DNA from: an uncultured Clostridia bacterium
GTDB taxonomy: Bacteria > Bacillota > Clostridia > Oscillospirales > Ruminococcaceae
Assembly (NCBI GenBank): GCA_947625155.1
Contig: CANQNG010000006.1
Coordinates: 1 to 64,000 of the forward strand
Direction: 5' to 3'
DNA: 64,000 bases
The translations under genes and the position numbers were made by a program. The notes under the pieces were generated by a model that worked only from the letters and a program-made list of their open reading frames with translations, searched no databases and was not told where the DNA came from. Below, in pieces: positions 1-64,000 of this stretch. Position 1 is the stretch's first letter. The number at the start of each line of letters is the position of its first letter.

Positions 1-159
1 TCTCAAATATTATGTTTGAGTGCCTTATGGATCCACTGATGATTTCAAGGGTGATTTTTGAAAATTGATTTCCGTGGCAACAGGCTGCCCTGATCCGGGG
101 CATCCTATATTTCTATTATACTGCACTACCAGTCATGCAACTCAATTAAAAAATACGCT

Positions 160-187
160 TGACAAAATCCAAAAAACATGGTATAGT
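160..187 (+). promoter_or_regulatory. sigma-A-type promoter for ACT-hom operon
   Basis: TTGACA-N17-TATAGT upstream of the ORF at 253. Confidence 0.7.
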
Positions 188-252
188 AGTATATGTGAGT
201 ACATATGTACGTTATACACGGACGATTTGGGAACAGGAGGTAAGGATACAGT

Positions 253-696
253 ATGGAACACCCCTCCAGACTGATCGTGGTCGATGCATCCGTACTGCCG
301 GATGTCATTGGTAAGGTGCTCGAGGTCAAAAAACTGCTCGCCAGCCGGCATGAAAAAAGTTCCGCTGCCGCTTGCAAGCGTGTCGGTATCTCCCGGAGCG
401 CCTACTATAAGTATAAAGACTGCGTCTTTTCCTATGAGGACAAGCTCACACAGCACATCGTCAATCTACATGCCACCCTGCGGGACGAAGCAGGCGTGCT
501 TTCCAATGTGCTGTCGGCACTCTATGCCCTTGAAGCCAATATTCTCACTGTCAACCAGAATATCCCCATTGACGGCGTAGCTGGTGTGACGGTTTCGCTC
601 CGCCTTGCCAACGGTATCCAAAGCCCCCATGTGCTGGAAACGCATTTGCGGGAGATCGACGGCGTGGTGGATGTCAAGATTCTGTCCGGCGAATGA
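253..696 (+). CDS. ACT domain-containing protein (UPF0735/PheB-like), N-terminal HTH-like segment
   Basis: RVGISRSAYYKYKD motif followed by ACT fold (LRDEAGVLSNVLSALYALEANILTVNQNIPIDG); upstream of hom. Confidence 0.85.
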   Translation: MEHPSRLIVVDASVLPDVIGKVLEVKKLLASRHEKSSAAACKRVGISRSAYYKYKDCVFSYEDKLTQHIVNLHATLRDEAGVLSNVLSALYALEANILTVNQNIPIDGVAGVTVSLRLANGIQSPHVLETHLREIDGVVDVKILSGE

Positions 697-717
697 ATGA
701 ACAGGAGGATTTTTCAA

Positions 718-1953
718 ATGGACAAATTAGCGGTACTCGGCTGCGGTGTAGTCGGCTCCGGTGTGGTGGAATTGTTTGCCAAAAATCAGGCGCTCATTGA
801 AAAGCGCTGCGGCAAGAAGCTGCAAATGGCTTACATCCTCGACCTGCGGGACTTCCCGGACAGACCCTATGCAGATCTGCTCGTCAAGAACATTGACCCC
901 ATTTTAGCCGACCCGGATGTCACAGTCGTTGCGGAATGCATGGGCGGTGTGGAACCTGCTTTCACATTCGTGAAAGCTTGTCTGGAAGCCGGCAAGAGCG
1001 TTTCGACCTCAAACAAGGAACTGGTCGCTGAAAAGGGAGACATTCTCCTGCAAACTGCCAAAGCCCATAATGTTAATTTTTTCTTTGAAGCAAGCGTCGG
1101 CGGTGCTATTCCCATCATCCGCCCCCTGCACAAGTGCCTCGCTGCCAATGATTTCTCGGCGATCGCCGGTATCCTCAACGGAACGACCAATTTTATCCTG
1201 AACCAGATGATCAAGGAAAACATGGACTTTTCCACAGCCCTTGCCCTTGCACAGGAAAAGGGCTATGCGGAAAAAGACCCTACTGCCGATGTGGACGGAC
1301 ACGATGCCTGCCGGAAGATCTGCATCCTTTCGTCCCTTGCCTTTGGAAAGCATGTGTACCCGGATCGGGTGCATACCAAGGGCATCCGGGAGGTCACGCT
1401 CCGGGATGTGGAGCTGTGCAGCCGGCTCGGCTATGCCATTAAGCTGATCGCCCGTGTGCAGCGGCTCGACAACGGCAAGATCCTGCCGACCGTCATGCCT
1501 ATGGCTGTCGAGGAGGATGACCTGCTCTCACATGTCAACGGCGTGTACAATGCCGTCATGGTACGGGGTGACGGTATCAGCAAGGCGATGTTCTACGGAC
1601 GAGGTGCAGGCAAATTCCCGACCGCAAGCGCTGTGCTCGGCGATATGATCGAACAGGTGCAGCTTGATCACACCATTCCCTCACTGACATGGGAAAATGC
1701 AGGAAATTCGGACTTTCTTGAGGATCTCACAGCGTTTACAGCAGAACGCTATATCCGAACAACGGCAGCGGACGAAATGCTGCTAAAGGAAGTTTTCGGG
1801 GCACTCAAGGAAAACTCCGTCTACACGGAGGAGGACGAAACAGTCTGCATCGTCAGCAGACCCATGAACGAAGCGGACGTGGAGGCTGCTGCCAAAACTC
1901 TGACACAGAAAGGTGTCACGCTGCTGGCACAGTATCCTGTACTTGTGGACTGA
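718..1953 (+). CDS. hom: homoserine dehydrogenase
   Basis: LAVLGCGVVGSGVVEL NAD-binding motif, GGAIPIIRPL, GILNGTTNFIL; AGGAGG RBS before ATG at 718. Confidence 0.95.
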   Translation: MDKLAVLGCGVVGSGVVELFAKNQALIEKRCGKKLQMAYILDLRDFPDRPYADLLVKNIDPILADPDVTVVAECMGGVEPAFTFVKACLEAGKSVSTSNKELVAEKGDILLQTAKAHNVNFFFEASVGGAIPIIRPLHKCLAANDFSAIAGILNGTTNFILNQMIKENMDFSTALALAQEKGYAEKDPTADVDGHDACRKICILSSLAFGKHVYPDRVHTKGIREVTLRDVELCSRLGYAIKLIARVQRLDNGKILPTVMPMAVEEDDLLSHVNGVYNAVMVRGDGISKAMFYGRGAGKFPTASAVLGDMIEQVQLDHTIPSLTWENAGNSDFLEDLTAFTAERYIRTTAADEMLLKEVFGALKENSVYTEEDETVCIVSRPMNEADVEAAAKTLTQKGVTLLAQYPVLVD

Positions 1954-2048
1954 GCATTGACAGACGATCGAGCCGTCCTTTGCTGCTTTTGCGGTAAAGG
2001 GCGGCTCGCTGTTTATTGGCTTTTCAAGACCGTGCATCCCTAAAAAAA

Positions 2049-2073
2049 GCAGATACCCACGAAGGGTATCTGC
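2049..2073 (+). terminator. intrinsic terminator after hom
   Basis: GCAGATACCC/GGGTATCTGC stem followed by CTTTTTGTTTTT. Confidence 0.85.
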
Positions 2074-2166
2074 CTTTTTGTTTTTCATTGCCTACTGCTC
2101 AAGCCAAATACAAAGCTTTTACACAAGTACCTGACGGAAAGCAGGAGTCACTTACTGGGTATCAAG

Positions 2167-5100
2167 TCACGAATTTGCAACTTCCCATTCATGGATCTCA
2201 GAAGTGAACTTCGGCAGAGTGTCTGCATTGAGGACATCCGTTGCCCAGTCAGCAGGCTCGAACAGGCTAACTGCAATATACTTCAACTGACCAGTTGCAT
2301 CATCCGGTGTCAAGCTTGACGATGCATTTGTCTTACCATAGGCATCTGTCGCACCATGATCCATGGACTCAGCATCCACATCAGACAGGAAGTATACAAA
2401 GTTCTCCATCGTTTCATCGCTGTTATCGGTGAGATAAGCAGTCTCAAAGAGCGAACTTGCAATGTACTTCAGAATACACGTCGCATCATCCGGTGTTACA
2501 GATCCATTCAGGTCGGTATCGCCCTTCACGCCGATGTAAGCATTTACGATCAGCGGTATCTTGGAACCATCAGCGTCCGTCGTAACGACCTCTGCCGTGA
2601 GTTCCTTTGTGCCGCCCTGTCCATCCGGAACATTGTCGGTAACGATCACCTTGAGACCTAATTTGCAATACGGCTGACCAAGGCTCTCGTAAACAGACTT
2701 CGGATTGTTCAGCGTGACATCATCGGAATCTTCGGGTATGATGTTCATTGTTACAGAACCAAGCGGCACATTCGTAGCTGTACCGATAGCGTTCCCCTCA
2801 GCATCCAAAGCCTGACGCTTCAGCGTGCCGTTCAGGGTAGCCAGATCAAACGGTCTCGGATCATGCGACAGGTAGAACATGTCTTCCCCTTCGCCTTCAT
2901 ACTCATAGCTGTACTCATAATCAACAGGTGTATCAGCTACGATCTCGATCCAGCCGTCTACCGTGGTAACATCCACGATCTCGTTGTCAGCGATCCTGCT
3001 CACTTCGAGAGACTGAAAGTTGATCTCATATTTGTCGCCAACCTTTGCACCATCAGGTACATCAAATGTCAGTGTGATGATCGGAGCACCGTTCTTGCCG
3101 TCCAGCATGGTCACTGTCGGATCATTGATCGTACCAGCAAATACAGCATTTGCAAAGTTCGGCTCAATAGACAGGAGACTGCCATAAGCCGTACCCTGTG
3201 CATAGGTATCAGCACTCAGTGCGGGCAGACGGTCGTCAATTGCCAGATCCAGCAGGAAGGAATTCAAAGCCGTGTCACCGCTTGCGGTGATATTGATCTT
3301 AACGTCCTTCTGATCGGGTGTTGCAGTTATCTGATCAGCAGACCATGTTACCGCATAATGCTCTTCACTCGGTTCAGGAGTCGGTTCGGGCGTGGGTTCT
3401 GGAGTTGGCTCCGGTGTCGGTTCAGGTGTCGGCTCTGGAGTTGGCTCAGGTGTCGGTTCGGGCGTTGCATCAGGGGTCGGCTCTTCCGTTGTCTCTGATG
3501 ACGGCTCATCCAGATCACCTTCGACCTGGATCCAACCATCTGTCAAAGCCGGTACCAGTCGGAGCATGTCAACATTATAAATGTCCACATTTGCGAATGT
3601 AACAGGATATGTGCCTTTCTTAGCAGGTGCTATGATCGTGAAGGTGAGCAGCGTGCTGTCAGCTGACTGAGCAACTACGTTGCCCTCAAACATCGGCTGT
3701 GTACCTGCAGCGATCATTTTGGTAGTTTCCTTAGATCCCTCTTCAGGTTTGTCAAGATTCGACTCAAAGTTCAGGTCTTCATAAGCATCGCCTGCTTTTA
3801 CGCCTTTTACGTCCAGAGCATTGTCTGCTGTAAAGGAAGCGAGATAGGAGTTCAGACCTTCTGTATCGTTGTTGACCCATACATGGAGTTCAACTTCCTC
3901 AGTCGGCTGGGCAATGTAAGTCTCGATCACCCACTCAGCATCCACGTTCTTGGTCTCATCCTCGAACGGGATCTGCGGATCAGTCCAACCCACGTTTCCG
4001 GTAGCATCGGGATTAGTGGTCGGCTCTACTGCTTCTGTTGTCGGCTGGGGTGCTTCTGTTGCCTCGGTCGTCTCGGTCGCTTCCTCAGTGGACTCTTCCG
4101 TCTCTTCCGTTGTGTCGGCTACGACATTGATCCAGCCATCGATCAGATTCTCGTCGGACGGGATCAGCTGTACCATATCCTTGTCGAAGATCTCCAGCGT
4201 ATCGAACATTACATCATATGTGCCCGGCGTTTCCGGTGCAGTAAATGTGATCGTAAATACGCACGGAGGTTCATCTCCTGTTGCTGTTGCTACAACGTTT
4301 TTGTCGCCAAACATCGGCATCGTTGCGCCGAAGGTCAGGCTCTTCACGTTGTCCACAAAGTCGAGCGGCTCGTAAGCATCGCCCTTCTTTGCATCACTTG
4401 CTTTCAAAGGTTCTTCTGCTGTCAGGGATGTCAGATAGGAATTCAGACCTTCTGTATCACCCTTGACCCATACATGCAGATCGACCGTTGCGCCGGGTGC
4501 TGCATCGAGCTTCTCGATCTCCCACACAGCATCAAGCGCTTTGGTCTCCTGCTCGGTATCGCCCAGGATCTCGATCCAGCCAGCGACCAGATTCTTGTCG
4601 GTGGGGATGAGCTGTACCAGTTCACCATTGAAAAGCTCAAGGCTCTTGGTGGTAACGGCATACTTGCCGGGTGCAAGACCGGTCGTGTCAAATGTGATCG
4701 TAAATACGGCAGTATCGCCTGTGATATTGACATCTTTTGTGCTGTTGGGTGTGCCGCCAAATGTCAGCGTACCCAGATTCTGCTCAAAGCCAAGGTTATC
4801 CAGTGCAGAAACAGCTTTGGTCGCTTTTGCAGCATTCCCATTTTCATCAGCCTCAACTGCCATCTTTGCAAGATAGCTATTGAAGCCCGGGTTGCCGGAG
4901 ACCGAAACTGTGATCTCTGCCAGCGGGTCGTCAGCAGTGACAGTATCAGAACCTACTTCCCATTTCAGACCTGCTACGTCGGACTCTTTCTCACCGGGAT
5001 CGACCGGCTGATCACCGGGCTGGGTAGGCTTCTGCACGGGTTCGGTCGGCTCAACCTGCGGCTGGGTCGGCTCTACCTGCGGTTCTGTCGGGTCTACCTG

Positions 5101-6003
5101 CGGCTGGGTCGGCTCAACTTGCGGTTCAGTCGGCTCTACCTGCGGTTCTGTCGGCTCTACCTGCGGCTCTGTCGGCTCTACCTGCGGCTCTGTCGGCTCA
5201 ACTTGCGGTTCAGTGGGATCTACCTGCGGTTCGGTGGGATCTACCTGCGGCTCTGTCGGCTCTACCTGCGGTTCAGTTGTATCTTCCTGCGGCTCGGTCG
5301 TGGCATTTGGATCAGCATCCACACGAAGCACACCAGGTACGATCAGATCCGGATTATGTGTCGTTCCATCGATCTGCGTTACATCGAACTTGGGATCGTC
5401 TTCCGTGCCTGACATATCAATGGTGACCGCATAGTCGATGTAATCGAGACCATTATCGGGTTCTTTGGTGTTTGTTACGCCGTCCTCAGCGTACAGATAG
5501 AACTCGCAGAAACATGTGCCATCATCCAGTTTTCTGTTTGCGCCCTCGCCCGAAGTTTGACCGGTCTGCGGATCCTTACCGCCTACAGCGCCTACACCAA
5601 AGTTAGCATAATTGGGAGCAAACGTTTCAAACTTATAGCTGCCCTCCGGCTGCTTGATGAGATCGCAGCTGAGACCCAGCTCTGCCGGACTTTTCCCATC
5701 GATCAGGAGGTTACACTTGTAACCAAAGATACCGATATCGTTTGCTACATACAGCCTGATCACAGCACCCTTGTCCTCGTCATACTTCGTCTCTTCGATG
5801 ATCCACGTGAACTTGTCGCGGTTCTCCTCGCTATTCTTTAGCTCAGTGACCTTTTGTTCTGCGGACACCAAAGGCACTTCATCCGCCTGCGCCTGTACTG
5901 CTTTCGGGTTCGTCATTCTGAGCGCAGATACCGGCAGAGAGGAAGCGACCAGCGAGGTACACATGCTGAATGCGGTCAATGCTGATAAAAATTTCTTCAT
6001 CAC
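2167..6003 (-). CDS. Scaffoldin-like protein: signal peptide, N-terminal beta module, Pro/Thr heptad linker, four cohesin-like modules, (TPEP)n linker, C-terminal atypical dockerin
   Basis: Four repeated modules (e.g. VHVWVKGDTEGLNSYLTSL...GDAYE...TFGATMPMFG...VFTITFTAP..PGTYDVMFDTLEIF...DGWINVV) match the R. flavefaciens-type cohesin pattern; C-terminal GDTDLNGSVTPDDATCILKYI / NASSSLTPDDATGQLKYIAVSLFE dockerin repeats. Confidence 0.85.
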   Translation of the reverse strand: MMKKFLSALTAFSMCTSLVASSLPVSALRMTNPKAVQAQADEVPLVSAEQKVTELKNSEENRDKFTWIIEETKYDEDKGAVIRLYVANDIGIFGYKCNLLIDGKSPAELGLSCDLIKQPEGSYKFETFAPNYANFGVGAVGGKDPQTGQTSGEGANRKLDDGTCFCEFYLYAEDGVTNTKEPDNGLDYIDYAVTIDMSGTEDDPKFDVTQIDGTTHNPDLIVPGVLRVDADPNATTEPQEDTTEPQVEPTEPQVDPTEPQVDPTEPQVEPTEPQVEPTEPQVEPTEPQVEPTEPQVEPTQPQVDPTEPQVEPTQPQVEPTEPVQKPTQPGDQPVDPGEKESDVAGLKWEVGSDTVTADDPLAEITVSVSGNPGFNSYLAKMAVEADENGNAAKATKAVSALDNLGFEQNLGTLTFGGTPNSTKDVNITGDTAVFTITFDTTGLAPGKYAVTTKSLELFNGELVQLIPTDKNLVAGWIEILGDTEQETKALDAVWEIEKLDAAPGATVDLHVWVKGDTEGLNSYLTSLTAEEPLKASDAKKGDAYEPLDFVDNVKSLTFGATMPMFGDKNVVATATGDEPPCVFTITFTAPETPGTYDVMFDTLEIFDKDMVQLIPSDENLIDGWINVVADTTEETEESTEEATETTEATEAPQPTTEAVEPTTNPDATGNVGWTDPQIPFEDETKNVDAEWVIETYIAQPTEEVELHVWVNNDTEGLNSYLASFTADNALDVKGVKAGDAYEDLNFESNLDKPEEGSKETTKMIAAGTQPMFEGNVVAQSADSTLLTFTIIAPAKKGTYPVTFANVDIYNVDMLRLVPALTDGWIQVEGDLDEPSSETTEEPTPDATPEPTPEPTPEPTPEPTPEPTPEPTPEPTPEPSEEHYAVTWSADQITATPDQKDVKINITASGDTALNSFLLDLAIDDRLPALSADTYAQGTAYGSLLSIEPNFANAVFAGTINDPTVTMLDGKNGAPIITLTFDVPDGAKVGDKYEINFQSLEVSRIADNEIVDVTTVDGWIEIVADTPVDYEYSYEYEGEGEDMFYLSHDPRPFDLATLNGTLKRQALDAEGNAIGTATNVPLGSVTMNIIPEDSDDVTLNNPKSVYESLGQPYCKLGLKVIVTDNVPDGQGGTKELTAEVVTTDADGSKIPLIVNAYIGVKGDTDLNGSVTPDDATCILKYIASSLFETAYLTDNSDETMENFVYFLSDVDAESMDHGATDAYGKTNASSSLTPDDATGQLKYIAVSLFEPADWATDVLNADTLPKFTSEIHEWEVANS
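3366..3475 (-). repeat. 12-bp periodic repeats encoding (TPEP)n linker
   Basis: ggttcgggcgtgggttctggagttggctccggtgtc pattern; protein TPEPTPEPTPEP... Confidence 0.9.
5038..5290 (-). repeat. 21-bp tandem repeats encoding ~11 TEPQV(E/D)P heptads (linker)
   Basis: Repeated cggctctacctgcggttctgt units; protein TEPQVEPTEPQVDPTEPQV... Confidence 0.9.
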
Positions 6004-6092
6004 GCATATTTCCTTTCTAAGAAATTCATTTACGATAAACCGTGTTCAGCCGCAAGGGGCTGAACACAGTTTTCTGTCATGTCAATATCTGC

Positions 6093-7778
6093 TTACTTCT
6101 GCTGGACCGGGAGATCCTTCTCAGCTACATTGCCGACCAGGACCTTCAGGATCGTCAGGGAGTCATCCACTGTCAGGTTGTCAATGGTGGTATCTGCGTC
6201 GCTCTCACCGCTGCGGGAAACGTTCGCATTGATCACGCCCTGTGCAGAAAGCTGCTGATTCTGATAACCAGTCAGGAATCTGTTGAGCATAACAACGTCA
6301 CGAAGCTGTACTTCGCCATTGACATCGGTGTCGCCATACCTAGCAGTGCCGGGTGTCGGCTCATTCCCATCTGTTGTGGGCTGCTCACCCTGAGTCGTCG
6401 AAGGCTCTTCTGCATCCGTTGTAGGCTCTACGTCTCCGGTAGGTTCGGGATCAGCAGCATCTTCATAGTAGATAACACCGTCGATCACCTTCGGCGATTC
6501 TGCCGCACCATCGACCTGAGTTATTTCAAACCCTTCAGGCACGATGGTAACTGGAAGTTGTTTTGTATAACCACCGTTATCATCCTTAAATAATTCCTTG
6601 CCCTGGTCAGAATACACATAGATCTCGATGAACTTAGTTCCATTATCCAGCTTTCTGTCGCCAGCTTCGCCCAAGGTATCGCCGCTTTCCGTCTTACCAG
6701 TTACAGCGCCTACACCAAAGTTAGCATAGTTCGGTGCAAATGTCTCAAACTTATAGCTGCCCTCCGGCTGCTTCATGACGTCGCAGATAAAACCATCCTC
6801 CTTATTCATCTTCTTGCCATCGATCAGGAGGTCAAACTTGTAACCAAAGATGCCGATGTCATTATAGACATACAGACCGATCACTGCACCCTTCTTATCA
6901 TCGTACTTTGCATCTTCAATGATCCAAGTGTATTCGCCATTTTGCACGTCTTGAGAATTTTCAGCCTTATCAGCTGCTGTATGATCCTTAGACGGCGTGG
7001 TCGAAGGACCCTGAGACTCTGTCGGTGCTTCTGTCGGTGCCTCTGTCGGCTTCGGTGCATCTGTCGGGTCGGGGTCGGAACCGCCATCGCCAACTTTGAT
7101 CGTGAAGCCGTCCTTCACACTGATCGTCTGCAGACTACCCTTACCGCCGATGTAAGTAGCATCTACTTCATCTCTGGAAGTATGATACGTATCTGCATAT
7201 CCGATCGTATATGTGCCCGGCTTTGTTCCTGCGGGAACAGTGACCGTAAATTCTGTCAGCGGCAACTCATCCGACTGATCCGTGATGAATGTAAGTTCCT
7301 GATTGGTCGTAGCCCAGTTCCAGACCGGCACCCCATCCACAGAAATGCCCCAATCACCGCTGGAAGCACAGTTGTTGGTCACTTCTTCCAAACGAACATT
7401 ATATCCATCGAAGCAGTTGACAAATCTTTTGCTGGTAAAGCTTGCGCCGTTGGACAAATTGTATGTCCTCTCCTCTGCGCCGTCAGCATTAGAGGATGTG
7501 CCGCTTGTAAATGTGATACCGTCGGGCATGTCAAGACCAACACCAGCCGTCAGGATCTGGGTAGGAGCAACATCGGTGTCACAGTCGATGTAGGACTGGA
7601 TCGTGATAGTCGTATCCTTTGAAGTGTCTTTGACCTCGATGCGAGTTGCCTTGTCATCTCCAGTCGCAAGGTAGTAACGAACAGAGGCTGCATCATAAGC
7701 AGCATAAGCGCTCATGACGCCTGCGGTCATGCTTGCGACCATCGTGGCAGCTGTCAGTGCAGAAATTACCTTCTTCAT
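6093..7778 (-). CDS. Secreted scaffoldin-associated protein: N-terminal domain + module shared with the 2167-6003 scaffoldin + dockerin
   Basis: Signal peptide; YTWIIEDAKYDDKKGAVIGLYVYNDIGIFGYK...KQPEGSYKFETFAPNYANFGVGAV nearly identical to scaffoldin N-terminus; YGDTDVNGEVQLRDVVMLNRFLTG dockerin repeat. Confidence 0.8.
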   Translation of the reverse strand: MKKVISALTAATMVASMTAGVMSAYAAYDAASVRYYLATGDDKATRIEVKDTSKDTTITIQSYIDCDTDVAPTQILTAGVGLDMPDGITFTSGTSSNADGAEERTYNLSNGASFTSKRFVNCFDGYNVRLEEVTNNCASSGDWGISVDGVPVWNWATTNQELTFITDQSDELPLTEFTVTVPAGTKPGTYTIGYADTYHTSRDEVDATYIGGKGSLQTISVKDGFTIKVGDGGSDPDPTDAPKPTEAPTEAPTESQGPSTTPSKDHTAADKAENSQDVQNGEYTWIIEDAKYDDKKGAVIGLYVYNDIGIFGYKFDLLIDGKKMNKEDGFICDVMKQPEGSYKFETFAPNYANFGVGAVTGKTESGDTLGEAGDRKLDNGTKFIEIYVYSDQGKELFKDDNGGYTKQLPVTIVPEGFEITQVDGAAESPKVIDGVIYYEDAADPEPTGDVEPTTDAEEPSTTQGEQPTTDGNEPTPGTARYGDTDVNGEVQLRDVVMLNRFLTGYQNQQLSAQGVINANVSRSGESDADTTIDNLTVDDSLTILKVLVGNVAEKDLPVQQK

Positions 7779-7886
7779 AGCTATTTTTTCCTTTCTTTAT
7801 GTGGGTTTTTGCAGGATCTTGTCATTCATCTGCAAAGGTGGCATTATGTCGGACAGGTTGTCATTCAGATCCGCAGATCCGTCTGT

Positions 7887-8753
7887 TTAGAGCGGGAATT
7901 CCGACTGATCGATCAGATCGATCACGCAGCACAGGATGTTCAGCGCATCCATCGGATCAACTGCACCGCTGGCATCTACATCGCCGTTGGCATTCGCCTG
8001 TTCACCGAATTCTGTCTCATCCGCCAGATTCAGCAGGAAACGGTTCACAAGGACAACGTCATCCAGTTTCACAAGACCATCGAGCGTGACATCGCCGTAC
8101 TTAGTGACTTTGACATCTCCCTCTCCCTCGCTCGGCTTGCCAGTGGGATCTCCGACCGACACAGAACCAGCCTTGGTGGTGACAGCATACTTCACAGCAG
8201 TAGCCAGACCGCTGCCGTCACCTGTCAGATAACCAACCTTAGCGCCGTCGTTCTTTTCTGTCGAACCTTCTGTCGCTGCACGGTCGATGCCGACGATCTC
8301 TACAGAGGTGCTGTCGCCCTCCTTCGCATTATCAGCAACTTTACCGGATACGACCAGAAATACGCCATCCTGCATGATACGGTATCCCGGATCAGTAAGA
8401 CCTGAAGAATAGGTAACGGTGACCAGACCAGCAGTTGACATATCCGTCATGAAAGCGGTTACCCCTTCCCACTTTTCTGCTTCGTCCACACCGCTGGGCG
8501 CAATGTCACCCAGTTTCACGTCAGAGATCGTGATCACGCTCGGGTCGTATGTCAATGCAAATTCACATACGGACACACCGTCTGCCGGTACACCGGTCAT
8601 TTTAACATCGAGTGTAAATTCATCGCCTCCTGCGGCTACTGTCACGTTCTCCCCTGTAAGAGACACCGTGTCTGCTGCGGCTACAGCCTGAGCCGAAAAT
8701 GCTGCCAACATGGTCAGAGCTGCTAACCCGGCAGCGATTTTCCTTACCTTCAT
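7887..8753 (-). CDS. ScaC-like adaptor scaffoldin: one cohesin followed by one dockerin
   Basis: Signal peptide; NVTVAAGGDEFTLDVKMTGVPADGVSVCEFALTYDPSVITISDVKLG cohesin; YGDVTLDGLVKLDDVVLVNRFLLN...NGDVDASGAVDPMDALNILCCVIDLI dockerin; RBS gaaggagg. Confidence 0.8.
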   Translation of the reverse strand: MKVRKIAAGLAALTMLAAFSAQAVAAADTVSLTGENVTVAAGGDEFTLDVKMTGVPADGVSVCEFALTYDPSVITISDVKLGDIAPSGVDEAEKWEGVTAFMTDMSTAGLVTVTYSSGLTDPGYRIMQDGVFLVVSGKVADNAKEGDSTSVEIVGIDRAATEGSTEKNDGAKVGYLTGDGSGLATAVKYAVTTKAGSVSVGDPTGKPSEGEGDVKVTKYGDVTLDGLVKLDDVVLVNRFLLNLADETEFGEQANANGDVDASGAVDPMDALNILCCVIDLIDQSEFPL

Positions 8754-8900
8754 TAGTCGTTCCTCCTTCAATTCAATTGGTTTTGGTATTTAGAAAGTAA
8801 TACAAGCCATATAACCAAAGGAAGCCGCACTTCCTCAAATTATATCCTCATACCATCGGCAGATACAGGGCATACTGTCCCCACATATCTACATACTGTT

Positions 8901-8929
8901 ATTATAGGACAAATATTCACATAAGTCAA
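8901..8929 (-). promoter_or_regulatory. promoter of scaffoldin cluster
   Basis: minus strand TTGACT-N17-TATAAT about 140 nt upstream of the ScaC-like start. Confidence 0.7.
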
Positions 8930-9186
8930 GAGAAATTATAACATTTTGTGTAAAATGTAGGATCTCGCTGCACTGCTTTGTACATCCTGTACGATCAGTG
9001 CGGCATATTTGTCCTTGTTCCATACGTTCCTTTTGTGCTGTACACATACCACAAATTCTCTGCCAACTTAATTATATAACGATCATGAAAAAAAGTAAAT
9101 AGTTTTTGAGAAAATCATCATAATCCACAAAAGCAGCTCATGGTTTTTTCGCTTTTTCACTAGACAAAAGGCAAAAAGCTGCCGGT

Positions 9187-10440
9187 TCACTCGGTCAGGC
9201 GGTAAGCCCCCGGCACATTTTCCTCGATAATGGTGCGTATCACGTCCCTATTCCAGACTTTCGCCGTTCCCCACGGGGAATACGGCAGTCCGTGCTGTGC
9301 GACCAGCTCGTCCGTGTACATGTTATACGGATAGACCCGCACATTGGAGAGGTTCCCGTCGTCGTACTGCGTGATGACCGGCATCAAGCCCGGCGCTTCG
9401 ATCGTGACCACGCCGTCCTTGCGCACGATGTCAAACTCTGCCATTCCGCCGACCATGTTGAAACTGTCCGTCTGCCCGGAAATGAAATTCCCCAGCGAGT
9501 AGTACACGAACCCCTGCGTGCCGTCGGGTCTTGTCAGGTATTCCATCGTCTGGAGCGTGTGCGGTCCTGTGCCGATGATCACATCTGCGCCCCAGTCGAT
9601 CAGATCCTGTGCCAGCGACTTCACGGCATCCGTGACCACGTGTGTATCCTCCACGCCCCAGTGCGCCGAAACGACCACGCAGTCCGCCTGTTCTTTCAGT
9701 TCCCCGATCTGCCGCTGCATCAGTTCCCGGTCAGAGGTATAGGGGATCTCCATTTCCGAATCCGCCGGCAGGGAGTAGCCGTTCGTATGCTCCGTATAGC
9801 CAAGCACCCCGACCTTGATGCCGTTCACTTCGGTAATGCGGTAGTCGTCCCTATCCGCCGCATCCCGGTAAGCCCCCAGCACCAGCAGCCCCGGATGCGC
9901 ACTGACCTGCCTGTCCCAGTAATCCAGACACGCCCGCATCCCGTCAGAACCCTTGTCCAGTACGTGGTTATTTGCCATGTTGATGATGTCAAAGCCGAGG
10001 TCGATCAGCTCGTCCCCCAGTTCATCCGGGGAGCAGAAATTCAGGTTCGAGCCGGAGATCTCATACTCGCCGCCGCAAATGACCGTTTCCTGATTGATAA
10101 AGGCAAGGTCGGCATCGGCGATCGTGTCTGCCACATTCTGGTAGCAGTAGTGAAAATTGTAGGCTTCGCCGTTTTCGGCATGTTCGGCAGCCGTTTCATA
10201 GACCCTTTTGTGGATGAGGTCATCCCCGACCGCCACGAAGCTGACCTTGCTGTCCGCAGCCGTATCCGGGGCGGCAGTTTCTGTTTCGGAGGCAGTTTCA
10301 GCGGGGATGGTCTCCAGCGGTACGGGCGTTCCGGTCTGCGGGAGCGTTTCGCCCTCGGCAGGGGTGCGGACTTTACTGATACTGCCGCAGCCGGTGCAGA
10401 ACACCAGCAGCACGGCAAGACATAAAGACATGCGTTTCAT
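9187..10440 (-). CDS. CapA family (PGA_cap, metallophosphatase-like) lipoprotein
   Basis: Lipobox LLVFCTGCG; VSFVAVGDDLIH, FINQETVICG, NMANNHVLDKG, VSAHWGVED, GTGPHTLQ, YYSLGNFISGQ motifs. Confidence 0.9.
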   Translation of the reverse strand: MKRMSLCLAVLLVFCTGCGSISKVRTPAEGETLPQTGTPVPLETIPAETASETETAAPDTAADSKVSFVAVGDDLIHKRVYETAAEHAENGEAYNFHYCYQNVADTIADADLAFINQETVICGGEYEISGSNLNFCSPDELGDELIDLGFDIINMANNHVLDKGSDGMRACLDYWDRQVSAHPGLLVLGAYRDAADRDDYRITEVNGIKVGVLGYTEHTNGYSLPADSEMEIPYTSDRELMQRQIGELKEQADCVVVSAHWGVEDTHVVTDAVKSLAQDLIDWGADVIIGTGPHTLQTMEYLTRPDGTQGFVYYSLGNFISGQTDSFNMVGGMAEFDIVRKDGVVTIEAPGLMPVITQYDDGNLSNVRVYPYNMYTDELVAQHGLPYSPWGTAKVWNRDVIRTIIEENVPGAYRLTE

Positions 10441-10506
10441 GGTATCTTCCTTTCCGGTTTTTCTTTAGTATACCACATCTTTCCGGAAATTGCAACAGGG
10501 GCGCAG

Positions 10507-10848
10507 CTAATTTTTCAGCCACTGGATCAATACCGGGATCTTCCGTACCCAGCACATCCGCAGCACGCAATGTTCATCAAAGGAATGCCCGTCAAAAAAC
10601 AAGATCACACGGTCCTGTTCACTCAGCTGCTCTAAAATGCGTTTCTTGTGTACGAACCAAGCTCCCTTTTCCTCGTGATCTTCCGGGAGCAGCTCTGACA
10701 CGGGGATACTGCGCTTTTCTGCGATCTCCCGGAATGCCGTGAACAGGCTGCCCGTCCCGGCACAGATCAGCCTTTCCGTCTGTGCCGGCAAGGCGATCCC
10801 CGGGATCCCTGCCGCCGTACCGCTTGGTGCAAAGACTGCAATTTTCAT
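10507..10848 (-). CDS. Small SLOG/DUF2493 (YspA-like) superfamily candidate
   Basis: MKIAVFAPSG...LICAGTGSLFTAFREIAEKRSIPV...QDRVILFFDGHS...KIPVLIQW resembles the pattern GGAxGxDxxxExxAxxxGIPV...DxVIAFWDGxS. Confidence 0.45.
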   Translation of the reverse strand: MKIAVFAPSGTAAGIPGIALPAQTERLICAGTGSLFTAFREIAEKRSIPVSELLPEDHEEKGAWFVHKKRILEQLSEQDRVILFFDGHSFDEHCVLRMCWVRKIPVLIQWLKN

Positions 10849-10960
10849 AAACATCTCTCCTTTAGATATGTTTTAGATATATTTTATATCTATATTTTTC
10901 ATTATAACACATAATGATGTTAAAATAAAGTCAAAATAGATACAAAAAGGAGTTTTTTCT

Positions 10961-11143
10961 ATGAAAAGTCTTTCCATCCGCATTGACGAGACGATGCTCG
11001 ACAAGCTGCATGTGATCGCTGATTACGAGGGGCGGTCGTGCAATTCCCAGATCCTCATCCTGATCCGGGACTGCATCCGGGCTTATGAAGCGGAACACGG
11101 TGTCATCGGTTTCGGCAGCCCGGAGGAACAGGCACACGGCTGA
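10961..11143 (+). CDS. Ribbon-helix-helix (Arc/CopG-like) DNA-binding protein
   Basis: MKSLSIRIDETMLDKLHVIADYEGRSCNSQILILIRDCIRAYE; RBS aaaaggag. Confidence 0.75.
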   Translation: MKSLSIRIDETMLDKLHVIADYEGRSCNSQILILIRDCIRAYEAEHGVIGFGSPEEQAHG

Positions 11144-11158
11144 TCGCTTTTTTTCAGA

Positions 11159-11203
11159 AATTGACATCGCTTTCACAGTTCTGACACTTTCCCCTTGTAA
11201 AAT
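11159..11203 (+). promoter_or_regulatory. Pho-box-like direct repeats + -10 upstream of response regulator
   Basis: AATTGAC-atcg-CTTTCAC-agtt-CTGACAC (11-bp period), then 10 bp to TAAAAT at 11198. Confidence 0.55.
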
Positions 11204-11254
11204 AAGAAAAGATATGCTATAATGAAAGAAAGCATCGGAAAGGAAGTGCTGCAC

Positions 11255-11938
11255 ATGAGCAAGCTGCTGATCGTGGACGATGAGGTCAATATCCGTGCCG
11301 TCGTCCGGGAATATGCCGAATTTGAGGACTACGAGGTCGATGAAGCTGCCAACGGCATGGAAGCCGTGGAACTCTGCAGGGAGAACGACTACGACCTCAT
11401 CATTATGGACGTGATGATGCCTAAACTGGACGGCTACTCCGCCAGCAAAGAGATCCGCCGCCGCAAGGACATCCCGATCATCATGCTCTCGGCACGGGGT
11501 GAGGAGTATGACAAGCTGTTCGGCTTTGAGATCGGGGTCGATGATTACGTCGTCAAGCCCTTTTCCCCCAAGGAACTGATGGCTCGTGTCCGTGCCGTGC
11601 TTGCCCGCCGGAAAGCCCCTGCCGCCGCCGAAGCCCCTGCCGAACACCTGAAATTTCAGGGGCTGGAGATCGACATTCCCGGCAGAGAAGTCTACGTGGA
11701 CGGCAAGAAAGTCTCCATGACCCCCAAGGAATATGACCTGCTCTTTTTCCTCGTGCGCAACAAGGGGCTTGCCATGACACGGGACAAGCTGCTCGAATCC
11801 GTGTGGGGGTACGATTTCTTCGGGGACGACCGGACGGTCGATACCCATATCAAGATGCTCCGGGGCAATCTCGGCAAATACCGCCGCTTTATCGTCACGC
11901 TGCGGGGTATGGGGTATAAATTCGACGATGCGGAGTAA
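11255..11938 (+). CDS. OmpR/PhoB-family response regulator
   Basis: LLIVDDEVNIRAVVREY, IIMDVMMPKLDG, VKPFSPKELMARV receiver; winged-helix RDKLLESVWGYDFFGDDRTVDTHIKMLRGNL; RBS ggaag before ATG 11255. Confidence 0.95.
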   Translation: MSKLLIVDDEVNIRAVVREYAEFEDYEVDEAANGMEAVELCRENDYDLIIMDVMMPKLDGYSASKEIRRRKDIPIIMLSARGEEYDKLFGFEIGVDDYVVKPFSPKELMARVRAVLARRKAPAAAEAPAEHLKFQGLEIDIPGREVYVDGKKVSMTPKEYDLLFFLVRNKGLAMTRDKLLESVWGYDFFGDDRTVDTHIKMLRGNLGKYRRFIVTLRGMGYKFDDAE

Positions 11939-13358
11939 AAAGGGGTTCCTGCGGCGCATCCCGCTGCGGATGCAGTTCGCTGTCAGCTTCTGCGTGTTCA
12001 CCATCCTCATTTCCGGGCTGCTGTGGCTGTTTGAGATCGTCCTGCTCGAAAAATTCTACTCCAACAGCAAGGTCGCCGAAACACGCCGCATCAGTGAATC
12101 CCTCGTGCAGTCCTACTACAACGACCCCATGGCGGATTTCCTGAAAGAACTCAACAGCGCCGCCATCAACAATCAGATGTGCATCACCGTTCTGGACGAA
12201 AGCCACCGCTACAAGCGGGACGTGATGAACAATACCTGCCTGCTGCACGGGGTCGGGAACTTGCAATATGCTTTTCTGGAGGAACTGGAAAACAGCAAGG
12301 ACGGCACGATCTCCCTACAGGTCTACAATGAGCAGATCGGCATGGAAATGCTGGTCTACGGCACGACGTTCGGGGAGGACGGCGAGGTGCAGGGATGCAT
12401 TTTCCTGAATGCCATCCTAGAACCAGTCGGCTCGACCGTGAAGATGCTGAAACGGAGCATCCTGATCTTCAGCGGCGTGGTGCTGGTCATTGGCTGTGCC
12501 ATTGCCTTTTTGCTGTCCAGCCGCCTGTCTGTGCCCATTGTACGCATCACCGGCTCTGCCAAGCGCATGGCGCACGGCGACTATGCGACACGCTTTGAGG
12601 GCGGCGGCTGCCGGGAAGTGGACGAGCTCGCCCGTGCGCTTGCGTATGCGGAGAAGGAGATCTCACGGGCGGATGCCATGCAGCGTGATCTGGTGGCAAA
12701 CGTATCGCACGATCTGCGCACCCCTCTCACCATGCTGAAAGCCTATGCCGAAATGATACGTGATCTCTCCGGGGACGATCCCGTCAAACGCAATGCCCAT
12801 TTGCAGGTCATCATCGACGAGACAGACCGCCTGACGGCACTGGTGAACGACATCCTCGACCTCTCCAAGCTCGAAAGCGGCAGCCAGAAGCTGGAACTGG
12901 AAACGATCGACGCTGCCAACTGGCTGGCGGACATCGTGGAACGCTACAAGGGCATTTCCGGGCAAATGGGCTATCACATCGACTTCACGCCGGATGCCCC
13001 CAAACAGATCACCTGCGACCCTGCCAAGCTGGAACGTGTCGTCTGCAACCTCATCCACAACGCCATCAACTACACCGGCGAGGACAAGCAGGTCTTTGTC
13101 CGTCAGATCAATACCGAAAAGGGCGTGCGCATCGAAGTGCAGGACACGGGCGACGGCATCGAGGAGGATAAGATCTCCCGTATTTTCGACAAATACTACC
13201 GCAGCGAGAACCACAAGCGGGAAGTCGTCGGCACGGGGCTGGGGCTGTCTATCGTCAAGGCGATCCTGAAAATGCACAATTGCAGCTACGGGGTACGATC
13301 TCGTCTGGGGGAAGGCTCGGTGTTCTGGTTCGAGATCACACAGGATGCAAAACGATAG
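11928..13358 (+). CDS. Sensor histidine kinase (HAMP, HisKA, HATPase), possibly PhoR/WalK-like
   Basis: NVSHDLRTPLTMLKAYAEMIRDL H-box; NAINYT N-box; GDGIEEDKISRIFDKYYRSENHKREVVGTGLGLSIVKAI. Confidence 0.95.
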   Translation: MRSKKGFLRRIPLRMQFAVSFCVFTILISGLLWLFEIVLLEKFYSNSKVAETRRISESLVQSYYNDPMADFLKELNSAAINNQMCITVLDESHRYKRDVMNNTCLLHGVGNLQYAFLEELENSKDGTISLQVYNEQIGMEMLVYGTTFGEDGEVQGCIFLNAILEPVGSTVKMLKRSILIFSGVVLVIGCAIAFLLSSRLSVPIVRITGSAKRMAHGDYATRFEGGGCREVDELARALAYAEKEISRADAMQRDLVANVSHDLRTPLTMLKAYAEMIRDLSGDDPVKRNAHLQVIIDETDRLTALVNDILDLSKLESGSQKLELETIDAANWLADIVERYKGISGQMGYHIDFTPDAPKQITCDPAKLERVVCNLIHNAINYTGEDKQVFVRQINTEKGVRIEVQDTGDGIEEDKISRIFDKYYRSENHKREVVGTGLGLSIVKAILKMHNCSYGVRSRLGEGSVFWFEITQDAKR

Positions 13359-13413
13359 TTTCACAAAACTATCACATAACTGTCATATCGTTTTCACATC
13401 GTGCTGTTAAACT
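13358..13413 (+). promoter_or_regulatory. Four Pho-box-like direct repeats and -10 for sRNA A
   Basis: GTTTCAC-aaaa-CTATCAC-ataa-CTGTCAT-atcg-TTTTCAC at 13358/13369/13380/13391 (exact 11-bp period); 10-bp gap to TAAACT (13408). Confidence 0.7.
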
Positions 13414-13419
13414 GAATAT

Positions 13420-13547
13420 GTAGTCGTAAGGCTACTTACTTTCTTGGTAATAACGTTTTACCCCAACGTTATTATTAAATCCCCAATAATCCCTATATCA
13501 TGCACAAACCCCCTCTGGCTGACCGGAGGGGGTTTGTGTTTGTGGTC
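13420..13547 (+). ncRNA. Candidate two-component-controlled C-rich sRNA A
   Basis: GTAGTC-GTAA-GGCTAC GNRA hairpin; TAATAACGTT-TTACCCC-AACGTTATTA hairpin; ATCCCCAATAATCCCTATATCATG; terminator CACAAACCCCCTC...GAGGGGGTTTGTG; paralogous to 23808-23904 (-). Confidence 0.7.
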
Positions 13548-13550
13548 TTT
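13503..13550 (+). terminator. intrinsic terminator of sRNA A
   Basis: 13-bp perfect arms CACAAACCCCCTC/GAGGGGGTTTGTG followed by T-rich tract. Confidence 0.85.
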
Positions 13551-13554
13551 TGTT

Positions 13555-14487
13555 TTACTTGAGCCAAAAGTCTGCCCTCTGATAGGCGAGCTGCTTGCTT
13601 TGTAATTTTACGCTCATCTGTGAATTGACCGCAGCGATACGGGCATACTGCGCTGCCACAGCCGTATTGTTCTCTGTCGACCGGGCAGTTTCCAGAATGT
13701 CCTGATTCGACCGCTGGATGTCTTCCAGTCTGGCATTTGTCTCTGCCTGCTGGATGATGTTTTCTTTCTGAAGCTGTATCACGGCATCCAGTTTATCCTT
13801 GATCGCTTGCAGATCTGCGTGCATCAGGGCATCGGTCAAAGTAAGCTGTGAGGTGGACAGGAAATCATACAGGTAATAAATGCCCTCGATGCTCCGGAAT
13901 TGCAGGGGGATGATGTCCGCACGATATGCCTCTTCCAGCATTTTCCGGTATGTGTCAATATCCTCCTGAATTTCATCGCTCGCCTTGGTCATTTCCTGCT
14001 TCTGCTGTTCCACTTCATTTCGCCTGTCCGCATTTTCAATTCTGATCTGTCTGGATCGCTGTTCATACTCTTTCATCCTTTTCTCGTATTCTTCAACTTG
14101 ATAATTATATGATCTCATTTCCTCTTCATAGGATCTATTCTGTTTTATTTGTAATGGAATAAAAACAGCCAAAAGGATCGATCCGGGAATAAAAAAACAA
14201 ACAGCCAATACAAACACAGCCTCCGTATCCAAAACCGAACCCGAAAACAATGCCAAAACACCCCGTATCAATAATAATATTCCGATCAAGATCCCTACCT
14301 TAAATCCTGCGTGAGGTTTATCAGGAAGGGTTGGTTTTGGAGGTCCTTCGATCGTAATTACCTTTGGTTTCAGTTCATCCCGCTTGCTGATCAGCTGATT
14401 TTTCTTGCCCGTACTTTCGTTGACAATGGTCTCCAACGTCCGCAGGTCTTTCAGGTAGATCAGCATTGCATCCCGTGAAATTGCCAT
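13555..14487 (-). CDS. hypothetical membrane/coiled-coil protein
   Basis: MAISRDAMLIYLKDLRTLETIV...; two TM segments then a long heptad-rich region; RBS aaaggcggt. Confidence 0.6.
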   Translation of the reverse strand: MAISRDAMLIYLKDLRTLETIVNESTGKKNQLISKRDELKPKVITIEGPPKPTLPDKPHAGFKVGILIGILLLIRGVLALFSGSVLDTEAVFVLAVCFFIPGSILLAVFIPLQIKQNRSYEEEMRSYNYQVEEYEKRMKEYEQRSRQIRIENADRRNEVEQQKQEMTKASDEIQEDIDTYRKMLEEAYRADIIPLQFRSIEGIYYLYDFLSTSQLTLTDALMHADLQAIKDKLDAVIQLQKENIIQQAETNARLEDIQRSNQDILETARSTENNTAVAAQYARIAAVNSQMSVKLQSKQLAYQRADFWLK

Positions 14488-14655
14488 ACCAATACCGCCT
14501 TTCCATGTTGATTTTTCCTTTTTGACAAAAAGGTTGGCATAAAAGTTATGCAAAAAGCACAAAAACCTCCTGCTCACCGCAGAAGGTTTTTGCATTATCA
14601 ACAGTATAGCACAGATCAGCCGAAAAGTATAGAGGCATTTTCGATGCACAAATGA

Positions 14656-17579
<2,924 letters not shown>

Positions 17580-17708
17580 GTGCGCATGCCCCCTTTCCCA
17601 CGGTATCACCTATCATTATAACATATTTTTGCAGGGAATGCAAGCCCCTTTCCGGTTTTTGTCCAGTTTCCAGAAAAGCCAAAAAATATGGCAACTGGGA
17701 ACGCCCTC

Positions 17709-18626
17709 TCAGGCGATCCACCCGTACACCAGCATTAGGAACGGCATGGTCGCCATGGAGAGCAATGTCGTCACCCCGAACAGCTCCGAAGCATATGCCG
17801 CATTGCGCTTGTACATCAGCGCCATCATCGTGCAGATGGCTGCGCTCGGGGCAGCGGCAGCGGCTACCACCGTCATCTTGACGATCTCTTCTGCCGGGAA
17901 CGGGAGCAGGATCAGAATGGTCAGGAACGGCACGAGCAGCAGTTTCAGGCATGCGACATAGAACACCCTCGGCTTGCGCAGCACTGCCGGCAGGTCGGTC
18001 TGCGCGATCGTTGCCCCTGCCACGAACATGGCAAGCGGGGTATTCAAGCTGCCGACCATCTCCAGTGCTTCTGTCAGGACAGCCGGCAGCGTGATCTGTG
18101 TAAAGAACAGCACCAGCCCGACCACGATAGCGATGATCGCGGGCGAGTACAACACCCGCACCAGCGACCGCAGGGAACGGCTGCCGGACATCTGCATGAC
18201 CCCATGCGACCACACCAGAAAATTGAACAGCGTCAGGAATGCCGTCACATAGAATACGCCCTCGTACCCGAACATCGCCTGTACCAGCGGGATGCCCATA
18301 AAGCCGCAGTTGGAATAGACTGTGGAAAAGCGCTCGATCTCGGCTTCCCTGCCCTCTTTTTTCCGGATGAGGAGGTAGGCGGTCAGATAGGCAGCCGCAA
18401 AGGAAAGCGCTGCCAGCAGGAACGTCCACCCCAGATTCGCCACCAGCTCCGCTTTCAGCTCCCGCTGATAGGCGAGCAGGATCACCACCGGATTGACGAC
18501 TTTGAGGACAAGGGAGCTGATCTCGCTGACGGTGTCCTTGGAGAGCAGTTTCAGCCGGAAACAGCCTGCCCCCACAAGGATCAGGAACAGCATGATACAA
18601 GCCTGTTTCAGAATGACAAGTGCCAT
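17709..18626 (-). CDS. AEC (auxin efflux carrier) family transporter
   Basis: SSLVLKVVNPVVILLAYQ, FSTVYSNCGFMGIPLVQAMFG, LFGVTTLLSMATMPFLM. Confidence 0.85.
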   Translation of the reverse strand: MALVILKQACIMLFLILVGAGCFRLKLLSKDTVSEISSLVLKVVNPVVILLAYQRELKAELVANLGWTFLLAALSFAAAYLTAYLLIRKKEGREAEIERFSTVYSNCGFMGIPLVQAMFGYEGVFYVTAFLTLFNFLVWSHGVMQMSGSRSLRSLVRVLYSPAIIAIVVGLVLFFTQITLPAVLTEALEMVGSLNTPLAMFVAGATIAQTDLPAVLRKPRVFYVACLKLLLVPFLTILILLPFPAEEIVKMTVVAAAAAPSAAICTMMALMYKRNAAYASELFGVTTLLSMATMPFLMLVYGWIA

Positions 18627-18642
18627 ATCCCAGCGCCTCCGG

Positions 18643-20085
18643 TCAGTTCTTGGCAGGTCTTTCCCTGCCCGCACAGCAGCCAGCCAGCATCCAGAACAGC
18701 GGTGCGACCGTCAGGGCGCTCGCCCCGATCACCATGACAAGCAGGTACAGCACCACAGCCCCGAACATGCCTGTATCGACCCAACTGCTGCCCTTTGCGC
18801 CCTTGCCGCCCCGTACCAGTACGATACCGAGCAGTGCCAGCACCAGCACCAGCATGGGAATGCCCATCGTGGCTGCCGTATGCAGATAGAAATTATACGC
18901 ACGGTCAAAGGCGTTCGGGTTAGAGCCGATCTGCATATTCTGATATAGCTGGGGATAGACCAGACAGTCCGGTCCGGTGCCGGTCAGGGGGAAACGCCCG
19001 ATGATCTTTGCCGTTCCCTTCCACAGGTAGCCATAGCTTGCCACGAGGTCGGTATTGTCAAAATGTCCATTCGGGTTTCTCGTGCCGCTCTTTATGTAGT
19101 AGCCGCTCGTGCCGAGCCGATAAGCGCTGTCCTCCCACTGGATAGCACCGTCATACAGCGCAAAATGGGCAGAGACTTTCACATCTTCGCCATTTTCCCT
19201 GCCGTAAGTCCCGTTGATGACCGGGGCAGCGAATGCCCAGCCAGCTCCGATCACGCACCCGAGCAGCGCTGCGCCGCATTTCAGGAGCGCCGCTTTGCCG
19301 GCTTTTTTGACGAGCAGGCACACCAGTGCCGCTAGAACGGCAAGCACCATGCCGCATACGCCGATCAGGCACTGTGTCCGGATGCTCATGACCGCAAATA
19401 CCACCGCACAGACAGTGTAGAATTTCTTCTTCTCCCCGAAAACAGCTCCCAGCAGTGCCGGAAATTCCAGCATGACCAGCAGTGTCCCCAGAAAGATCGG
19501 GCTGCCCGTCAGCCCGGACGGCAGGCAGACCCGGAACAGCAGCAGCGGTTCCAAATTTTGATAATACCCCAGCCCCGTCGGGAACGATTGCAGAAAGCCC
19601 CACACGCACTCCGCAAGCCCCATCCAGAGCATCCCGTCAAGGAGCATGATGCGGTTCTTCTCCTTGCCGAGCTGCGCACCGAGCAGGAAGAAGCACCCGT
19701 AGAACAGCACCGACAGCAGCCCTTCGCTCCGTCCGTCCGAACCAAATATGGCAACGGTCGGGAACGTGTAGTAGTAGGAATTGACCGTGCTCACGGTCGC
19801 CCAGATGACCATTGCCGCAAGGATGCCTGCCGGAACGAACAGGCGCTTCGGGGTGACGTTCTTCATGAAGCCGATGAACATGAACACGATCGCAAACACG
19901 CCCGTAATGGAAAGCGCCATGCCCGGCACGCTGTACACCTTGGCAAATTCCAGTGCGATACTGAACAGGGGCATCAGCACGAGGAACAGCAGCAGGATGC
20001 GCAGGTTATACTTGTGGTAGTCCTCTGTTTTCAGATTGAGGATGAAATTGGATCTTTCTGTTGTACCGAAAATCGTCTTTGGCAT
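18643..20085 (-). CDS. O-antigen ligase (WaaL)-family membrane protein
   Basis: ~12 TM polytopic; RFPLTGTGPDCLVYPQLYQ...AYNFYLHTAATMGIPMLVL O-antigen ligase motif. Confidence 0.75.
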   Translation of the reverse strand: MPKTIFGTTERSNFILNLKTEDYHKYNLRILLLFLVLMPLFSIALEFAKVYSVPGMALSITGVFAIVFMFIGFMKNVTPKRLFVPAGILAAMVIWATVSTVNSYYYTFPTVAIFGSDGRSEGLLSVLFYGCFFLLGAQLGKEKNRIMLLDGMLWMGLAECVWGFLQSFPTGLGYYQNLEPLLLFRVCLPSGLTGSPIFLGTLLVMLEFPALLGAVFGEKKKFYTVCAVVFAVMSIRTQCLIGVCGMVLAVLAALVCLLVKKAGKAALLKCGAALLGCVIGAGWAFAAPVINGTYGRENGEDVKVSAHFALYDGAIQWEDSAYRLGTSGYYIKSGTRNPNGHFDNTDLVASYGYLWKGTAKIIGRFPLTGTGPDCLVYPQLYQNMQIGSNPNAFDRAYNFYLHTAATMGIPMLVLVLALLGIVLVRGGKGAKGSSWVDTGMFGAVVLYLLVMVIGASALTVAPLFWMLAGCCAGRERPAKN

Positions 20086-20138
20086 ATGTCCACGCTCCTA
20101 AAATGACAGAGACGGCGGAAATCCGCCGTCCCCTTTCC

Positions 20139-21803
20139 TTACTTTGCATAATCCACAGTCCGGCTTTCTCGAATGAGGTTGACCTTGATCTGTCCGGGGT
20201 AGTCCATTTCGTTCTCGATCTGCTGTGCGATCTGACGGGCTACCAGCACCATTTTCTCATCGTTGATGACTTCCGGCTGCACCATGACACGGATCTCACG
20301 TCCTGCCTGTACGGCGTAGCACTTCTCCACGCCCTTGTAGGACTTGCAGATCTCCTCGAGCTTTTCGAGGCGCTTGATGTAGCTCTCATAGTTCTCGCTC
20401 CGGGCGGCAGGTCTTGCAGCGGAAATGGCATCCGCTGCCTGCACGATGCAGGCGATCGCCGTCCTCGGCTCAACGTCATTGTGGTGTGCTTCGATGGCAT
20501 GGATGACCTCCGGGTTCTCATGCGCCTTGCGGCACACGTCCACACCGATCTGTACATGCGAGCCTTCGACCTCGGAAGTCAGCGCCTTGCCGATGTCGTG
20601 CAGCAGTCCGGCACGCTTTGCCATATTGACATCTACGCCCAGTTCCGCAGCCAGCACGCCCGAAAGCTGTGCGACCTCGATAGAATGGGTCAGGACATTC
20701 TGCCGGTAGCTCGTTCTGAAACGCAGCCGTCCGAGCAGCTTGACCAGTTCGTGGTTGATGCCGTGGACATTGGTCTCCAGAACGGCACGTTCGCCCTCCT
20801 GCTTGATCTTATGTTCGACCTCACGCTTTGCCTTTTCGACCATTTCCTCGATGCGGGACGGGTGGATGCGCCCGTCAGCGATGAGGCGTTCGAGTGCGAT
20901 GCGGGCGATCTCCCGGCGCACCTGATCGAAGCAGGACAGCGTGATGGCTTCCGGCGTGTCGTCGATGATGAGGTCAACACCGGTGAGCGTTTCGAGGGTG
21001 CGGATGTTGCGCCCTTCCCGTCCGATGATCCTGCCCTTCATCTCGTCGCTGGGCAGTGCCACCACGGAAACGGCAGCTTCGGAGACCTGATCGGCAGCGC
21101 ACTTGGCAACGGCGAGGGAGATATAGCTGCGTGCCTTCTCCTCGCAGTCGTCCTTGATCTGCTGCTCGTAGGCAGAGACCTTGACTGCCTTTTCATGGAT
21201 CAGTTCGTCCTCCAAGCTCTGGATGATGTATTCCTTTGCCTGTTCCCGGGTCAGACCGGAGATGCGTTCCAGCTCCTCCATCTGTTTCCCCTTGATCTGT
21301 TCTGCCTCTTCCTTGAGGGTATCGGCTGCTTTCAGTTTTTCCTGCAGCGCTTCTTCCTTTTGTTCGAGGCTGTCGATCTTTTTGTCAAGGGTCTCCTCTT
21401 TCTGGTGGATGCGCCGCTCCTGTTTCGAGATCTCACTGCGGCGGTCACGGATCTCCTTTTCAGCATCCTGCCGGAGCTTATAGATCTCATCCTTTGCTTC
21501 GACGAGTGCTTCTTTCTTGCGGGCTTCTGCTTCTTTTTCTGCATTTTGTATCAGCATCTCTGCCTTTGCGATACGGGCAGAAGCTTCTGCGATCTGGCTC
21601 TCGGCTTCTTCCGCCTTAGCCTTTGCCTTTTGTTCGGCTTCCCGCAAAGCTGCTTCGTTTTCCTGCCGGTTGTGGGCTGCGCCTTTCTCAAAGCCCCTGC
21701 TTTCTGCCAATCTGCAGAGCATGACCGCTGCCACGACAGCGACGACGAGCGCCACGGCAAGGAGCACGATCACAACGATCGCGAGCATGTTGTCCATGTG
21801 CAT
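20139..21803 (-). CDS. rny: ribonuclease Y
   Basis: N-terminal TM + long coiled coil, KH domain ([31 protein letters not shown]), HD domain ([11 protein letters not shown]). Confidence 0.97.
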
Positions 21804-22168
21804 TACCTCCTTCTGTGTTTGTAAAGCTGTGTGCAGACAGTGCTGGACACAGCCCTGATCGCATGGAACTTCACGCAGGCGGTAAATGCCGCTTCTTTAT
21901 TCATTTTCGGCAGGGCATCAGCGCTGCCTTTTCAAACTTCGGGCAGGGAAAAGCCTGCCATATCGTAACCGCATGACTGCGGGATCCAAAGGAAGTGAAT
22001 GATATAAAGTACCGGAGCGTTCCGCCCCGAAGCTGCAATTACGGCTGCGTATCTGGTATGCGGGGCATACCATTGCAGATCCTCGCCGCTGCGGCAGCAG
22101 GAGCGAGGCATTTACCCAAGGCGACACTGCGCAAAGACCGTGCGGTGCTGCCTCAAATATCATACAAC
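21804..22168 (-). ncRNA. long structured 5' leader (or ncRNA) upstream of rny
   Basis: Own promoter at 22203-22175 (-) and several strong hairpins; see findings. Confidence 0.4.
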
Positions 22169-22174
22169 ATTATT

Positions 22175-22203
22175 ATTGTAAACTTTTTTGCAGCATTTGT
22201 CAA
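22175..22203 (-). promoter_or_regulatory. promoter for rny leader
   Basis: minus strand TTGACA-N17-TACAAT. Confidence 0.7.
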
Positions 22204-22475
22204 GGGGGTAGGCAAAAAAACTTTCACAACATCCATTTTCTGGGCGGTCTGCACAGCCCTTGTTCGTTCAGGACGGACATCTGCACGTTACAGGAGCACA
22301 AAATCAACGTTATCCTCCACATGAATTGCAGACAAAATGCCCGGATTTTCGTATAAAGATACAAAAATTCCGGAAAACTGTCCCCGGCAGCTTGCAAAAA
22401 AAGGGGCATCGCTGTATAATATAGTACGGAACATACAGCGGCATCGCCGCTTTCAGAAAAAGGAGTCGATGAAAA

Positions 22476-23747
22476 ATGGAACTTACCTCTTACAGCGAAG
22501 CAGAGCTGAAAGCCTTTTACGCAGCCTGCCGGAAAGACTATGCCCGCTATCAGGCAGAGGGACTGAAGCTGGATATGTCCCGGGGCAAGCCCTCGCCGGC
22601 ACAGCTCGACCTGAGCGCCGGGCTGCTCACCTGCATCACGAACGAGGACTTGCAGGGCGAGGCTGGCGACTACCGGAACTATGGCATTCTGGACGGCATC
22701 CCGGAGGCGAAACGTATGTTCGCTCCCATGCTCGGGGTCGAGCCGGATGAGCTGTTCCTGCTCGGGAACGCCTCGTTACAGGCAATGTACATGACGATCA
22801 GCTATGCCTATTCCCACGGACTGCTTGGGCATACCCCGTGGGGACGGCTGGAAAAGGTGAGATTCCTCTGCCCTGTGCCGGGCTATGACAGGCATTTCAA
22901 GATCACGGAATTTTTCGGGGCAGAGATGATAAACATCCCCATGCACGAGGACGGTCCGGATATGGACATGGTAGAACGCCTTGTCTCCACCGACCCGGCT
23001 GTCAAGGGTATCTGGTGCGTGCCGCAGTACTCCAACCCGACTGGCATCGTCTACAGTGACGAAGTCGTCCGCCGCTTTGCTTCGCTAAAGCCTGCTGCAA
23101 AAGATTTCCGCATTTTCTGGGACAATGCCTACTGCATTCATCATCTCTGCGATACACCGCACTGCATCCCGCCCATTTTAGAAGAGTGCAAGAAGTACGG
23201 CAACGAGGATATGGTCATTGAGTTCGCTTCCACGGCGAAAGTGACATTTGCCGGGGCAGGGGTGTGCATGATGGCAGCTTCCAAGGCGACACTTGCTGAC
23301 CTGACAAAGGGGCTGTCCTGCTTCACGATCTGCTTCGACAAGACGAACCAGATGCGGCATGTGAGATTCTTCGACGGCAAGTTTGAGAACATCCTTGCCC
23401 ACATGGAAAAGCACCGTGCCATTCTTGAACCGAAATTCCGGACAGTCCTCACTGCCCTCAACACCGAACTAAAGCCCCTCGGTATCGGTTCATGGACAGA
23501 GCCGAAGGGCGGCTACTTTGTCTCGTTCAATGCGCCGGAAGGCTGTGCCAAGCGCATCGTGCAGCTTTGCAAAAATGCCGGTGTCGTGCTGACGGGTGCG
23601 GGGGCGGCGTTCCCCTACGGGGCAGACCCGGCGGACAGAAATATCCGCATCGCACCGAGTTATCCGGAGATCCCGGAGCTGGAAAAGGCAATGGCACTGT
23701 TCGTCCTCTGTGCAAAAATGGCAGCCGCCGAAAAGCGGATGGACTGA
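22476..23747 (+). CDS. class I aminotransferase (aspartate aminotransferase-like, type Ic)
   Basis: MSRGKPSPAQLDLS, GNASLQAMY, VPQYSNPTGIVYS, WDNAYCIHHL; Schiff-base STAKVTFAGAG. Confidence 0.85.
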   Translation: MELTSYSEAELKAFYAACRKDYARYQAEGLKLDMSRGKPSPAQLDLSAGLLTCITNEDLQGEAGDYRNYGILDGIPEAKRMFAPMLGVEPDELFLLGNASLQAMYMTISYAYSHGLLGHTPWGRLEKVRFLCPVPGYDRHFKITEFFGAEMINIPMHEDGPDMDMVERLVSTDPAVKGIWCVPQYSNPTGIVYSDEVVRRFASLKPAAKDFRIFWDNAYCIHHLCDTPHCIPPILEECKKYGNEDMVIEFASTAKVTFAGAGVCMMAASKATLADLTKGLSCFTICFDKTNQMRHVRFFDGKFENILAHMEKHRAILEPKFRTVLTALNTELKPLGIGSWTEPKGGYFVSFNAPEGCAKRIVQLCKNAGVVLTGAGAAFPYGADPADRNIRIAPSYPEIPELEKAMALFVLCAKMAAAEKRMD

Positions 23748-23763
23748 ACCCTGAAATAACAGA

Positions 23764-23796
23764 CACCCCTGCCTATGTTGCAGGGGCGTTTTTTTC
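23764..23796 (+). terminator. intrinsic terminator after aminotransferase
   Basis: CACCCCTGC...GCAGGGGCG followed by TTTTTTT. Confidence 0.8.
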
Positions 23797-23807
23797 AGCC
23801 CGTAACG

Positions 23808-23904
23808 GAAAAAACAGACGACCCCACCTTAACAGTGGGGCCGTCTGCCATGATATAGGGATTATATAGGGGATGTCATTAACGTTTGGGGTCCCGTTAA
23901 TGAC
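23808..23904 (-). ncRNA. Candidate two-component-controlled C-rich sRNA B (paralog of sRNA A)
   Basis: minus strand: GTCATTAACG-GGACCCCAAA-CGTTAATGAC hairpin; ATCCCCTATATAATCCCTATATCATG (23874-23849); terminator CAGACGGCCCCAC...GTGGGGTCGTCTGTTTTTT. Confidence 0.7.
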
Positions 23905-23910
23905 AAGTTT

Positions 23911-23955
23911 ATTATAACCGCCCAATGTGAAAACTATATGAAAACCAGTTGAAAG
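23911..23955 (-). promoter_or_regulatory. Pho-box-like direct repeats and -10 for sRNA B
   Basis: minus: CTTTCAA-ctgg-TTTTCAT-atag-TTTTCAC (11-bp period, 23955 to 23927), 10-bp gap, TATAAT (23916-23911). Confidence 0.7.
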
Positions 23956-23970
23956 ATTCGGGAGAATGGC

Positions 23971-24000
23971 TGTATAGACCTGCCCTTTCCGGGCATACTG
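23971..24000 (+). promoter_or_regulatory. sigma-G/sigma-F-type forespore promoter for spoVAD
   Basis: TGTATA-N17-CATACTG, close to the B. subtilis sigma-G consensus, just upstream of GGAGGTG RBS. Confidence 0.6.
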
Positions 24001-24019
24001 CTATCATGGAGGTGACAGT

Positions 24020-25024
24020 ATGCCGAAACAAATTGGTTCCAGCATCCGCATGGAACACCCACCGAAGGTGACGAGCTATGCTGCCATTGTTGGCAGCAAG
24101 GAGGGAGAAGGACCGCTCGGGCGCTGCTTCGACCGGGTAGAGCAAGACCCCTATTTCGGGGAAAAGAACTGGGAAAAGGCAGAGAGCCGTTTGCAGTCCG
24201 ACACGCTGGCACTGGCGCTGCGCAAGGGTATCTTACACAATGCCGACTTAGACTGCATCGTAGCGGGCGACCTCATCGACCAGTGTACGGGTTCGTCCTT
24301 TGCGGTGCGGGAGACAGGCGTGCCATATCTGGGGGTCTACGGGGCTTGCTCGACAATGGCAGAAGCGCTCCTGACGGCTGGCATCCTCACGGACAGTGGC
24401 TGCTGCCGGCGGGCTGCGGCGGTGACTTCTTCCCACTTCTCAACGGCGGAACGGCAATTTCGCTTTCCCCTCTCCTACGGCGGGCAGCGAACGCCCACTG
24501 CACAGTGGACTTGTACCGCCTCTGGTGCCGCTGTGGTGTCCGCCACGGGAGAGGGTGCTGCGCTATCAGGCGGCTGTATCGGGCGGGTCTGCGACCTTGG
24601 CGTGACGGATGCCAACAACATGGGAGCTGCCATGGCACCGGCGGCGGCAGATACCATCCAGCGCTACCTGACGGACACGTGTACAAAGCCGGAGGATTAT
24701 GATGCCATCGTCACGGGAGACTTGGGCAATGTCGGTTCGCCTTTGCTGATAGACTTATTGCTGAAACAGGGCATCGACATTTCCAAAGTCCACAAGGACT
24801 GTGGGATGCTGATGTTTGACGACAAGGCGCAGGACACCCATGCAGGGGGGTCGGGGTGCGGCTGTTCGGCAAGCATCCTGTGCGCCTATTTCCTGCCGAA
24901 ACTGCACAGCGGCTCACTGCGGCGCATCCTCTTTGCGGCGACGGGGGCGCTGCTTTCGGCAATGTCGCCGCAGCAGGGGGAGAGCATTCCGACGATCTCG
25001 CATCTTGTGGAGCTTACCGCATAA
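24020..25024 (+). CDS. spoVAD: stage V sporulation protein AD
   Basis: GVYGACSTMAEAL, GDLGNVGSPLL, HAGGSGCGCSASILCAYFLPKL; thiolase-like fold. Confidence 0.95.
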   Translation: MPKQIGSSIRMEHPPKVTSYAAIVGSKEGEGPLGRCFDRVEQDPYFGEKNWEKAESRLQSDTLALALRKGILHNADLDCIVAGDLIDQCTGSSFAVRETGVPYLGVYGACSTMAEALLTAGILTDSGCCRRAAAVTSSHFSTAERQFRFPLSYGGQRTPTAQWTCTASGAAVVSATGEGAALSGGCIGRVCDLGVTDANNMGAAMAPAAADTIQRYLTDTCTKPEDYDAIVTGDLGNVGSPLLIDLLLKQGIDISKVHKDCGMLMFDDKAQDTHAGGSGCGCSASILCAYFLPKLHSGSLRRILFAATGALLSAMSPQQGESIPTISHLVELTA

Positions 25025-25035
25025 GGAGGGGTAGT

Positions 25036-25398
25036 ATGTTCTGGGATATTGTCAAGGCATTTCTGGTCGGCGGTGCGATATGCGCTGTCGGGCAGGTGCT
25101 GATAGACTACACAAAGCTCACGCCCGCAAGGATACTGACCGCTTTTGTCGTAAGCGGTGTGCTGCTGTCGGGGCTGGGGCTGTATCAGCCGCTGGTGGAC
25201 TTTGCAGGGGCAGGAGCGACCGTGCCGCTGACAGGCTTCGGGCATTTGCTGGCGGACGGTGTCCGGAAAGCCATAGCCGAGGACGGCACGATCGGCATCC
25301 TGACCGGGGGCATGACGGCAGCTTCGGCAGGTATCACGGCTGCGCTCGGGGCAGGATTGGTCTCGGCGGCTGTGTTCAAAAAGCGCACTAAAGCGTAG
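25036..25398 (+). CDS. spoVAE: stage V sporulation protein AE
   Basis: FLVGGAICAVGQVLIDYTKLTPARILTAFVVSGVLL; AAGGAGG RBS before ATG 25036. Confidence 0.93.
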   Translation: MFWDIVKAFLVGGAICAVGQVLIDYTKLTPARILTAFVVSGVLLSGLGLYQPLVDFAGAGATVPLTGFGHLLADGVRKAIAEDGTIGILTGGMTAASAGITAALGAGLVSAAVFKKRTKA

Positions 25399-25400
25399 CG

Positions 25401-25620
25401 GCAGGCGGCAGGCAGGCGGCAGGCTGCCGCCTCCGTCCCGCCTCCCAATGCCGGGCTATGCCCGGCAAAGGTCGGCTTGCTCGACTGTTAGTGCAGTATA
25501 TAAGAGCAACTCAAAAAAATGGCGTATCGGCAGCGGCAGGCGTCAGGCTGCTGCTGGGAGGCACAACGGGTGCAGTGTCACGCTGCTTGGGCGACAGATC
25601 GGGCGTTCAGACTCTGCGCC
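25401..25620. repeat. dispersed modular intergenic repeat (copy 1)
   Basis: GGCGGCAGGCTGCCGCC...CCTCCCAATGCCGGGCTATGCCCGGCAAAGGTCGGCTTGCTCGACTG; GGGAGGCACAACGGGTGCAGTGTCACGCTGC. Confidence 0.7.
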
Positions 25621-25846
25621 GCTGCCCTGACCAGAGGAGATCCAGCGCCAACGCATCTGCCTGTTCCAGACTGTCGGTGATGTCTGCCAGCCGTTCAATA
25701 GTTTGCCCGCTGTGCCGGGCAATTTCCACGCTGTAGCGCATCGTGCCGTTTTTCATCCGTCCGGTGACACGGTACAGGCAGCCTACATAGCCATGTACTT
25801 CCATGAATACCGTTTCCCGTTCTGTTTTGGTGTTCCGCATTTGCAT
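25607..25846 (-). CDS. small hypothetical protein (DUF6514-like)
   Basis: 79-aa ORF MQMRNTKTERETVFMEVHGYVGCLYRVTGRMKNGTMRYSVEIARHSGQT; AAAGGAG-type RBS upstream on minus strand. Confidence 0.5.
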   Translation of the reverse strand: MQMRNTKTERETVFMEVHGYVGCLYRVTGRMKNGTMRYSVEIARHSGQTIERLADITDSLEQADALALDLLWSGQRRRV

Positions 25847-26062
25847 TTCTGCACGCTCCTTTACTTATGATAAGATAAGTATACCACAGAATACATGCGA
25901 AATTTGTCGAAGCAGCGGCAGGCGGCAGGCTGCCGCTTGTTTTTTTGCATCCTGTACGATTTTTATGGAAAATGATAAAATTGAAAAAAACCCTTGCAAA
26001 ATTTCGGGAAGTATAGTATAATGGATATGTATGCTGAAAATTCAATTTAGGAGCGTGAAATT

Positions 26063-26524
26063 ATGCAGCTAATGCTATCCACAAACTGTCTGCCTCTGCT
26101 GGCGGGCGGGTCTATCCCCGGAGATACGCACATGGACGGGGCACAGGTCGCCGGTGTGCTGACGGCTGGTCTGGGCGTTGTGTTCGCAGCGCTGGTCCTG
26201 CTGGTCGTCCTGATCTTCCTCTTTGGGAAATTGTTTGAACTGATCAACGGCAGAAAAAAACAAAAAGAGACTGCGAAAGTCACCGAAAAAGCTCCCAAGG
26301 CTGCTCCGGTGCAAAAAAAACCTGCGCCTGCCCCGGCTGCCATGGCAGTCCCGGCAGAGGATGCGGACGAGGTGATCGCTGTGATCTCCGCTGTGGTCGC
26401 CATGATGAGTACACAGGACGGCACGACTTATCAGGTACGCTCCGTCAAGCCCGCTGCACAGTCCCTCGGCGGCAGAGCTGTCTGGGCAATGGACGGCAGA
26501 CGGCAGAACGTTGCACCATTTTAA
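26063..26524 (+). CDS. OadG-like sodium pump decarboxylase gamma subunit
   Basis: Single TM followed by charged/Ala-Pro-rich linker and AVISAVVAMM...YQVRSVKP; directly upstream of oadB. Confidence 0.75.
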   Translation: MQLMLSTNCLPLLAGGSIPGDTHMDGAQVAGVLTAGLGVVFAALVLLVVLIFLFGKLFELINGRKKQKETAKVTEKAPKAAPVQKKPAPAPAAMAVPAEDADEVIAVISAVVAMMSTQDGTTYQVRSVKPAAQSLGGRAVWAMDGRRQNVAPF

Positions 26525-26557
26525 CGTGTCCAGACCACAGTAAAGGAGTTTTCTATC

Positions 26558-27772
26558 ATGCTTGACATTCTAATGGGTATTCTTGCAGGACTTTGGGAAA
26601 GCAGCGGTCTTGCCGGGCTGATCGAGCAGCCCCAGAAACTGATCCTGATCGGTGTTTCCTTTCTCCTGATGTATCTGGCGATCGTCCAGAAATGGGAGCC
26701 GCTGTTGCTCCTGCCGATCGCTTTTGGTATGTTTTTGTCAAATCTCCCCGCCGTGCTGGAAGAGGACTACATGTTCCACGCAGCGTTCTGGACGCAGGAA
26801 CAGACGGCCGACTGGTTCTGGTCGGTGCTGCATGACGGTGGCTTGCTCGACAAGCTGTACTTAGGCGTAAAGCTGCAAATTTATCCCTGTCTCATCTTCC
26901 TTGGCATCGGCACGATGACCGACTTTGGTCCGCTGATCGCCAACCCCAAGAGTTTCCTGCTCGGGGCGGCTGCACAGGGCGGTATCTTCTTCACGTTCGT
27001 GGCTGCGGCTGCACTGGGCATGACTGCCGCAGAGTGCGGTGCGATCGCGATCATCGGCGGTGCGGACGGTCCTACTTCCATTTACGTCTCGAGCAAGCTG
27101 CTCGACGGTGCGAACACCAACCTCACCACAGGTACGATCGCGCTGGCTGCCTATGCGTACATGGCACTTGTTCCGGTCATCCAGCCGCCTATCATGCGGA
27201 TGCTCACCACCAAAAAGGAACGTGCCATCAAGATGCCGCAGCTCCGGCAGGTCTCTAAGACCGAAAAGATCATCTTCCCGATCGTTGTCACCCTCATCGT
27301 CACTTTGCTCGTGCCTTCCGCTGCTTCGCTGGTCGGTATGCTGATGTTCGGCAATATCCTGAAAGAAAGCGGCGTGTGCGAACGTCTGGTGGACACGGCA
27401 CAGAACGCCCTCATGAACATTGTTACCATCTTCCTCGGCATTTCTGTCGGTGCGACCACGACTTATGATAATGTATGGAACATCCAGTTCATTTTCGTAC
27501 TGTTCCTTGGCGCAGTTGCGTTCTCGCTGGGAACTGCCTGCGGTCTGATCATTGCCAAGATCATGAACTGGCTCAGCGGCGGCAAGGTCAATCCCCTGAT
27601 CGGTTCGGCTGGTGTTTCGGCTGTCCCGATGGCGGCAAGGATCTCCCAGAAAGTCGGCGCAGAGACCGACCCGACCAACTTCCTGCTCATGCATGCCATG
27701 GGTCCGAACGTTGCCGGTGTTATCGGTTCGGCGGTCGCAGCGGGTGTCCTGCTCAGCGTGGTAGCCTACTAA
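26558..27772 (+). CDS. oadB: sodium ion-translocating decarboxylase subunit beta
   Basis: GAIAIIGGADGPTSIYVSSKL, GLIIAKIMNWLSGGKVNPLIGSAGVSAVPMAARISQKVG. Confidence 0.95.
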   Translation: MLDILMGILAGLWESSGLAGLIEQPQKLILIGVSFLLMYLAIVQKWEPLLLLPIAFGMFLSNLPAVLEEDYMFHAAFWTQEQTADWFWSVLHDGGLLDKLYLGVKLQIYPCLIFLGIGTMTDFGPLIANPKSFLLGAAAQGGIFFTFVAAAALGMTAAECGAIAIIGGADGPTSIYVSSKLLDGANTNLTTGTIALAAYAYMALVPVIQPPIMRMLTTKKERAIKMPQLRQVSKTEKIIFPIVVTLIVTLLVPSAASLVGMLMFGNILKESGVCERLVDTAQNALMNIVTIFLGISVGATTTYDNVWNIQFIFVLFLGAVAFSLGTACGLIIAKIMNWLSGGKVNPLIGSAGVSAVPMAARISQKVGAETDPTNFLLMHAMGPNVAGVIGSAVAAGVLLSVVAY

Positions 27773-27785
27773 AACCAAAAAAACA

Positions 27786-27816
27786 AGGTGCTTTCCCGGG
27801 CGGGAAGCACCTTTTC
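27786..27816. terminator. bidirectional intrinsic terminator
   Basis: AAGGTGCTTTCCCGGGCGGGAAGCACCTTTTC between convergent oadB and dockerin gene. Confidence 0.85.
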
Positions 27817-27832
27817 TTTCTGTATCACGGCA

Positions 27833-29077
27833 TCACCCGAACAGCTGCTCGACAACACATCGCAGGATCTCGCTGGCATCCGTGGTATCTACCGCTGAAC
27901 CGTCTGCGCCCGCATTGGTAGAGTTCCCCACCGTATCCGCCAAGAAATAGACGAAATCTTCATCCCAGTCCGTCCCAGCAGAGATCTGGGCATCTGCATC
28001 AAACAGTTTCCTTGTCACATAGCGCAGCACGGCGGTGGCATCATCCACGGAGACCACACCGTCCATATCGGCATCCCCTTTCAGACCGATGCAGTAGGTA
28101 CCGGGCAGCGAGCTGCCTTCCGCCGTCAGCACAGTGTCCACCGTCTGGGGGGCGGTGACGTGCAGGTCGGCAGGGCTTGCAGCGCTCATCTCCGGGGTGT
28201 AGCCTGCTGCCGCAAGGGAGACCGGGGCAAAGCTGCCGTCATAGTCCCACAGCACCTGTGCGGAAAGATCTGCCGCACGGAACGGCTCTGTTTCGTCCGC
28301 ATACCGGAACCCCCTCGCTTCCCCGAGCAGCACCGGCGCATCCGGGACAAGGATGTCCAGCCCTTTCATGGTCGGGGTGACCTTGCTGTATCGGGGGGTG
28401 GCATCTACGCTGATGTCGCTGGTGATGACGGTCGCCGGATCCTCTTGGGTGGGTCTTGTGGGGTCAATGGTCAGGAACTGGATGCGGTGCGTTCCGGTCT
28501 CCGTACCGGGTGCGATGGTCAGGTCTACATCCGTAAAGCTGAACCAGTCCGACTGCCCGCCCAAAAATGCTGTCAGGTCGCCCCCGCTGCGCATGTACAT
28601 CAGCTTGAAGGCGTTATAGTCGGTCATGAAATTCGGGGAGTACCAGAAAGCTTGCGGGTCATACTTCCCGTCGGACGTGAACGTCCCGAAGCAGTACGGC
28701 TTCTTGTCCGTGGTAAAGGTCGAACCGTCCGGCAGGGCATATGCCGCCTCGCTCCCTGCCGTCACAGCGCTGATATAGCTGTCCTCGCAGAACGTGATGC
28801 TGTCGCAGTCCGACTGGAGCAGCAAAGACACCGCCGAGACCATGCACTTGTCCGCCTCCACGAACACGCTGCACGGGAGCGTTACGCCTGTCCGGGCGGC
28901 GGTGGGGCTGAGGTAGACCGTGTTGTCATCGGCGATATAGACCCCCTCCGGCGCAGAGGTGGCTTTCAGGTCCAGGGCGATCTCGGAGCTGTCCGTATAG
29001 CCGGAAGCCTGTGCAGGCAGGGCAGAGAGCATGGCGGCGGTCAGCAAAGCGGCAGTGGGTATCGATAATTTTTGCAT
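27833..29077 (-). CDS. secreted dockerin-containing protein of unknown function
   Basis: Signal peptide; C-terminal GDADMDGVVSVDDATAVLRYVTRKLF...EDFVYFLADTVGN...GSAVDTTDASEILRCVVEQLFG. Confidence 0.8.
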   Translation of the reverse strand: MQKLSIPTAALLTAAMLSALPAQASGYTDSSEIALDLKATSAPEGVYIADDNTVYLSPTAARTGVTLPCSVFVEADKCMVSAVSLLLQSDCDSITFCEDSYISAVTAGSEAAYALPDGSTFTTDKKPYCFGTFTSDGKYDPQAFWYSPNFMTDYNAFKLMYMRSGGDLTAFLGGQSDWFSFTDVDLTIAPGTETGTHRIQFLTIDPTRPTQEDPATVITSDISVDATPRYSKVTPTMKGLDILVPDAPVLLGEARGFRYADETEPFRAADLSAQVLWDYDGSFAPVSLAAAGYTPEMSAASPADLHVTAPQTVDTVLTAEGSSLPGTYCIGLKGDADMDGVVSVDDATAVLRYVTRKLFDADAQISAGTDWDEDFVYFLADTVGNSTNAGADGSAVDTTDASEILRCVVEQLFG

Positions 29078-29109
29078 GATGTATCTCCTTTATAATAAGT
29101 TACCATTGA

Positions 29110-29302
29110 AACTACAAGTAGGGGGCGGCAGCGTGACGCTGCACCCGTTGTGCCTCCCACCGGCAGGCTGCCGGCTCCGTTCTGCCTCCCAATGCGGCTG
29201 CGCCGCAAAGGTCGGCTTGCACGACTGAAAGCGTAAAAAAGGGGGTGCAGGGGGCGAAGCCCCCGCAAGAACTCCCCCTTCCCCCTTGGGGGAAGGGGGG
29301 CT
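29110..29302. repeat. dispersed modular intergenic repeat (copy 2)
   Basis: CGTGACGCTGCACCCGTTGTGCCTCCCACCGGCAGGCTGCCGG...CAAAGGTCGGCTTGCACGACTG + AAAAAGGGGGTGCAGGGGGCGAAGCCCCCGCAA...CTCCCCCTTCCCCCTTGGGGGAAGGGGG. Confidence 0.75.
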
Positions 29303-29333
29303 TACTTAAGTATATCATGTTTCAGCTAAAATG

Positions 29334-30875
29334 TCAATTGTAAATTTCGTCCGGAGCGCTGTCCTGCAACAGGTCGAACAGCGCCCGAGCATAGCTATCC
29401 AACTGTTTCAGGTCTGTGCCACATGCGGAAACATAGACCCGGAACTGCCCTGCATCGAGCAGGAACTCGGTCGTAAACAGGCTGTTCTCTTCGTCCCAGT
29501 CCGTATACGGCGCATTTCCCACCATAGCTGCATCCCACTCTTCCGGGGAGAGCAAATGCTCCGTTCCGACCGCCTGTGCGGATGCGGTCGTAAATGTGAC
29601 ACCTATCCCCCAGTCAGTCCCCTCGTAATTCACACGCAGCTCATCCCGGACACCGCTTTCGCTCTCCGGGTCGGGTATCGTCTCCCGCCAAAGTGTCTGC
29701 GGCTCGCCCCACTGCGGCACACAGCCCTGAAAACACGGTATCTCATTCGCTTCCTGTAGTGTCAGCTCCGGATATGCTCCGGCACAGTGATCGGACAGCT
29801 CCCAGATACCATCCTCTGTCAGCTCACCGGAAAAGCCCACATAACACCCGTCATCCCGGGGGAGCTGGAAGTGGACAGAATACCCGTCACCGCTCGGGGT
29901 GCTGTATGGCTCTTGCAAGACCTCCGCCCAGTCCGACAGTTCCGGCAATTCGGGGTCTTCGAGACTGCAACAGGCAACAAATGTCCTGTCTGCTTTCTCC
30001 CACGTCTGCACCAGTGTCACATCGTTCTCCAACCGGCAGAAACACATCGGCATGCCGTCGATGCTCTCCGCCTGTATCACATGCCCATAGCAGAACGTCA
30101 GGTATACCGCCTGTTCCAGTGAAATTGTCCGCATATCCCCTACGAGCGCCCTTTTCTCCGGCATCTGTGCTATTTTCTCATCCTGTAACACATCCACGGC
30201 TATCTGCAATATCTCCCGCTGTGTCAGCCCCGTGGTGCGTATCTCACAGGACACCGCATCCCCGAACGCATACAAGGTATCTGTCTGGCTCTGATGCGAG
30301 GGCGCACAGAGATACATGCCGTCTGTCAGTTTCAGGTAGCTCTCCCGGTAGGGGTCGGCTGCGGCATATACCGTCAGAGTCAGGGAACGCTCCCCGTCCT
30401 GCGCCTTGATACGGACACGGTCGATGGTATCGCCCGTGTTGAACTCCCCCGCACTGTAATAGACCGCCACATCCGCAAACGGCAGATAGGACAGCTCCGG
30501 CACTGTGGGCGATGTGTAGGCAAGGCAGGTATCCGGGAAGAGAAATCCATCCCCGAGCGAAAAGCTCTGTTCCCTTGCATCCGCCAAGATATTCCCGACC
30601 TCTCTGTCCGTCAGTCCGGCGACCAGACCGCTTTCCGGCTCTGCCGGGCGGGACTGCTCCACACTGCTCTGCGGCAGGGGAGAACGCTGGATGTCCGAAA
30701 GCAGCGAATACCCGATACCCACGCAGCATGCGACCATAGCTGCCGCCGCCACAGCACTGTACCAGCGGCGGCGGATAGGCTTTTTCCCGGTCTCCGTCAG
30801 TTCGTCCCCGGTCAGCTCGGCAATGTATTTCTCATCGACCTGCGCAAGCATGCGCTCCACGTCATTTCTATCCAT
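29334..30875 (-). CDS. anti-sigma-factor-like membrane protein (predicted)
   Basis: Single TM after a basic N-terminus (RRRWYSAVAAAAMVACCVGIGYSLL), overlaps the upstream ECF sigma gene by 8 nt. Confidence 0.6.
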   Translation of the reverse strand: MDRNDVERMLAQVDEKYIAELTGDELTETGKKPIRRRWYSAVAAAAMVACCVGIGYSLLSDIQRSPLPQSSVEQSRPAEPESGLVAGLTDREVGNILADAREQSFSLGDGFLFPDTCLAYTSPTVPELSYLPFADVAVYYSAGEFNTGDTIDRVRIKAQDGERSLTLTVYAAADPYRESYLKLTDGMYLCAPSHQSQTDTLYAFGDAVSCEIRTTGLTQREILQIAVDVLQDEKIAQMPEKRALVGDMRTISLEQAVYLTFCYGHVIQAESIDGMPMCFCRLENDVTLVQTWEKADRTFVACCSLEDPELPELSDWAEVLQEPYSTPSGDGYSVHFQLPRDDGCYVGFSGELTEDGIWELSDHCAGAYPELTLQEANEIPCFQGCVPQWGEPQTLWRETIPDPESESGVRDELRVNYEGTDWGIGVTFTTASAQAVGTEHLLSPEEWDAAMVGNAPYTDWDEENSLFTTEFLLDAGQFRVYVSACGTDLKQLDSYARALFDLLQDSAPDEIYN

Positions 30876-31425
30876 GGTAAAAGCCCTCCTTTCTGAGGTG
30901 GTCTTTCACCTTTTTGCGTGTGCGGCTGAGTATCACACTGACATTGCTCATGGAGCAGCCTGTCTCCGCTGCGACTTCCTCCACGGACAAATATTGCCAA
31001 TACCGGAGCAGGAAAATGCGGCGGTGCTTCGGTCTTAGCGTGTCCAGAAAGCCGTTGATGGCTTCCCCGAGCTGCCCGTCCGATGCGCCGCTTGCCCGGT
31101 CGTCCGCAATGCTCTCACACAGCTCGTCCAGAGACAGGACGGTCTCTTCCGGTTTTCGTTTGGCAGCATTGTTATAGTCCAGACGGCGAACGGCAGTATT
31201 CCGGGCAATGCGGGCAAGGTAGGCTTTCAGGCTGACAGGGTGATTCGGGGGGATGGAACGCCAAGCGGCAAGGTAGGTATCGTTCTCGCATTCCTCGGCA
31301 TCGAGCGGGTCATGCAGGATGCTGCCGATGACATGCCGCACCGTCTGCCCATAGCGCATGCGTGTTTCCGTGACCGCCTGTTGGGAACGCTCCAGATACA
31401 GGCGGATGATCTCTGTATCCTGCAA
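30868..31425 (-). CDS. RNA polymerase sigma factor, ECF subfamily
   Basis: CENDTYLAAWRSIPPNHPVSLKAYLARIARNTAVRRLDY region 2; region 4 LRYWQYLSVEEVAAETGCSMSNVSVILSRTRKKVKDHL. Confidence 0.9.
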   Translation of the reverse strand: MQDTEIIRLYLERSQQAVTETRMRYGQTVRHVIGSILHDPLDAEECENDTYLAAWRSIPPNHPVSLKAYLARIARNTAVRRLDYNNAAKRKPEETVLSLDELCESIADDRASGASDGQLGEAINGFLDTLRPKHRRIFLLRYWQYLSVEEVAAETGCSMSNVSVILSRTRKKVKDHLRKEGFYHG

Positions 31426-31533
31426 AATACTCTCCCCCTTTCACCGATGATAATATGCCCCTCTACTATATAAGTACGGAAATGGATAGGAAATCTTACA
31501 CTTTTTCAAAAATTTTTTGCAACAGTAGGTATA

Positions 31534-32016
31534 AAAAGGGGGGTGCAGGGGGCGAAGCCCCCGCAACATAGCTCCCCCTTCCCCCGTGGGGGAAGGGGGT
31601 CGGGGGGTCAGGGGCAAATAGCGGTGTTATCCCCCGGATCAGGGCATACTATATAGTAGCGACTGCCTGCGTTTCCGCCCAAGGGCGGAAAGGATAGTAC
31701 CCAATAATTGGAAGAAGGGGCACTTTTTTTGCCAAAAGTGCCCCCTCTCTTGACCAAGATAAAAAGTAGCAGTCAAGAAAGCCGACCTTTGCCGCCGTAA
31801 GGCGGCATTGGGAGGCGAAACGGGTGCAGCGTCACGCTGCTTTTTGGACTTCACCCCCTGAAAAGGGCGTAGTATAGAAGTGTTTCGCCGCCTGCGGGCG
31901 GCGACCAGAGGGCGCTGCCCTCTGGACTTCCGCCAGCTTTTTGAAAAAAGCTGGAGCAAAAACTTTTATCCTGTCGCCCAATGCGCCTTGCGGCGCAAAG
32001 GGCGACTTGCCCGAAT
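31534..32016. repeat. dispersed modular intergenic repeats (copy 3, composite)
   Basis: AAAAAGGGGGGTGCAGGGGGCGAAGCCCCCGCAA... (matches 29236-29298); CCGACCTTTGCCGCC...GGCGGCATTGGGAGGCGAAACGGGTGCAGCGTCACGCTGC; CGCCCAATGCGCCTTGCGGCGCAAAGGGCGACTTGCCCGA. Confidence 0.75.
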
Positions 32017-32017
32017 G

Positions 32018-33328
32018 TTACTTCTCCGTACAAAAATCAACCTTTTCCCCATTGAGTATCATATTCGTCGTCCGCACCGCACACATCTTGCCGCACATGG
32101 AGCAGGTATGCCGTTCAGCGGGCGGGACGCTCTCATAATATGCCCTTGCCTTGTCGGGGTCGATGCAGAGCTTGAACATTTCCTCCCAGTCCAGCGCATG
32201 CCGGGCGGCTGCCATGGCATTGTCGGCTTCTCGTGCGTGGGGAACGCCTTTGGCAATGTCTGCCGCATGGGCTGCGATCTTGCTCGCCATGATGCCCTCT
32301 TTCACGTCATTCACATCCGGCAAACGCAGATGCTCCGCCGGTGTCACGTAGCACAGGAAATCCGCACCGCTCGCCGCCGCGATCGCTCCGCCGATCGCCG
32401 AAGTAATATGGTCATACCCCGGCGCAATATCCGTCACCAACGGACCGAGCACATAGAACGGCGCATTGTGGCAGATGCGCTTCTGCAAACGCATATTGGC
32501 TTCGATCTCGTTCATTGCCATGTGTCCGGGACCCTCGACCATGACCTGCACGTTTTTCGCCCAAGCCCGCTCCGTGAGTGCGCCAAGCTCGATCAGTTCA
32601 GCGATCTGCCCAGCATCCGTCGCATCGTCGATACACCCCGGTCGCAGCGCATCTCCCAGACTGATGGTCACGTCAAATTCCTGCAAGATGTCCAATACCT
32701 CGTCATAATGCTCGTAGAACGGGTTCTCGTTCCCGGTCATCATCATCCACGCAAACAGCAGCGAACCGCCCCGGGAGACAATGTTCATCTTCCGCTTGTC
32801 ACGCATGAAGGCTTCCACCGCCCGGCGATTGATCCCGGCATGGATCGTCATGAAATCCACGCCCTCTTCCGCATGGGCACGGACGACTTTCAGGAGGTCG
32901 TCTGCTGTGATCTCCAGCAAGTCCTTTTCCAGATACCCGATGGCATCATACATCGGCACTGTACCGATCATGGCGGGGGACTTTGCCACGAGCTGCTCCC
33001 GGAAGGTGTTCGTCTTGCCGTAATTGCTCAAGTCCATGATGGCTTCCGCCCCGCAGCGGATCGCCATGTCCACCTTTTCCATTTCCATGCCATAGTCCTT
33101 GCAGTCGCCGGAAATGCCGAGGTTGACGTTGATCTTTGTGCGCATCTGCTTACCGATGCCCTCCGGGGAGAGTGACTTGTGCCGGATATTGCAGGGGATG
33201 CACACTTCCCCCGCTGCGACCAGCGCCCGGAGCGCTTCCGGCTCGATGAATTCTTTCTTTGCGACAATTTCCATTTCCGGCGTGATGATGCCGAGCTTTG
33301 CCGCCTCCATTTGTGTTCTGTATGTCAT
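32018..33328 (-). CDS. thiC: phosphomethylpyrimidine synthase
   Basis: [46 protein letters not shown] cluster motif. Confidence 0.98.
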
Positions 33329-33329
33329 A

Positions 33330-34100
33330 TCAGAACTCCTTTCTGTTCAGGTACATATGATCTAACGGTCCGTTGCCGTGCCCGAGGTGCAGCCCTGCCG
33401 CAATTGCACCCGTCAGGTAAGCTTTCGCCCGCCGGACAGCCTCCGGCAAAGGCAGCCCCATCGCCAAAAATGCCGCAATACCGCTCGACAGCGTGCAGCC
33501 CGTGCCGTGGGTGTTGGGGTTGGCGATGCGTTCGCCACGCAGCCACGTCATCCCCTCCGCCGTGCAGAGCAGGTCATCCGCCCCTGCCGAATGTCCGCCC
33601 TTGAGCAGCACCGCACAGCCGTATGTTTCCCGCAGGAATGCCGCCGCCGTGCAGCGTTCGGCTTCCGTCCGGACGGGCAGCCCCGTGAGCTGTTCCGCTT
33701 CGGGAATGTTCGGGGTGATGAGTTCCGCAAGGGGGAACAGCGCCTGCATCCCCTCGGAAAGCACTGCCCCGCTCGTCGCACGCAGCACCGTGTCTATCAC
33801 GATATGCGGCGGCGGAAAGCGGCGCAGACAGTCTAGGATGACTGCCGCCTGTGCTGCATTGGCGACCATACCGACCTTGACCGCATCTGCCGGAATGTCC
33901 TCCAGCACTGCCGTGATCTGCGCCCGGAGCAGTTCCGGCGAAACGGCTTCCACCGCCCGAACGCCGCAGGTATTCTGCACGGTGATCGCTGTGACAGCCG
34001 TCATGCCGTACACCCCGAGGGCGGTCAGCGTTTTCAGGTCTGCCTGTATGCCCGCACCGCCGGAGCAGTCACTTCCGGCAATGCTCAACACGGTCTTCAT
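33330..34100 (-). CDS. thiD: hydroxymethylpyrimidine/phosphomethylpyrimidine kinase
   Basis: [50 protein letters not shown]. Confidence 0.97.
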
Positions 34101-34726
34101 GTCAGCCCCTCCGCCACAGCCCGGAGCTGCTGCGCTGCTGCTTTCACATCCGCCGCCCCGAACAGCGCCGAAACGACCGCAATGCCTGCCGCACCGCTGC
34201 CTTGCAGGACTGCCGCATTTTCTGCCGTAATGCCGCCGATAGCGACCGCCGGGATGCGCACAGCATGGCATATCGTCCGCAAAGCTTCCGGGGTGATGCG
34301 GACAGCATCGGTCTTGGTCGGGGACGGGAACACCGCCCCCACCCCGAGATAATCCGCCCCTGCCGCTTCCGCCGCCCGGGCTTGTTGAACGGTCTTGGCA
34401 GTCGCCCCGATGAGGAACTGCGCCCCGGCGGCTTTGCGAATCTCCGCAGCGGGCGTATCCGTCAGCCCGACATGGACACCGTCCGCCCCGGCAGCAAGGG
34501 CAGCCCGGTAATTGTCATTGAGGATGAGCGGAACGCCGTATTTGCGGCATATCGCTTTGATGCGGATCGCTTCGGCGATCAGTTCCTGCTCCGGCATATC
34601 CTTTTCCCGGAGCTGCACGCAGGTCACGCCCCCGGCAAGGGCATGTTCCACTTCGGTCTCGAGGTCTCTGCCGCCGAGACAGTGCCGGTCTGTCACGGCA
34701 TATAGGGTCAAAGCTGTTCTTCGCAT
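34097..34726 (-). CDS. thiE: thiamine-phosphate synthase
   Basis: VTCVQLREKDMPEQELI, LILNDNYRAALAAGADGVHVGLTD, GADYLGVGAVFPSPTK, AIGGITAENA. Confidence 0.95.
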   Translation of the reverse strand: MRRTALTLYAVTDRHCLGGRDLETEVEHALAGGVTCVQLREKDMPEQELIAEAIRIKAICRKYGVPLILNDNYRAALAAGADGVHVGLTDTPAAEIRKAAGAQFLIGATAKTVQQARAAEAAGADYLGVGAVFPSPTKTDAVRITPEALRTICHAVRIPAVAIGGITAENAAVLQGSGAAGIAVVSALFGAADVKAAAQQLRAVAEGLT

Positions 34727-35322
34727 GGTGTAAAGCCCTCCAGAAAGGCAGCCGGGTCAGCACACCGCATCAAGCCGCTGCGCACGCATGCGCCTGCTGC
34801 GCCCGCCGCCCGCACTTCTGCGATATTCTCCGGCGTAATGCCGCCGATGGCATAGACCGGAACGCTCACGCTCCGGCAAATTTCCCGCAAAAACGGAATG
34901 CCCCTGCCCGGCTTGCCCGGCTTGCAGGACGTGGCAAAAATATGCCCGGCGATGAGATAGTCCGCCCCCAGCGAGACCGCCTCCTCCGCCTCTGCCAAGG
35001 AATGCACGGATGCGCCGAGTACTTTATAGGCTGCCCGCTGTTCGGGCTGCAACCCCCGCAGCAAGGGCAAAGGCAGGTGTATCTGTGCCGTTTCCGTCAG
35101 CAGTCCGCCCTGCCCGTGCAGAACGCAGGGAACGCCATGTGTACTGCATATCGCCCGGACCTTTCCGGCAAGCACCGGGTAGCCGACCAGCGGATATTCC
35201 GGCGCACGCAGGATGACACACAGCGGCTTGGCAGCGGCAATGGCTTCGAGCCGGGCAAAGAGATCGCCCACGCAGCATTCCCTGTCCGTGATGCAGATGA
35301 TGTCAGACATAGAGATATTCAT
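34708..35322 (-). CDS. thiamine phosphate synthase-like/TenI-like protein
   Basis: GADYLIAGHIFATSCKPGKPGRGI, VYAIGGITPENIAEVRAAGAAGACVRSGLM. Confidence 0.85.
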   Translation of the reverse strand: MNISMSDIICITDRECCVGDLFARLEAIAAAKPLCVILRAPEYPLVGYPVLAGKVRAICSTHGVPCVLHGQGGLLTETAQIHLPLPLLRGLQPEQRAAYKVLGASVHSLAEAEEAVSLGADYLIAGHIFATSCKPGKPGRGIPFLREICRSVSVPVYAIGGITPENIAEVRAAGAAGACVRSGLMRCADPAAFLEGFTPCEEQL

Positions 35323-36559
35323 TCAGCACGGGCTGAAGTCCCTCCTGTTCCAAGTCCGTGTACATGCGGGACAGACTGCGGCTGTCATTGATCTCGAACT
35401 GCCCGTCGCCGCTTTCTCCGTCCTGCCTTCCGGTATATTTTTCCTCGTGGTCACCGATCCCGGTGGAGACACCTGCGGAAATTTTGGTGGCTGCGATCTT
35501 CACGATGCCATTGCGGAACGATGCGCTTTCCCGTGAAGAGACCGTAATGCCCGCAAACGGCAGGAACATCCGGTAAGCGCAAAGCACCTGACACAGCTCC
35601 TTTTCGCCCACGTCACGGGAACAGATGCGGTCGTTGTTGACGATGGGGCGCAGACGGGGGCAGGAGAGGGAAATTTCCGCATGGGGGTATTTTTTCTGGA
35701 GCAGACAAGCATGGAGCGCCGTGGCAAAAGCATCTTTCCGTAGATCCGAAAGCCCCAGCAGCGCCGAACAGGCAACGCCCCGCATACCGCCCAGCAAAGC
35801 CCTTTCCTGCGCCTCAAAGCGGTACGGGAATACCCGCTTGTGCCCGGCTAAATGCAGCTGTTCATAGCGGTCGGCATCATAAGTCTCCTGAAAGACCGTC
35901 ACATAATCCACGCCGCATTCATGCAGATAGCGGTACTCGTCCGTGTTCACCGGGTAGATCTCAATGCCCACCAGCCGGAAATACTTCCGGGCAAGCTTGC
36001 ATGCCTCCCCGATGTAAGTAATGCTGCTTTTCGCACGGCTCTCCCCGGTGAGGATGAGGATCTCTTCCATACCGCTTTCCGCAATGACCTGCATCTCGTG
36101 TTCGATCTGTTCCGGTGAAAGCTGCATCCGGCGGATGTCATTGTAACAGTTGAAACCGCAATAGACACAATAATTTTCGCAGTGATTCGCAATATACAGC
36201 GGCGTGAACAGGTAGACCGTGTTCCCGAAATGCCGCTGCGTGACAAGGCTCGCTTTCTGCGCCATCTGTTCCAAAAACGGTGCCGCTGCCGGAGACAGCA
36301 GCGCCTTGAATTCCTCTAAACTGCACCGTTCGTCCGCATGGGAGAGTGCCCGCTGCACGTCCAGTGCCGTGTACTGTGCCGGGTCGTAGGCGTTCATTTC
36401 CGCCAGTACCGTTTCCCGCAAAGTCGGGTCTATCTGCTCCATACCGGGCAGAAATTCCATGTGACTGCACCGGGAAGACGGGTCGTTTTCCAGTTCGTGC
36501 TTGCGCTTGCGCTGTGCCTCTGTCAGGTCAGCAGAGTCGATGTAATACTGTTCGTCCAT
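35303..36559 (-). CDS. thiH: 2-iminoacetate synthase
   Basis: YIANHCENYCVYCGFNCYNDI radical-SAM CxxxCxxC; ILILTGESRAKSS. Confidence 0.97.
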   Translation of the reverse strand: MDEQYYIDSADLTEAQRKRKHELENDPSSRCSHMEFLPGMEQIDPTLRETVLAEMNAYDPAQYTALDVQRALSHADERCSLEEFKALLSPAAAPFLEQMAQKASLVTQRHFGNTVYLFTPLYIANHCENYCVYCGFNCYNDIRRMQLSPEQIEHEMQVIAESGMEEILILTGESRAKSSITYIGEACKLARKYFRLVGIEIYPVNTDEYRYLHECGVDYVTVFQETYDADRYEQLHLAGHKRVFPYRFEAQERALLGGMRGVACSALLGLSDLRKDAFATALHACLLQKKYPHAEISLSCPRLRPIVNNDRICSRDVGEKELCQVLCAYRMFLPFAGITVSSRESASFRNGIVKIAATKISAGVSTGIGDHEEKYTGRQDGESGDGQFEINDSRSLSRMYTDLEQEGLQPVLNEYLYV

Positions 36560-36569
36560 AGCTGCCCCC

Positions 36570-37337
36570 TCAGTCATGCAGGAAACCCGTGAGCGTATCG
36601 GACGGCGCACCGCCCCGCTCCAGCACCCTGCCCAGCCCCGAAAGATAGGCACTGCGCCCGGCTTCTACGGCTTTGCGGAACGCCTCTGCCATTGCCGGGA
36701 GGTCACCTGCCGTGGCAAGTGCCGTATTGCTCATGACGGCAGCCGCACCCATTTCCATGGCTTCACAAGCCTGTGAGGGTCTGCCGATCCCGGCATCCAC
36801 GATGACAGGCAGGTCTATCTCGTCAATTAAAATTTGTATGAATTCTCTGGTCGCAAGCCCCTTGTTTGACCCGATCGGCGCAGCAAGCGGCATGACGGAG
36901 GCAGCCCCCGCATTGACAAGATCCCGTGCGGCATTGAGGTCGGGGTACATATAGGGCATGACGACAAAGCCCTCTTTGGCAAGGATCTCCGTTGCCTTGA
37001 TCGTCTCCGCATTGTCCGGGAGCAGATACTTCGTGTCCCGCATGATCTCGATCTTCACGAAGTCCCCGCACCCCAGCTCCCTTGCCAGCCGGGCGATACG
37101 GACAGCTTCCTGCGCATTGCGTGCGCCGGAAGTATTCGGGAGCAAGGTCACGCCCTTTGGGATATAGTCAAGGATATTTTCGTGTTCCTGTGTGTTGGCA
37201 CGGCGGACAGCAAGGGTGATGATCTCTGCCCCTGCATACTGCACAGCTGCCTCGATGAGGGAGAGCGAATACTTCCCCGACCCGAGAATGAACCGGGAAT
37301 GAAATTCCCGCCCGCCAAGTTTCAGTGTATCTTCCAT
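36570..37337 (-). CDS. thiG: thiazole synthase
   Basis: [58 protein letters not shown]. Confidence 0.98.
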
Positions 37338-37355
37338 TGCATACGCTCCTTTCGC

Positions 37356-37550
37356 TCAACCGCCGCCGACAAAGCGGACGATCTCCACAACATCGCCGTC
37401 CCGGATGACCGTGCTGCCAAGTTCTGCCTTCGGGATAATTTCCTCGTTGCATTCCACAGCGACCTGCGCACAGGCATAGCCCTGCGCCTCGACCAGTGCG
37501 GCAGCGGTCATGCCTGCGGCTTCGACAGGCTTTCCGTTGACTGTTACCAT
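37356..37550 (-). CDS. thiS: sulfur carrier protein ThiS
   Basis: MVTVNGKPVEAAGMT...VECNEEIIPKAELGSTVIRDGDVVEIVRFVGGG (C-terminal GG). Confidence 0.95.
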   Translation of the reverse strand: MVTVNGKPVEAAGMTAAALVEAQGYACAQVAVECNEEIIPKAELGSTVIRDGDVVEIVRFVGGG

Positions 37551-37569
37551 ATCCACGCTCCCTTCCAAA

Positions 37570-37596
37570 AGAAAAAGCTGCCCGAAACGGCAGCCC
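37570..37596 (-). terminator. riboswitch expression-platform terminator
   Basis: GCTGCC-GTTTCG-GGCAGC followed by TTTTTCTTTT on minus strand, before thiS. Confidence 0.85.
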
Positions 37597-37611
37597 ATGT
37601 GTTCGACATGT

Positions 37612-37700
37612 GAACTCCCTACGCCGGCATGGACCGTATCAGGTGGCAAGGGTCGGAAACTGCTGTTTCCCTCTCAGCCCGGCTGCGGACTCCCCTGTTC
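37612..37700 (-). promoter_or_regulatory. TPP (thi-box) riboswitch aptamer
   Basis: minus strand: GGGGAGTCCGCAGCCGGGCTGAGAGGG...GACCCTTGCCACCTGATACGGTCCATGCCGGCGTAGGGAG. Confidence 0.95.
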
Positions 37701-37874
37701 TTTTTTATTATAGCACAAAGTTCCGGAAATTGCAAGGGGGAAATGAAAATTTCAGCCATCCTGCCCTCTTAAAATTCATTAATTTTTTCATAAAACACTT
37801 GACAAAATTCTTTCCCTATGTTACAATAAATTTATGAAATGTATGGGGATCACACTTTCAAGGAGGCTTTGTCT

Positions 37875-39857
37875 ATGCAGAAAAAAATGAGCCGCACCCT
37901 AGCTGCCGTCATGGCGCTCGGCATTGCGGCACTCTCCCTGCCAGCGACCGCTTCGGCGGAACAGGTCGGAGAGGTGACGACCATCTATGCCACGGACTTT
38001 GAGGACGGTGATGTTTCCGCCTTCTCCAAGCGGGGCGATACCGACACATCCGTCATCGGCACAGCAGAGGATGCCGATGCCCCCAGCGGCACAACGGTCA
38101 TGAGCATCACCGAACGCAGCAACGGCTGGAACGGTCCGCAGTTCTCCGTCAGCGACAACTGTGAACCGGGCGTGAAGTATACCGCTTCCGTCTGGGTCAA
38201 GACCGCATGGTATAACAGCTGTATGCTCAGTATGCAGTACACCGATGAAGCCGGCGAACAGCACTACTCCAATCTGGCTACGGCTGTCAGCGAGGGCGGC
38301 TGGGTGCAGATCCCGGAGGTAAGTTTCAGCTACAGCGAGGACATGAAAGATGTCTATATCTACGTGGAATGCAGCGATAAGGTAGACCTGTTCGTGGACG
38401 ATTTTGCGGTAAAGACTGCTCCAGTCTATGCGATCGAAGAGGATATCCCCGGGCTGAAAGATGTCTTTGCCGACTACTTCAAGATCGGCGGCGCTGTCAC
38501 GGCAAGCGAGCTTGCCCCCAATTCCACCAAAGACCTCATTCTCAAGCACTACAACAGCATCACCCTCGGCAATGAGCTGAAACCGGAAAACATGCTCGAT
38601 CAGGCAGGCTGTCAGGCACTTGCCGCAGAGGGGAAGAACGGCGAAGTTGCTGTCGCCCTCAACGGGCAGGCACGCTCTATCCTGAATTTCTGCCGGGATA
38701 ATGACATCGCCGTGCGTGGGCATGTGCTGGTATGGCACTCCCAGACACCGGGCTGGTTCTTCAAGGAGGACTACACCACACAGGGCGAATGGGTGGACAA
38801 AGACACCATGCTCTCCCGTATGGAAAGCTACATCAAGGGCGTTATGGCAGTGCTGGCAGAGGAGTACTCCGATGTGAACTTCTACGCATGGGACGTTGTG
38901 AACGAAGCATGGCTCGATGACGGCACACCCCGCAAGGGCGGCATGTATGACGAAAACGCCAACAATTCCGGCTGGACACAGGTATTTGGGGACAATTCCT
39001 TCATCCCCTATGCTTTCGAGTATGCCCGCAAGTATGCCCCGGAGGGCTGCAAGCTCTACTACAACGACTTCAACGAGTACATGCCCCAGAAAGTAGAAGC
39101 GATCGTGAACATGGCGACCGAACTGAAAGAGCAGGGACTCATCGACGGTATCGGCATGCAGTCCCACCTCGATGTCCGGACTGGTTCGGATGCGTTCCCG
39201 TCCGTGAACGTGTACAACAGCGCCCTTGACAAGTATGCTGCACTGGGACTGGATATTCAGGTAACAGAGCTGGATGCTACCATCCCGAAGGACACCGGCG
39301 ACCAGTATTTTGTCGCACAGGCAGAATATTACAAGGGCATCATGGATTCCATCATTGCCCATAAGGACAGCATTTCGGCAGTCGTTTTCTGGGGTACGAC
39401 AGACGACCAGAGCTGGCGGACAACACAATCCCCGCTGCTGTTCAATGCCGATTACACCGCAAAGCCGGCGTACTATGCCATTATCGAGGGCATCGACTAC
39501 GACCAGCCCACCCCGCCTACCGAAGAAGATACCACAGAAGCAACGGAAGAAGCGACTACAGAAGCTCCCGAAGAAGGCACTGTGGAAACGCCCGAGCAGC
39601 CCACCGAAACAGTCGGCCCCGCTTCCGTCAAGCTCGGCGATACAGACCTGAACGGAACGGTCACTCTTTCCGATGTCGTTGCCGTGAACCGCTTCCTGCT
39701 GAACATCGGAACGCTCTCGGATGCTGCCGCTGCCAATGCGGATGTGGATCTCAATACTGCTGTGACACCCATGGATGCCCTGTACATCCTGCAATACGTG
39801 ATCAAGCTGATCCCTGACTTCTCTTCCCTGCTGATCCCTGACTTCTCTTCCCTGTAA
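37875..39857 (+). CDS. endo-1,4-beta-xylanase: CBM22-like + GH10 + dockerin
   Basis: GH10 motifs VRGHVLVWHSQTPGWF, YAWDVVNEAW, DIQVTELDAT; C-terminal LGDTDLNGTVTLSDVVAVNRFLLN...ADVDLNTAVTPMDALYILQYVIKLIP dockerin. Confidence 0.95.
   Translation: MQKKMSRTLAAVMALGIAALSLPATASAEQVGEVTTIYATDFEDGDVSAFSKRGDTDTSVIGTAEDADAPSGTTVMSITERSNGWNGPQFSVSDNCEPGVKYTASVWVKTAWYNSCMLSMQYTDEAGEQHYSNLATAVSEGGWVQIPEVSFSYSEDMKDVYIYVECSDKVDLFVDDFAVKTAPVYAIEEDIPGLKDVFADYFKIGGAVTASELAPNSTKDLILKHYNSITLGNELKPENMLDQAGCQALAAEGKNGEVAVALNGQARSILNFCRDNDIAVRGHVLVWHSQTPGWFFKEDYTTQGEWVDKDTMLSRMESYIKGVMAVLAEEYSDVNFYAWDVVNEAWLDDGTPRKGGMYDENANNSGWTQVFGDNSFIPYAFEYARKYAPEGCKLYYNDFNEYMPQKVEAIVNMATELKEQGLIDGIGMQSHLDVRTGSDAFPSVNVYNSALDKYAALGLDIQVTELDATIPKDTGDQYFVAQAEYYKGIMDSIIAHKDSISAVVFWGTTDDQSWRTTQSPLLFNADYTAKPAYYAIIEGIDYDQPTPPTEEDTTEATEEATTEAPEEGTVETPEQPTETVGPASVKLGDTDLNGTVTLSDVVAVNRFLLNIGTLSDAAAANADVDLNTAVTPMDALYILQYVIKLIPDFSSLLIPDFSSL
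39807..39854 (+). repeat. exact 24-bp tandem duplication at the 3' end of the xylanase gene
   Basis: ctgatccctgacttctcttccctg twice immediately before the stop codon (LIPDFSSL x2). Confidence 0.97.
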
Positions 39858-39864
39858 GACCCTG

Positions 39865-39902
39865 TCTCCCGATGTCGTATAGCATCGGGAGATCTTTTCT
39901 TT
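39865..39902 (+). terminator. intrinsic terminator after xylanase
   Basis: TCTCCCGATG...CATCGGGAGA then TCTTTTCTTTT. Confidence 0.85.
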
Positions 39903-40047
39903 TGCAAAACGGACTGCCAGACGAATTTTTGAAAGGATGCCGGTCAGGCTATTGACAATCCAAGGGAAATCAGGTATAATAAAGAAAGACGGTGTTCCCG
40001 GCAGCCCGTGCCGCACGCTGTCTGAAAATATGAAGGAGGTAATACCT

Positions 40048-41874
40048 ATGGCATTAGAAGGTGCATTGACAAGCAATCAGAAGGTACTCGACTGGGTACA
40101 GGAAATGGTGGATCTGTGCAAGCCCGACAGGGTCGTCTGGATCGACGGTTCCAAGGAACAGCTCGAGGCTCTGACACAGGAGGTCACCTCGCTCCCGGAC
40201 GGCGACCCGAATAAAATGTATTACTTAAATCAGGAAAAGCTCCCCGGCTGTCTCTATCACAGAACTGCTGTGAATGACGTTGCCCGTGTGGAGGACAGAA
40301 CATTCATCTGCACCAGAACGAAAGAAGATGCAGGTCCGACCAACAACTGGATGGACCCCAAGGAGATGTATGCCAAGCTCACCCCCATGTATGACGGTGT
40401 CATGAAGGGGCAGACCATGTATGTCATCCCCTATTCCATGGGTCCTGTGGCTTCCCCGATCTCCAAGGTCGGCGTGGAGCTGACGGATTCGATCTATGTC
40501 GTTCTGAACATGAACATCATGACCAGAATGGGCAAGGCAGCTTTCGAGAAGCTCGGCGATTCCAACGACTTTGTAAGAGGTCTGCACTCCAAGGCACAGG
40601 TCGATCCGGAGAACCGCTATATCGTACAGTTCCCGGAGGACAACACGATCTGGTCTATCAACTCCGCTTACGGCGGCAACGTTATCCTCTCCAAGAAGTG
40701 CTTCGCACTGCGTATCGCTTCTTTCCAAGGCAAGAACGAGGGCTGGATGGCAGAACATATGCTGATCCTCGGTGTGCAGAAGCCGGACGGCGAGACCAAG
40801 TACATCTGCGCTGCATTCCCGTCTGCCTGCGGCAAGACCAATCTGGCAATGCTCATCCCGCCGGAGGGCTACCGCAAGAACGGTTACAAGGTATTCACAG
40901 TCGGCGATGATATCGCATGGCTCAAGCCCGGCGCAGACGGCAGACTGTATGCCATCAACCCGGAGAACGGCTTCTTCGGTGTCGCACCCGGCACAAACGA
41001 AAAGTCCAACCCGAATGCACTCGCTTCTACCAGAAAGAATGCGATCTTCACCAACGTTGCGATCAACAACGACGACAACACGGTATGGTGGGAGAAGCTC
41101 ACCAAAGAACCGCCGGTCAATGCGACCGAGTGGAAGGGCGCAAAGGTCAACGGTGTAGAATTCACCGCTGCCGGCAATACACTGGCACACCCGAACTCCC
41201 GCTTCACAGCTCCGGCAGAGAACTGCCCGTGCCTGTCCCCGGCATTCAACGACCCGCAGGGCGTTCCGATCTCTGCGATCGTATTCGGCGGCAGACGTGC
41301 TTCCACAACACCGCTCGTATACCAGAGCTTTGACTGGACACACGGTACTTACATCGGTTCTGCCGTTTCCTCTGAAACGACCGCAGCTGCGACCGGTGCA
41401 GTCGGTGTCCTCCGCCACGACCCGATGGCTATGAAGCCGTTCATCGGCTACAATGTCGGCGACTACTGGGCACACTGGCTGGAAATGGGCGAAAAGCTCG
41501 GCGACAAAGCCCCGAAGATCTTCAACGTCAACTGGTTCAAGCAGGACGAGAACGGCAACTTCATCTGGCCGGGCTTCGGCGACAACATGCGTGTCCTTGA
41601 CTGGATCATCAAGAGATGTGAGGGCACGGCTGACGCTGAGGAGACCGCTATCGGCTACCTGCCGAAGAAGGGCGACATCAACGTAGAGGGCATCGAGGAC
41701 GAAGTGACTCCGGAGATCATGGACAAGCTGCTGACCGTGGACAAGGAACTCTGGAAGAAAGAGATCGCCGAGATGCGCAGATACTACAAGGAGGACATTG
41801 CCGACAAGGGCGGCAGGATCCCGCAGGCGCTCTGGGATCAGCTCGACAAGCTGGAAGAGAGACTTGGCAAGTAA
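40048..41874 (+). CDS. pckG: phosphoenolpyruvate carboxykinase (GTP)
   Basis: FPSACGKTNLAMLIPP, IFGGRRASTTPLVYQSFDW, NPENGFFGVAPGT; promoter TTGACA-N17-TATAAT upstream. Confidence 0.97.
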   Translation: MALEGALTSNQKVLDWVQEMVDLCKPDRVVWIDGSKEQLEALTQEVTSLPDGDPNKMYYLNQEKLPGCLYHRTAVNDVARVEDRTFICTRTKEDAGPTNNWMDPKEMYAKLTPMYDGVMKGQTMYVIPYSMGPVASPISKVGVELTDSIYVVLNMNIMTRMGKAAFEKLGDSNDFVRGLHSKAQVDPENRYIVQFPEDNTIWSINSAYGGNVILSKKCFALRIASFQGKNEGWMAEHMLILGVQKPDGETKYICAAFPSACGKTNLAMLIPPEGYRKNGYKVFTVGDDIAWLKPGADGRLYAINPENGFFGVAPGTNEKSNPNALASTRKNAIFTNVAINNDDNTVWWEKLTKEPPVNATEWKGAKVNGVEFTAAGNTLAHPNSRFTAPAENCPCLSPAFNDPQGVPISAIVFGGRRASTTPLVYQSFDWTHGTYIGSAVSSETTAAATGAVGVLRHDPMAMKPFIGYNVGDYWAHWLEMGEKLGDKAPKIFNVNWFKQDENGNFIWPGFGDNMRVLDWIIKRCEGTADAEETAIGYLPKKGDINVEGIEDEVTPEIMDKLLTVDKELWKKEIAEMRRYYKEDIADKGGRIPQALWDQLDKLEERLGK

Positions 41875-42304
41875 GATACACACAGGAAAACGCCGCAGCT
41901 TTCTGCGGCGTTACCTGATCTTATGGCTGCCGGTGGTGCTGCTGCTCATGGGGGCAGTGCTGTACAGACCGCTGCTTGCCGTGGAACGTTTTGCAGCGGA
42001 CTATATCCTGTACTGTCCGCTGCATGCGCTGACGGGGCTGTACTGCCCCGGATGCGGCGGCACAAGAAGTCTGACGGCGCTGTTGCACGGCGATTTTCTG
42101 CTTGCCGTTCACGAAAACCCCATTGTACCGGGACTTCTGCTGTTTTTCGTGCTGCTCTGGGCAGAACGGGCAGGCAGGGCGTTCGGGAAACAATGGCGGC
42201 TGTACCCAAGAAGCCGCAAATTTTGGTACACGCTGTGCGGCTTGCTGATCGTGTGGGACATCGCCCGGAACTGTATACCGGCACTTATGCCGACAAGTAT
42301 ATAA
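41864..42304 (+). CDS. DUF2752 family membrane protein
   Basis: CPLHALTGLYCPGCGGTRSLTALLHGDFLLAVHENP; start uncertain (TTG overlapping pckG end). Confidence 0.75.
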   Translation: MASKIHTGKRRSFLRRYLILWLPVVLLLMGAVLYRPLLAVERFAADYILYCPLHALTGLYCPGCGGTRSLTALLHGDFLLAVHENPIVPGLLLFFVLLWAERAGRAFGKQWRLYPRSRKFWYTLCGLLIVWDIARNCIPALMPTSI

Positions 42305-42339
42305 CAGACCCCTTTCCACGCCGGAAAGGGGTCTTGCTG

Positions 42340-43197
42340 TTACTGGATATGATTTTGCAGCTTTGCCGCCGTGAGGGTGTTGCGCATCAGCATAGCGACC
42401 GTCATCGGTCCTACACCGCCGGGAACAGGGGTGATGTAGGAAGCCTTTTCCGACACTTCGTCAAACTGGACATCGCCGCAGAGCTTGCCGTTCTCGAGGC
42501 GATCCATGCCGACATCGACCACGACAGCGCCCTCTTTCACCATGTCTGCCGTCACAAAATTCGCCTTCCCGACCGCAGCGACCAGAATATCCGCTTCCCT
42601 TGTGATCGCCGCAAGTTCCTGCGTCCGGCTGTGACAGATCGTGACCGTGCCGCTCCGGTGCAGCAGGAGCATTGCCATGGGCTTGCCGACAATATTGCTC
42701 CTGCCGATGACCACGCAGCGCTTGCCGGAGACTTCCACGCCCACGCTGTCGAGCAGTTCCATGACACCCGCAGGCGTACACGGCAGGAACGCATAGTCGC
42801 CGATCATGATCTTCCCGACATTTGCCGGATGGAACGCATCCACATCCTTGTCCGGGGAAATGGCATGGATGATGGTCTTATCGTCTATCTGCGGCGGAAC
42901 GGGGAGCTGCACCAGAATACCATTGACCTTGGGGTCGGCGTTGAGCGTTTCCACCAGTTCGAGCAGCTCCGCCTGTGTGGTATCCTCCGGCAGGGCATAT
43001 TCAAACGACTGGAAACCGACCGCTTCGCAGGCTTTCTTCTTGTTGTTCACATACACACGGGATGCCGGGTCATTGCCGACAATGACGACCGCAAGCCCCG
43101 GTGTGATGCCGTGGGCAGCTTTCAGGGCTTCCGTCTCCTGACGCACCTGCTCCTTGACTTTGGCAGAGGTCGCTCTGCCGTCCATTAAAATTGCCAT
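42340..43197 (-). CDS. folD: methylenetetrahydrofolate dehydrogenase/cyclohydrolase
   Basis: VGNDPASRVYVNNKKKACE, GILVQLPVP, VIGRSNIVGKPMAMLLLHR, PVPGGVGPMTVAMLMRNT. Confidence 0.97.
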   Translation of the reverse strand: MAILMDGRATSAKVKEQVRQETEALKAAHGITPGLAVVIVGNDPASRVYVNNKKKACEAVGFQSFEYALPEDTTQAELLELVETLNADPKVNGILVQLPVPPQIDDKTIIHAISPDKDVDAFHPANVGKIMIGDYAFLPCTPAGVMELLDSVGVEVSGKRCVVIGRSNIVGKPMAMLLLHRSGTVTICHSRTQELAAITREADILVAAVGKANFVTADMVKEGAVVVDVGMDRLENGKLCGDVQFDEVSEKASYITPVPGGVGPMTVAMLMRNTLTAAKLQNHIQ

Positions 43198-43208
43198 TGT
43201 GATCCTCC

Positions 43209-44294
43209 TCACGTTTCGTCTTTGGTATCTGTATTTTCAGCCTTATCCTCGTCCGGGATGATCGGCGGGGCAGGCTCGTCCTTTTCGGGCTTGGCTTTCC
43301 GGGCGGGTTTTTTGGTCTCCGCTGCCAGAAGCTGCCTGTCCGTCTCCTCCATCAGCTTCTTAGAAGCTTTGGAATCCACATACAGCACGTAGTCCCTGCC
43401 CATGCGCTTCACCTTGAAGAAGAACACGAGCAGCAGCACTGCCGAGGTGACACAGATCACCGCAGCCAGCGCCTGCGACACCCGGAGCTGCCCGATCATC
43501 AGGCTGTCCGTGCGCAGACCCTCTACGACCGCACGTTCCAGACCGTACCAGAACATATACATCAAGATGATCTGCCCGTCAAATTTCCGGAATTTCCGGA
43601 AAACGATATACAGCAGCACCGCCCCCAGCAGACACCATGCCGATTCATACAGAAAGCACGGATGTACCGGATAATCGGCACTGACTGTCACGTCCGTATT
43701 GTAGCTGCCAAGAGCGCTGTAATTGGATCGGATCCACTGCTGCACCCTGCCGCCTGTCATGGCGAACAAGCCGTCCGTGTTCACGCCGAATGCTTCCTGA
43801 TTGAAGAAATTCCCCCACCGTCCGATGCCCTGTCCGATGAGGAAACCCACACCGCACAGATCCAGCATCGGCAGTGCCGCTACTTTTCGGAAACGGCTCA
43901 CGATAAAGCCGACCAGCACTGCCCCGATCAGCCCCCCGAAGATGGCAAGCCCACCCTCACGGGTATTGAGGATGGAGAGGGGGTCGCCCTTGTAATCGTC
44001 CCAGCGCAGCAGCACGTAGTACAGCCTTGCGCCCACCAGCGCCCCCAAAGTGCCGCCGATGATGACATCCGTTGCCCTGTCCGGGTGGATGCCCACTTTC
44101 CGCATGTTCCGATAGGCGAACACCAGTGCCAGCAACAGCCCTATCACGATGCAAATGCCGTACCACTGCACATCGATGCCGAACACCGTGAACGCTGTCG
44201 GGTCAACGTGAATGTCAATACCCAGATTCGGGAACACGATCTCGTTGGTATCGAGGTCGGCGCAGCCCAGTTCTTCCACCGTTTTCATCAGCAT
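43209..44294 (-). CDS. lgt: prolipoprotein diacylglyceryl transferase
   Basis: WYGICIVIGLLLAL, GGTLGALVGARLYYVL, GQGIGRWGNFFNQEAFG, HPCFLYES. Confidence 0.95.
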   Translation of the reverse strand: MLMKTVEELGCADLDTNEIVFPNLGIDIHVDPTAFTVFGIDVQWYGICIVIGLLLALVFAYRNMRKVGIHPDRATDVIIGGTLGALVGARLYYVLLRWDDYKGDPLSILNTREGGLAIFGGLIGAVLVGFIVSRFRKVAALPMLDLCGVGFLIGQGIGRWGNFFNQEAFGVNTDGLFAMTGGRVQQWIRSNYSALGSYNTDVTVSADYPVHPCFLYESAWCLLGAVLLYIVFRKFRKFDGQIILMYMFWYGLERAVVEGLRTDSLMIGQLRVSQALAAVICVTSAVLLLVFFFKVKRMGRDYVLYVDSKASKKLMEETDRQLLAAETKKPARKAKPEKDEPAPPIIPDEDKAENTDTKDET

Positions 44295-45589
44295 CCTGTT
44301 TCAGCTCCCTCCGGGCGCACCACGGAAAGCACATACTGCGCCGTGTCGATCTCTTCCCGCAAAAACCGCAGGGCTTCCTCATAGGTGATCTCTGCCAGCA
44401 CCTCAATGTCCTCAAATGGCTTCAAACCGTTCATCCACGCATTCAGCATGGCAGAGGCATTTGCCTCCATGTTCGCACCGCTGCGCACCCGGCTGCCGTA
44501 GTGTACCCGGCGGATGCGCTCGAAGCTCTCCCGGTCAAAGCCTTCACGCCCGGCATCCTCCAGCACTTCAAAAATGCGGTCACGCACGGTTTCTGGGTCA
44601 GCCGATTCACCGCTGCAGCTCAGCATGAAGTACCCGTCCCCGCTGAACGGTCCGTCTACCTCAAATTCCGAATTGAGCAAGCCTTTCCGCACCAGATCGT
44701 CATAAAACCCGGAGCTTGCACCGAACAGCGTTTCCATGAGCAGCGCAGCAGTCAGTTCCGCACGCAGCAGCTCTCTGCCCTTTCTCGGGCGGAGCTTGAA
44801 ACCAAGGCTGAACAGCGGTGTTCCCACCGGCATGGTCGTTTCCGTGTAGTGCCGCACCACCGTGTCCGGCTCGTCGGCATACAGTTCCTCCAGTCCCTGA
44901 TCTTCGCAGGGGCGCAGCAGGCGGTCGCAGATCTCCAGCACTTCGTCCGCCTTGACATTTCCGGCGACTGACAGCACCATGTTGTGCAAATTGTAGAACG
45001 TATGATAGCAGCGGTAGAGCAGGTCGGCATCGATGCGCCGGATGCTCTCCTCCGTGCCTGCAATGTCGATGCGTACCGGATGCGCATGGTACATGCTCCG
45101 CAGCAAGCCGAAAAATACCATCCAGCTCGCCTCGTCATAATTCATGCGGATCTCCTGCGCAATGATGCCCTGCTCCTTGTCCACCGTTTCCTGCGTGAAA
45201 TAGGGCGACTGCACGAATTGCAGGAGAATTTCCAGTGACGGGGCAAAATTCTGCGAACACCCGAACAAGTACACCGTCTTGTCGAACGTCGTAAAGGCAT
45301 TGGCATTCGCACCCGTGCGGGCATACTGGGCAAAGGCATCGCAGTCCTCATTCTCAAAAAGCTTGTGTTCCAGAAAATGGGCGATGCCCTCCGGCACTTC
45401 CGCATACGTTTCCTCCCCTTTCAGGCGGAAACGGGTGTTGATCGAGCCGTATTTCGTCCCGAACATGGCAAAGGCGCTGTGATAGCCGGGCATTTCCATG
45501 ATATAGATGTTCAGCCCGCTTTCGTGCTGCACGTGCAGGCATTGGGTATCGGCAGTTTCACTGCGGATGATCTCTGTGTTTCTGTTCAT
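44288..45589 (-). CDS. M16 family zinc peptidase (YmfH-like)
   Basis: GIAHFLEHKLFENED (HxxEH), paired with adjacent M16 homolog. Confidence 0.9.
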   Translation of the reverse strand: MNRNTEIIRSETADTQCLHVQHESGLNIYIMEMPGYHSAFAMFGTKYGSINTRFRLKGEETYAEVPEGIAHFLEHKLFENEDCDAFAQYARTGANANAFTTFDKTVYLFGCSQNFAPSLEILLQFVQSPYFTQETVDKEQGIIAQEIRMNYDEASWMVFFGLLRSMYHAHPVRIDIAGTEESIRRIDADLLYRCYHTFYNLHNMVLSVAGNVKADEVLEICDRLLRPCEDQGLEELYADEPDTVVRHYTETTMPVGTPLFSLGFKLRPRKGRELLRAELTAALLMETLFGASSGFYDDLVRKGLLNSEFEVDGPFSGDGYFMLSCSGESADPETVRDRIFEVLEDAGREGFDRESFERIRRVHYGSRVRSGANMEANASAMLNAWMNGLKPFEDIEVLAEITYEEALRFLREEIDTAQYVLSVVRPEGAETGC

Positions 45590-46848
45590 GCCTGTTCCTC
45601 CATCAGATAGACCGTATCCAGCCGCAGTGCCTTGGCAGCGGCAATGATCTCGTCCCTTGTGACCGCCCGGATGCGTTCGATGCGTTCTTCCGGGGTCGCC
45701 GGGTCATTCCACTTGTAGCGGTCATGCAGCTCCTGCATGATCGAATAATTGGTATCCCCGATAGAATACAGGTAGTCCACGACCGGTCTCCGGGCGTTTT
45801 CCAGCATCTCGTCTGTAAATGCGCCCCGGCACACAGCTCCGATCTGCTCCAGAATGGCTTCTCTTGTGCGCTGTGCATTGGCAGCGGAAACACCGCTGTC
45901 CACAAAGAACAAGTCCTTGCTGTACACGGGATGAGAAACGCAGTAGTAGCAGAGGTGCAGTTTCTCCCGGACATTGGAAAAGAGCAGGGAACTCGGCGAA
46001 CCGCCGACCAGCGCATGCAGGAGCTGCACCGTTTCGACCGGCAGGTCTGCATATTTGAACACCATGACGAGCTTGGACTGCGTGACCGGCATAGGCTCAG
46101 TGATCTCCCGGCAGGTCTCCCGGATAGGGCTTGGCGTATGGAATGCTCGTGTAAATGCCGGCTCACGTCCCTCTAATGCGGAAAGGGCTCCTGTGAGCTT
46201 ACCGGCAAGCCATGGCGCTTCCGTGGGGCTGACATAATAGATGCGGAACACTGCCCGGCGCAGCATCTCCCGGTAAGCTTCATAGGCAGCGGAAGCGGTC
46301 AGCGCCTCTGCCTCTGCTCTCGTACCGTGCATCGGGCTGGCATAGGGTTCTCCCTCGCAGGCAGCCTGACGGGCTTTCTGGATGGCATAGCCACGCTTGT
46401 CATTGATCTCGGCATCGATAGCGGCGAGCTGTTCTCTCTGCTGGATGCGGAAAGCCTCCTCGTCAAATGCACCGTCCCGGACGTTCGGGTCGAGCAAACA
46501 GTCCAGCATCAGCTCGGTCAGCTCTTCCGACAAGTGTTCCCCCTCCAATGCAAAGCGGTCAGCGATCACACTGCCGATCAGACTGATCTGCAAAACATCG
46601 CCCGCCAGCCCAAATGAACTGGAAAGGCTCGCTCCATACAGGGCATCCTCTTTCTTCGCCAGCGCAGCAAGACTGGGGTACTTGCGGCAGCCCGTGGACA
46701 GCAGCCCTGTGATACGGTCATAGACAGCATACTTTTCCGGCACAGCCGGCAAAAGCAGCATGATGTTCAGCGAGCTGCTGCGGGCATTCGGATTGCACAC
46801 GGAGACCAGCTCGATCCCTTCGCCCAGCGTCTGTGTAGTTTCTTTCAA
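45586..46848 (-). CDS. M16 family peptidase homolog lacking a clear HxxEH (YmfF-like)
   Basis: ALYGASLSSSFGLAGDVLQISL, LHALVGGSPSSLLFSNVREKLHLCYYC; TTG start (46848) with AAAGGAG RBS preferred over the long ORF. Confidence 0.85.
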   Translation of the reverse strand: MKETTQTLGEGIELVSVCNPNARSSSLNIMLLLPAVPEKYAVYDRITGLLSTGCRKYPSLAALAKKEDALYGASLSSSFGLAGDVLQISLIGSVIADRFALEGEHLSEELTELMLDCLLDPNVRDGAFDEEAFRIQQREQLAAIDAEINDKRGYAIQKARQAACEGEPYASPMHGTRAEAEALTASAAYEAYREMLRRAVFRIYYVSPTEAPWLAGKLTGALSALEGREPAFTRAFHTPSPIRETCREITEPMPVTQSKLVMVFKYADLPVETVQLLHALVGGSPSSLLFSNVREKLHLCYYCVSHPVYSKDLFFVDSGVSAANAQRTREAILEQIGAVCRGAFTDEMLENARRPVVDYLYSIGDTNYSIMQELHDRYKWNDPATPEERIERIRAVTRDEIIAAAKALRLDTVYLMEEQA

Positions 46849-46876
46849 ACGGGTCACTCCTTTCTGTTCCTTACTA

Positions 46877-47452
46877 TTATACCATGTACTGTGAAAAAAT
46901 GCAAGTTTTCTGATAGCGGTCAGCATATGCCCGGAGATTGCCCCGGTAGATGACTTCCGCATGTGGGATGCTGAGGAGATCCATGGGCTTGACGATGGCA
47001 TTGTAGTCGTCCGCATCCAGGATAGCGAACCGGTCGAGCGTATCCCGGACAAATTCCGAGCAGTAGAACCAATTCTTCCGCCGCCAGACGATATGTACAC
47101 TTGCCAGCACAAGACCGATGAAATTATAATGGTACTGGCGCTTGTTGACATACATATATTCCAGATGATCCGACAGGGCTTTCTGCTGTTCCGGGGTCAC
47201 AGGAACACGGAGAATGACGGCTTCTGTTCTGTGGAAACGCCGGAACGTCCCGAAAAAGGGACTTTCCCGCACAAAGCCGCCCACGATAGGATTATAGGCA
47301 TGCCGCCGCCCGAAAGAATACATCCGCCGCATGCCGATGTCAATGCTGATCGAGGCATGATTGTATGCCGACCCGGTAAACAGGGAGAGTACTTTACTGA
47401 GCATTGTCCCCGTCCGGCTGATAACGATATAGATCTCAGCCCGTTCGTCCAT
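46877..47452 (-). CDS. YiiX/NlpC-P60-like (permuted papain fold) hypothetical protein
   Basis: YIVISRTGTMLSKVLSLFTGSAYNHASISID...NWFYCSEFVRDTL: His and Cys motif. Confidence 0.6.
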   Translation of the reverse strand: MDERAEIYIVISRTGTMLSKVLSLFTGSAYNHASISIDIGMRRMYSFGRRHAYNPIVGGFVRESPFFGTFRRFHRTEAVILRVPVTPEQQKALSDHLEYMYVNKRQYHYNFIGLVLASVHIVWRRKNWFYCSEFVRDTLDRFAILDADDYNAIVKPMDLLSIPHAEVIYRGNLRAYADRYQKTCIFSQYMV

Positions 47453-47544
47453 AAGCGTTCTCCTTTCTCCCGAAGAGAGATACATAAATAGTATACCATA
47501 TTTCCTACTTGTTGTCAAACTTTTTTGTATTATGCAAGTCTATC

Positions 47545-47662
47545 GTAATTTGCCCTACCCCCACCCCCCTTCCCAAGGGGAAGGGGGCTGGCAAGCCGAC
47601 CTTTGCCGCCGTAGGCGGCATTGGGAGGCAGATCGGTGCAGCGCCTCGCTGCCTTTCGTAAA
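47545..47662. repeat. dispersed modular intergenic repeat (copy 4)
   Basis: CCCCCCTTCCCAAGGGGAAGGGGG + CAAGCCGACCTTTGCCGCCGTAGGCGGCATTGGGAGGCAGATCGGTGCAGCGCCTCGCTGCC. Confidence 0.75.
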
Positions 47663-47775
47663 AAGCAAACAAAAAAACTTGCAATTATTTATGGATAATC
47701 GCAATAGACATTTTCTGCTTCTTGTGCTATAATAGGTATGTATGCTCAGGGCTTTTTTCATAGAAAGGTAATAAC

Positions 47776-48573
47776 ATGAAATATCAAAACTGGCTGCTGC
47801 TCTTCTGTGCAGCGCTTTTCCTGACAGGCTGCGACCATGCTGCACCCGATACTTCCTCCGAAACGGCAGGACCCACCGAGGGCGTGGAGATCACTGCCCC
47901 GGCAGAGACCGAAACGCTCCCCCTTCCCACCAATGCCCCCCTCGCCGAGGCAGACCCGAACGCCGTGACCTTCGACGAGGTCGGTGCGGACATCGCTGTA
48001 CTGATCGCCGACGATGCAGCTGCCGTGACCGGGACGCTTTCGGTCGAAGCCGTTGAAGGGAACAACATGCTCAAACTCACGGACACTTCCACCACCGCAG
48101 CCAATTTGGAAACAGCCGTGCAGAAAGTGCGCATCAACGTCAGTCCTCTCCTCGCCCCGGAACAATTTGCGCTCGTTGACCGCATCGAATTCGACATCTA
48201 CGCCGAGGCAAAGGACACGCTGCTCGTCACAGAGGACGGCGAGAGCCGGCAAGCACCTGGCTGGATCGGCGGCGGCGGCGGTTCGGAGATGGCAGACAAG
48301 GACTGGTATACCTTTGCGGACTTTTCCGGTTCGGGGCTGAGTGAATACGTTCTCCCCCGCTGTGATGCGTGTCATGTGACGTTCAAATTCCTGCTTGCCG
48401 CATCCGGAAAAAAATGGGACGAGACCATGACAGAACCGAATTTCCAGATCATGCGCTGGGGCATGCAGAATGTTTCTGACCTGTATATCGACAATATCAC
48501 ATTCTACGATGCGGACGGGAATTCCATTCCGCTGACCTTGAGCGGTGCAGCCGAAGCGGCAGAAGCGACCTGA
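47776..48573 (+). CDS. lipoprotein with carbohydrate-binding-module-like beta domain (predicted)
   Basis: Lipobox LFLTGCD; DLYIDNITFYDADGNSIPLTL terminal strand pattern as in CBM/galactose-binding-like domains. Confidence 0.6.
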   Translation: MKYQNWLLLFCAALFLTGCDHAAPDTSSETAGPTEGVEITAPAETETLPLPTNAPLAEADPNAVTFDEVGADIAVLIADDAAAVTGTLSVEAVEGNNMLKLTDTSTTAANLETAVQKVRINVSPLLAPEQFALVDRIEFDIYAEAKDTLLVTEDGESRQAPGWIGGGGGSEMADKDWYTFADFSGSGLSEYVLPRCDACHVTFKFLLAASGKKWDETMTEPNFQIMRWGMQNVSDLYIDNITFYDADGNSIPLTLSGAAEAAEAT

Positions 48574-48757
48574 CCCTGCCGGACAGAAAGGGACAGTTTG
48601 TACAAAATGTATAGGTTTTCGGCTGGAGATATGCAGGATACATGCAATACGCTGATATGCTACCGGTGTTTCTTGACAAAGTCGGTCGTCTATGCTATAC
48701 TAGTAGGGTAAGTTTGATCTACCGGAAAGTACCGGATACATGATGGAGGATATGGAT

Positions 48758-49435
48758 ATGAAGAGGAAGATCACCGCTTGTGCGGCTGCCGCTGTAACGC
48801 TGCTGTCCCTGACAGGCTGCGGAAATGCCGCAAAGACCTATACTGACTATGTGCAGTCAGTACTGGACTGTACCTATAAGAATATCACCGACAAATACAT
48901 GGAGCTGACTGAGTCCACCACCGAAGAAGCTGCGGACGTTTATCAGGGCGAAGTCGATTATATGGTACAGCTCATTTACTACTATTATGATGTGTATGAG
49001 GACTATGTGGACGACAGCACAAAGACCGGCTACGAGGCACTTGCCAAGGATATTCTGGCAAAGGTGAATTACACCGTAGAACCGGCTGTACGTTCTGGAT
49101 CGTCCTACCATGTGACCGTGACCTCTCAGCCGATCGACTTCTGGGATATTACCTATGATGCCGTGAATGAACTTTATGATGACAAGTATGCTGATCGGTT
49201 TTTAGACGAGTCGTTGAGCGATGAGGACTATGAAGCAGCGGAAGGCGAATGGGCAAGCGATGTGCTGACGACGCTTTCCGGTTACACCTCACAGATCGGC
49301 TACAAGGACACACAGAGTACGATCGTGGAGATCACGACAGCCGATGACGGCACATATGGCATTGACGAGAAAATGTGGCTGGATATTGACGATCTGCTGC
49401 TGGATGTAGACGGAAATATCAGCAGTGACGAATAA
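48758..49435 (+). CDS. hypothetical lipoprotein
   Basis: MKRKITACAAAAVTLLSLTGCGN lipobox; promoter TTGACA-N17-TATACT upstream. Confidence 0.8.
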   Translation: MKRKITACAAAAVTLLSLTGCGNAAKTYTDYVQSVLDCTYKNITDKYMELTESTTEEAADVYQGEVDYMVQLIYYYYDVYEDYVDDSTKTGYEALAKDILAKVNYTVEPAVRSGSSYHVTVTSQPIDFWDITYDAVNELYDDKYADRFLDESLSDEDYEAAEGEWASDVLTTLSGYTSQIGYKDTQSTIVEITTADDGTYGIDEKMWLDIDDLLLDVDGNISSDE

Positions 49436-49442
49436 GACCAAA

Positions 49443-49473
49443 GATCCCTCTCCTTTCCGGAGAGGGATCTTTT
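49443..49473 (+). terminator. intrinsic terminator
   Basis: GATCCCTCTCC-TTTCC-GGAGAGGGATC then TTTTAT. Confidence 0.85.
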
Positions 49474-49491
49474 ATCCCCAAAAACCAAAGG

Positions 49492-50355
49492 TCACTTGTC
49501 CTCCAGCCTGCGCAGTTCCTTTTCCTCTCGGGAGACCCTTGTCCTGCCCTCCCGGAGGACTTCCACCTCGGAACGGTCGATCATGTAGGGTACAGCATCC
49601 TCCCCGTCCGGGCGGATGCGGAGCTTGCCGGTGATCAGATTGGCATCTTCCACTTGCCCTCTGCCCTGCGGTGTCCTGACGATCGAACCGATGCGGGGCG
49701 TGCATTTTTGCAGCTCTTCATACATTGCCTGTTCATGCTTGAGGCAGCACATCAGCCTGCCGCACGTGCCGGAAATTTTGGTAGGGTTGAGGGACAGTCC
49801 CTGCTCCTTTGCCATTTTGATAGAGACTGGCTGGAAATCGCTCAGATAGCCCCGGCAGCAGAATTCCCTGCCGCACACGCCCAAGCCCCCGAACATTTTT
49901 GCTTCATCCCGCACACCGATCTGCCGCAGTTCAATGCGCATCCGGAACACGGAAGCCAGATCCTTGACCAGCTCCCGGAAATCCACCCGCTGGTCTGCCG
50001 TGAAATAGAACAGCAGCTTACTGTTGTCAAAGGTACAGCTCACATCGACCAGCTTCATTTTCAAGCCACGCTGTGCGATCTTCTGTTCACAGACGGAAAA
50101 GGCACGCTTTTCCTTTTGGGCGTTCTGCTCCACCTGACGATGATCTTCCGGGCTCATGATGCGGACAACGTTTTTCAGGGGAGCAACGACCGACTCACTC
50201 TCAATACGGCGGTTCGGGATGGACACCGTGCCGCATTCCAGCCCCCGTGCCGTTTCCACGACCACCTTTGTACCCATGGGCAATTGCAGCCCGTTGGGCG
50301 AAAAATAGTACACCTTCCCGGTATTCTGAAAGCGTACACCAACGATCTCTGTCAT
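49492..50355 (-). CDS. PSP1/YaaT-like RICT protein
   Basis: IELRQIGVRDEAKMFGGLGVCGREFCCRGYLSDFQPVSIKMAKEQGLSLNPTKISGTCGRLMCCLKHE. Confidence 0.95.
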   Translation of the reverse strand: MTEIVGVRFQNTGKVYYFSPNGLQLPMGTKVVVETARGLECGTVSIPNRRIESESVVAPLKNVVRIMSPEDHRQVEQNAQKEKRAFSVCEQKIAQRGLKMKLVDVSCTFDNSKLLFYFTADQRVDFRELVKDLASVFRMRIELRQIGVRDEAKMFGGLGVCGREFCCRGYLSDFQPVSIKMAKEQGLSLNPTKISGTCGRLMCCLKHEQAMYEELQKCTPRIGSIVRTPQGRGQVEDANLITGKLRIRPDGEDAVPYMIDRSEVEVLREGRTRVSREEKELRRLEDK

Positions 50356-50416
50356 AGGACCTCCTTTGCTTTTCTCCCTTGGTAAGGGAGGACCGCTATA
50401 TGATAACATGCATACT

Positions 50417-51382
50417 TCAAACCGACAGCGCTCCGCCCAAGGCAGCAAGGGTGAGCTTCACGCTGACACTTGCCTGCAAGGCATCCGCAGCTTCCTGTAC
50501 CGCCGTGTGCAGCTTCCGGAACCGTGACAGGGAGAGCTGCCCGGAAAGCAGCTGTGCGCTCCTCTGGTCGCAGCCCATACGGGGGGGATCCGGACGGTAC
50601 TGCATCACCAGCGCATCCCGGAGCTGCCTGTCGAGCAGCCGGAGCAGCACCGCCGCAGTCTGCCTATCCTTTTCAAAGCCTGCCAAAATACGCAGCACCT
50701 CGTAGCTGCTGCGCTTGGCGACTGCCTCTGTGAGGGCAGCGACCTGCCGGGTCAGTTCCTGCTTGTCCGTATCCTCCAGCCATTCCACGGCATTGCCGAT
50801 ATTCCCCCCGCAAGCCTGCACCGCACGTTCTGCATCGGCAGGTGAGCACTCGTGTGCTTCGGTCAGTGCCATGCGGCACTCCTCCGGCGAACACGGGCGC
50901 ACCGCAAGCGGCACGACCCTCGAAAGCATCGTCGGCAGCAAAGCGTTTCGATGCTCGGCAGTAAACAGCAGCAGCACATGCGGCGGCGGTTCTTCCGTCA
51001 GCTTGAGCAAAGTATTCTGCGCCCGTGAGTCCATGCCGTCGCAGTCCGCAAAAAGATAGACCTTCCGTTCTCCGTCATTCGGGGCAACGATGGCATCCTT
51101 GCAGATCGTGCGCACAGTCTCCACGGAAAAGCCATTCTTCTTGCCGCTGTGTTCTGCCCAGATCACATCCGGGTGAATGTCCTGCATCACCTTGCGGCAG
51201 CTTTTGCAAGTGCCGCAGGGGGCATTGCCGCTTTTACAAAGGGCAGCCATGGCAAAATACCGTGCGATCGTCCGCCGTCCCATGCCCTTTTCCCCGAAGA
51301 TCAGGGCAGCATGCGGGATCCTGTCCTGCGCTGCCATGGTACGGATGAGGGAGAGGATGGCATCATTTCCGTAGATCTTCAT
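50417..51382 (-). CDS. holB: DNA polymerase III delta-prime subunit
   Basis: RIPHAALIFGEKGMGRRTIARYFA, CGTCKSCR zinc motif, NTLLKLTEEPPPHVLLLF. Confidence 0.92.
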   Translation of the reverse strand: MKIYGNDAILSLIRTMAAQDRIPHAALIFGEKGMGRRTIARYFAMAALCKSGNAPCGTCKSCRKVMQDIHPDVIWAEHSGKKNGFSVETVRTICKDAIVAPNDGERKVYLFADCDGMDSRAQNTLLKLTEEPPPHVLLLFTAEHRNALLPTMLSRVVPLAVRPCSPEECRMALTEAHECSPADAERAVQACGGNIGNAVEWLEDTDKQELTRQVAALTEAVAKRSSYEVLRILAGFEKDRQTAAVLLRLLDRQLRDALVMQYRPDPPRMGCDQRSAQLLSGQLSLSRFRKLHTAVQEAADALQASVSVKLTLAALGGALSV

Positions 51383-51696
51383 ACTTTCTCAAAATGCTCC
51401 ACATCGGTCACAAAGATCGTAGCACCGCCGGTCTCCACCTCGACCGGGAACTCAGCCCCGGCAGCAAAGGACACGCCGGACGGCACGGTACGCTTGCGCC
51501 GATGAGATTTTTCACGGATCACGTCAATGACAGCACGCACCCGTTCATCCTCTACGCACATGAGGAACGTGGTATTCCCGGCGCTCAAAAAGCTGCCGGT
51601 AGAGGCAAGCTTCGTGGCGAAAAAGCCGTTCTTCGCAAGGGCTTTGGCAACAGCCTGACTGTCATCACCGCCCACGATGGCAAACACAAGTTTCAT
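51379..51696 (-). CDS. darA: cyclic-di-AMP receptor (DarA/PstA family)
   Basis: MKLVFAIVGGDDSQAVAKALAKNGFFATKLASTGSFLSAGNTTFLMCVED; adjacent to holB and yaaT-like as in Firmicutes. Confidence 0.9.
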   Translation of the reverse strand: MKLVFAIVGGDDSQAVAKALAKNGFFATKLASTGSFLSAGNTTFLMCVEDERVRAVIDVIREKSHRRKRTVPSGVSFAAGAEFPVEVETGGATIFVTDVEHFEKV

Positions 51697-51805
51697 AGGA
51701 TCCTGCTCCTTTCGGTCGCCTATGTTTCTATTATAGCATATTCTCCGTGAAATTGCAATTGTTTTTATGATTTTTTCAGGGCGTGGATCAGCAGATCCAA
51801 AAGCA

Positions 51806-51840
51806 GACAAAAAAAGAGGGTCGGATGCGAACATCCGACC
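51806..51840 (-). terminator. intrinsic terminator of candidate ncRNA upstream of darA
   Basis: GGTCGGATG-TTCG-CATCCGACC followed on minus strand by CTCTTTTTTT. Confidence 0.85.
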
Positions 51841-52084
51841 AGAATAGAAAGGGTATTATGAAGAAAAGCGTATCAGAAACCTCCCCGCAGCGACCGGAAA
51901 CTTTACCCGACTGGCAAAGTATTTTCCTTGCATACCAGTGCTGCCCGGAGGCGCAGCTTGCGGGCGGCTTTCGCCGCCAAAACAGAAGATGATGAATAGG
52001 AAGAAAGCTTAACAAAATATCCATGCCGGGAGTACCCCGCTCCCTGACAGGACGTTAAGAAATGATTCCAGAACTCCTATATCC
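51808..52084 (-). ncRNA. candidate stand-alone structured ncRNA (~275 nt)
   Basis: Own promoter TTGCGA-N17-TAAAAT (52120-52092, minus) and terminator; two long rod-like hairpins; no convincing ORF. Confidence 0.5.
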
Positions 52085-52316
52085 ATTTTCTATTTTAACA
52101 AATTGTTCAATATTTCGCAACCCCAAAAATGCAGAAAAGGTGGATAATTTGCAGATTTGCCGATGCAAGCCTGATTTTTATAGAAACTGTCAAAAGAAGA
52201 AAACGATTTCGTCTAATATTTGGTTTCTATGACTAAATTCCCCGTTTCGGTTGATTTCGACAGTGCGTTGTGCTATAATTAGGATATATTCTCCGTTCTA
52301 CAGAAAGGAAACGATC

Positions 52317-53105
52317 ATGCTCGCAGCGATCAAGAATTTCTGGCTGCTTCTGAAAAAGCACCAGTTTCTGTTTGAAGAACTCGTCAAACGGGATTTCAAA
52401 AAAAAATACAAGCGTACCATTCTCGGCATGCTCTGGAGCCTGCTCTCCCCGATGTTCCAACTGCTCATCATGAGCATCGTCTTTACGCAGTTTTTCGGGC
52501 GGGACAAGCCGCACTACACGATCTACCTGTTTGCCGGGAATCTGACCTACTCGTTTTTCCGGGACTCCACCTACGGGGGGATGAATTCGCTGATGTCGAA
52601 TGCGGGTATCATCACGAAGATCAATCTTCCCAAATATATGTTCCTCCTCTCGAAGAATGTCGCCTCGCTCATCAATTTCGGGCTGACGCTGATCATTTTC
52701 ATGATATTCATGGCAGTGGACGGGATCGCGTTTTCGTTCCGGTTCCTGATGCTGCTGTACCCGATCTTGTGGCTGATCGTGTTCAATATCGGGGCAGGCT
52801 TTATCCTGTCGGCGCTGTTCGTCCTGTTCAAGGATATCCAGTATCTGTACGACATTTTCACCCTGATGCTGATGTACCTGTCGGCGATCTTTTACTATGT
52901 GGATGCCTACCCGGAATATGCGCAGAGATTGTTCTACCTCAACCCGCTGTACGTATACATCACCTATATCCGGCACATCGTCATTGACGGCTATATCCCG
53001 GGATGGGGGACACATCTGCTGTGTGCGGTGTACGGCATCGGTACACTGACGATCGGGGCATTGATCTACAAGAAGAACAACTATAAATTCCTGTACTATA
53101 TGTAA
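52317..53105 (+). CDS. ABC-2 type polysaccharide/teichoic acid exporter permease (TagG/Wzm-like)
   Basis: ELVKRDFKKKYKRTILGMLWSLLSPMFQLLIMSIVF; ~6 TM; GYIPGWGTHLL. Confidence 0.9.
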   Translation: MLAAIKNFWLLLKKHQFLFEELVKRDFKKKYKRTILGMLWSLLSPMFQLLIMSIVFTQFFGRDKPHYTIYLFAGNLTYSFFRDSTYGGMNSLMSNAGIITKINLPKYMFLLSKNVASLINFGLTLIIFMIFMAVDGIAFSFRFLMLLYPILWLIVFNIGAGFILSALFVLFKDIQYLYDIFTLMLMYLSAIFYYVDAYPEYAQRLFYLNPLYVYITYIRHIVIDGYIPGWGTHLLCAVYGIGTLTIGALIYKKNNYKFLYYM

Positions 53106-53118
53106 GGAGGCGGACAAG

Positions 53119-53856
53119 TTGCTGACAATTGAACTGCAGGATGTGTCCGTTTCCTATGTGGTGGGCGATTTTTCCACGGTCGGTCTGAAAGACATCCTCA
53201 TCCAGCGCCTGAAAGGGACATACAAGGAAAAGACCTTCACCGCTGTCAAGCATGTATCTTTCACCCTTGAAAAGGGCGAACTGCTCGGTATCGTGGGCGC
53301 AAACGGTGCAGGCAAGTCCACATTGCTCAAGGTCATTTCCGGCATCATGCGCCCGACAGAGGGCAGCATGACGGTAAAAGGCTCGATCGCTTCTCTGCTC
53401 GAACTGGGCACGGGATTTGACGGCGACCTGACGGTCAGGGAAAATACATTCCTGCGGGGTGCGATGCTTGGCTACACAAGGGACTTCATGAACCGCACCT
53501 ATAAGGACATCATCGCCTTTGCGGAACTCGAAGAATTTGAGGACAGGCTGTTTTCCCATCTCTCGTCCGGCATGCGCTCCCGGCTCGCATTTTCCATCGC
53601 CTGTCTGGTGAACCCGGATATTCTTATTTTAGATGAAGTGCTGTCGGTCGGGGACGGTGCATTCAAGAAAAAAAGCGAGGAGAAAATGCTGGAGATCATC
53701 CGGGGCGGTGCGACGACTTTGCTCGTGTCGCATTCCCTTGACCAGATACGCCGTCTGGCGACCAAAGTCCTCTGGCTGGACAGAGGGGAACAGATCGCTT
53801 TCGGAGAGACGAAAGAGATCTGCGACCGCTATCAGGCATTCCTGAACCAAAAATAG
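53119..53856 (+). CDS. ABC-type polysaccharide/teichoic acid exporter ATP-binding protein (TagH/Wzt-like)
   Basis: VKHVSFTLEKGELLGIVGANGAGKSTLLKVISGI, LSSGMRSRLAFSIA, ILILDEVLSVGD. Confidence 0.93.
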   Translation: MLTIELQDVSVSYVVGDFSTVGLKDILIQRLKGTYKEKTFTAVKHVSFTLEKGELLGIVGANGAGKSTLLKVISGIMRPTEGSMTVKGSIASLLELGTGFDGDLTVRENTFLRGAMLGYTRDFMNRTYKDIIAFAELEEFEDRLFSHLSSGMRSRLAFSIACLVNPDILILDEVLSVGDGAFKKKSEEKMLEIIRGGATTLLVSHSLDQIRRLATKVLWLDRGEQIAFGETKEICDRYQAFLNQK

Positions 53857-53992
53857 GCGGCAGGCTGGCAGCGTGACGGCGGCAGGCTGCCGCATCCGAT
53901 CTGCCTCCCACCGGCAGGCTGCCGGCTCCGTTGTGCCTCCCAATGCCGGGCTATGCCCGGCAAAGGTCGGCTTGCTCGACTGCTGCTTTTAT
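53856..53992. repeat. dispersed modular intergenic repeat (copy 5)
   Basis: GGCAGGCTGCCGC...CTGCCTCCCACCGGCAGGCTGCCGGCTCCGTTGTGCCTCCCAATGCCGGGCTATGCCCGGCAAAGGTCGGCTTGCTCGACTG. Confidence 0.8.
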
Positions 53993-54070
53993 CCTTTTTC
54001 TCTCATTGACATTTCCATTAAATTATGTTATACTTTAGATAGTTCCAAATTTACAGCGAGGTGATACATC

Positions 54071-55255
54071 ATGCCATTCAGCGAGACCGCCGTGCGCAGC
54101 GCCATAGCTTCCGGCGCTATGCAGGCATTCTACCAACCCCAGTATGACGCAGTGACAGCAAAAGTCAAAAGTGCCGAGGCACTTGTCCGGTGGATCGGAC
54201 CGGACGGAACGATCATCCCACCCGCCCGCTTTATCCCACAGGCGGAACAGTCCGACCTCATTATGGAGATCGACTGGCATATGGCACGCTGTGCGTGCGA
54301 AATGCTGCTGAAACAGAAACAAAAGCTGCCGGTCGCTGTCAATTTCTCCCGCCGGCACATCAAGGAGACCGACTTTGCACAGCGGCTTTCCGAGCTTGTG
54401 GACAGCTACGGTCTGGCGCATCATCTCCTTGAGGTGGAGATCACCGAATCTGCCATGGTCAACGAGGAGGAACACATCCTCGGCTGGATCAACAGCGTCC
54501 GGGCAGCAGGATTCAGTGTGGCGATCGATGACTTCGGCAGCGGGCTTTCTTCCCTGCAATTCGTCAAGGATATGCCTGCCGATGTCCTGAAGATCGACAG
54601 ATCCCTGCTCAGTCACAACTGCGAGAACGAAAAGGAACGCATCGTGCTGGAGAGCATTTTCTACTTTGCACACCGCCTGCATATGACGACCATTGCGGAA
54701 GGTGTGGAAACCAAGGAACAGCTTGCCTTTATGCGCACCTGTGACTGCGGAAAGATCCAAGGCTTTATCTTTGCCAAGCCTCTGCCCGAAACGGATTATC
54801 TCTCCCTCTGCGAGATCAACGCCTCCGCCGACGAGCCATTTGACATTCTGGGAGCGCAAAGCCCCGCAAGTGCCTCGGCGCTGCTCATGGGTGTCGTGTT
54901 CCGGAAATATCCGCTCGTCATTTTCTCCAATCTCACCCGGAACACCTTCTACATGATGGCTTACGAATGCTTCACGTCCACAGGCTGCCCGTCCACAGGG
55001 GTCTTTGATGAGCTGATCCTGCACGGGGCAAGTTCCATGTACCCGGACGACCAGCAGCCCTTTGCAAGCACCTTTTCCCGTGAAAATCTCCTGAAAGCCC
55101 ATGCCGCCGGCGAACCGTTCGTCCGCCTTGTCACCCGGCAAAAAGGGGATGACGGCATCTATCGGCGTGTCGAAACGACCGACTATTTCGTGAAAAGCCC
55201 CTCCTCCGAGGATGTGCTGGTCATTACGCTCTGTGAAAATTTGGCAGAGGAATAG
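54071..55255 (+). CDS. EAL domain cyclic-di-GMP phosphodiesterase
   Basis: AEALVRW, VNFSRRHI, EITESAM, AIDDFGSGLSSL, DVLKIDRSLL, AEGVET, QGF all conserved; no GGDEF. Confidence 0.95.
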   Translation: MPFSETAVRSAIASGAMQAFYQPQYDAVTAKVKSAEALVRWIGPDGTIIPPARFIPQAEQSDLIMEIDWHMARCACEMLLKQKQKLPVAVNFSRRHIKETDFAQRLSELVDSYGLAHHLLEVEITESAMVNEEEHILGWINSVRAAGFSVAIDDFGSGLSSLQFVKDMPADVLKIDRSLLSHNCENEKERIVLESIFYFAHRLHMTTIAEGVETKEQLAFMRTCDCGKIQGFIFAKPLPETDYLSLCEINASADEPFDILGAQSPASASALLMGVVFRKYPLVIFSNLTRNTFYMMAYECFTSTGCPSTGVFDELILHGASSMYPDDQQPFASTFSRENLLKAHAAGEPFVRLVTRQKGDDGIYRRVETTDYFVKSPSSEDVLVITLCENLAEE

Positions 55256-55272
55256 AACTTTTACTGAAAAGA

Positions 55273-55298
55273 CCCCCTTTCCCACGTGGGAAAGGGGG
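55273..55298. terminator. bidirectional terminator palindrome
   Basis: CCCCCTTTCCCACGTGGGAAAGGGGG between convergent EAL gene and aspS. Confidence 0.75.
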
Positions 55299-55305
55299 CT
55301 GTTCG

Positions 55306-57075
55306 TTACGCCTTGACTGCGATACCGAGTACATCAAGACTTTCTTTTTCCACCGGAGAGGGACACTGGCTCATGACCTCGGAGGCATCCTTGACTTTCG
55401 GGAATGCTACCACGTCACGCAGGCTTTCTGCGCCGCTGAGTACCATAGCAAGCCTGTCCAGCCCGATACCCATGCCGCCGTGCGGGGGCGCACCATAGCG
55501 GTAAGCCTCCACGAGGAAGCCGAATTTCTCCTCGATCTCCGCCTCGCTCATGCCGAGCGCACGGAACATCTGCTCCTGCAAGGCAGGATCTGTGATACGC
55601 ATGGAACCCGAACTCAACTCCACACCGTTCAGCACGAGGTCGAACGATTTCGCCGTTACCCGTGCCGGGTCGCTTTCGAGGTAGGGGATGCAGGATTCCT
55701 CCGGCATCGTGAACGGGTGATGCATTGCCACCCATGCGCCCGTTTCCTCATCCTTTTCAAAGAACGGCATCTGCGTCACGTACAGGAAGTTGAGCTTGTC
55801 TTTCGGGATGATGTCAAGCTTCCGTGCGACCTCCAGCCGGAGCGCACCAAGCGTCGGGAGCGTTACCGCATTTTTATCTGCCACGAACAGTGCCACATCG
55901 CCCTGTGTGCAGCCGACTGCCTGTAACAGTTCCGCAAGTGCCTCTTCCGTGAAGAATTTCCCGAACGAGCAGGACGGTTTTTCCTCCGTCCACCGCACGT
56001 AGGCAAGCCCCTTTGCACCGATACCACGGACAAATTCCGTCAGCTTGTCGATCTCCTTGCGGGAAAGGGTCTTAGCGGCTTGCTTTGCCACGATGCACCG
56101 TACACTGCCGCCGGACTGCACCGCACCGGAGAACACCCCGAACCCGGAATCCTTCACCAGTGCCGAAACATCCTGCAGCTCCATCCCGAACCGGGTATCC
56201 GGCTTGTCCGACCCGAACCGCTGCATTGCCTCTGCATAGGGCATCCGGGGCAGCGGCAGTGCAACATCCCTGCCGAGGATCTCCTTGACGACCGTCTGCA
56301 CAAAGCCCTCGATCAGCTCTAAAATATCGTCTACGTCCACAAAGGACATCTCGAAGTCGATCTGTGTGAATTCCGGCTGACGATCGGCACGCAGATCCTC
56401 ATCCCGGAAACACCTTGCGATCTGGAAATACCGTTCCATGCCTGCTACCATCAGAAGCTGCTTGTAGATCTGCGGCGACTGCGGGAGCGCATAAAATTCC
56501 CCCGGATGCACTCTGGACGGTATCAGGTAGTCCCGTGCGCCCTCCGGTGTAGACCGCATCATCATCGGTGTCTCGATCTCAATGAAATCATGGGCATAGA
56601 AATACTCTCTGGCACACTTGGCGATCTTATGCCGCAGGATCAGGTTCTGCTGCAGCGGCGCACGGCGCAGGTCAAGATAGCGGTATTTCAGGCGGAGATC
56701 TTCATTGGCATTCACCTCGTCCCCGATCACGAACGGGGTCGTTTCTGCCTTTGCTAAAATGCGCAGTTCCTCCGGCTTGATCTCGATCCTGCCGGTCGGC
56801 ATATCGGGGTTGATGCTTTCCCGCTGTACGGCTGTCCCCTTGACGAGGAGGACATACTCGCTGTGGCAGGAAGCCGCTTTCTCAAACAATTCCCTGTCCG
56901 TATCGTCCCCGAAAGCAAGCTGCACTACGCCGCTTCTGTCCCGCAGCGTAATAAACATCAGATTGCCGAGCTTGCGCACACGCTGCACGAAGCCGCCGAC
57001 AACGACCTGCATGCCCGGTCCTGTGACTTCTCCGCAGCCGTGTGTGCGGCGGAGCGTTCCCATCATTTCTTCCAT
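55306..57075 (-). CDS. aspS: aspartyl-tRNA synthetase
   Basis: VGGFVQRVRKLGNLMFITLRDRSGVVQL; RDYLIPSRVHPGEFYALPQSPQ; GAPPHGGMGIGLDRLAMVL. Confidence 0.98.
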   Translation of the reverse strand: MEEMMGTLRRTHGCGEVTGPGMQVVVGGFVQRVRKLGNLMFITLRDRSGVVQLAFGDDTDRELFEKAASCHSEYVLLVKGTAVQRESINPDMPTGRIEIKPEELRILAKAETTPFVIGDEVNANEDLRLKYRYLDLRRAPLQQNLILRHKIAKCAREYFYAHDFIEIETPMMMRSTPEGARDYLIPSRVHPGEFYALPQSPQIYKQLLMVAGMERYFQIARCFRDEDLRADRQPEFTQIDFEMSFVDVDDILELIEGFVQTVVKEILGRDVALPLPRMPYAEAMQRFGSDKPDTRFGMELQDVSALVKDSGFGVFSGAVQSGGSVRCIVAKQAAKTLSRKEIDKLTEFVRGIGAKGLAYVRWTEEKPSCSFGKFFTEEALAELLQAVGCTQGDVALFVADKNAVTLPTLGALRLEVARKLDIIPKDKLNFLYVTQMPFFEKDEETGAWVAMHHPFTMPEESCIPYLESDPARVTAKSFDLVLNGVELSSGSMRITDPALQEQMFRALGMSEAEIEEKFGFLVEAYRYGAPPHGGMGIGLDRLAMVLSGAESLRDVVAFPKVKDASEVMSQCPSPVEKESLDVLGIAVKA

Positions 57076-57090
57076 GTTCCGTTCCTCCTG

Positions 57091-58377
57091 TCAGTCCTTG
57101 GAAAGCCTGTCCGCAATTTCAATTGCCGAAAAGCGCTCCGTAAAGCTGTCGTCGAGTTTCACCGTCAGCTTTTCGCCGGACTGCATATTTTTCAGGGCAG
57201 CCTCGCCCTGTTCGAGTTCATTGTCGCCGATCACTGCCGTGAAGCGTGCGCCGATCTTGTCGGCATACTTCATCTGCGCCCGCAGGCTCCTGCCCATGAC
57301 ATCCGTCTGTGCCGCAATGCCCTCTTTCCGGAGTGCTGCCGTCAGTTGCAGGCAAAGGTCGGCTGCCGCATCGCCCATAGGCACCAGATACAGGTCACAC
57401 CCCTGCGGCTGTGAAAGCGTCATGCCTTGATTTCTCAGCGTGAGCAGCAGGCGTTCCAATCCCATCCCGAAACCAAGTGCCGGAGTTTCCGGACCGCCAA
57501 GCTGTCCGATCAGCCCGTCATACCTGCCGCCGCCGCAGACCGTTCCCTGTGCGCCGATGTCGGTCGTCACAAATTCAAAGACAGTCTTGGTGTAGTAATC
57601 CAGCCCCCGGACGATCTTCGGGTCAACGGTGTAGTCGATACCCAGCATGGTGAGGTCAGCTTTCAGCTTCTCGAAGTGTTCGCTGCACGACTCGCAGAGA
57701 TAGTCTATGATCACCGGTGCATCCCGATTGACCGCCTGACATCCCGGGTCTTTGCAGTCCAGCAGGCGCATGGGGTTCTTGTTCAGGCGCTCCTGACAGG
57801 TCTCGCAGAGTTCTGCCCGGTGCGGTTCAAAATAGGCTTTCAGGGCTGTGTGATAGGCTTTCCGACAAGTCGGGCAGCCGATAGAATTGATGTGCAGCTG
57901 CGTGTTTTTCACGCCGAGGCGCTCTAAAATGCGCCCTGCCAGACTGATGACCTCCGCATCTGCCGAGGGCTGCGGCGAACCGATCATTTCCACACCGAAC
58001 TGGTGAAATTCCCGCAGCCGTCCTGCCTGCGGCTTTTCATGCCGGAAACAGGACAGTATGTAATACACCCGCAGCGGCAAAGCCTCATTCAGCATGCCAT
58101 TCTGCAAAATGGCACGTATCGTGCCTGCTGTCCCCTCCGGGCGGAGCGTAAATCTGTCATTGCCTGCCACAACGGCATACATTTCCTTCTGTACCACGTC
58201 GGTCGTTTCCCCCACGCCCCTTTCAAACAGTTCGGTCTGTTCAAAGGTCGGGATGCGCATTTCGGAAAACCCGAAAGAGTCCGCCGTCTCCCGCAGCATG
58301 CCCTCCAGCACCTGCCAGTCCCGGCTGACGGACGGCAGGATGTCCTCCGTTCCGTTCGGTCGTCTGAGTAACTCCAT
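57091..58377 (-). CDS. hisS: histidyl-tRNA synthetase
   Basis: RPNGTEDILP, FTLRPEGTAGTIRA, RGLDYYTKTVFEF, GGGRYDGLIGQLGG. Confidence 0.98.
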   Translation of the reverse strand: MELLRRPNGTEDILPSVSRDWQVLEGMLRETADSFGFSEMRIPTFEQTELFERGVGETTDVVQKEMYAVVAGNDRFTLRPEGTAGTIRAILQNGMLNEALPLRVYYILSCFRHEKPQAGRLREFHQFGVEMIGSPQPSADAEVISLAGRILERLGVKNTQLHINSIGCPTCRKAYHTALKAYFEPHRAELCETCQERLNKNPMRLLDCKDPGCQAVNRDAPVIIDYLCESCSEHFEKLKADLTMLGIDYTVDPKIVRGLDYYTKTVFEFVTTDIGAQGTVCGGGRYDGLIGQLGGPETPALGFGMGLERLLLTLRNQGMTLSQPQGCDLYLVPMGDAAADLCLQLTAALRKEGIAAQTDVMGRSLRAQMKYADKIGARFTAVIGDNELEQGEAALKNMQSGEKLTVKLDDSFTERFSAIEIADRLSKD

Positions 58378-58392
58378 AACTTCCTCCTTAGA

Positions 58393-58433
58393 AAAAAATC
58401 TGCTGCACGGCTGCGCTACGCAGCGGACAGCAG
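58393..58433 (-). terminator. intrinsic terminator/attenuator between mgsA and hisS
   Basis: CTGCTG...GCTGCG-TAG-CGCAGC...CAGCAG then ATTTTTTT on minus strand, directly before the hisS RBS. Confidence 0.75.
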
Positions 58434-58449
58434 ACTGTATGCGTTTCTA

Positions 58450-58860
58450 TTATAATGCAGGATTGCCGATCTCACGCCAATCCAGATCGCCCCGCTCCAA
58501 TGCCATGATCAATGCCTCAGCGGTCGCAATATTCGTTGCCACCGGAACATTGTGTACATCACACAGGCGGAGAAGCGTCATATCGTTTGCTTCTGCGGCA
58601 GCCGACTTCGTGGCGTTGGGGTCACGGAAAAACAATAATACGTCAATTTCATTGCAGCAGATCCTTGCAGCGATCTGTTCGCCGCCGCCCTGCGGACCGC
58701 TGAAATATTTCTGGATCGGCAGTCCTGTTGCTTCGCCCACGACCTTGCCGGTCGTTCCTGTTGCACAGAGCGTATACCTTGAAAGTATCCCGCAATAAGC
58801 AATACAGAACTGTACCATCAGCTCTTTTTTGGCATCATGTGCGATCAAGGCAATTGTCAT
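58450..58860 (-). CDS. mgsA: methylglyoxal synthase
   Basis: MTIALIAHDAKKELMVQFC, SGPQGGGEQIAARI, LLFFRDP, NVPVATNIATAE. Confidence 0.95.
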   Translation of the reverse strand: MTIALIAHDAKKELMVQFCIAYCGILSRYTLCATGTTGKVVGEATGLPIQKYFSGPQGGGEQIAARICCNEIDVLLFFRDPNATKSAAAEANDMTLLRLCDVHNVPVATNIATAEALIMALERGDLDWREIGNPAL

Positions 58861-58905
58861 AATATCATTCCCTTCCTCCGCCGCAAGGCGCTTCTATTCT
58901 TACTA

Positions 58906-59649
58906 TTATTTAATGACCAGCGGAATGTTGTCGCCACTCAGTCTCTTGGAAATGGCATCAAATGCCGCAAGGCTCGGTGCATTCGGCGGCAGGGGCGTAC
59001 CCTTGCCGGTGGATTCCTTCAGCGTGAAATCCTCCGGGATCACACCCAGCAGCTGGATGCCGACCGCATCGATGATCTGGTCAAGGTTATCGATCATGTG
59101 GGTCTGGATGTCCTTCTTGCTCAATTTGTTGACGAGCAGTCTCTGGCGCTTGTTGCCGCGCTTGTAGAACTCATCCGACATCATCGTAGCGTCCCGGATG
59201 CAGATCGGGTCGGGCGTTGTAACGACAAGGATCAGGTTTGCCTGCTCCACAATATCAAATACATGGGAATTGATACCAGCACCGGTATCAATGATGATCC
59301 AGTCAAAATATTTGCGGATACGGCGGCAAATGTCCACGATCTCTTCTGCTGTGACCGTCATAAAGGGGTCTTTCGGGGCGCAGAGGATGTTGAGATTGCT
59401 CGCCGTGGGCACAGTCGCAACAGCATCGAGGATCTCCTTCTTGCCCTTGAGCACATCGCCGAGATCATACTTCACCTTGCCGGACATGCCGAACATGATG
59501 TCCAGACAGCGCAGACCAAAGTCCAGCTCTATGATGAGCGTGCGGTTGCCCTGCTTGGCAAGGGTATAGCCAAGCCCGTAGCAGATAGAGGACTTGCCGG
59601 TGCCACCCTTACCGGAAGTGACCGCAATGAGTTTTGGATTATTAACCAT
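58906..59649 (-). CDS. MinD/ParA family P-loop ATPase
   Basis: KLIAVTSGKGGTGKSSICYGLGYTLAKQG deviant Walker A; next to mgsA and mre/pbp genes. Confidence 0.9.
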   Translation of the reverse strand: MVNNPKLIAVTSGKGGTGKSSICYGLGYTLAKQGNRTLIIELDFGLRCLDIMFGMSGKVKYDLGDVLKGKKEILDAVATVPTASNLNILCAPKDPFMTVTAEEIVDICRRIRKYFDWIIIDTGAGINSHVFDIVEQANLILVVTTPDPICIRDATMMSDEFYKRGNKRQRLLVNKLSKKDIQTHMIDNLDQIIDAVGIQLLGVIPEDFTLKESTGKGTPLPPNAPSLAAFDAISKRLSGDNIPLVIK

Positions 59650-59919
59650 GTATATTCTCCTTTCCAAGCTATCGCAAAAAGATCCCCCGGTCCATCCTTG
59701 TATATCGCAGCACCCCTATGATACAACAGAGAGAAGAACGGTTTCCCTGCCGTTTTCTGCTGCTGTTGTTGTACTTCAGAAATGCATCACATACCTACTT
59801 ATAATTATACCACAAATCTACGTTTTGTCAAATTGATTAGGGGGAAAAAACATAAAATTGTGAAAACTATTGCAATTAAACGTATAAATCTTATGAAATA
59901 TCACGGATCCACTCCGGTT

Positions 59920-61908
59920 TTACATAGCCCCGTACACATCCTCGTACAATTTGAGGATAGAGCGTATCATATATTTGGAGTATTCACCGCCCTCGATGAC
60001 CCCTGCGAAAGCGATCTTCGGGTCATCTGTCGGTGCGTAGCCGAGGAACACAGAGTCCTGCACACGGCTGGAAAACTGCGGCGTACCGGTCTTGATGGCA
60101 ACGGAATACCCTAGATCCGTCAGGGAGTATTTCTTGGGGAAGCCGTTGCCGGATGCCTGTATCATACCGGACTCCACAAATTGGTAGACATCCTCGCTCT
60201 TCACATCGATCTGAGCCGCAACAGTCGGCTTTGTCTTGCTGATGCAGTGTTCCATGTTGTAGTCCCAGATGCTGTCCACCAGATACGGCTGGTAGCGAAC
60301 GCCCTCGTTGGCAATGGTATTTGCCACGCAGGCAAGCTGGAGCGGTGAGACCATCGTTTCGCCGTTGCCGATACCTGCCTGTAGGACCTGTCCTACCGTC
60401 CACGGCATGCCCAATTCCCGGTATTTCTCCTGCGAAGCCATGTAGCCCTCTGCATCGGTCGTTTCAATGCCCGTATGCTGCCCGATACCGTAGAGGGCTG
60501 CATATTTCGTCAAATTGTCGATGCCCAGCTGCCTTGCCAGCTCGTAGAAGAACGAGTTGCAGGACACCCGCAGCGCTGGGGCGACCGCAATATAGCCGTG
60601 ATCGCCCGTGCAGTGGTAGTTGATGTCTTTGTAGTGATAGATGCCCTTGTTGCAGAGGAACGAAGTCGTTCCGGTGATGATGCCTTCATTCAGTCCGGCA
60701 GTCGCCGTGATCGTCTTGAACGTCGAACCCGGGCGGTACTGCCCCATTGTCGCCCGGTTGAACAGGGGGTTGCCCTCATTGGCGATCAGTTCGTCATACT
60801 GCTCGGCATACGTTGTCAGGTCGTAGGTCGGGGCAGTCACCTCACCTAAGATCGCCCCTGTCTTGGCATCGAGGACGACGATCGCCCCCGCATCGCCCCG
60901 CAGCCTGCTGCTAGATCCGCCGAGACTGTGGAAATTGGCAATGAAATTGTCTAAAATATCCTGCAAGCCCCGCTGAAATTCGCTGTTGACCGTCAGCTTG
61001 ACAGTATGCCCGGCATCGACCGGTTCTGTGATCTCATCCGAAACTGCCATGCCGTCCTCAAAGGTGATCGTCCGCACGCCGTCCGTCCCCTGCAGCTCGT
61101 CCTCCATTGCCTTTTCAATGCCGCTGATACCGACAATGGCATCCAGTTCATAGCCTTTTTCCAGATATTCTTCCGCATTTTCAGCAAAAATAGGACCGGT
61201 CGTCCCGATCTCGTGCGGGATCACATCGCCGACTAAGATCTTCCGCTCGGCGGTCTGTTCGATAGACACGCCCTGCAATTGCAGGCACAGCCCGGATATT
61301 TTCAGGACCGTCCGTTCCGAAAGCCCCCGTGCCAGCTCAAATTTATTCGAGATCGAAAAATCATCATCCAGCATCGTGAACCGGATCCCGGCGATCATCC
61401 GCCGCTGCGGTTCTGTATAGCTGTCCGAGATCCCATAGCTCTCACAAAGTACATCCATGCAGTTTTCAGCGGTCGCATAGGCATTCACCCCGATCTCCCG
61501 CTTGATGGCATCGATCTCCGACTGTTCCGCATCGGGCAGGAACGTGTAGGGATATGTCCGGGATATCGGCAGTGTGTCCGTCCATGCCGTGCTGTCCTGC
61601 TCCAGAATTTCAGCGAGCTGTAATAAAATGGCATTGCTCTGTGCATTGTCTGACGGAAAGCTGCTCTCGTCAATGACGACCGCATAGCTGACCGTGTTGC
61701 CGACCAGTGTCTCCCCGTTGGCATCTACGATCTCCCCACGGGTAGCGGAAATTTTCTGGGTGTACGTCGTGGTGATGACCTCATGCTTGGTATAAGCGCC
61801 CGGATCCACGACCTGCACTTTCATCAGCCGCAGCACACACAGGCTGGTACTTGCCAGCACCAGCAGCACCGCAAGGGCAGTCTTGAGATACTCTGAAACC
61901 GAATGCAT
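59920..61908 (-). CDS. class B penicillin-binding protein (PBP2/MrdA-like)
   Basis: YRPGSTFKTITATAGLNEG (SxxK), SCNSFFYELARQLG (SxN), AIKTGTPQ (KTG). Confidence 0.95.
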   Translation of the reverse strand: MHSVSEYLKTALAVLLVLASTSLCVLRLMKVQVVDPGAYTKHEVITTTYTQKISATRGEIVDANGETLVGNTVSYAVVIDESSFPSDNAQSNAILLQLAEILEQDSTAWTDTLPISRTYPYTFLPDAEQSEIDAIKREIGVNAYATAENCMDVLCESYGISDSYTEPQRRMIAGIRFTMLDDDFSISNKFELARGLSERTVLKISGLCLQLQGVSIEQTAERKILVGDVIPHEIGTTGPIFAENAEEYLEKGYELDAIVGISGIEKAMEDELQGTDGVRTITFEDGMAVSDEITEPVDAGHTVKLTVNSEFQRGLQDILDNFIANFHSLGGSSSRLRGDAGAIVVLDAKTGAILGEVTAPTYDLTTYAEQYDELIANEGNPLFNRATMGQYRPGSTFKTITATAGLNEGIITGTTSFLCNKGIYHYKDINYHCTGDHGYIAVAPALRVSCNSFFYELARQLGIDNLTKYAALYGIGQHTGIETTDAEGYMASQEKYRELGMPWTVGQVLQAGIGNGETMVSPLQLACVANTIANEGVRYQPYLVDSIWDYNMEHCISKTKPTVAAQIDVKSEDVYQFVESGMIQASGNGFPKKYSLTDLGYSVAIKTGTPQFSSRVQDSVFLGYAPTDDPKIAFAGVIEGGEYSKYMIRSILKLYEDVYGAM

Positions 61909-61919
61909 TGCTTCTCCTC

Positions 61920-62471
61920 TCACGAATTCCGGATGATCGTCTTTTCCAGCTCAAAGTTCCGCCGGCTGCCGCAGGCAGTACAGAGCTTTTTCACGATAAA
62001 ATACAGCGGTATCGCCGAAAGCACTGTCAAAATGCCGCTCGGCAGGATGATCCTCGTATAGACCAGCATCACATCATCATGTCCCCAGATCGCATAGTAG
62101 AACAGGAAATCCAGATACCCCTGCACCGTTGCACAGACTGCCGTCAGCAGCAGCATATTCAGCAGCTTTTCCCGCAGATAATAGCTGTACAGCAGCGAAA
62201 CTGCCACACAGCAGATCACCAGCCAGACAGCATTGTACCCCAGCAGCTTGCCGCACGCAATGTCCAGCAGCAGTCCGCTGATCATGCCGACTGCCGTTGC
62301 CTGCAATTCTCCCGTATGCGAGGAAATGCACAGTGCCAGCGGGATCAGCAGCAGCGGCTTGACAAAGCTGCCGGACGTTTCCGCCAGAAAGCTAATAAAG
62401 ATCATCACCGCAAACACCAGCCACTGCACCGTTTGCAGCAGCCAGTAACGGCGGGTCTCCGAACGGTTCAT
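61920..62471 (-). CDS. mreD: rod shape-determining protein MreD-like
   Basis: Polytopic ~180 aa between mreC and pbp2; LLLDIACGKLLGYNAVWLV. Confidence 0.85.
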   Translation of the reverse strand: MNRSETRRYWLLQTVQWLVFAVMIFISFLAETSGSFVKPLLLIPLALCISSHTGELQATAVGMISGLLLDIACGKLLGYNAVWLVICCVAVSLLYSYYLREKLLNMLLLTAVCATVQGYLDFLFYYAIWGHDDVMLVYTRIILPSGILTVLSAIPLYFIVKKLCTACGSRRNFELEKTIIRNS

Positions 62472-63319
62472 CTGCTCTCCTCTTTTCCCTCATGATCGGT
62501 GATCGCCATCACCATGTCCAGATGTGCCAGATCTGCTGCCGGCTCAATGACCGCATAGGCAGTCAGCCCGGTCTCGTCCATGCCGACCTCCTGCACATAG
62601 CCGACCGTATAGCCTTTCGGGAACAAACCATTCTCGCCGGATGTCACGATCGCCTTGTTTTCGGAAAGGATAGTGTCCTTGTCCAGATATTGCAGCCGGC
62701 ATTTTCCCTCCATGGCAAGCGCCACGCTGCCCGTCAGTACGCCCTGATCTTTGGTCGTGCTGCAATAGACGGCAACTGACAACTCCGGGGAAAGGATCGT
62801 CGTCACCGTTGCCGTATCTGTTCCGATCTCCGTAATGACCCCGATCAGCCCCTCTGCATTCACGATCGGCTGATAGAGCGCCAGACCGTCTGCCGTGCCG
62901 GCATCGATCATAAACGCACCAAAAGGGTCATTGGCAAGATAGCCGATGACCTCACAGGGGGCGGAGTAGGTGATCTCCTTATGCTGCTCCAGAATACCCG
63001 TGTACGCCTCCATGCGTTCCAGTTCCGCCTCCAAGACTTCCTGATCGGCGAGCTGCTGCTGCAGTTCGTTGATCTCGGAGCGCAGGGCACGATTCTGTTC
63101 GTAGTTCTCCCGGGCATTGCTGTACACTTCGAGAATGTACTCCACACGGGAAGAAATGGCATTGGATGCCCGCTGGAACGGTGCTGCAATGCTCCTGAAC
63201 ACGCCAACCGTGCTGATCGTATAGCCGCCCATGGTCAGCGCATAGATCATCACCCCCACCAACAGTGCTAAAATGCACACGATGATGCGAAATTTGGCGC
63301 TTTTCAAAAAATTGCCCAT
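62468..63319 (-). CDS. mreC: rod shape-determining protein MreC
   Basis: N-terminal TM, coiled coil, EVIGYLANDPFGAFMIDAGTADGL, GLIGVITEIGTDTATVTTIL. Confidence 0.93.
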   Translation of the reverse strand: MGNFLKSAKFRIIVCILALLVGVMIYALTMGGYTISTVGVFRSIAAPFQRASNAISSRVEYILEVYSNARENYEQNRALRSEINELQQQLADQEVLEAELERMEAYTGILEQHKEITYSAPCEVIGYLANDPFGAFMIDAGTADGLALYQPIVNAEGLIGVITEIGTDTATVTTILSPELSVAVYCSTTKDQGVLTGSVALAMEGKCRLQYLDKDTILSENKAIVTSGENGLFPKGYTVGYVQEVGMDETGLTAYAVIEPAADLAHLDMVMAITDHEGKEESR

Positions 63320-63349
63320 GCCTCTCCCTCCTTTCCCGTGCGGAACGGG

Positions 63350-64000
63350 TCATTTTTCATAGTATTTCAGGTATTCGACCAGTGTATCTTGGTATTTGTC
63401 CATGTTCTCCATGACTTTCCCTGCGCCCTCTGCCACGCAGTCAAGGGGAAATTCGGCAATATAGACAGGCATGCCGGTCTCCCGGTTGATGAGTTTGTCC
63501 AGTCCCCGCAGCAGCGCACCGCCGCCCGCAAGGGTGATGCCCTGATCAATGATGTCCGCTGCCAGTTCCGGCGGTGTCTCTTCCAGTGTGGTCTTGATGG
63601 CATCCACGATCCGGGACAGCGGTTCGGACATGGCATCCCGCACCTCCATGGAAGTAATGGTCACATTTTCGGGCAGCCCGTTCAGCAGGTTTCTGCCCTT
63701 GATCTCCATTTTTTCCTCAGTCTCTCCCGGAAATGCCGAACCGATCGTCAGCTTGATCTCCTCCGCCGAACGCTCCCCGATCAGCAGGCTGTATTTCTTC
63801 TTGATATAGTTCATGATCGCCGTATCAAAGGCATCCCCCGCACAGCGCACCGAATGGGAAATAACAGTTCCGCCTAGTGACACCACAGCGACTTCACTCG
63901 TGCCGCCGCCGATGTCCACGATCATGCTCCCCGTGGGTTCGGTGGTAGGCAGCCCTGCACCGATCGCAGCCGCCATCGGTTCCTCGACAATGAACACCGG
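63350..64000 (-). CDS. mreB: rod shape-determining protein MreB (truncated at window end)
   Basis: [53 protein letters not shown]. Confidence 0.97.

Follow-up and report, generated by a model that had tools for sequence, protein, structure and literature searches.

Locus B, one of two related genes for C-rich small RNAs linked to a two-component system in Ruminococcus

Within a 64,000-nucleotide stretch of DNA (the window) from an uncultured Ruminococcaceae bacterium, locus B is probably one of twin small RNA (sRNA) genes that are activated by a response regulator and act in trans by C-rich pairing with mRNAs. Comparative sequence analysis demonstrates the gene unit, its structure, its twin-copy state, and its linkage to a two-component system; base-pairing with mRNAs is inferred from the kind of sRNA. 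The notion is that the response regulator encoded next to A recognizes direct repeats, phased at 11 bp, that stand in for the -35 element, and so switches on both loci, A and B. Each resulting RNA would expose two C-rich sites: an apical loop, ACCCC in A, and, between a covarying stem and the terminator, a single-stranded linker (AUCCCC..AAUCCCUAUAUCAUG). These sites would most likely pair in trans with G-rich, probably ribosome-binding, stretches of several mRNAs.

Two loci with one architecture

The initial annotation placed an sRNA gene, B, between an aminotransferase gene and spoVAD, and regarded it as a diverged paralog of locus A on the opposite strand. Each element named for B (box, gap, TATAAT, hairpin, linker, and terminator) is found, base for base, and A also proves to be as described (Table 1). 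The convergent aminotransferase gene has a terminator of its own on the plus strand (23766-23786). A and B share the same order of elements, but A has an additional 5' hairpin. The covariance model matches A at 13448-13540 (E 2e-17). The designation of B as an sRNA gene paralogous to A has strong support: the locus is conserved, its stem covaries, it has a promoter and a terminator to itself, and genomes across the genus have kept two copies.

Table 1. Features of loci A and B and of their neighbors (window positions)
Feature	Position	Strand	Remarks
Box-like repeats CTTTCAC/CTGACAC + TAAAAT	11159-11203	+	regulator's own promoter; possible autoregulation
OmpR/PhoB-family response regulator	11255-11938	+	likely to activate A and B; start set here instead of at 11222, from Shine-Dalgarno (SD) sequence and N-terminus
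Cognate histidine kinase	11928-13358	+	without PAS domain; A follows directly
Promoter box of A	13358-13397	+	four 11-bp-phased half-sites
-10 element of A	13408-13413	+	TAAACT, weak
Predicted sRNA A	13420-13545	+	in order: 5' hairpin, ACCCC-loop hairpin (13448-13474), linker (13475-13502), terminator
Aspartate aminotransferase (type Ic)	22476-23747	+	convergent with B; synteny marker for B and tandem C copies
Intrinsic terminator of B	23809-23849	-	16 pairs (23849-23813) plus T-run
Predicted sRNA B	about 23809-23904	-	about 95 nt; start inferred from -10; covariance-model match 23814-23902, E 5e-8
Invariant C-rich linker of B	23849-23874	-	ATCCCCTATATAATCCCTATATCATG; conserved across copies
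Perfect 10-bp stem of B	23875-23904	-	GTCATTAACG/GGACCCCAAA/CGTTAATGAC, C-rich loop GGACCCCAAA; fold and stem-family covariation
-10 element of B	23911-23916	-	TATAAT; 10-base gap after box
Promoter box of B	23927-23955	-	CTTTCAA ctgg TTTTCAT atag TTTTCAC; three half-sites, 4-bp spacers, 11-bp phase; -35 element replaced
spoVAD	24020-25024	+	divergent from B

A chance origin of the elements shared by A and B is excluded. Across the whole assembly, the motif AATCCCTATATCATG occurs exactly at just two sites, A and B, and the seven matches with two mismatches resemble ordinary sense-strand coding sequence. The suggestion that the shared segment might be a common repeat unrelated to transcription accordingly fails. 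In the 64-kb window, the three-half-site box is present with at most one mismatch only at A and B, and 0.71 occurrences are expected at up to two mismatches. Relative to shuffled sequences, the fold of A has a z-score of -7.4 and that of B one of -6.3. For neither locus does any of 200 shuffles yield a stem around the loop as good as the native one.

The RNA family is previously uncatalogued, has no Rfam entry, and constitutes a new family of the C-rich sRNA kind. Specifically, no Rfam 15 family matches A or B at gathering thresholds, and nothing meaningful turned up over the sRNA either in ten relatives (E up to 5) or in the long versions described below (E up to 1). There is likewise no Rfam match to LhrC, if Rfam includes it, at A, B, the relatives, or the long versions. 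The open-access literature yielded no relevant paper on the family or on Ruminococcus sRNAs.

Elsewhere in the window lie a TPP riboswitch (RF00059, 65 bits; 37599-37706, minus strand), a tandem array with a 21-bp period (4976-5321), and a GC-rich interspersed repeat (25417-25487, 29199-29227, 31989-32017, and 53912-53982) comprising two 71-nt copies that are 94% identical plus partial copies.

Distribution and history of the copies

The window's genome belongs with Ruminococcus, and the cultured R. flavefaciens strains ND2009 and YL228 are among the genomes matched. A covariance-model search of related genomes, the check proposed with the initial annotation, uncovered further copies in the genus and in the family. 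The motif is present in 32 of 38 genus genomes. By the covariance model the RNA is likewise found in 32 of the 38, with exactly two copies in 30; one of the other two carries four copies on two contig pairs, and one, 59% complete, carries one. Among the six genus genomes with no match, three also have no kinase match and two have the kinase gene cut by a contig end. The sixth, G013, harbors a decayed copy behind the kinase gene that keeps the box, CCCCTATATC, and the terminator; this decayed-linker copy is at L271, 2213-2286, minus strand. Family-wide, the model detects the RNA in 47 of 398 genomes, which represent 11 of 126 genera, with one copy per genome outside the window's genus. In a thinner order-wide sample, only the window's genome and one other carry it.

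Copies fall into three types by position. In 104 of 107 cases, a type A copy directly follows the same PhoB-type regulator/kinase pair; the median distance between the end of the kinase match and the motif is 185 bp. Type C, present in sister species, is in tandem with A, about 200 bp after it, and, where the aminotransferase gene was detected close by, ends about 70-150 bp from the 3' end of that gene, convergent with it. In loci long enough to tell, type B ends at C's position relative to the aminotransferase gene and has spoVAD on its other side. Given this matching end position, B and C seem to share one locus, and B appears to be the positional counterpart of the tandem C copy. On the kinase tree, the B-carrying genomes group as a single clade (support 99/99); thus, one rearrangement, of either direction, explains the separation of A and B in the window. 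C-type copies (e.g., L010, L017, and L019) have an extra conserved 5' segment, TTCTCCCCCTTTT, that resembles an SD complement and is absent from A and B.

The position of A directly behind the kinase gene could also mean that A is a structured, separately terminated 3' element of the operon, serving termination or stability, with B a translocated remnant. We regard this as highly improbable: A has its own promoter box at a fixed spacing to the -10 element, B and the L273 copy retain the box away from the operon, and second copies are kept genus-wide with the linker unchanged.

A covarying stem and a conserved linker

The initial annotation noted that the stems of A and B differ in sequence yet stay paired, as expected of a selected structure, and this pattern extends from two sequences to 29. 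With those 29 aligned in register, 99.3% of cells in the 10-bp stem pair, a percentage that is favored by the choice of stem arms for pairing when the set was built. Nine of the ten pairs are altered on both sides. None of 500 shuffles attains the native value on any measure, and pairing is lost when the partner is slid along. The double changes are safer evidence for the stem, as is a separate shuffle control, in which 0.03% of shuffles reach the median stem score. RNAalifold returned no structure from the raw MAFFT alignment, in which stems differing in length did not line up; a register-corrected alignment solved the problem.

Across the ensemble, most bases of the loop and the linker stay unpaired. 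Nearly all A copies have ACCCC as their loop, and the loops of B and C are C-rich. Five screened copies have no loop hairpin and keep the linker, so the linker is the more essential part. Altered copies include L193 (about 5845-5905), where the loop is lost, and L281 of genome G037 (2494-2571, minus strand), where the two linker sites of B are merged to ATCCCCTATATCATG; the merger suggests that the sites are redundant.

Most copies also conserve an ATG in the linker, which raises the idea that a small peptide gene begins there. We reject this reading as having next to no probability, given that the frame runs through the terminator, that it may be as short as 5 codons or as long as hundreds, that the C-rich linker preceding the ATG offers no SD sequence, and that some copies have ATA instead.

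A promoter box linked to an OmpR/PhoB-family regulator

The half-site consensus of the promoter box is (Y)TNTCA with an 11-bp phase. The final half-site stops 11 bp short of the -10 element in 81 of 105 A copies, 11 of 13 B copies, and 17 of 18 C copies. Similar layouts are known: Mycobacterium tuberculosis PhoP binds 7-bp TCACAGC motifs with 4-bp spacers (PMC4832192), and CiaR reads TTTAAG-N5-TTTAAG (PMC3091779). By this resemblance, the layout is that of promoters activated by OmpR-family regulators. The box is of OmpR/PhoB type, and the regulator whose gene lies just upstream of A very probably reads it.

Strong but indirect evidence indicates that this regulator activates transcription of the sRNAs. 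Beyond the linkage of the genes, 62% of 81 promoters of the regulator gene itself contain box-like repeats, versus 5% expected by construction. Moreover, the box is kept where the RNA sits away from the regulator-kinase genes (B, L273, and the long versions), and a scan of 19 more distant copies found it in 18. The link between regulator and box is one of co-occurrence, and the weak -10 element of A counts against the proposal. A different OmpR-family regulator could instead activate the RNAs, for the genome encodes ten Trans_reg_C domains and the geometry of the box is common to many regulators of the family (PMC4832192, PMC3091779). Such an arrangement is improbable, since no other regulator-kinase pair shows linkage to the RNA across genera and since the box-like repeats sit in the linked regulator's own promoter. 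We rejected the identification of the regulator as PhoB: its scores of 209 and 208 bits lie below the curated PhoB cut-offs of 270 and 296, respectively. A domain search of the kinase gave no match to a PAS domain, and both results argue against assignment to the PhoB/PhoR regulon.

The box also occurs elsewhere. At L040 (1501-2065), the same three-half-site box, with correct -10 spacing, lies upstream of a small membrane protein gene, a candidate regulon member, and similar boxes exist in L051 (1501 onward) and at G019:C23:3617-3660. In the window's genome, a triple box precedes a SHOCT-domain membrane protein gene (L068, 1501-2303; G000:C19:21515), the only other exact box match seen near a gene start there. 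Finally, a TTTTCA-type triple repeat on the opposite strand, with TTTACA/TTAACA repeats nearby, occupies the leader of a Na/phosphate-cotransporter-like gene (NptA/PhoU-type) in L042, L058, and L064.

Probable pairing with mRNAs or possible titration of a protein

Four genera (g3, g91, g93, and g119; L335-L345) possess a long RNA of about 190 nt with two or three hairpins bearing ACCCC-type loops. In these long versions, the linker ends in AUAAUCCUAUAUCAU, the promoter box is the same, and the gene is located away from the regulator-kinase genes. Terminator loops, too, can be C-rich: CCCC is found in those of 11 of 111 family sRNAs versus 4 of 523 other terminators of the same loci (p=2e-6, an optimistic value because the sRNA copies are related). 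From the repeated ACCCC loops and the CCCC terminator loops, the C-rich loop has the look of a functional unit gained time and again, and C-rich presentation looks to be under selection.

The elements that could pair with mRNA start regions are ACCCC, AUCCCC, and AAUCCCUAU, and the genome encodes Hfq. Searches for targets were negative. Specifically, the 15-nt core has no near-complete antisense partner in this genome; RATATAGGG N2-12 ATG targets in seven genomes amounted to 48 sites, with no conserved start site among the loci returned; and pairing in 738 start regions is not enriched over shuffled segments. Feedback on the regulator mRNA was considered and rejected, as the regulator's start region pairs no better than average. 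Pairing is therefore deduced from the kind of sRNA, and there is room for another role, that of a decoy under the same two-component control whose ACCCC loops and CCC linkers sequester an RNA-binding protein. The identical loops repeated in the long versions, the re-gained CCCC terminator loops, and the negative start-site and pairing searches all accord with titration. Titrating RNAs driven by two-component systems are, in addition, known, and the idea has been raised for LhrC (PMC4132741). We nonetheless consider a decoy rather unlikely: some copies lack the loop hairpin and retain the linker alone, and the pairing sRNAs of low-GC gram-positive bacteria typically carry C-rich sites. It also counts against titration that we know of no protein of such a kind that binds C-rich loops. 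CsrB sequesters an RNA-binding protein through GGA loops. That the family is a signal-induced, C-rich counterpart of CsrB/RsmZ, with the long two-to-three-hairpin versions as its fuller form, would be a slightly longer shot still.

This sRNA family is well defined: a candidate for its regulator can be named, the box to be bound is predicted, nature provides two copies to compare, and some of the hosts are in culture. R. flavefaciens bacteria are key fibre degraders of the gut and rumen. Together, the box and the RNA model offer a handle on the signal sensed by an uncharacterized two-component system.

Comparison with known systems

Several sRNAs under two-component control resemble the A/B family. 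In Escherichia coli, OmrA and OmrB are tandem twin sRNAs under an OmpR-type system, reminiscent of A and C in the sister species; they differ in having no sequence relation to the family, and feedback on the regulator mRNA is without support here. RoxS/RsaE of Bacillus and Staphylococcus, like the RNAs described here, is a C-rich gram-positive sRNA under a two-component system, its regulators being ResD/SrrA. Unlike them, it is single copy and of other sequence, with no Rfam match here. RsaE is known for C-rich pairing (cited in PMC4132741). Mcr7 of M. tuberculosis is a noncoding RNA under the OmpR-family regulator PhoP, whose 7-bp TCACAGC motifs and 4-bp spacers match the layout seen here (PMC4038636, PMC4832192). 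Mcr7, however, is single, is unrelated in sequence, and has a known target, whereas none was found here.

The Streptococcus csRNAs are closer. CiaRH controls several similar sRNAs through direct-repeat promoters with an 11-bp period read by an OmpR-family regulator, and each csRNA has two stem-loops and a conserved unpaired linker holding an anti-SD sequence, as in the A/B family (PMC3091779). The differences are that the repeat here is (Y)TNTCA/TTTTCAC-type, with the CiaR repeat not encountered, and that the linker CAU lies 3' of UCCC, the wrong order for pairing with SD and AUG at one site.

The LisRK-controlled LhrC1-5 of Listeria monocytogenes are multicopy, strictly two-component-dependent, and equipped with redundant UCCC sites in loops and linker, which bind the SD region of mRNA (PMC4132741). 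The A/B family is similarly multicopy, with two copies in 30 of the 32 RNA-carrying genus genomes, and similarly presents several unpaired C-rich sites in loop and linker. It departs from LhrC in having two copies rather than five, in its box (the LisR box differs, or none is known), and in its targets, none having been found here. In design, LhrC is the closest of these systems, and our best reading is that the A and B RNAs work as LhrC, RoxS/RsaE, or the csRNAs do.
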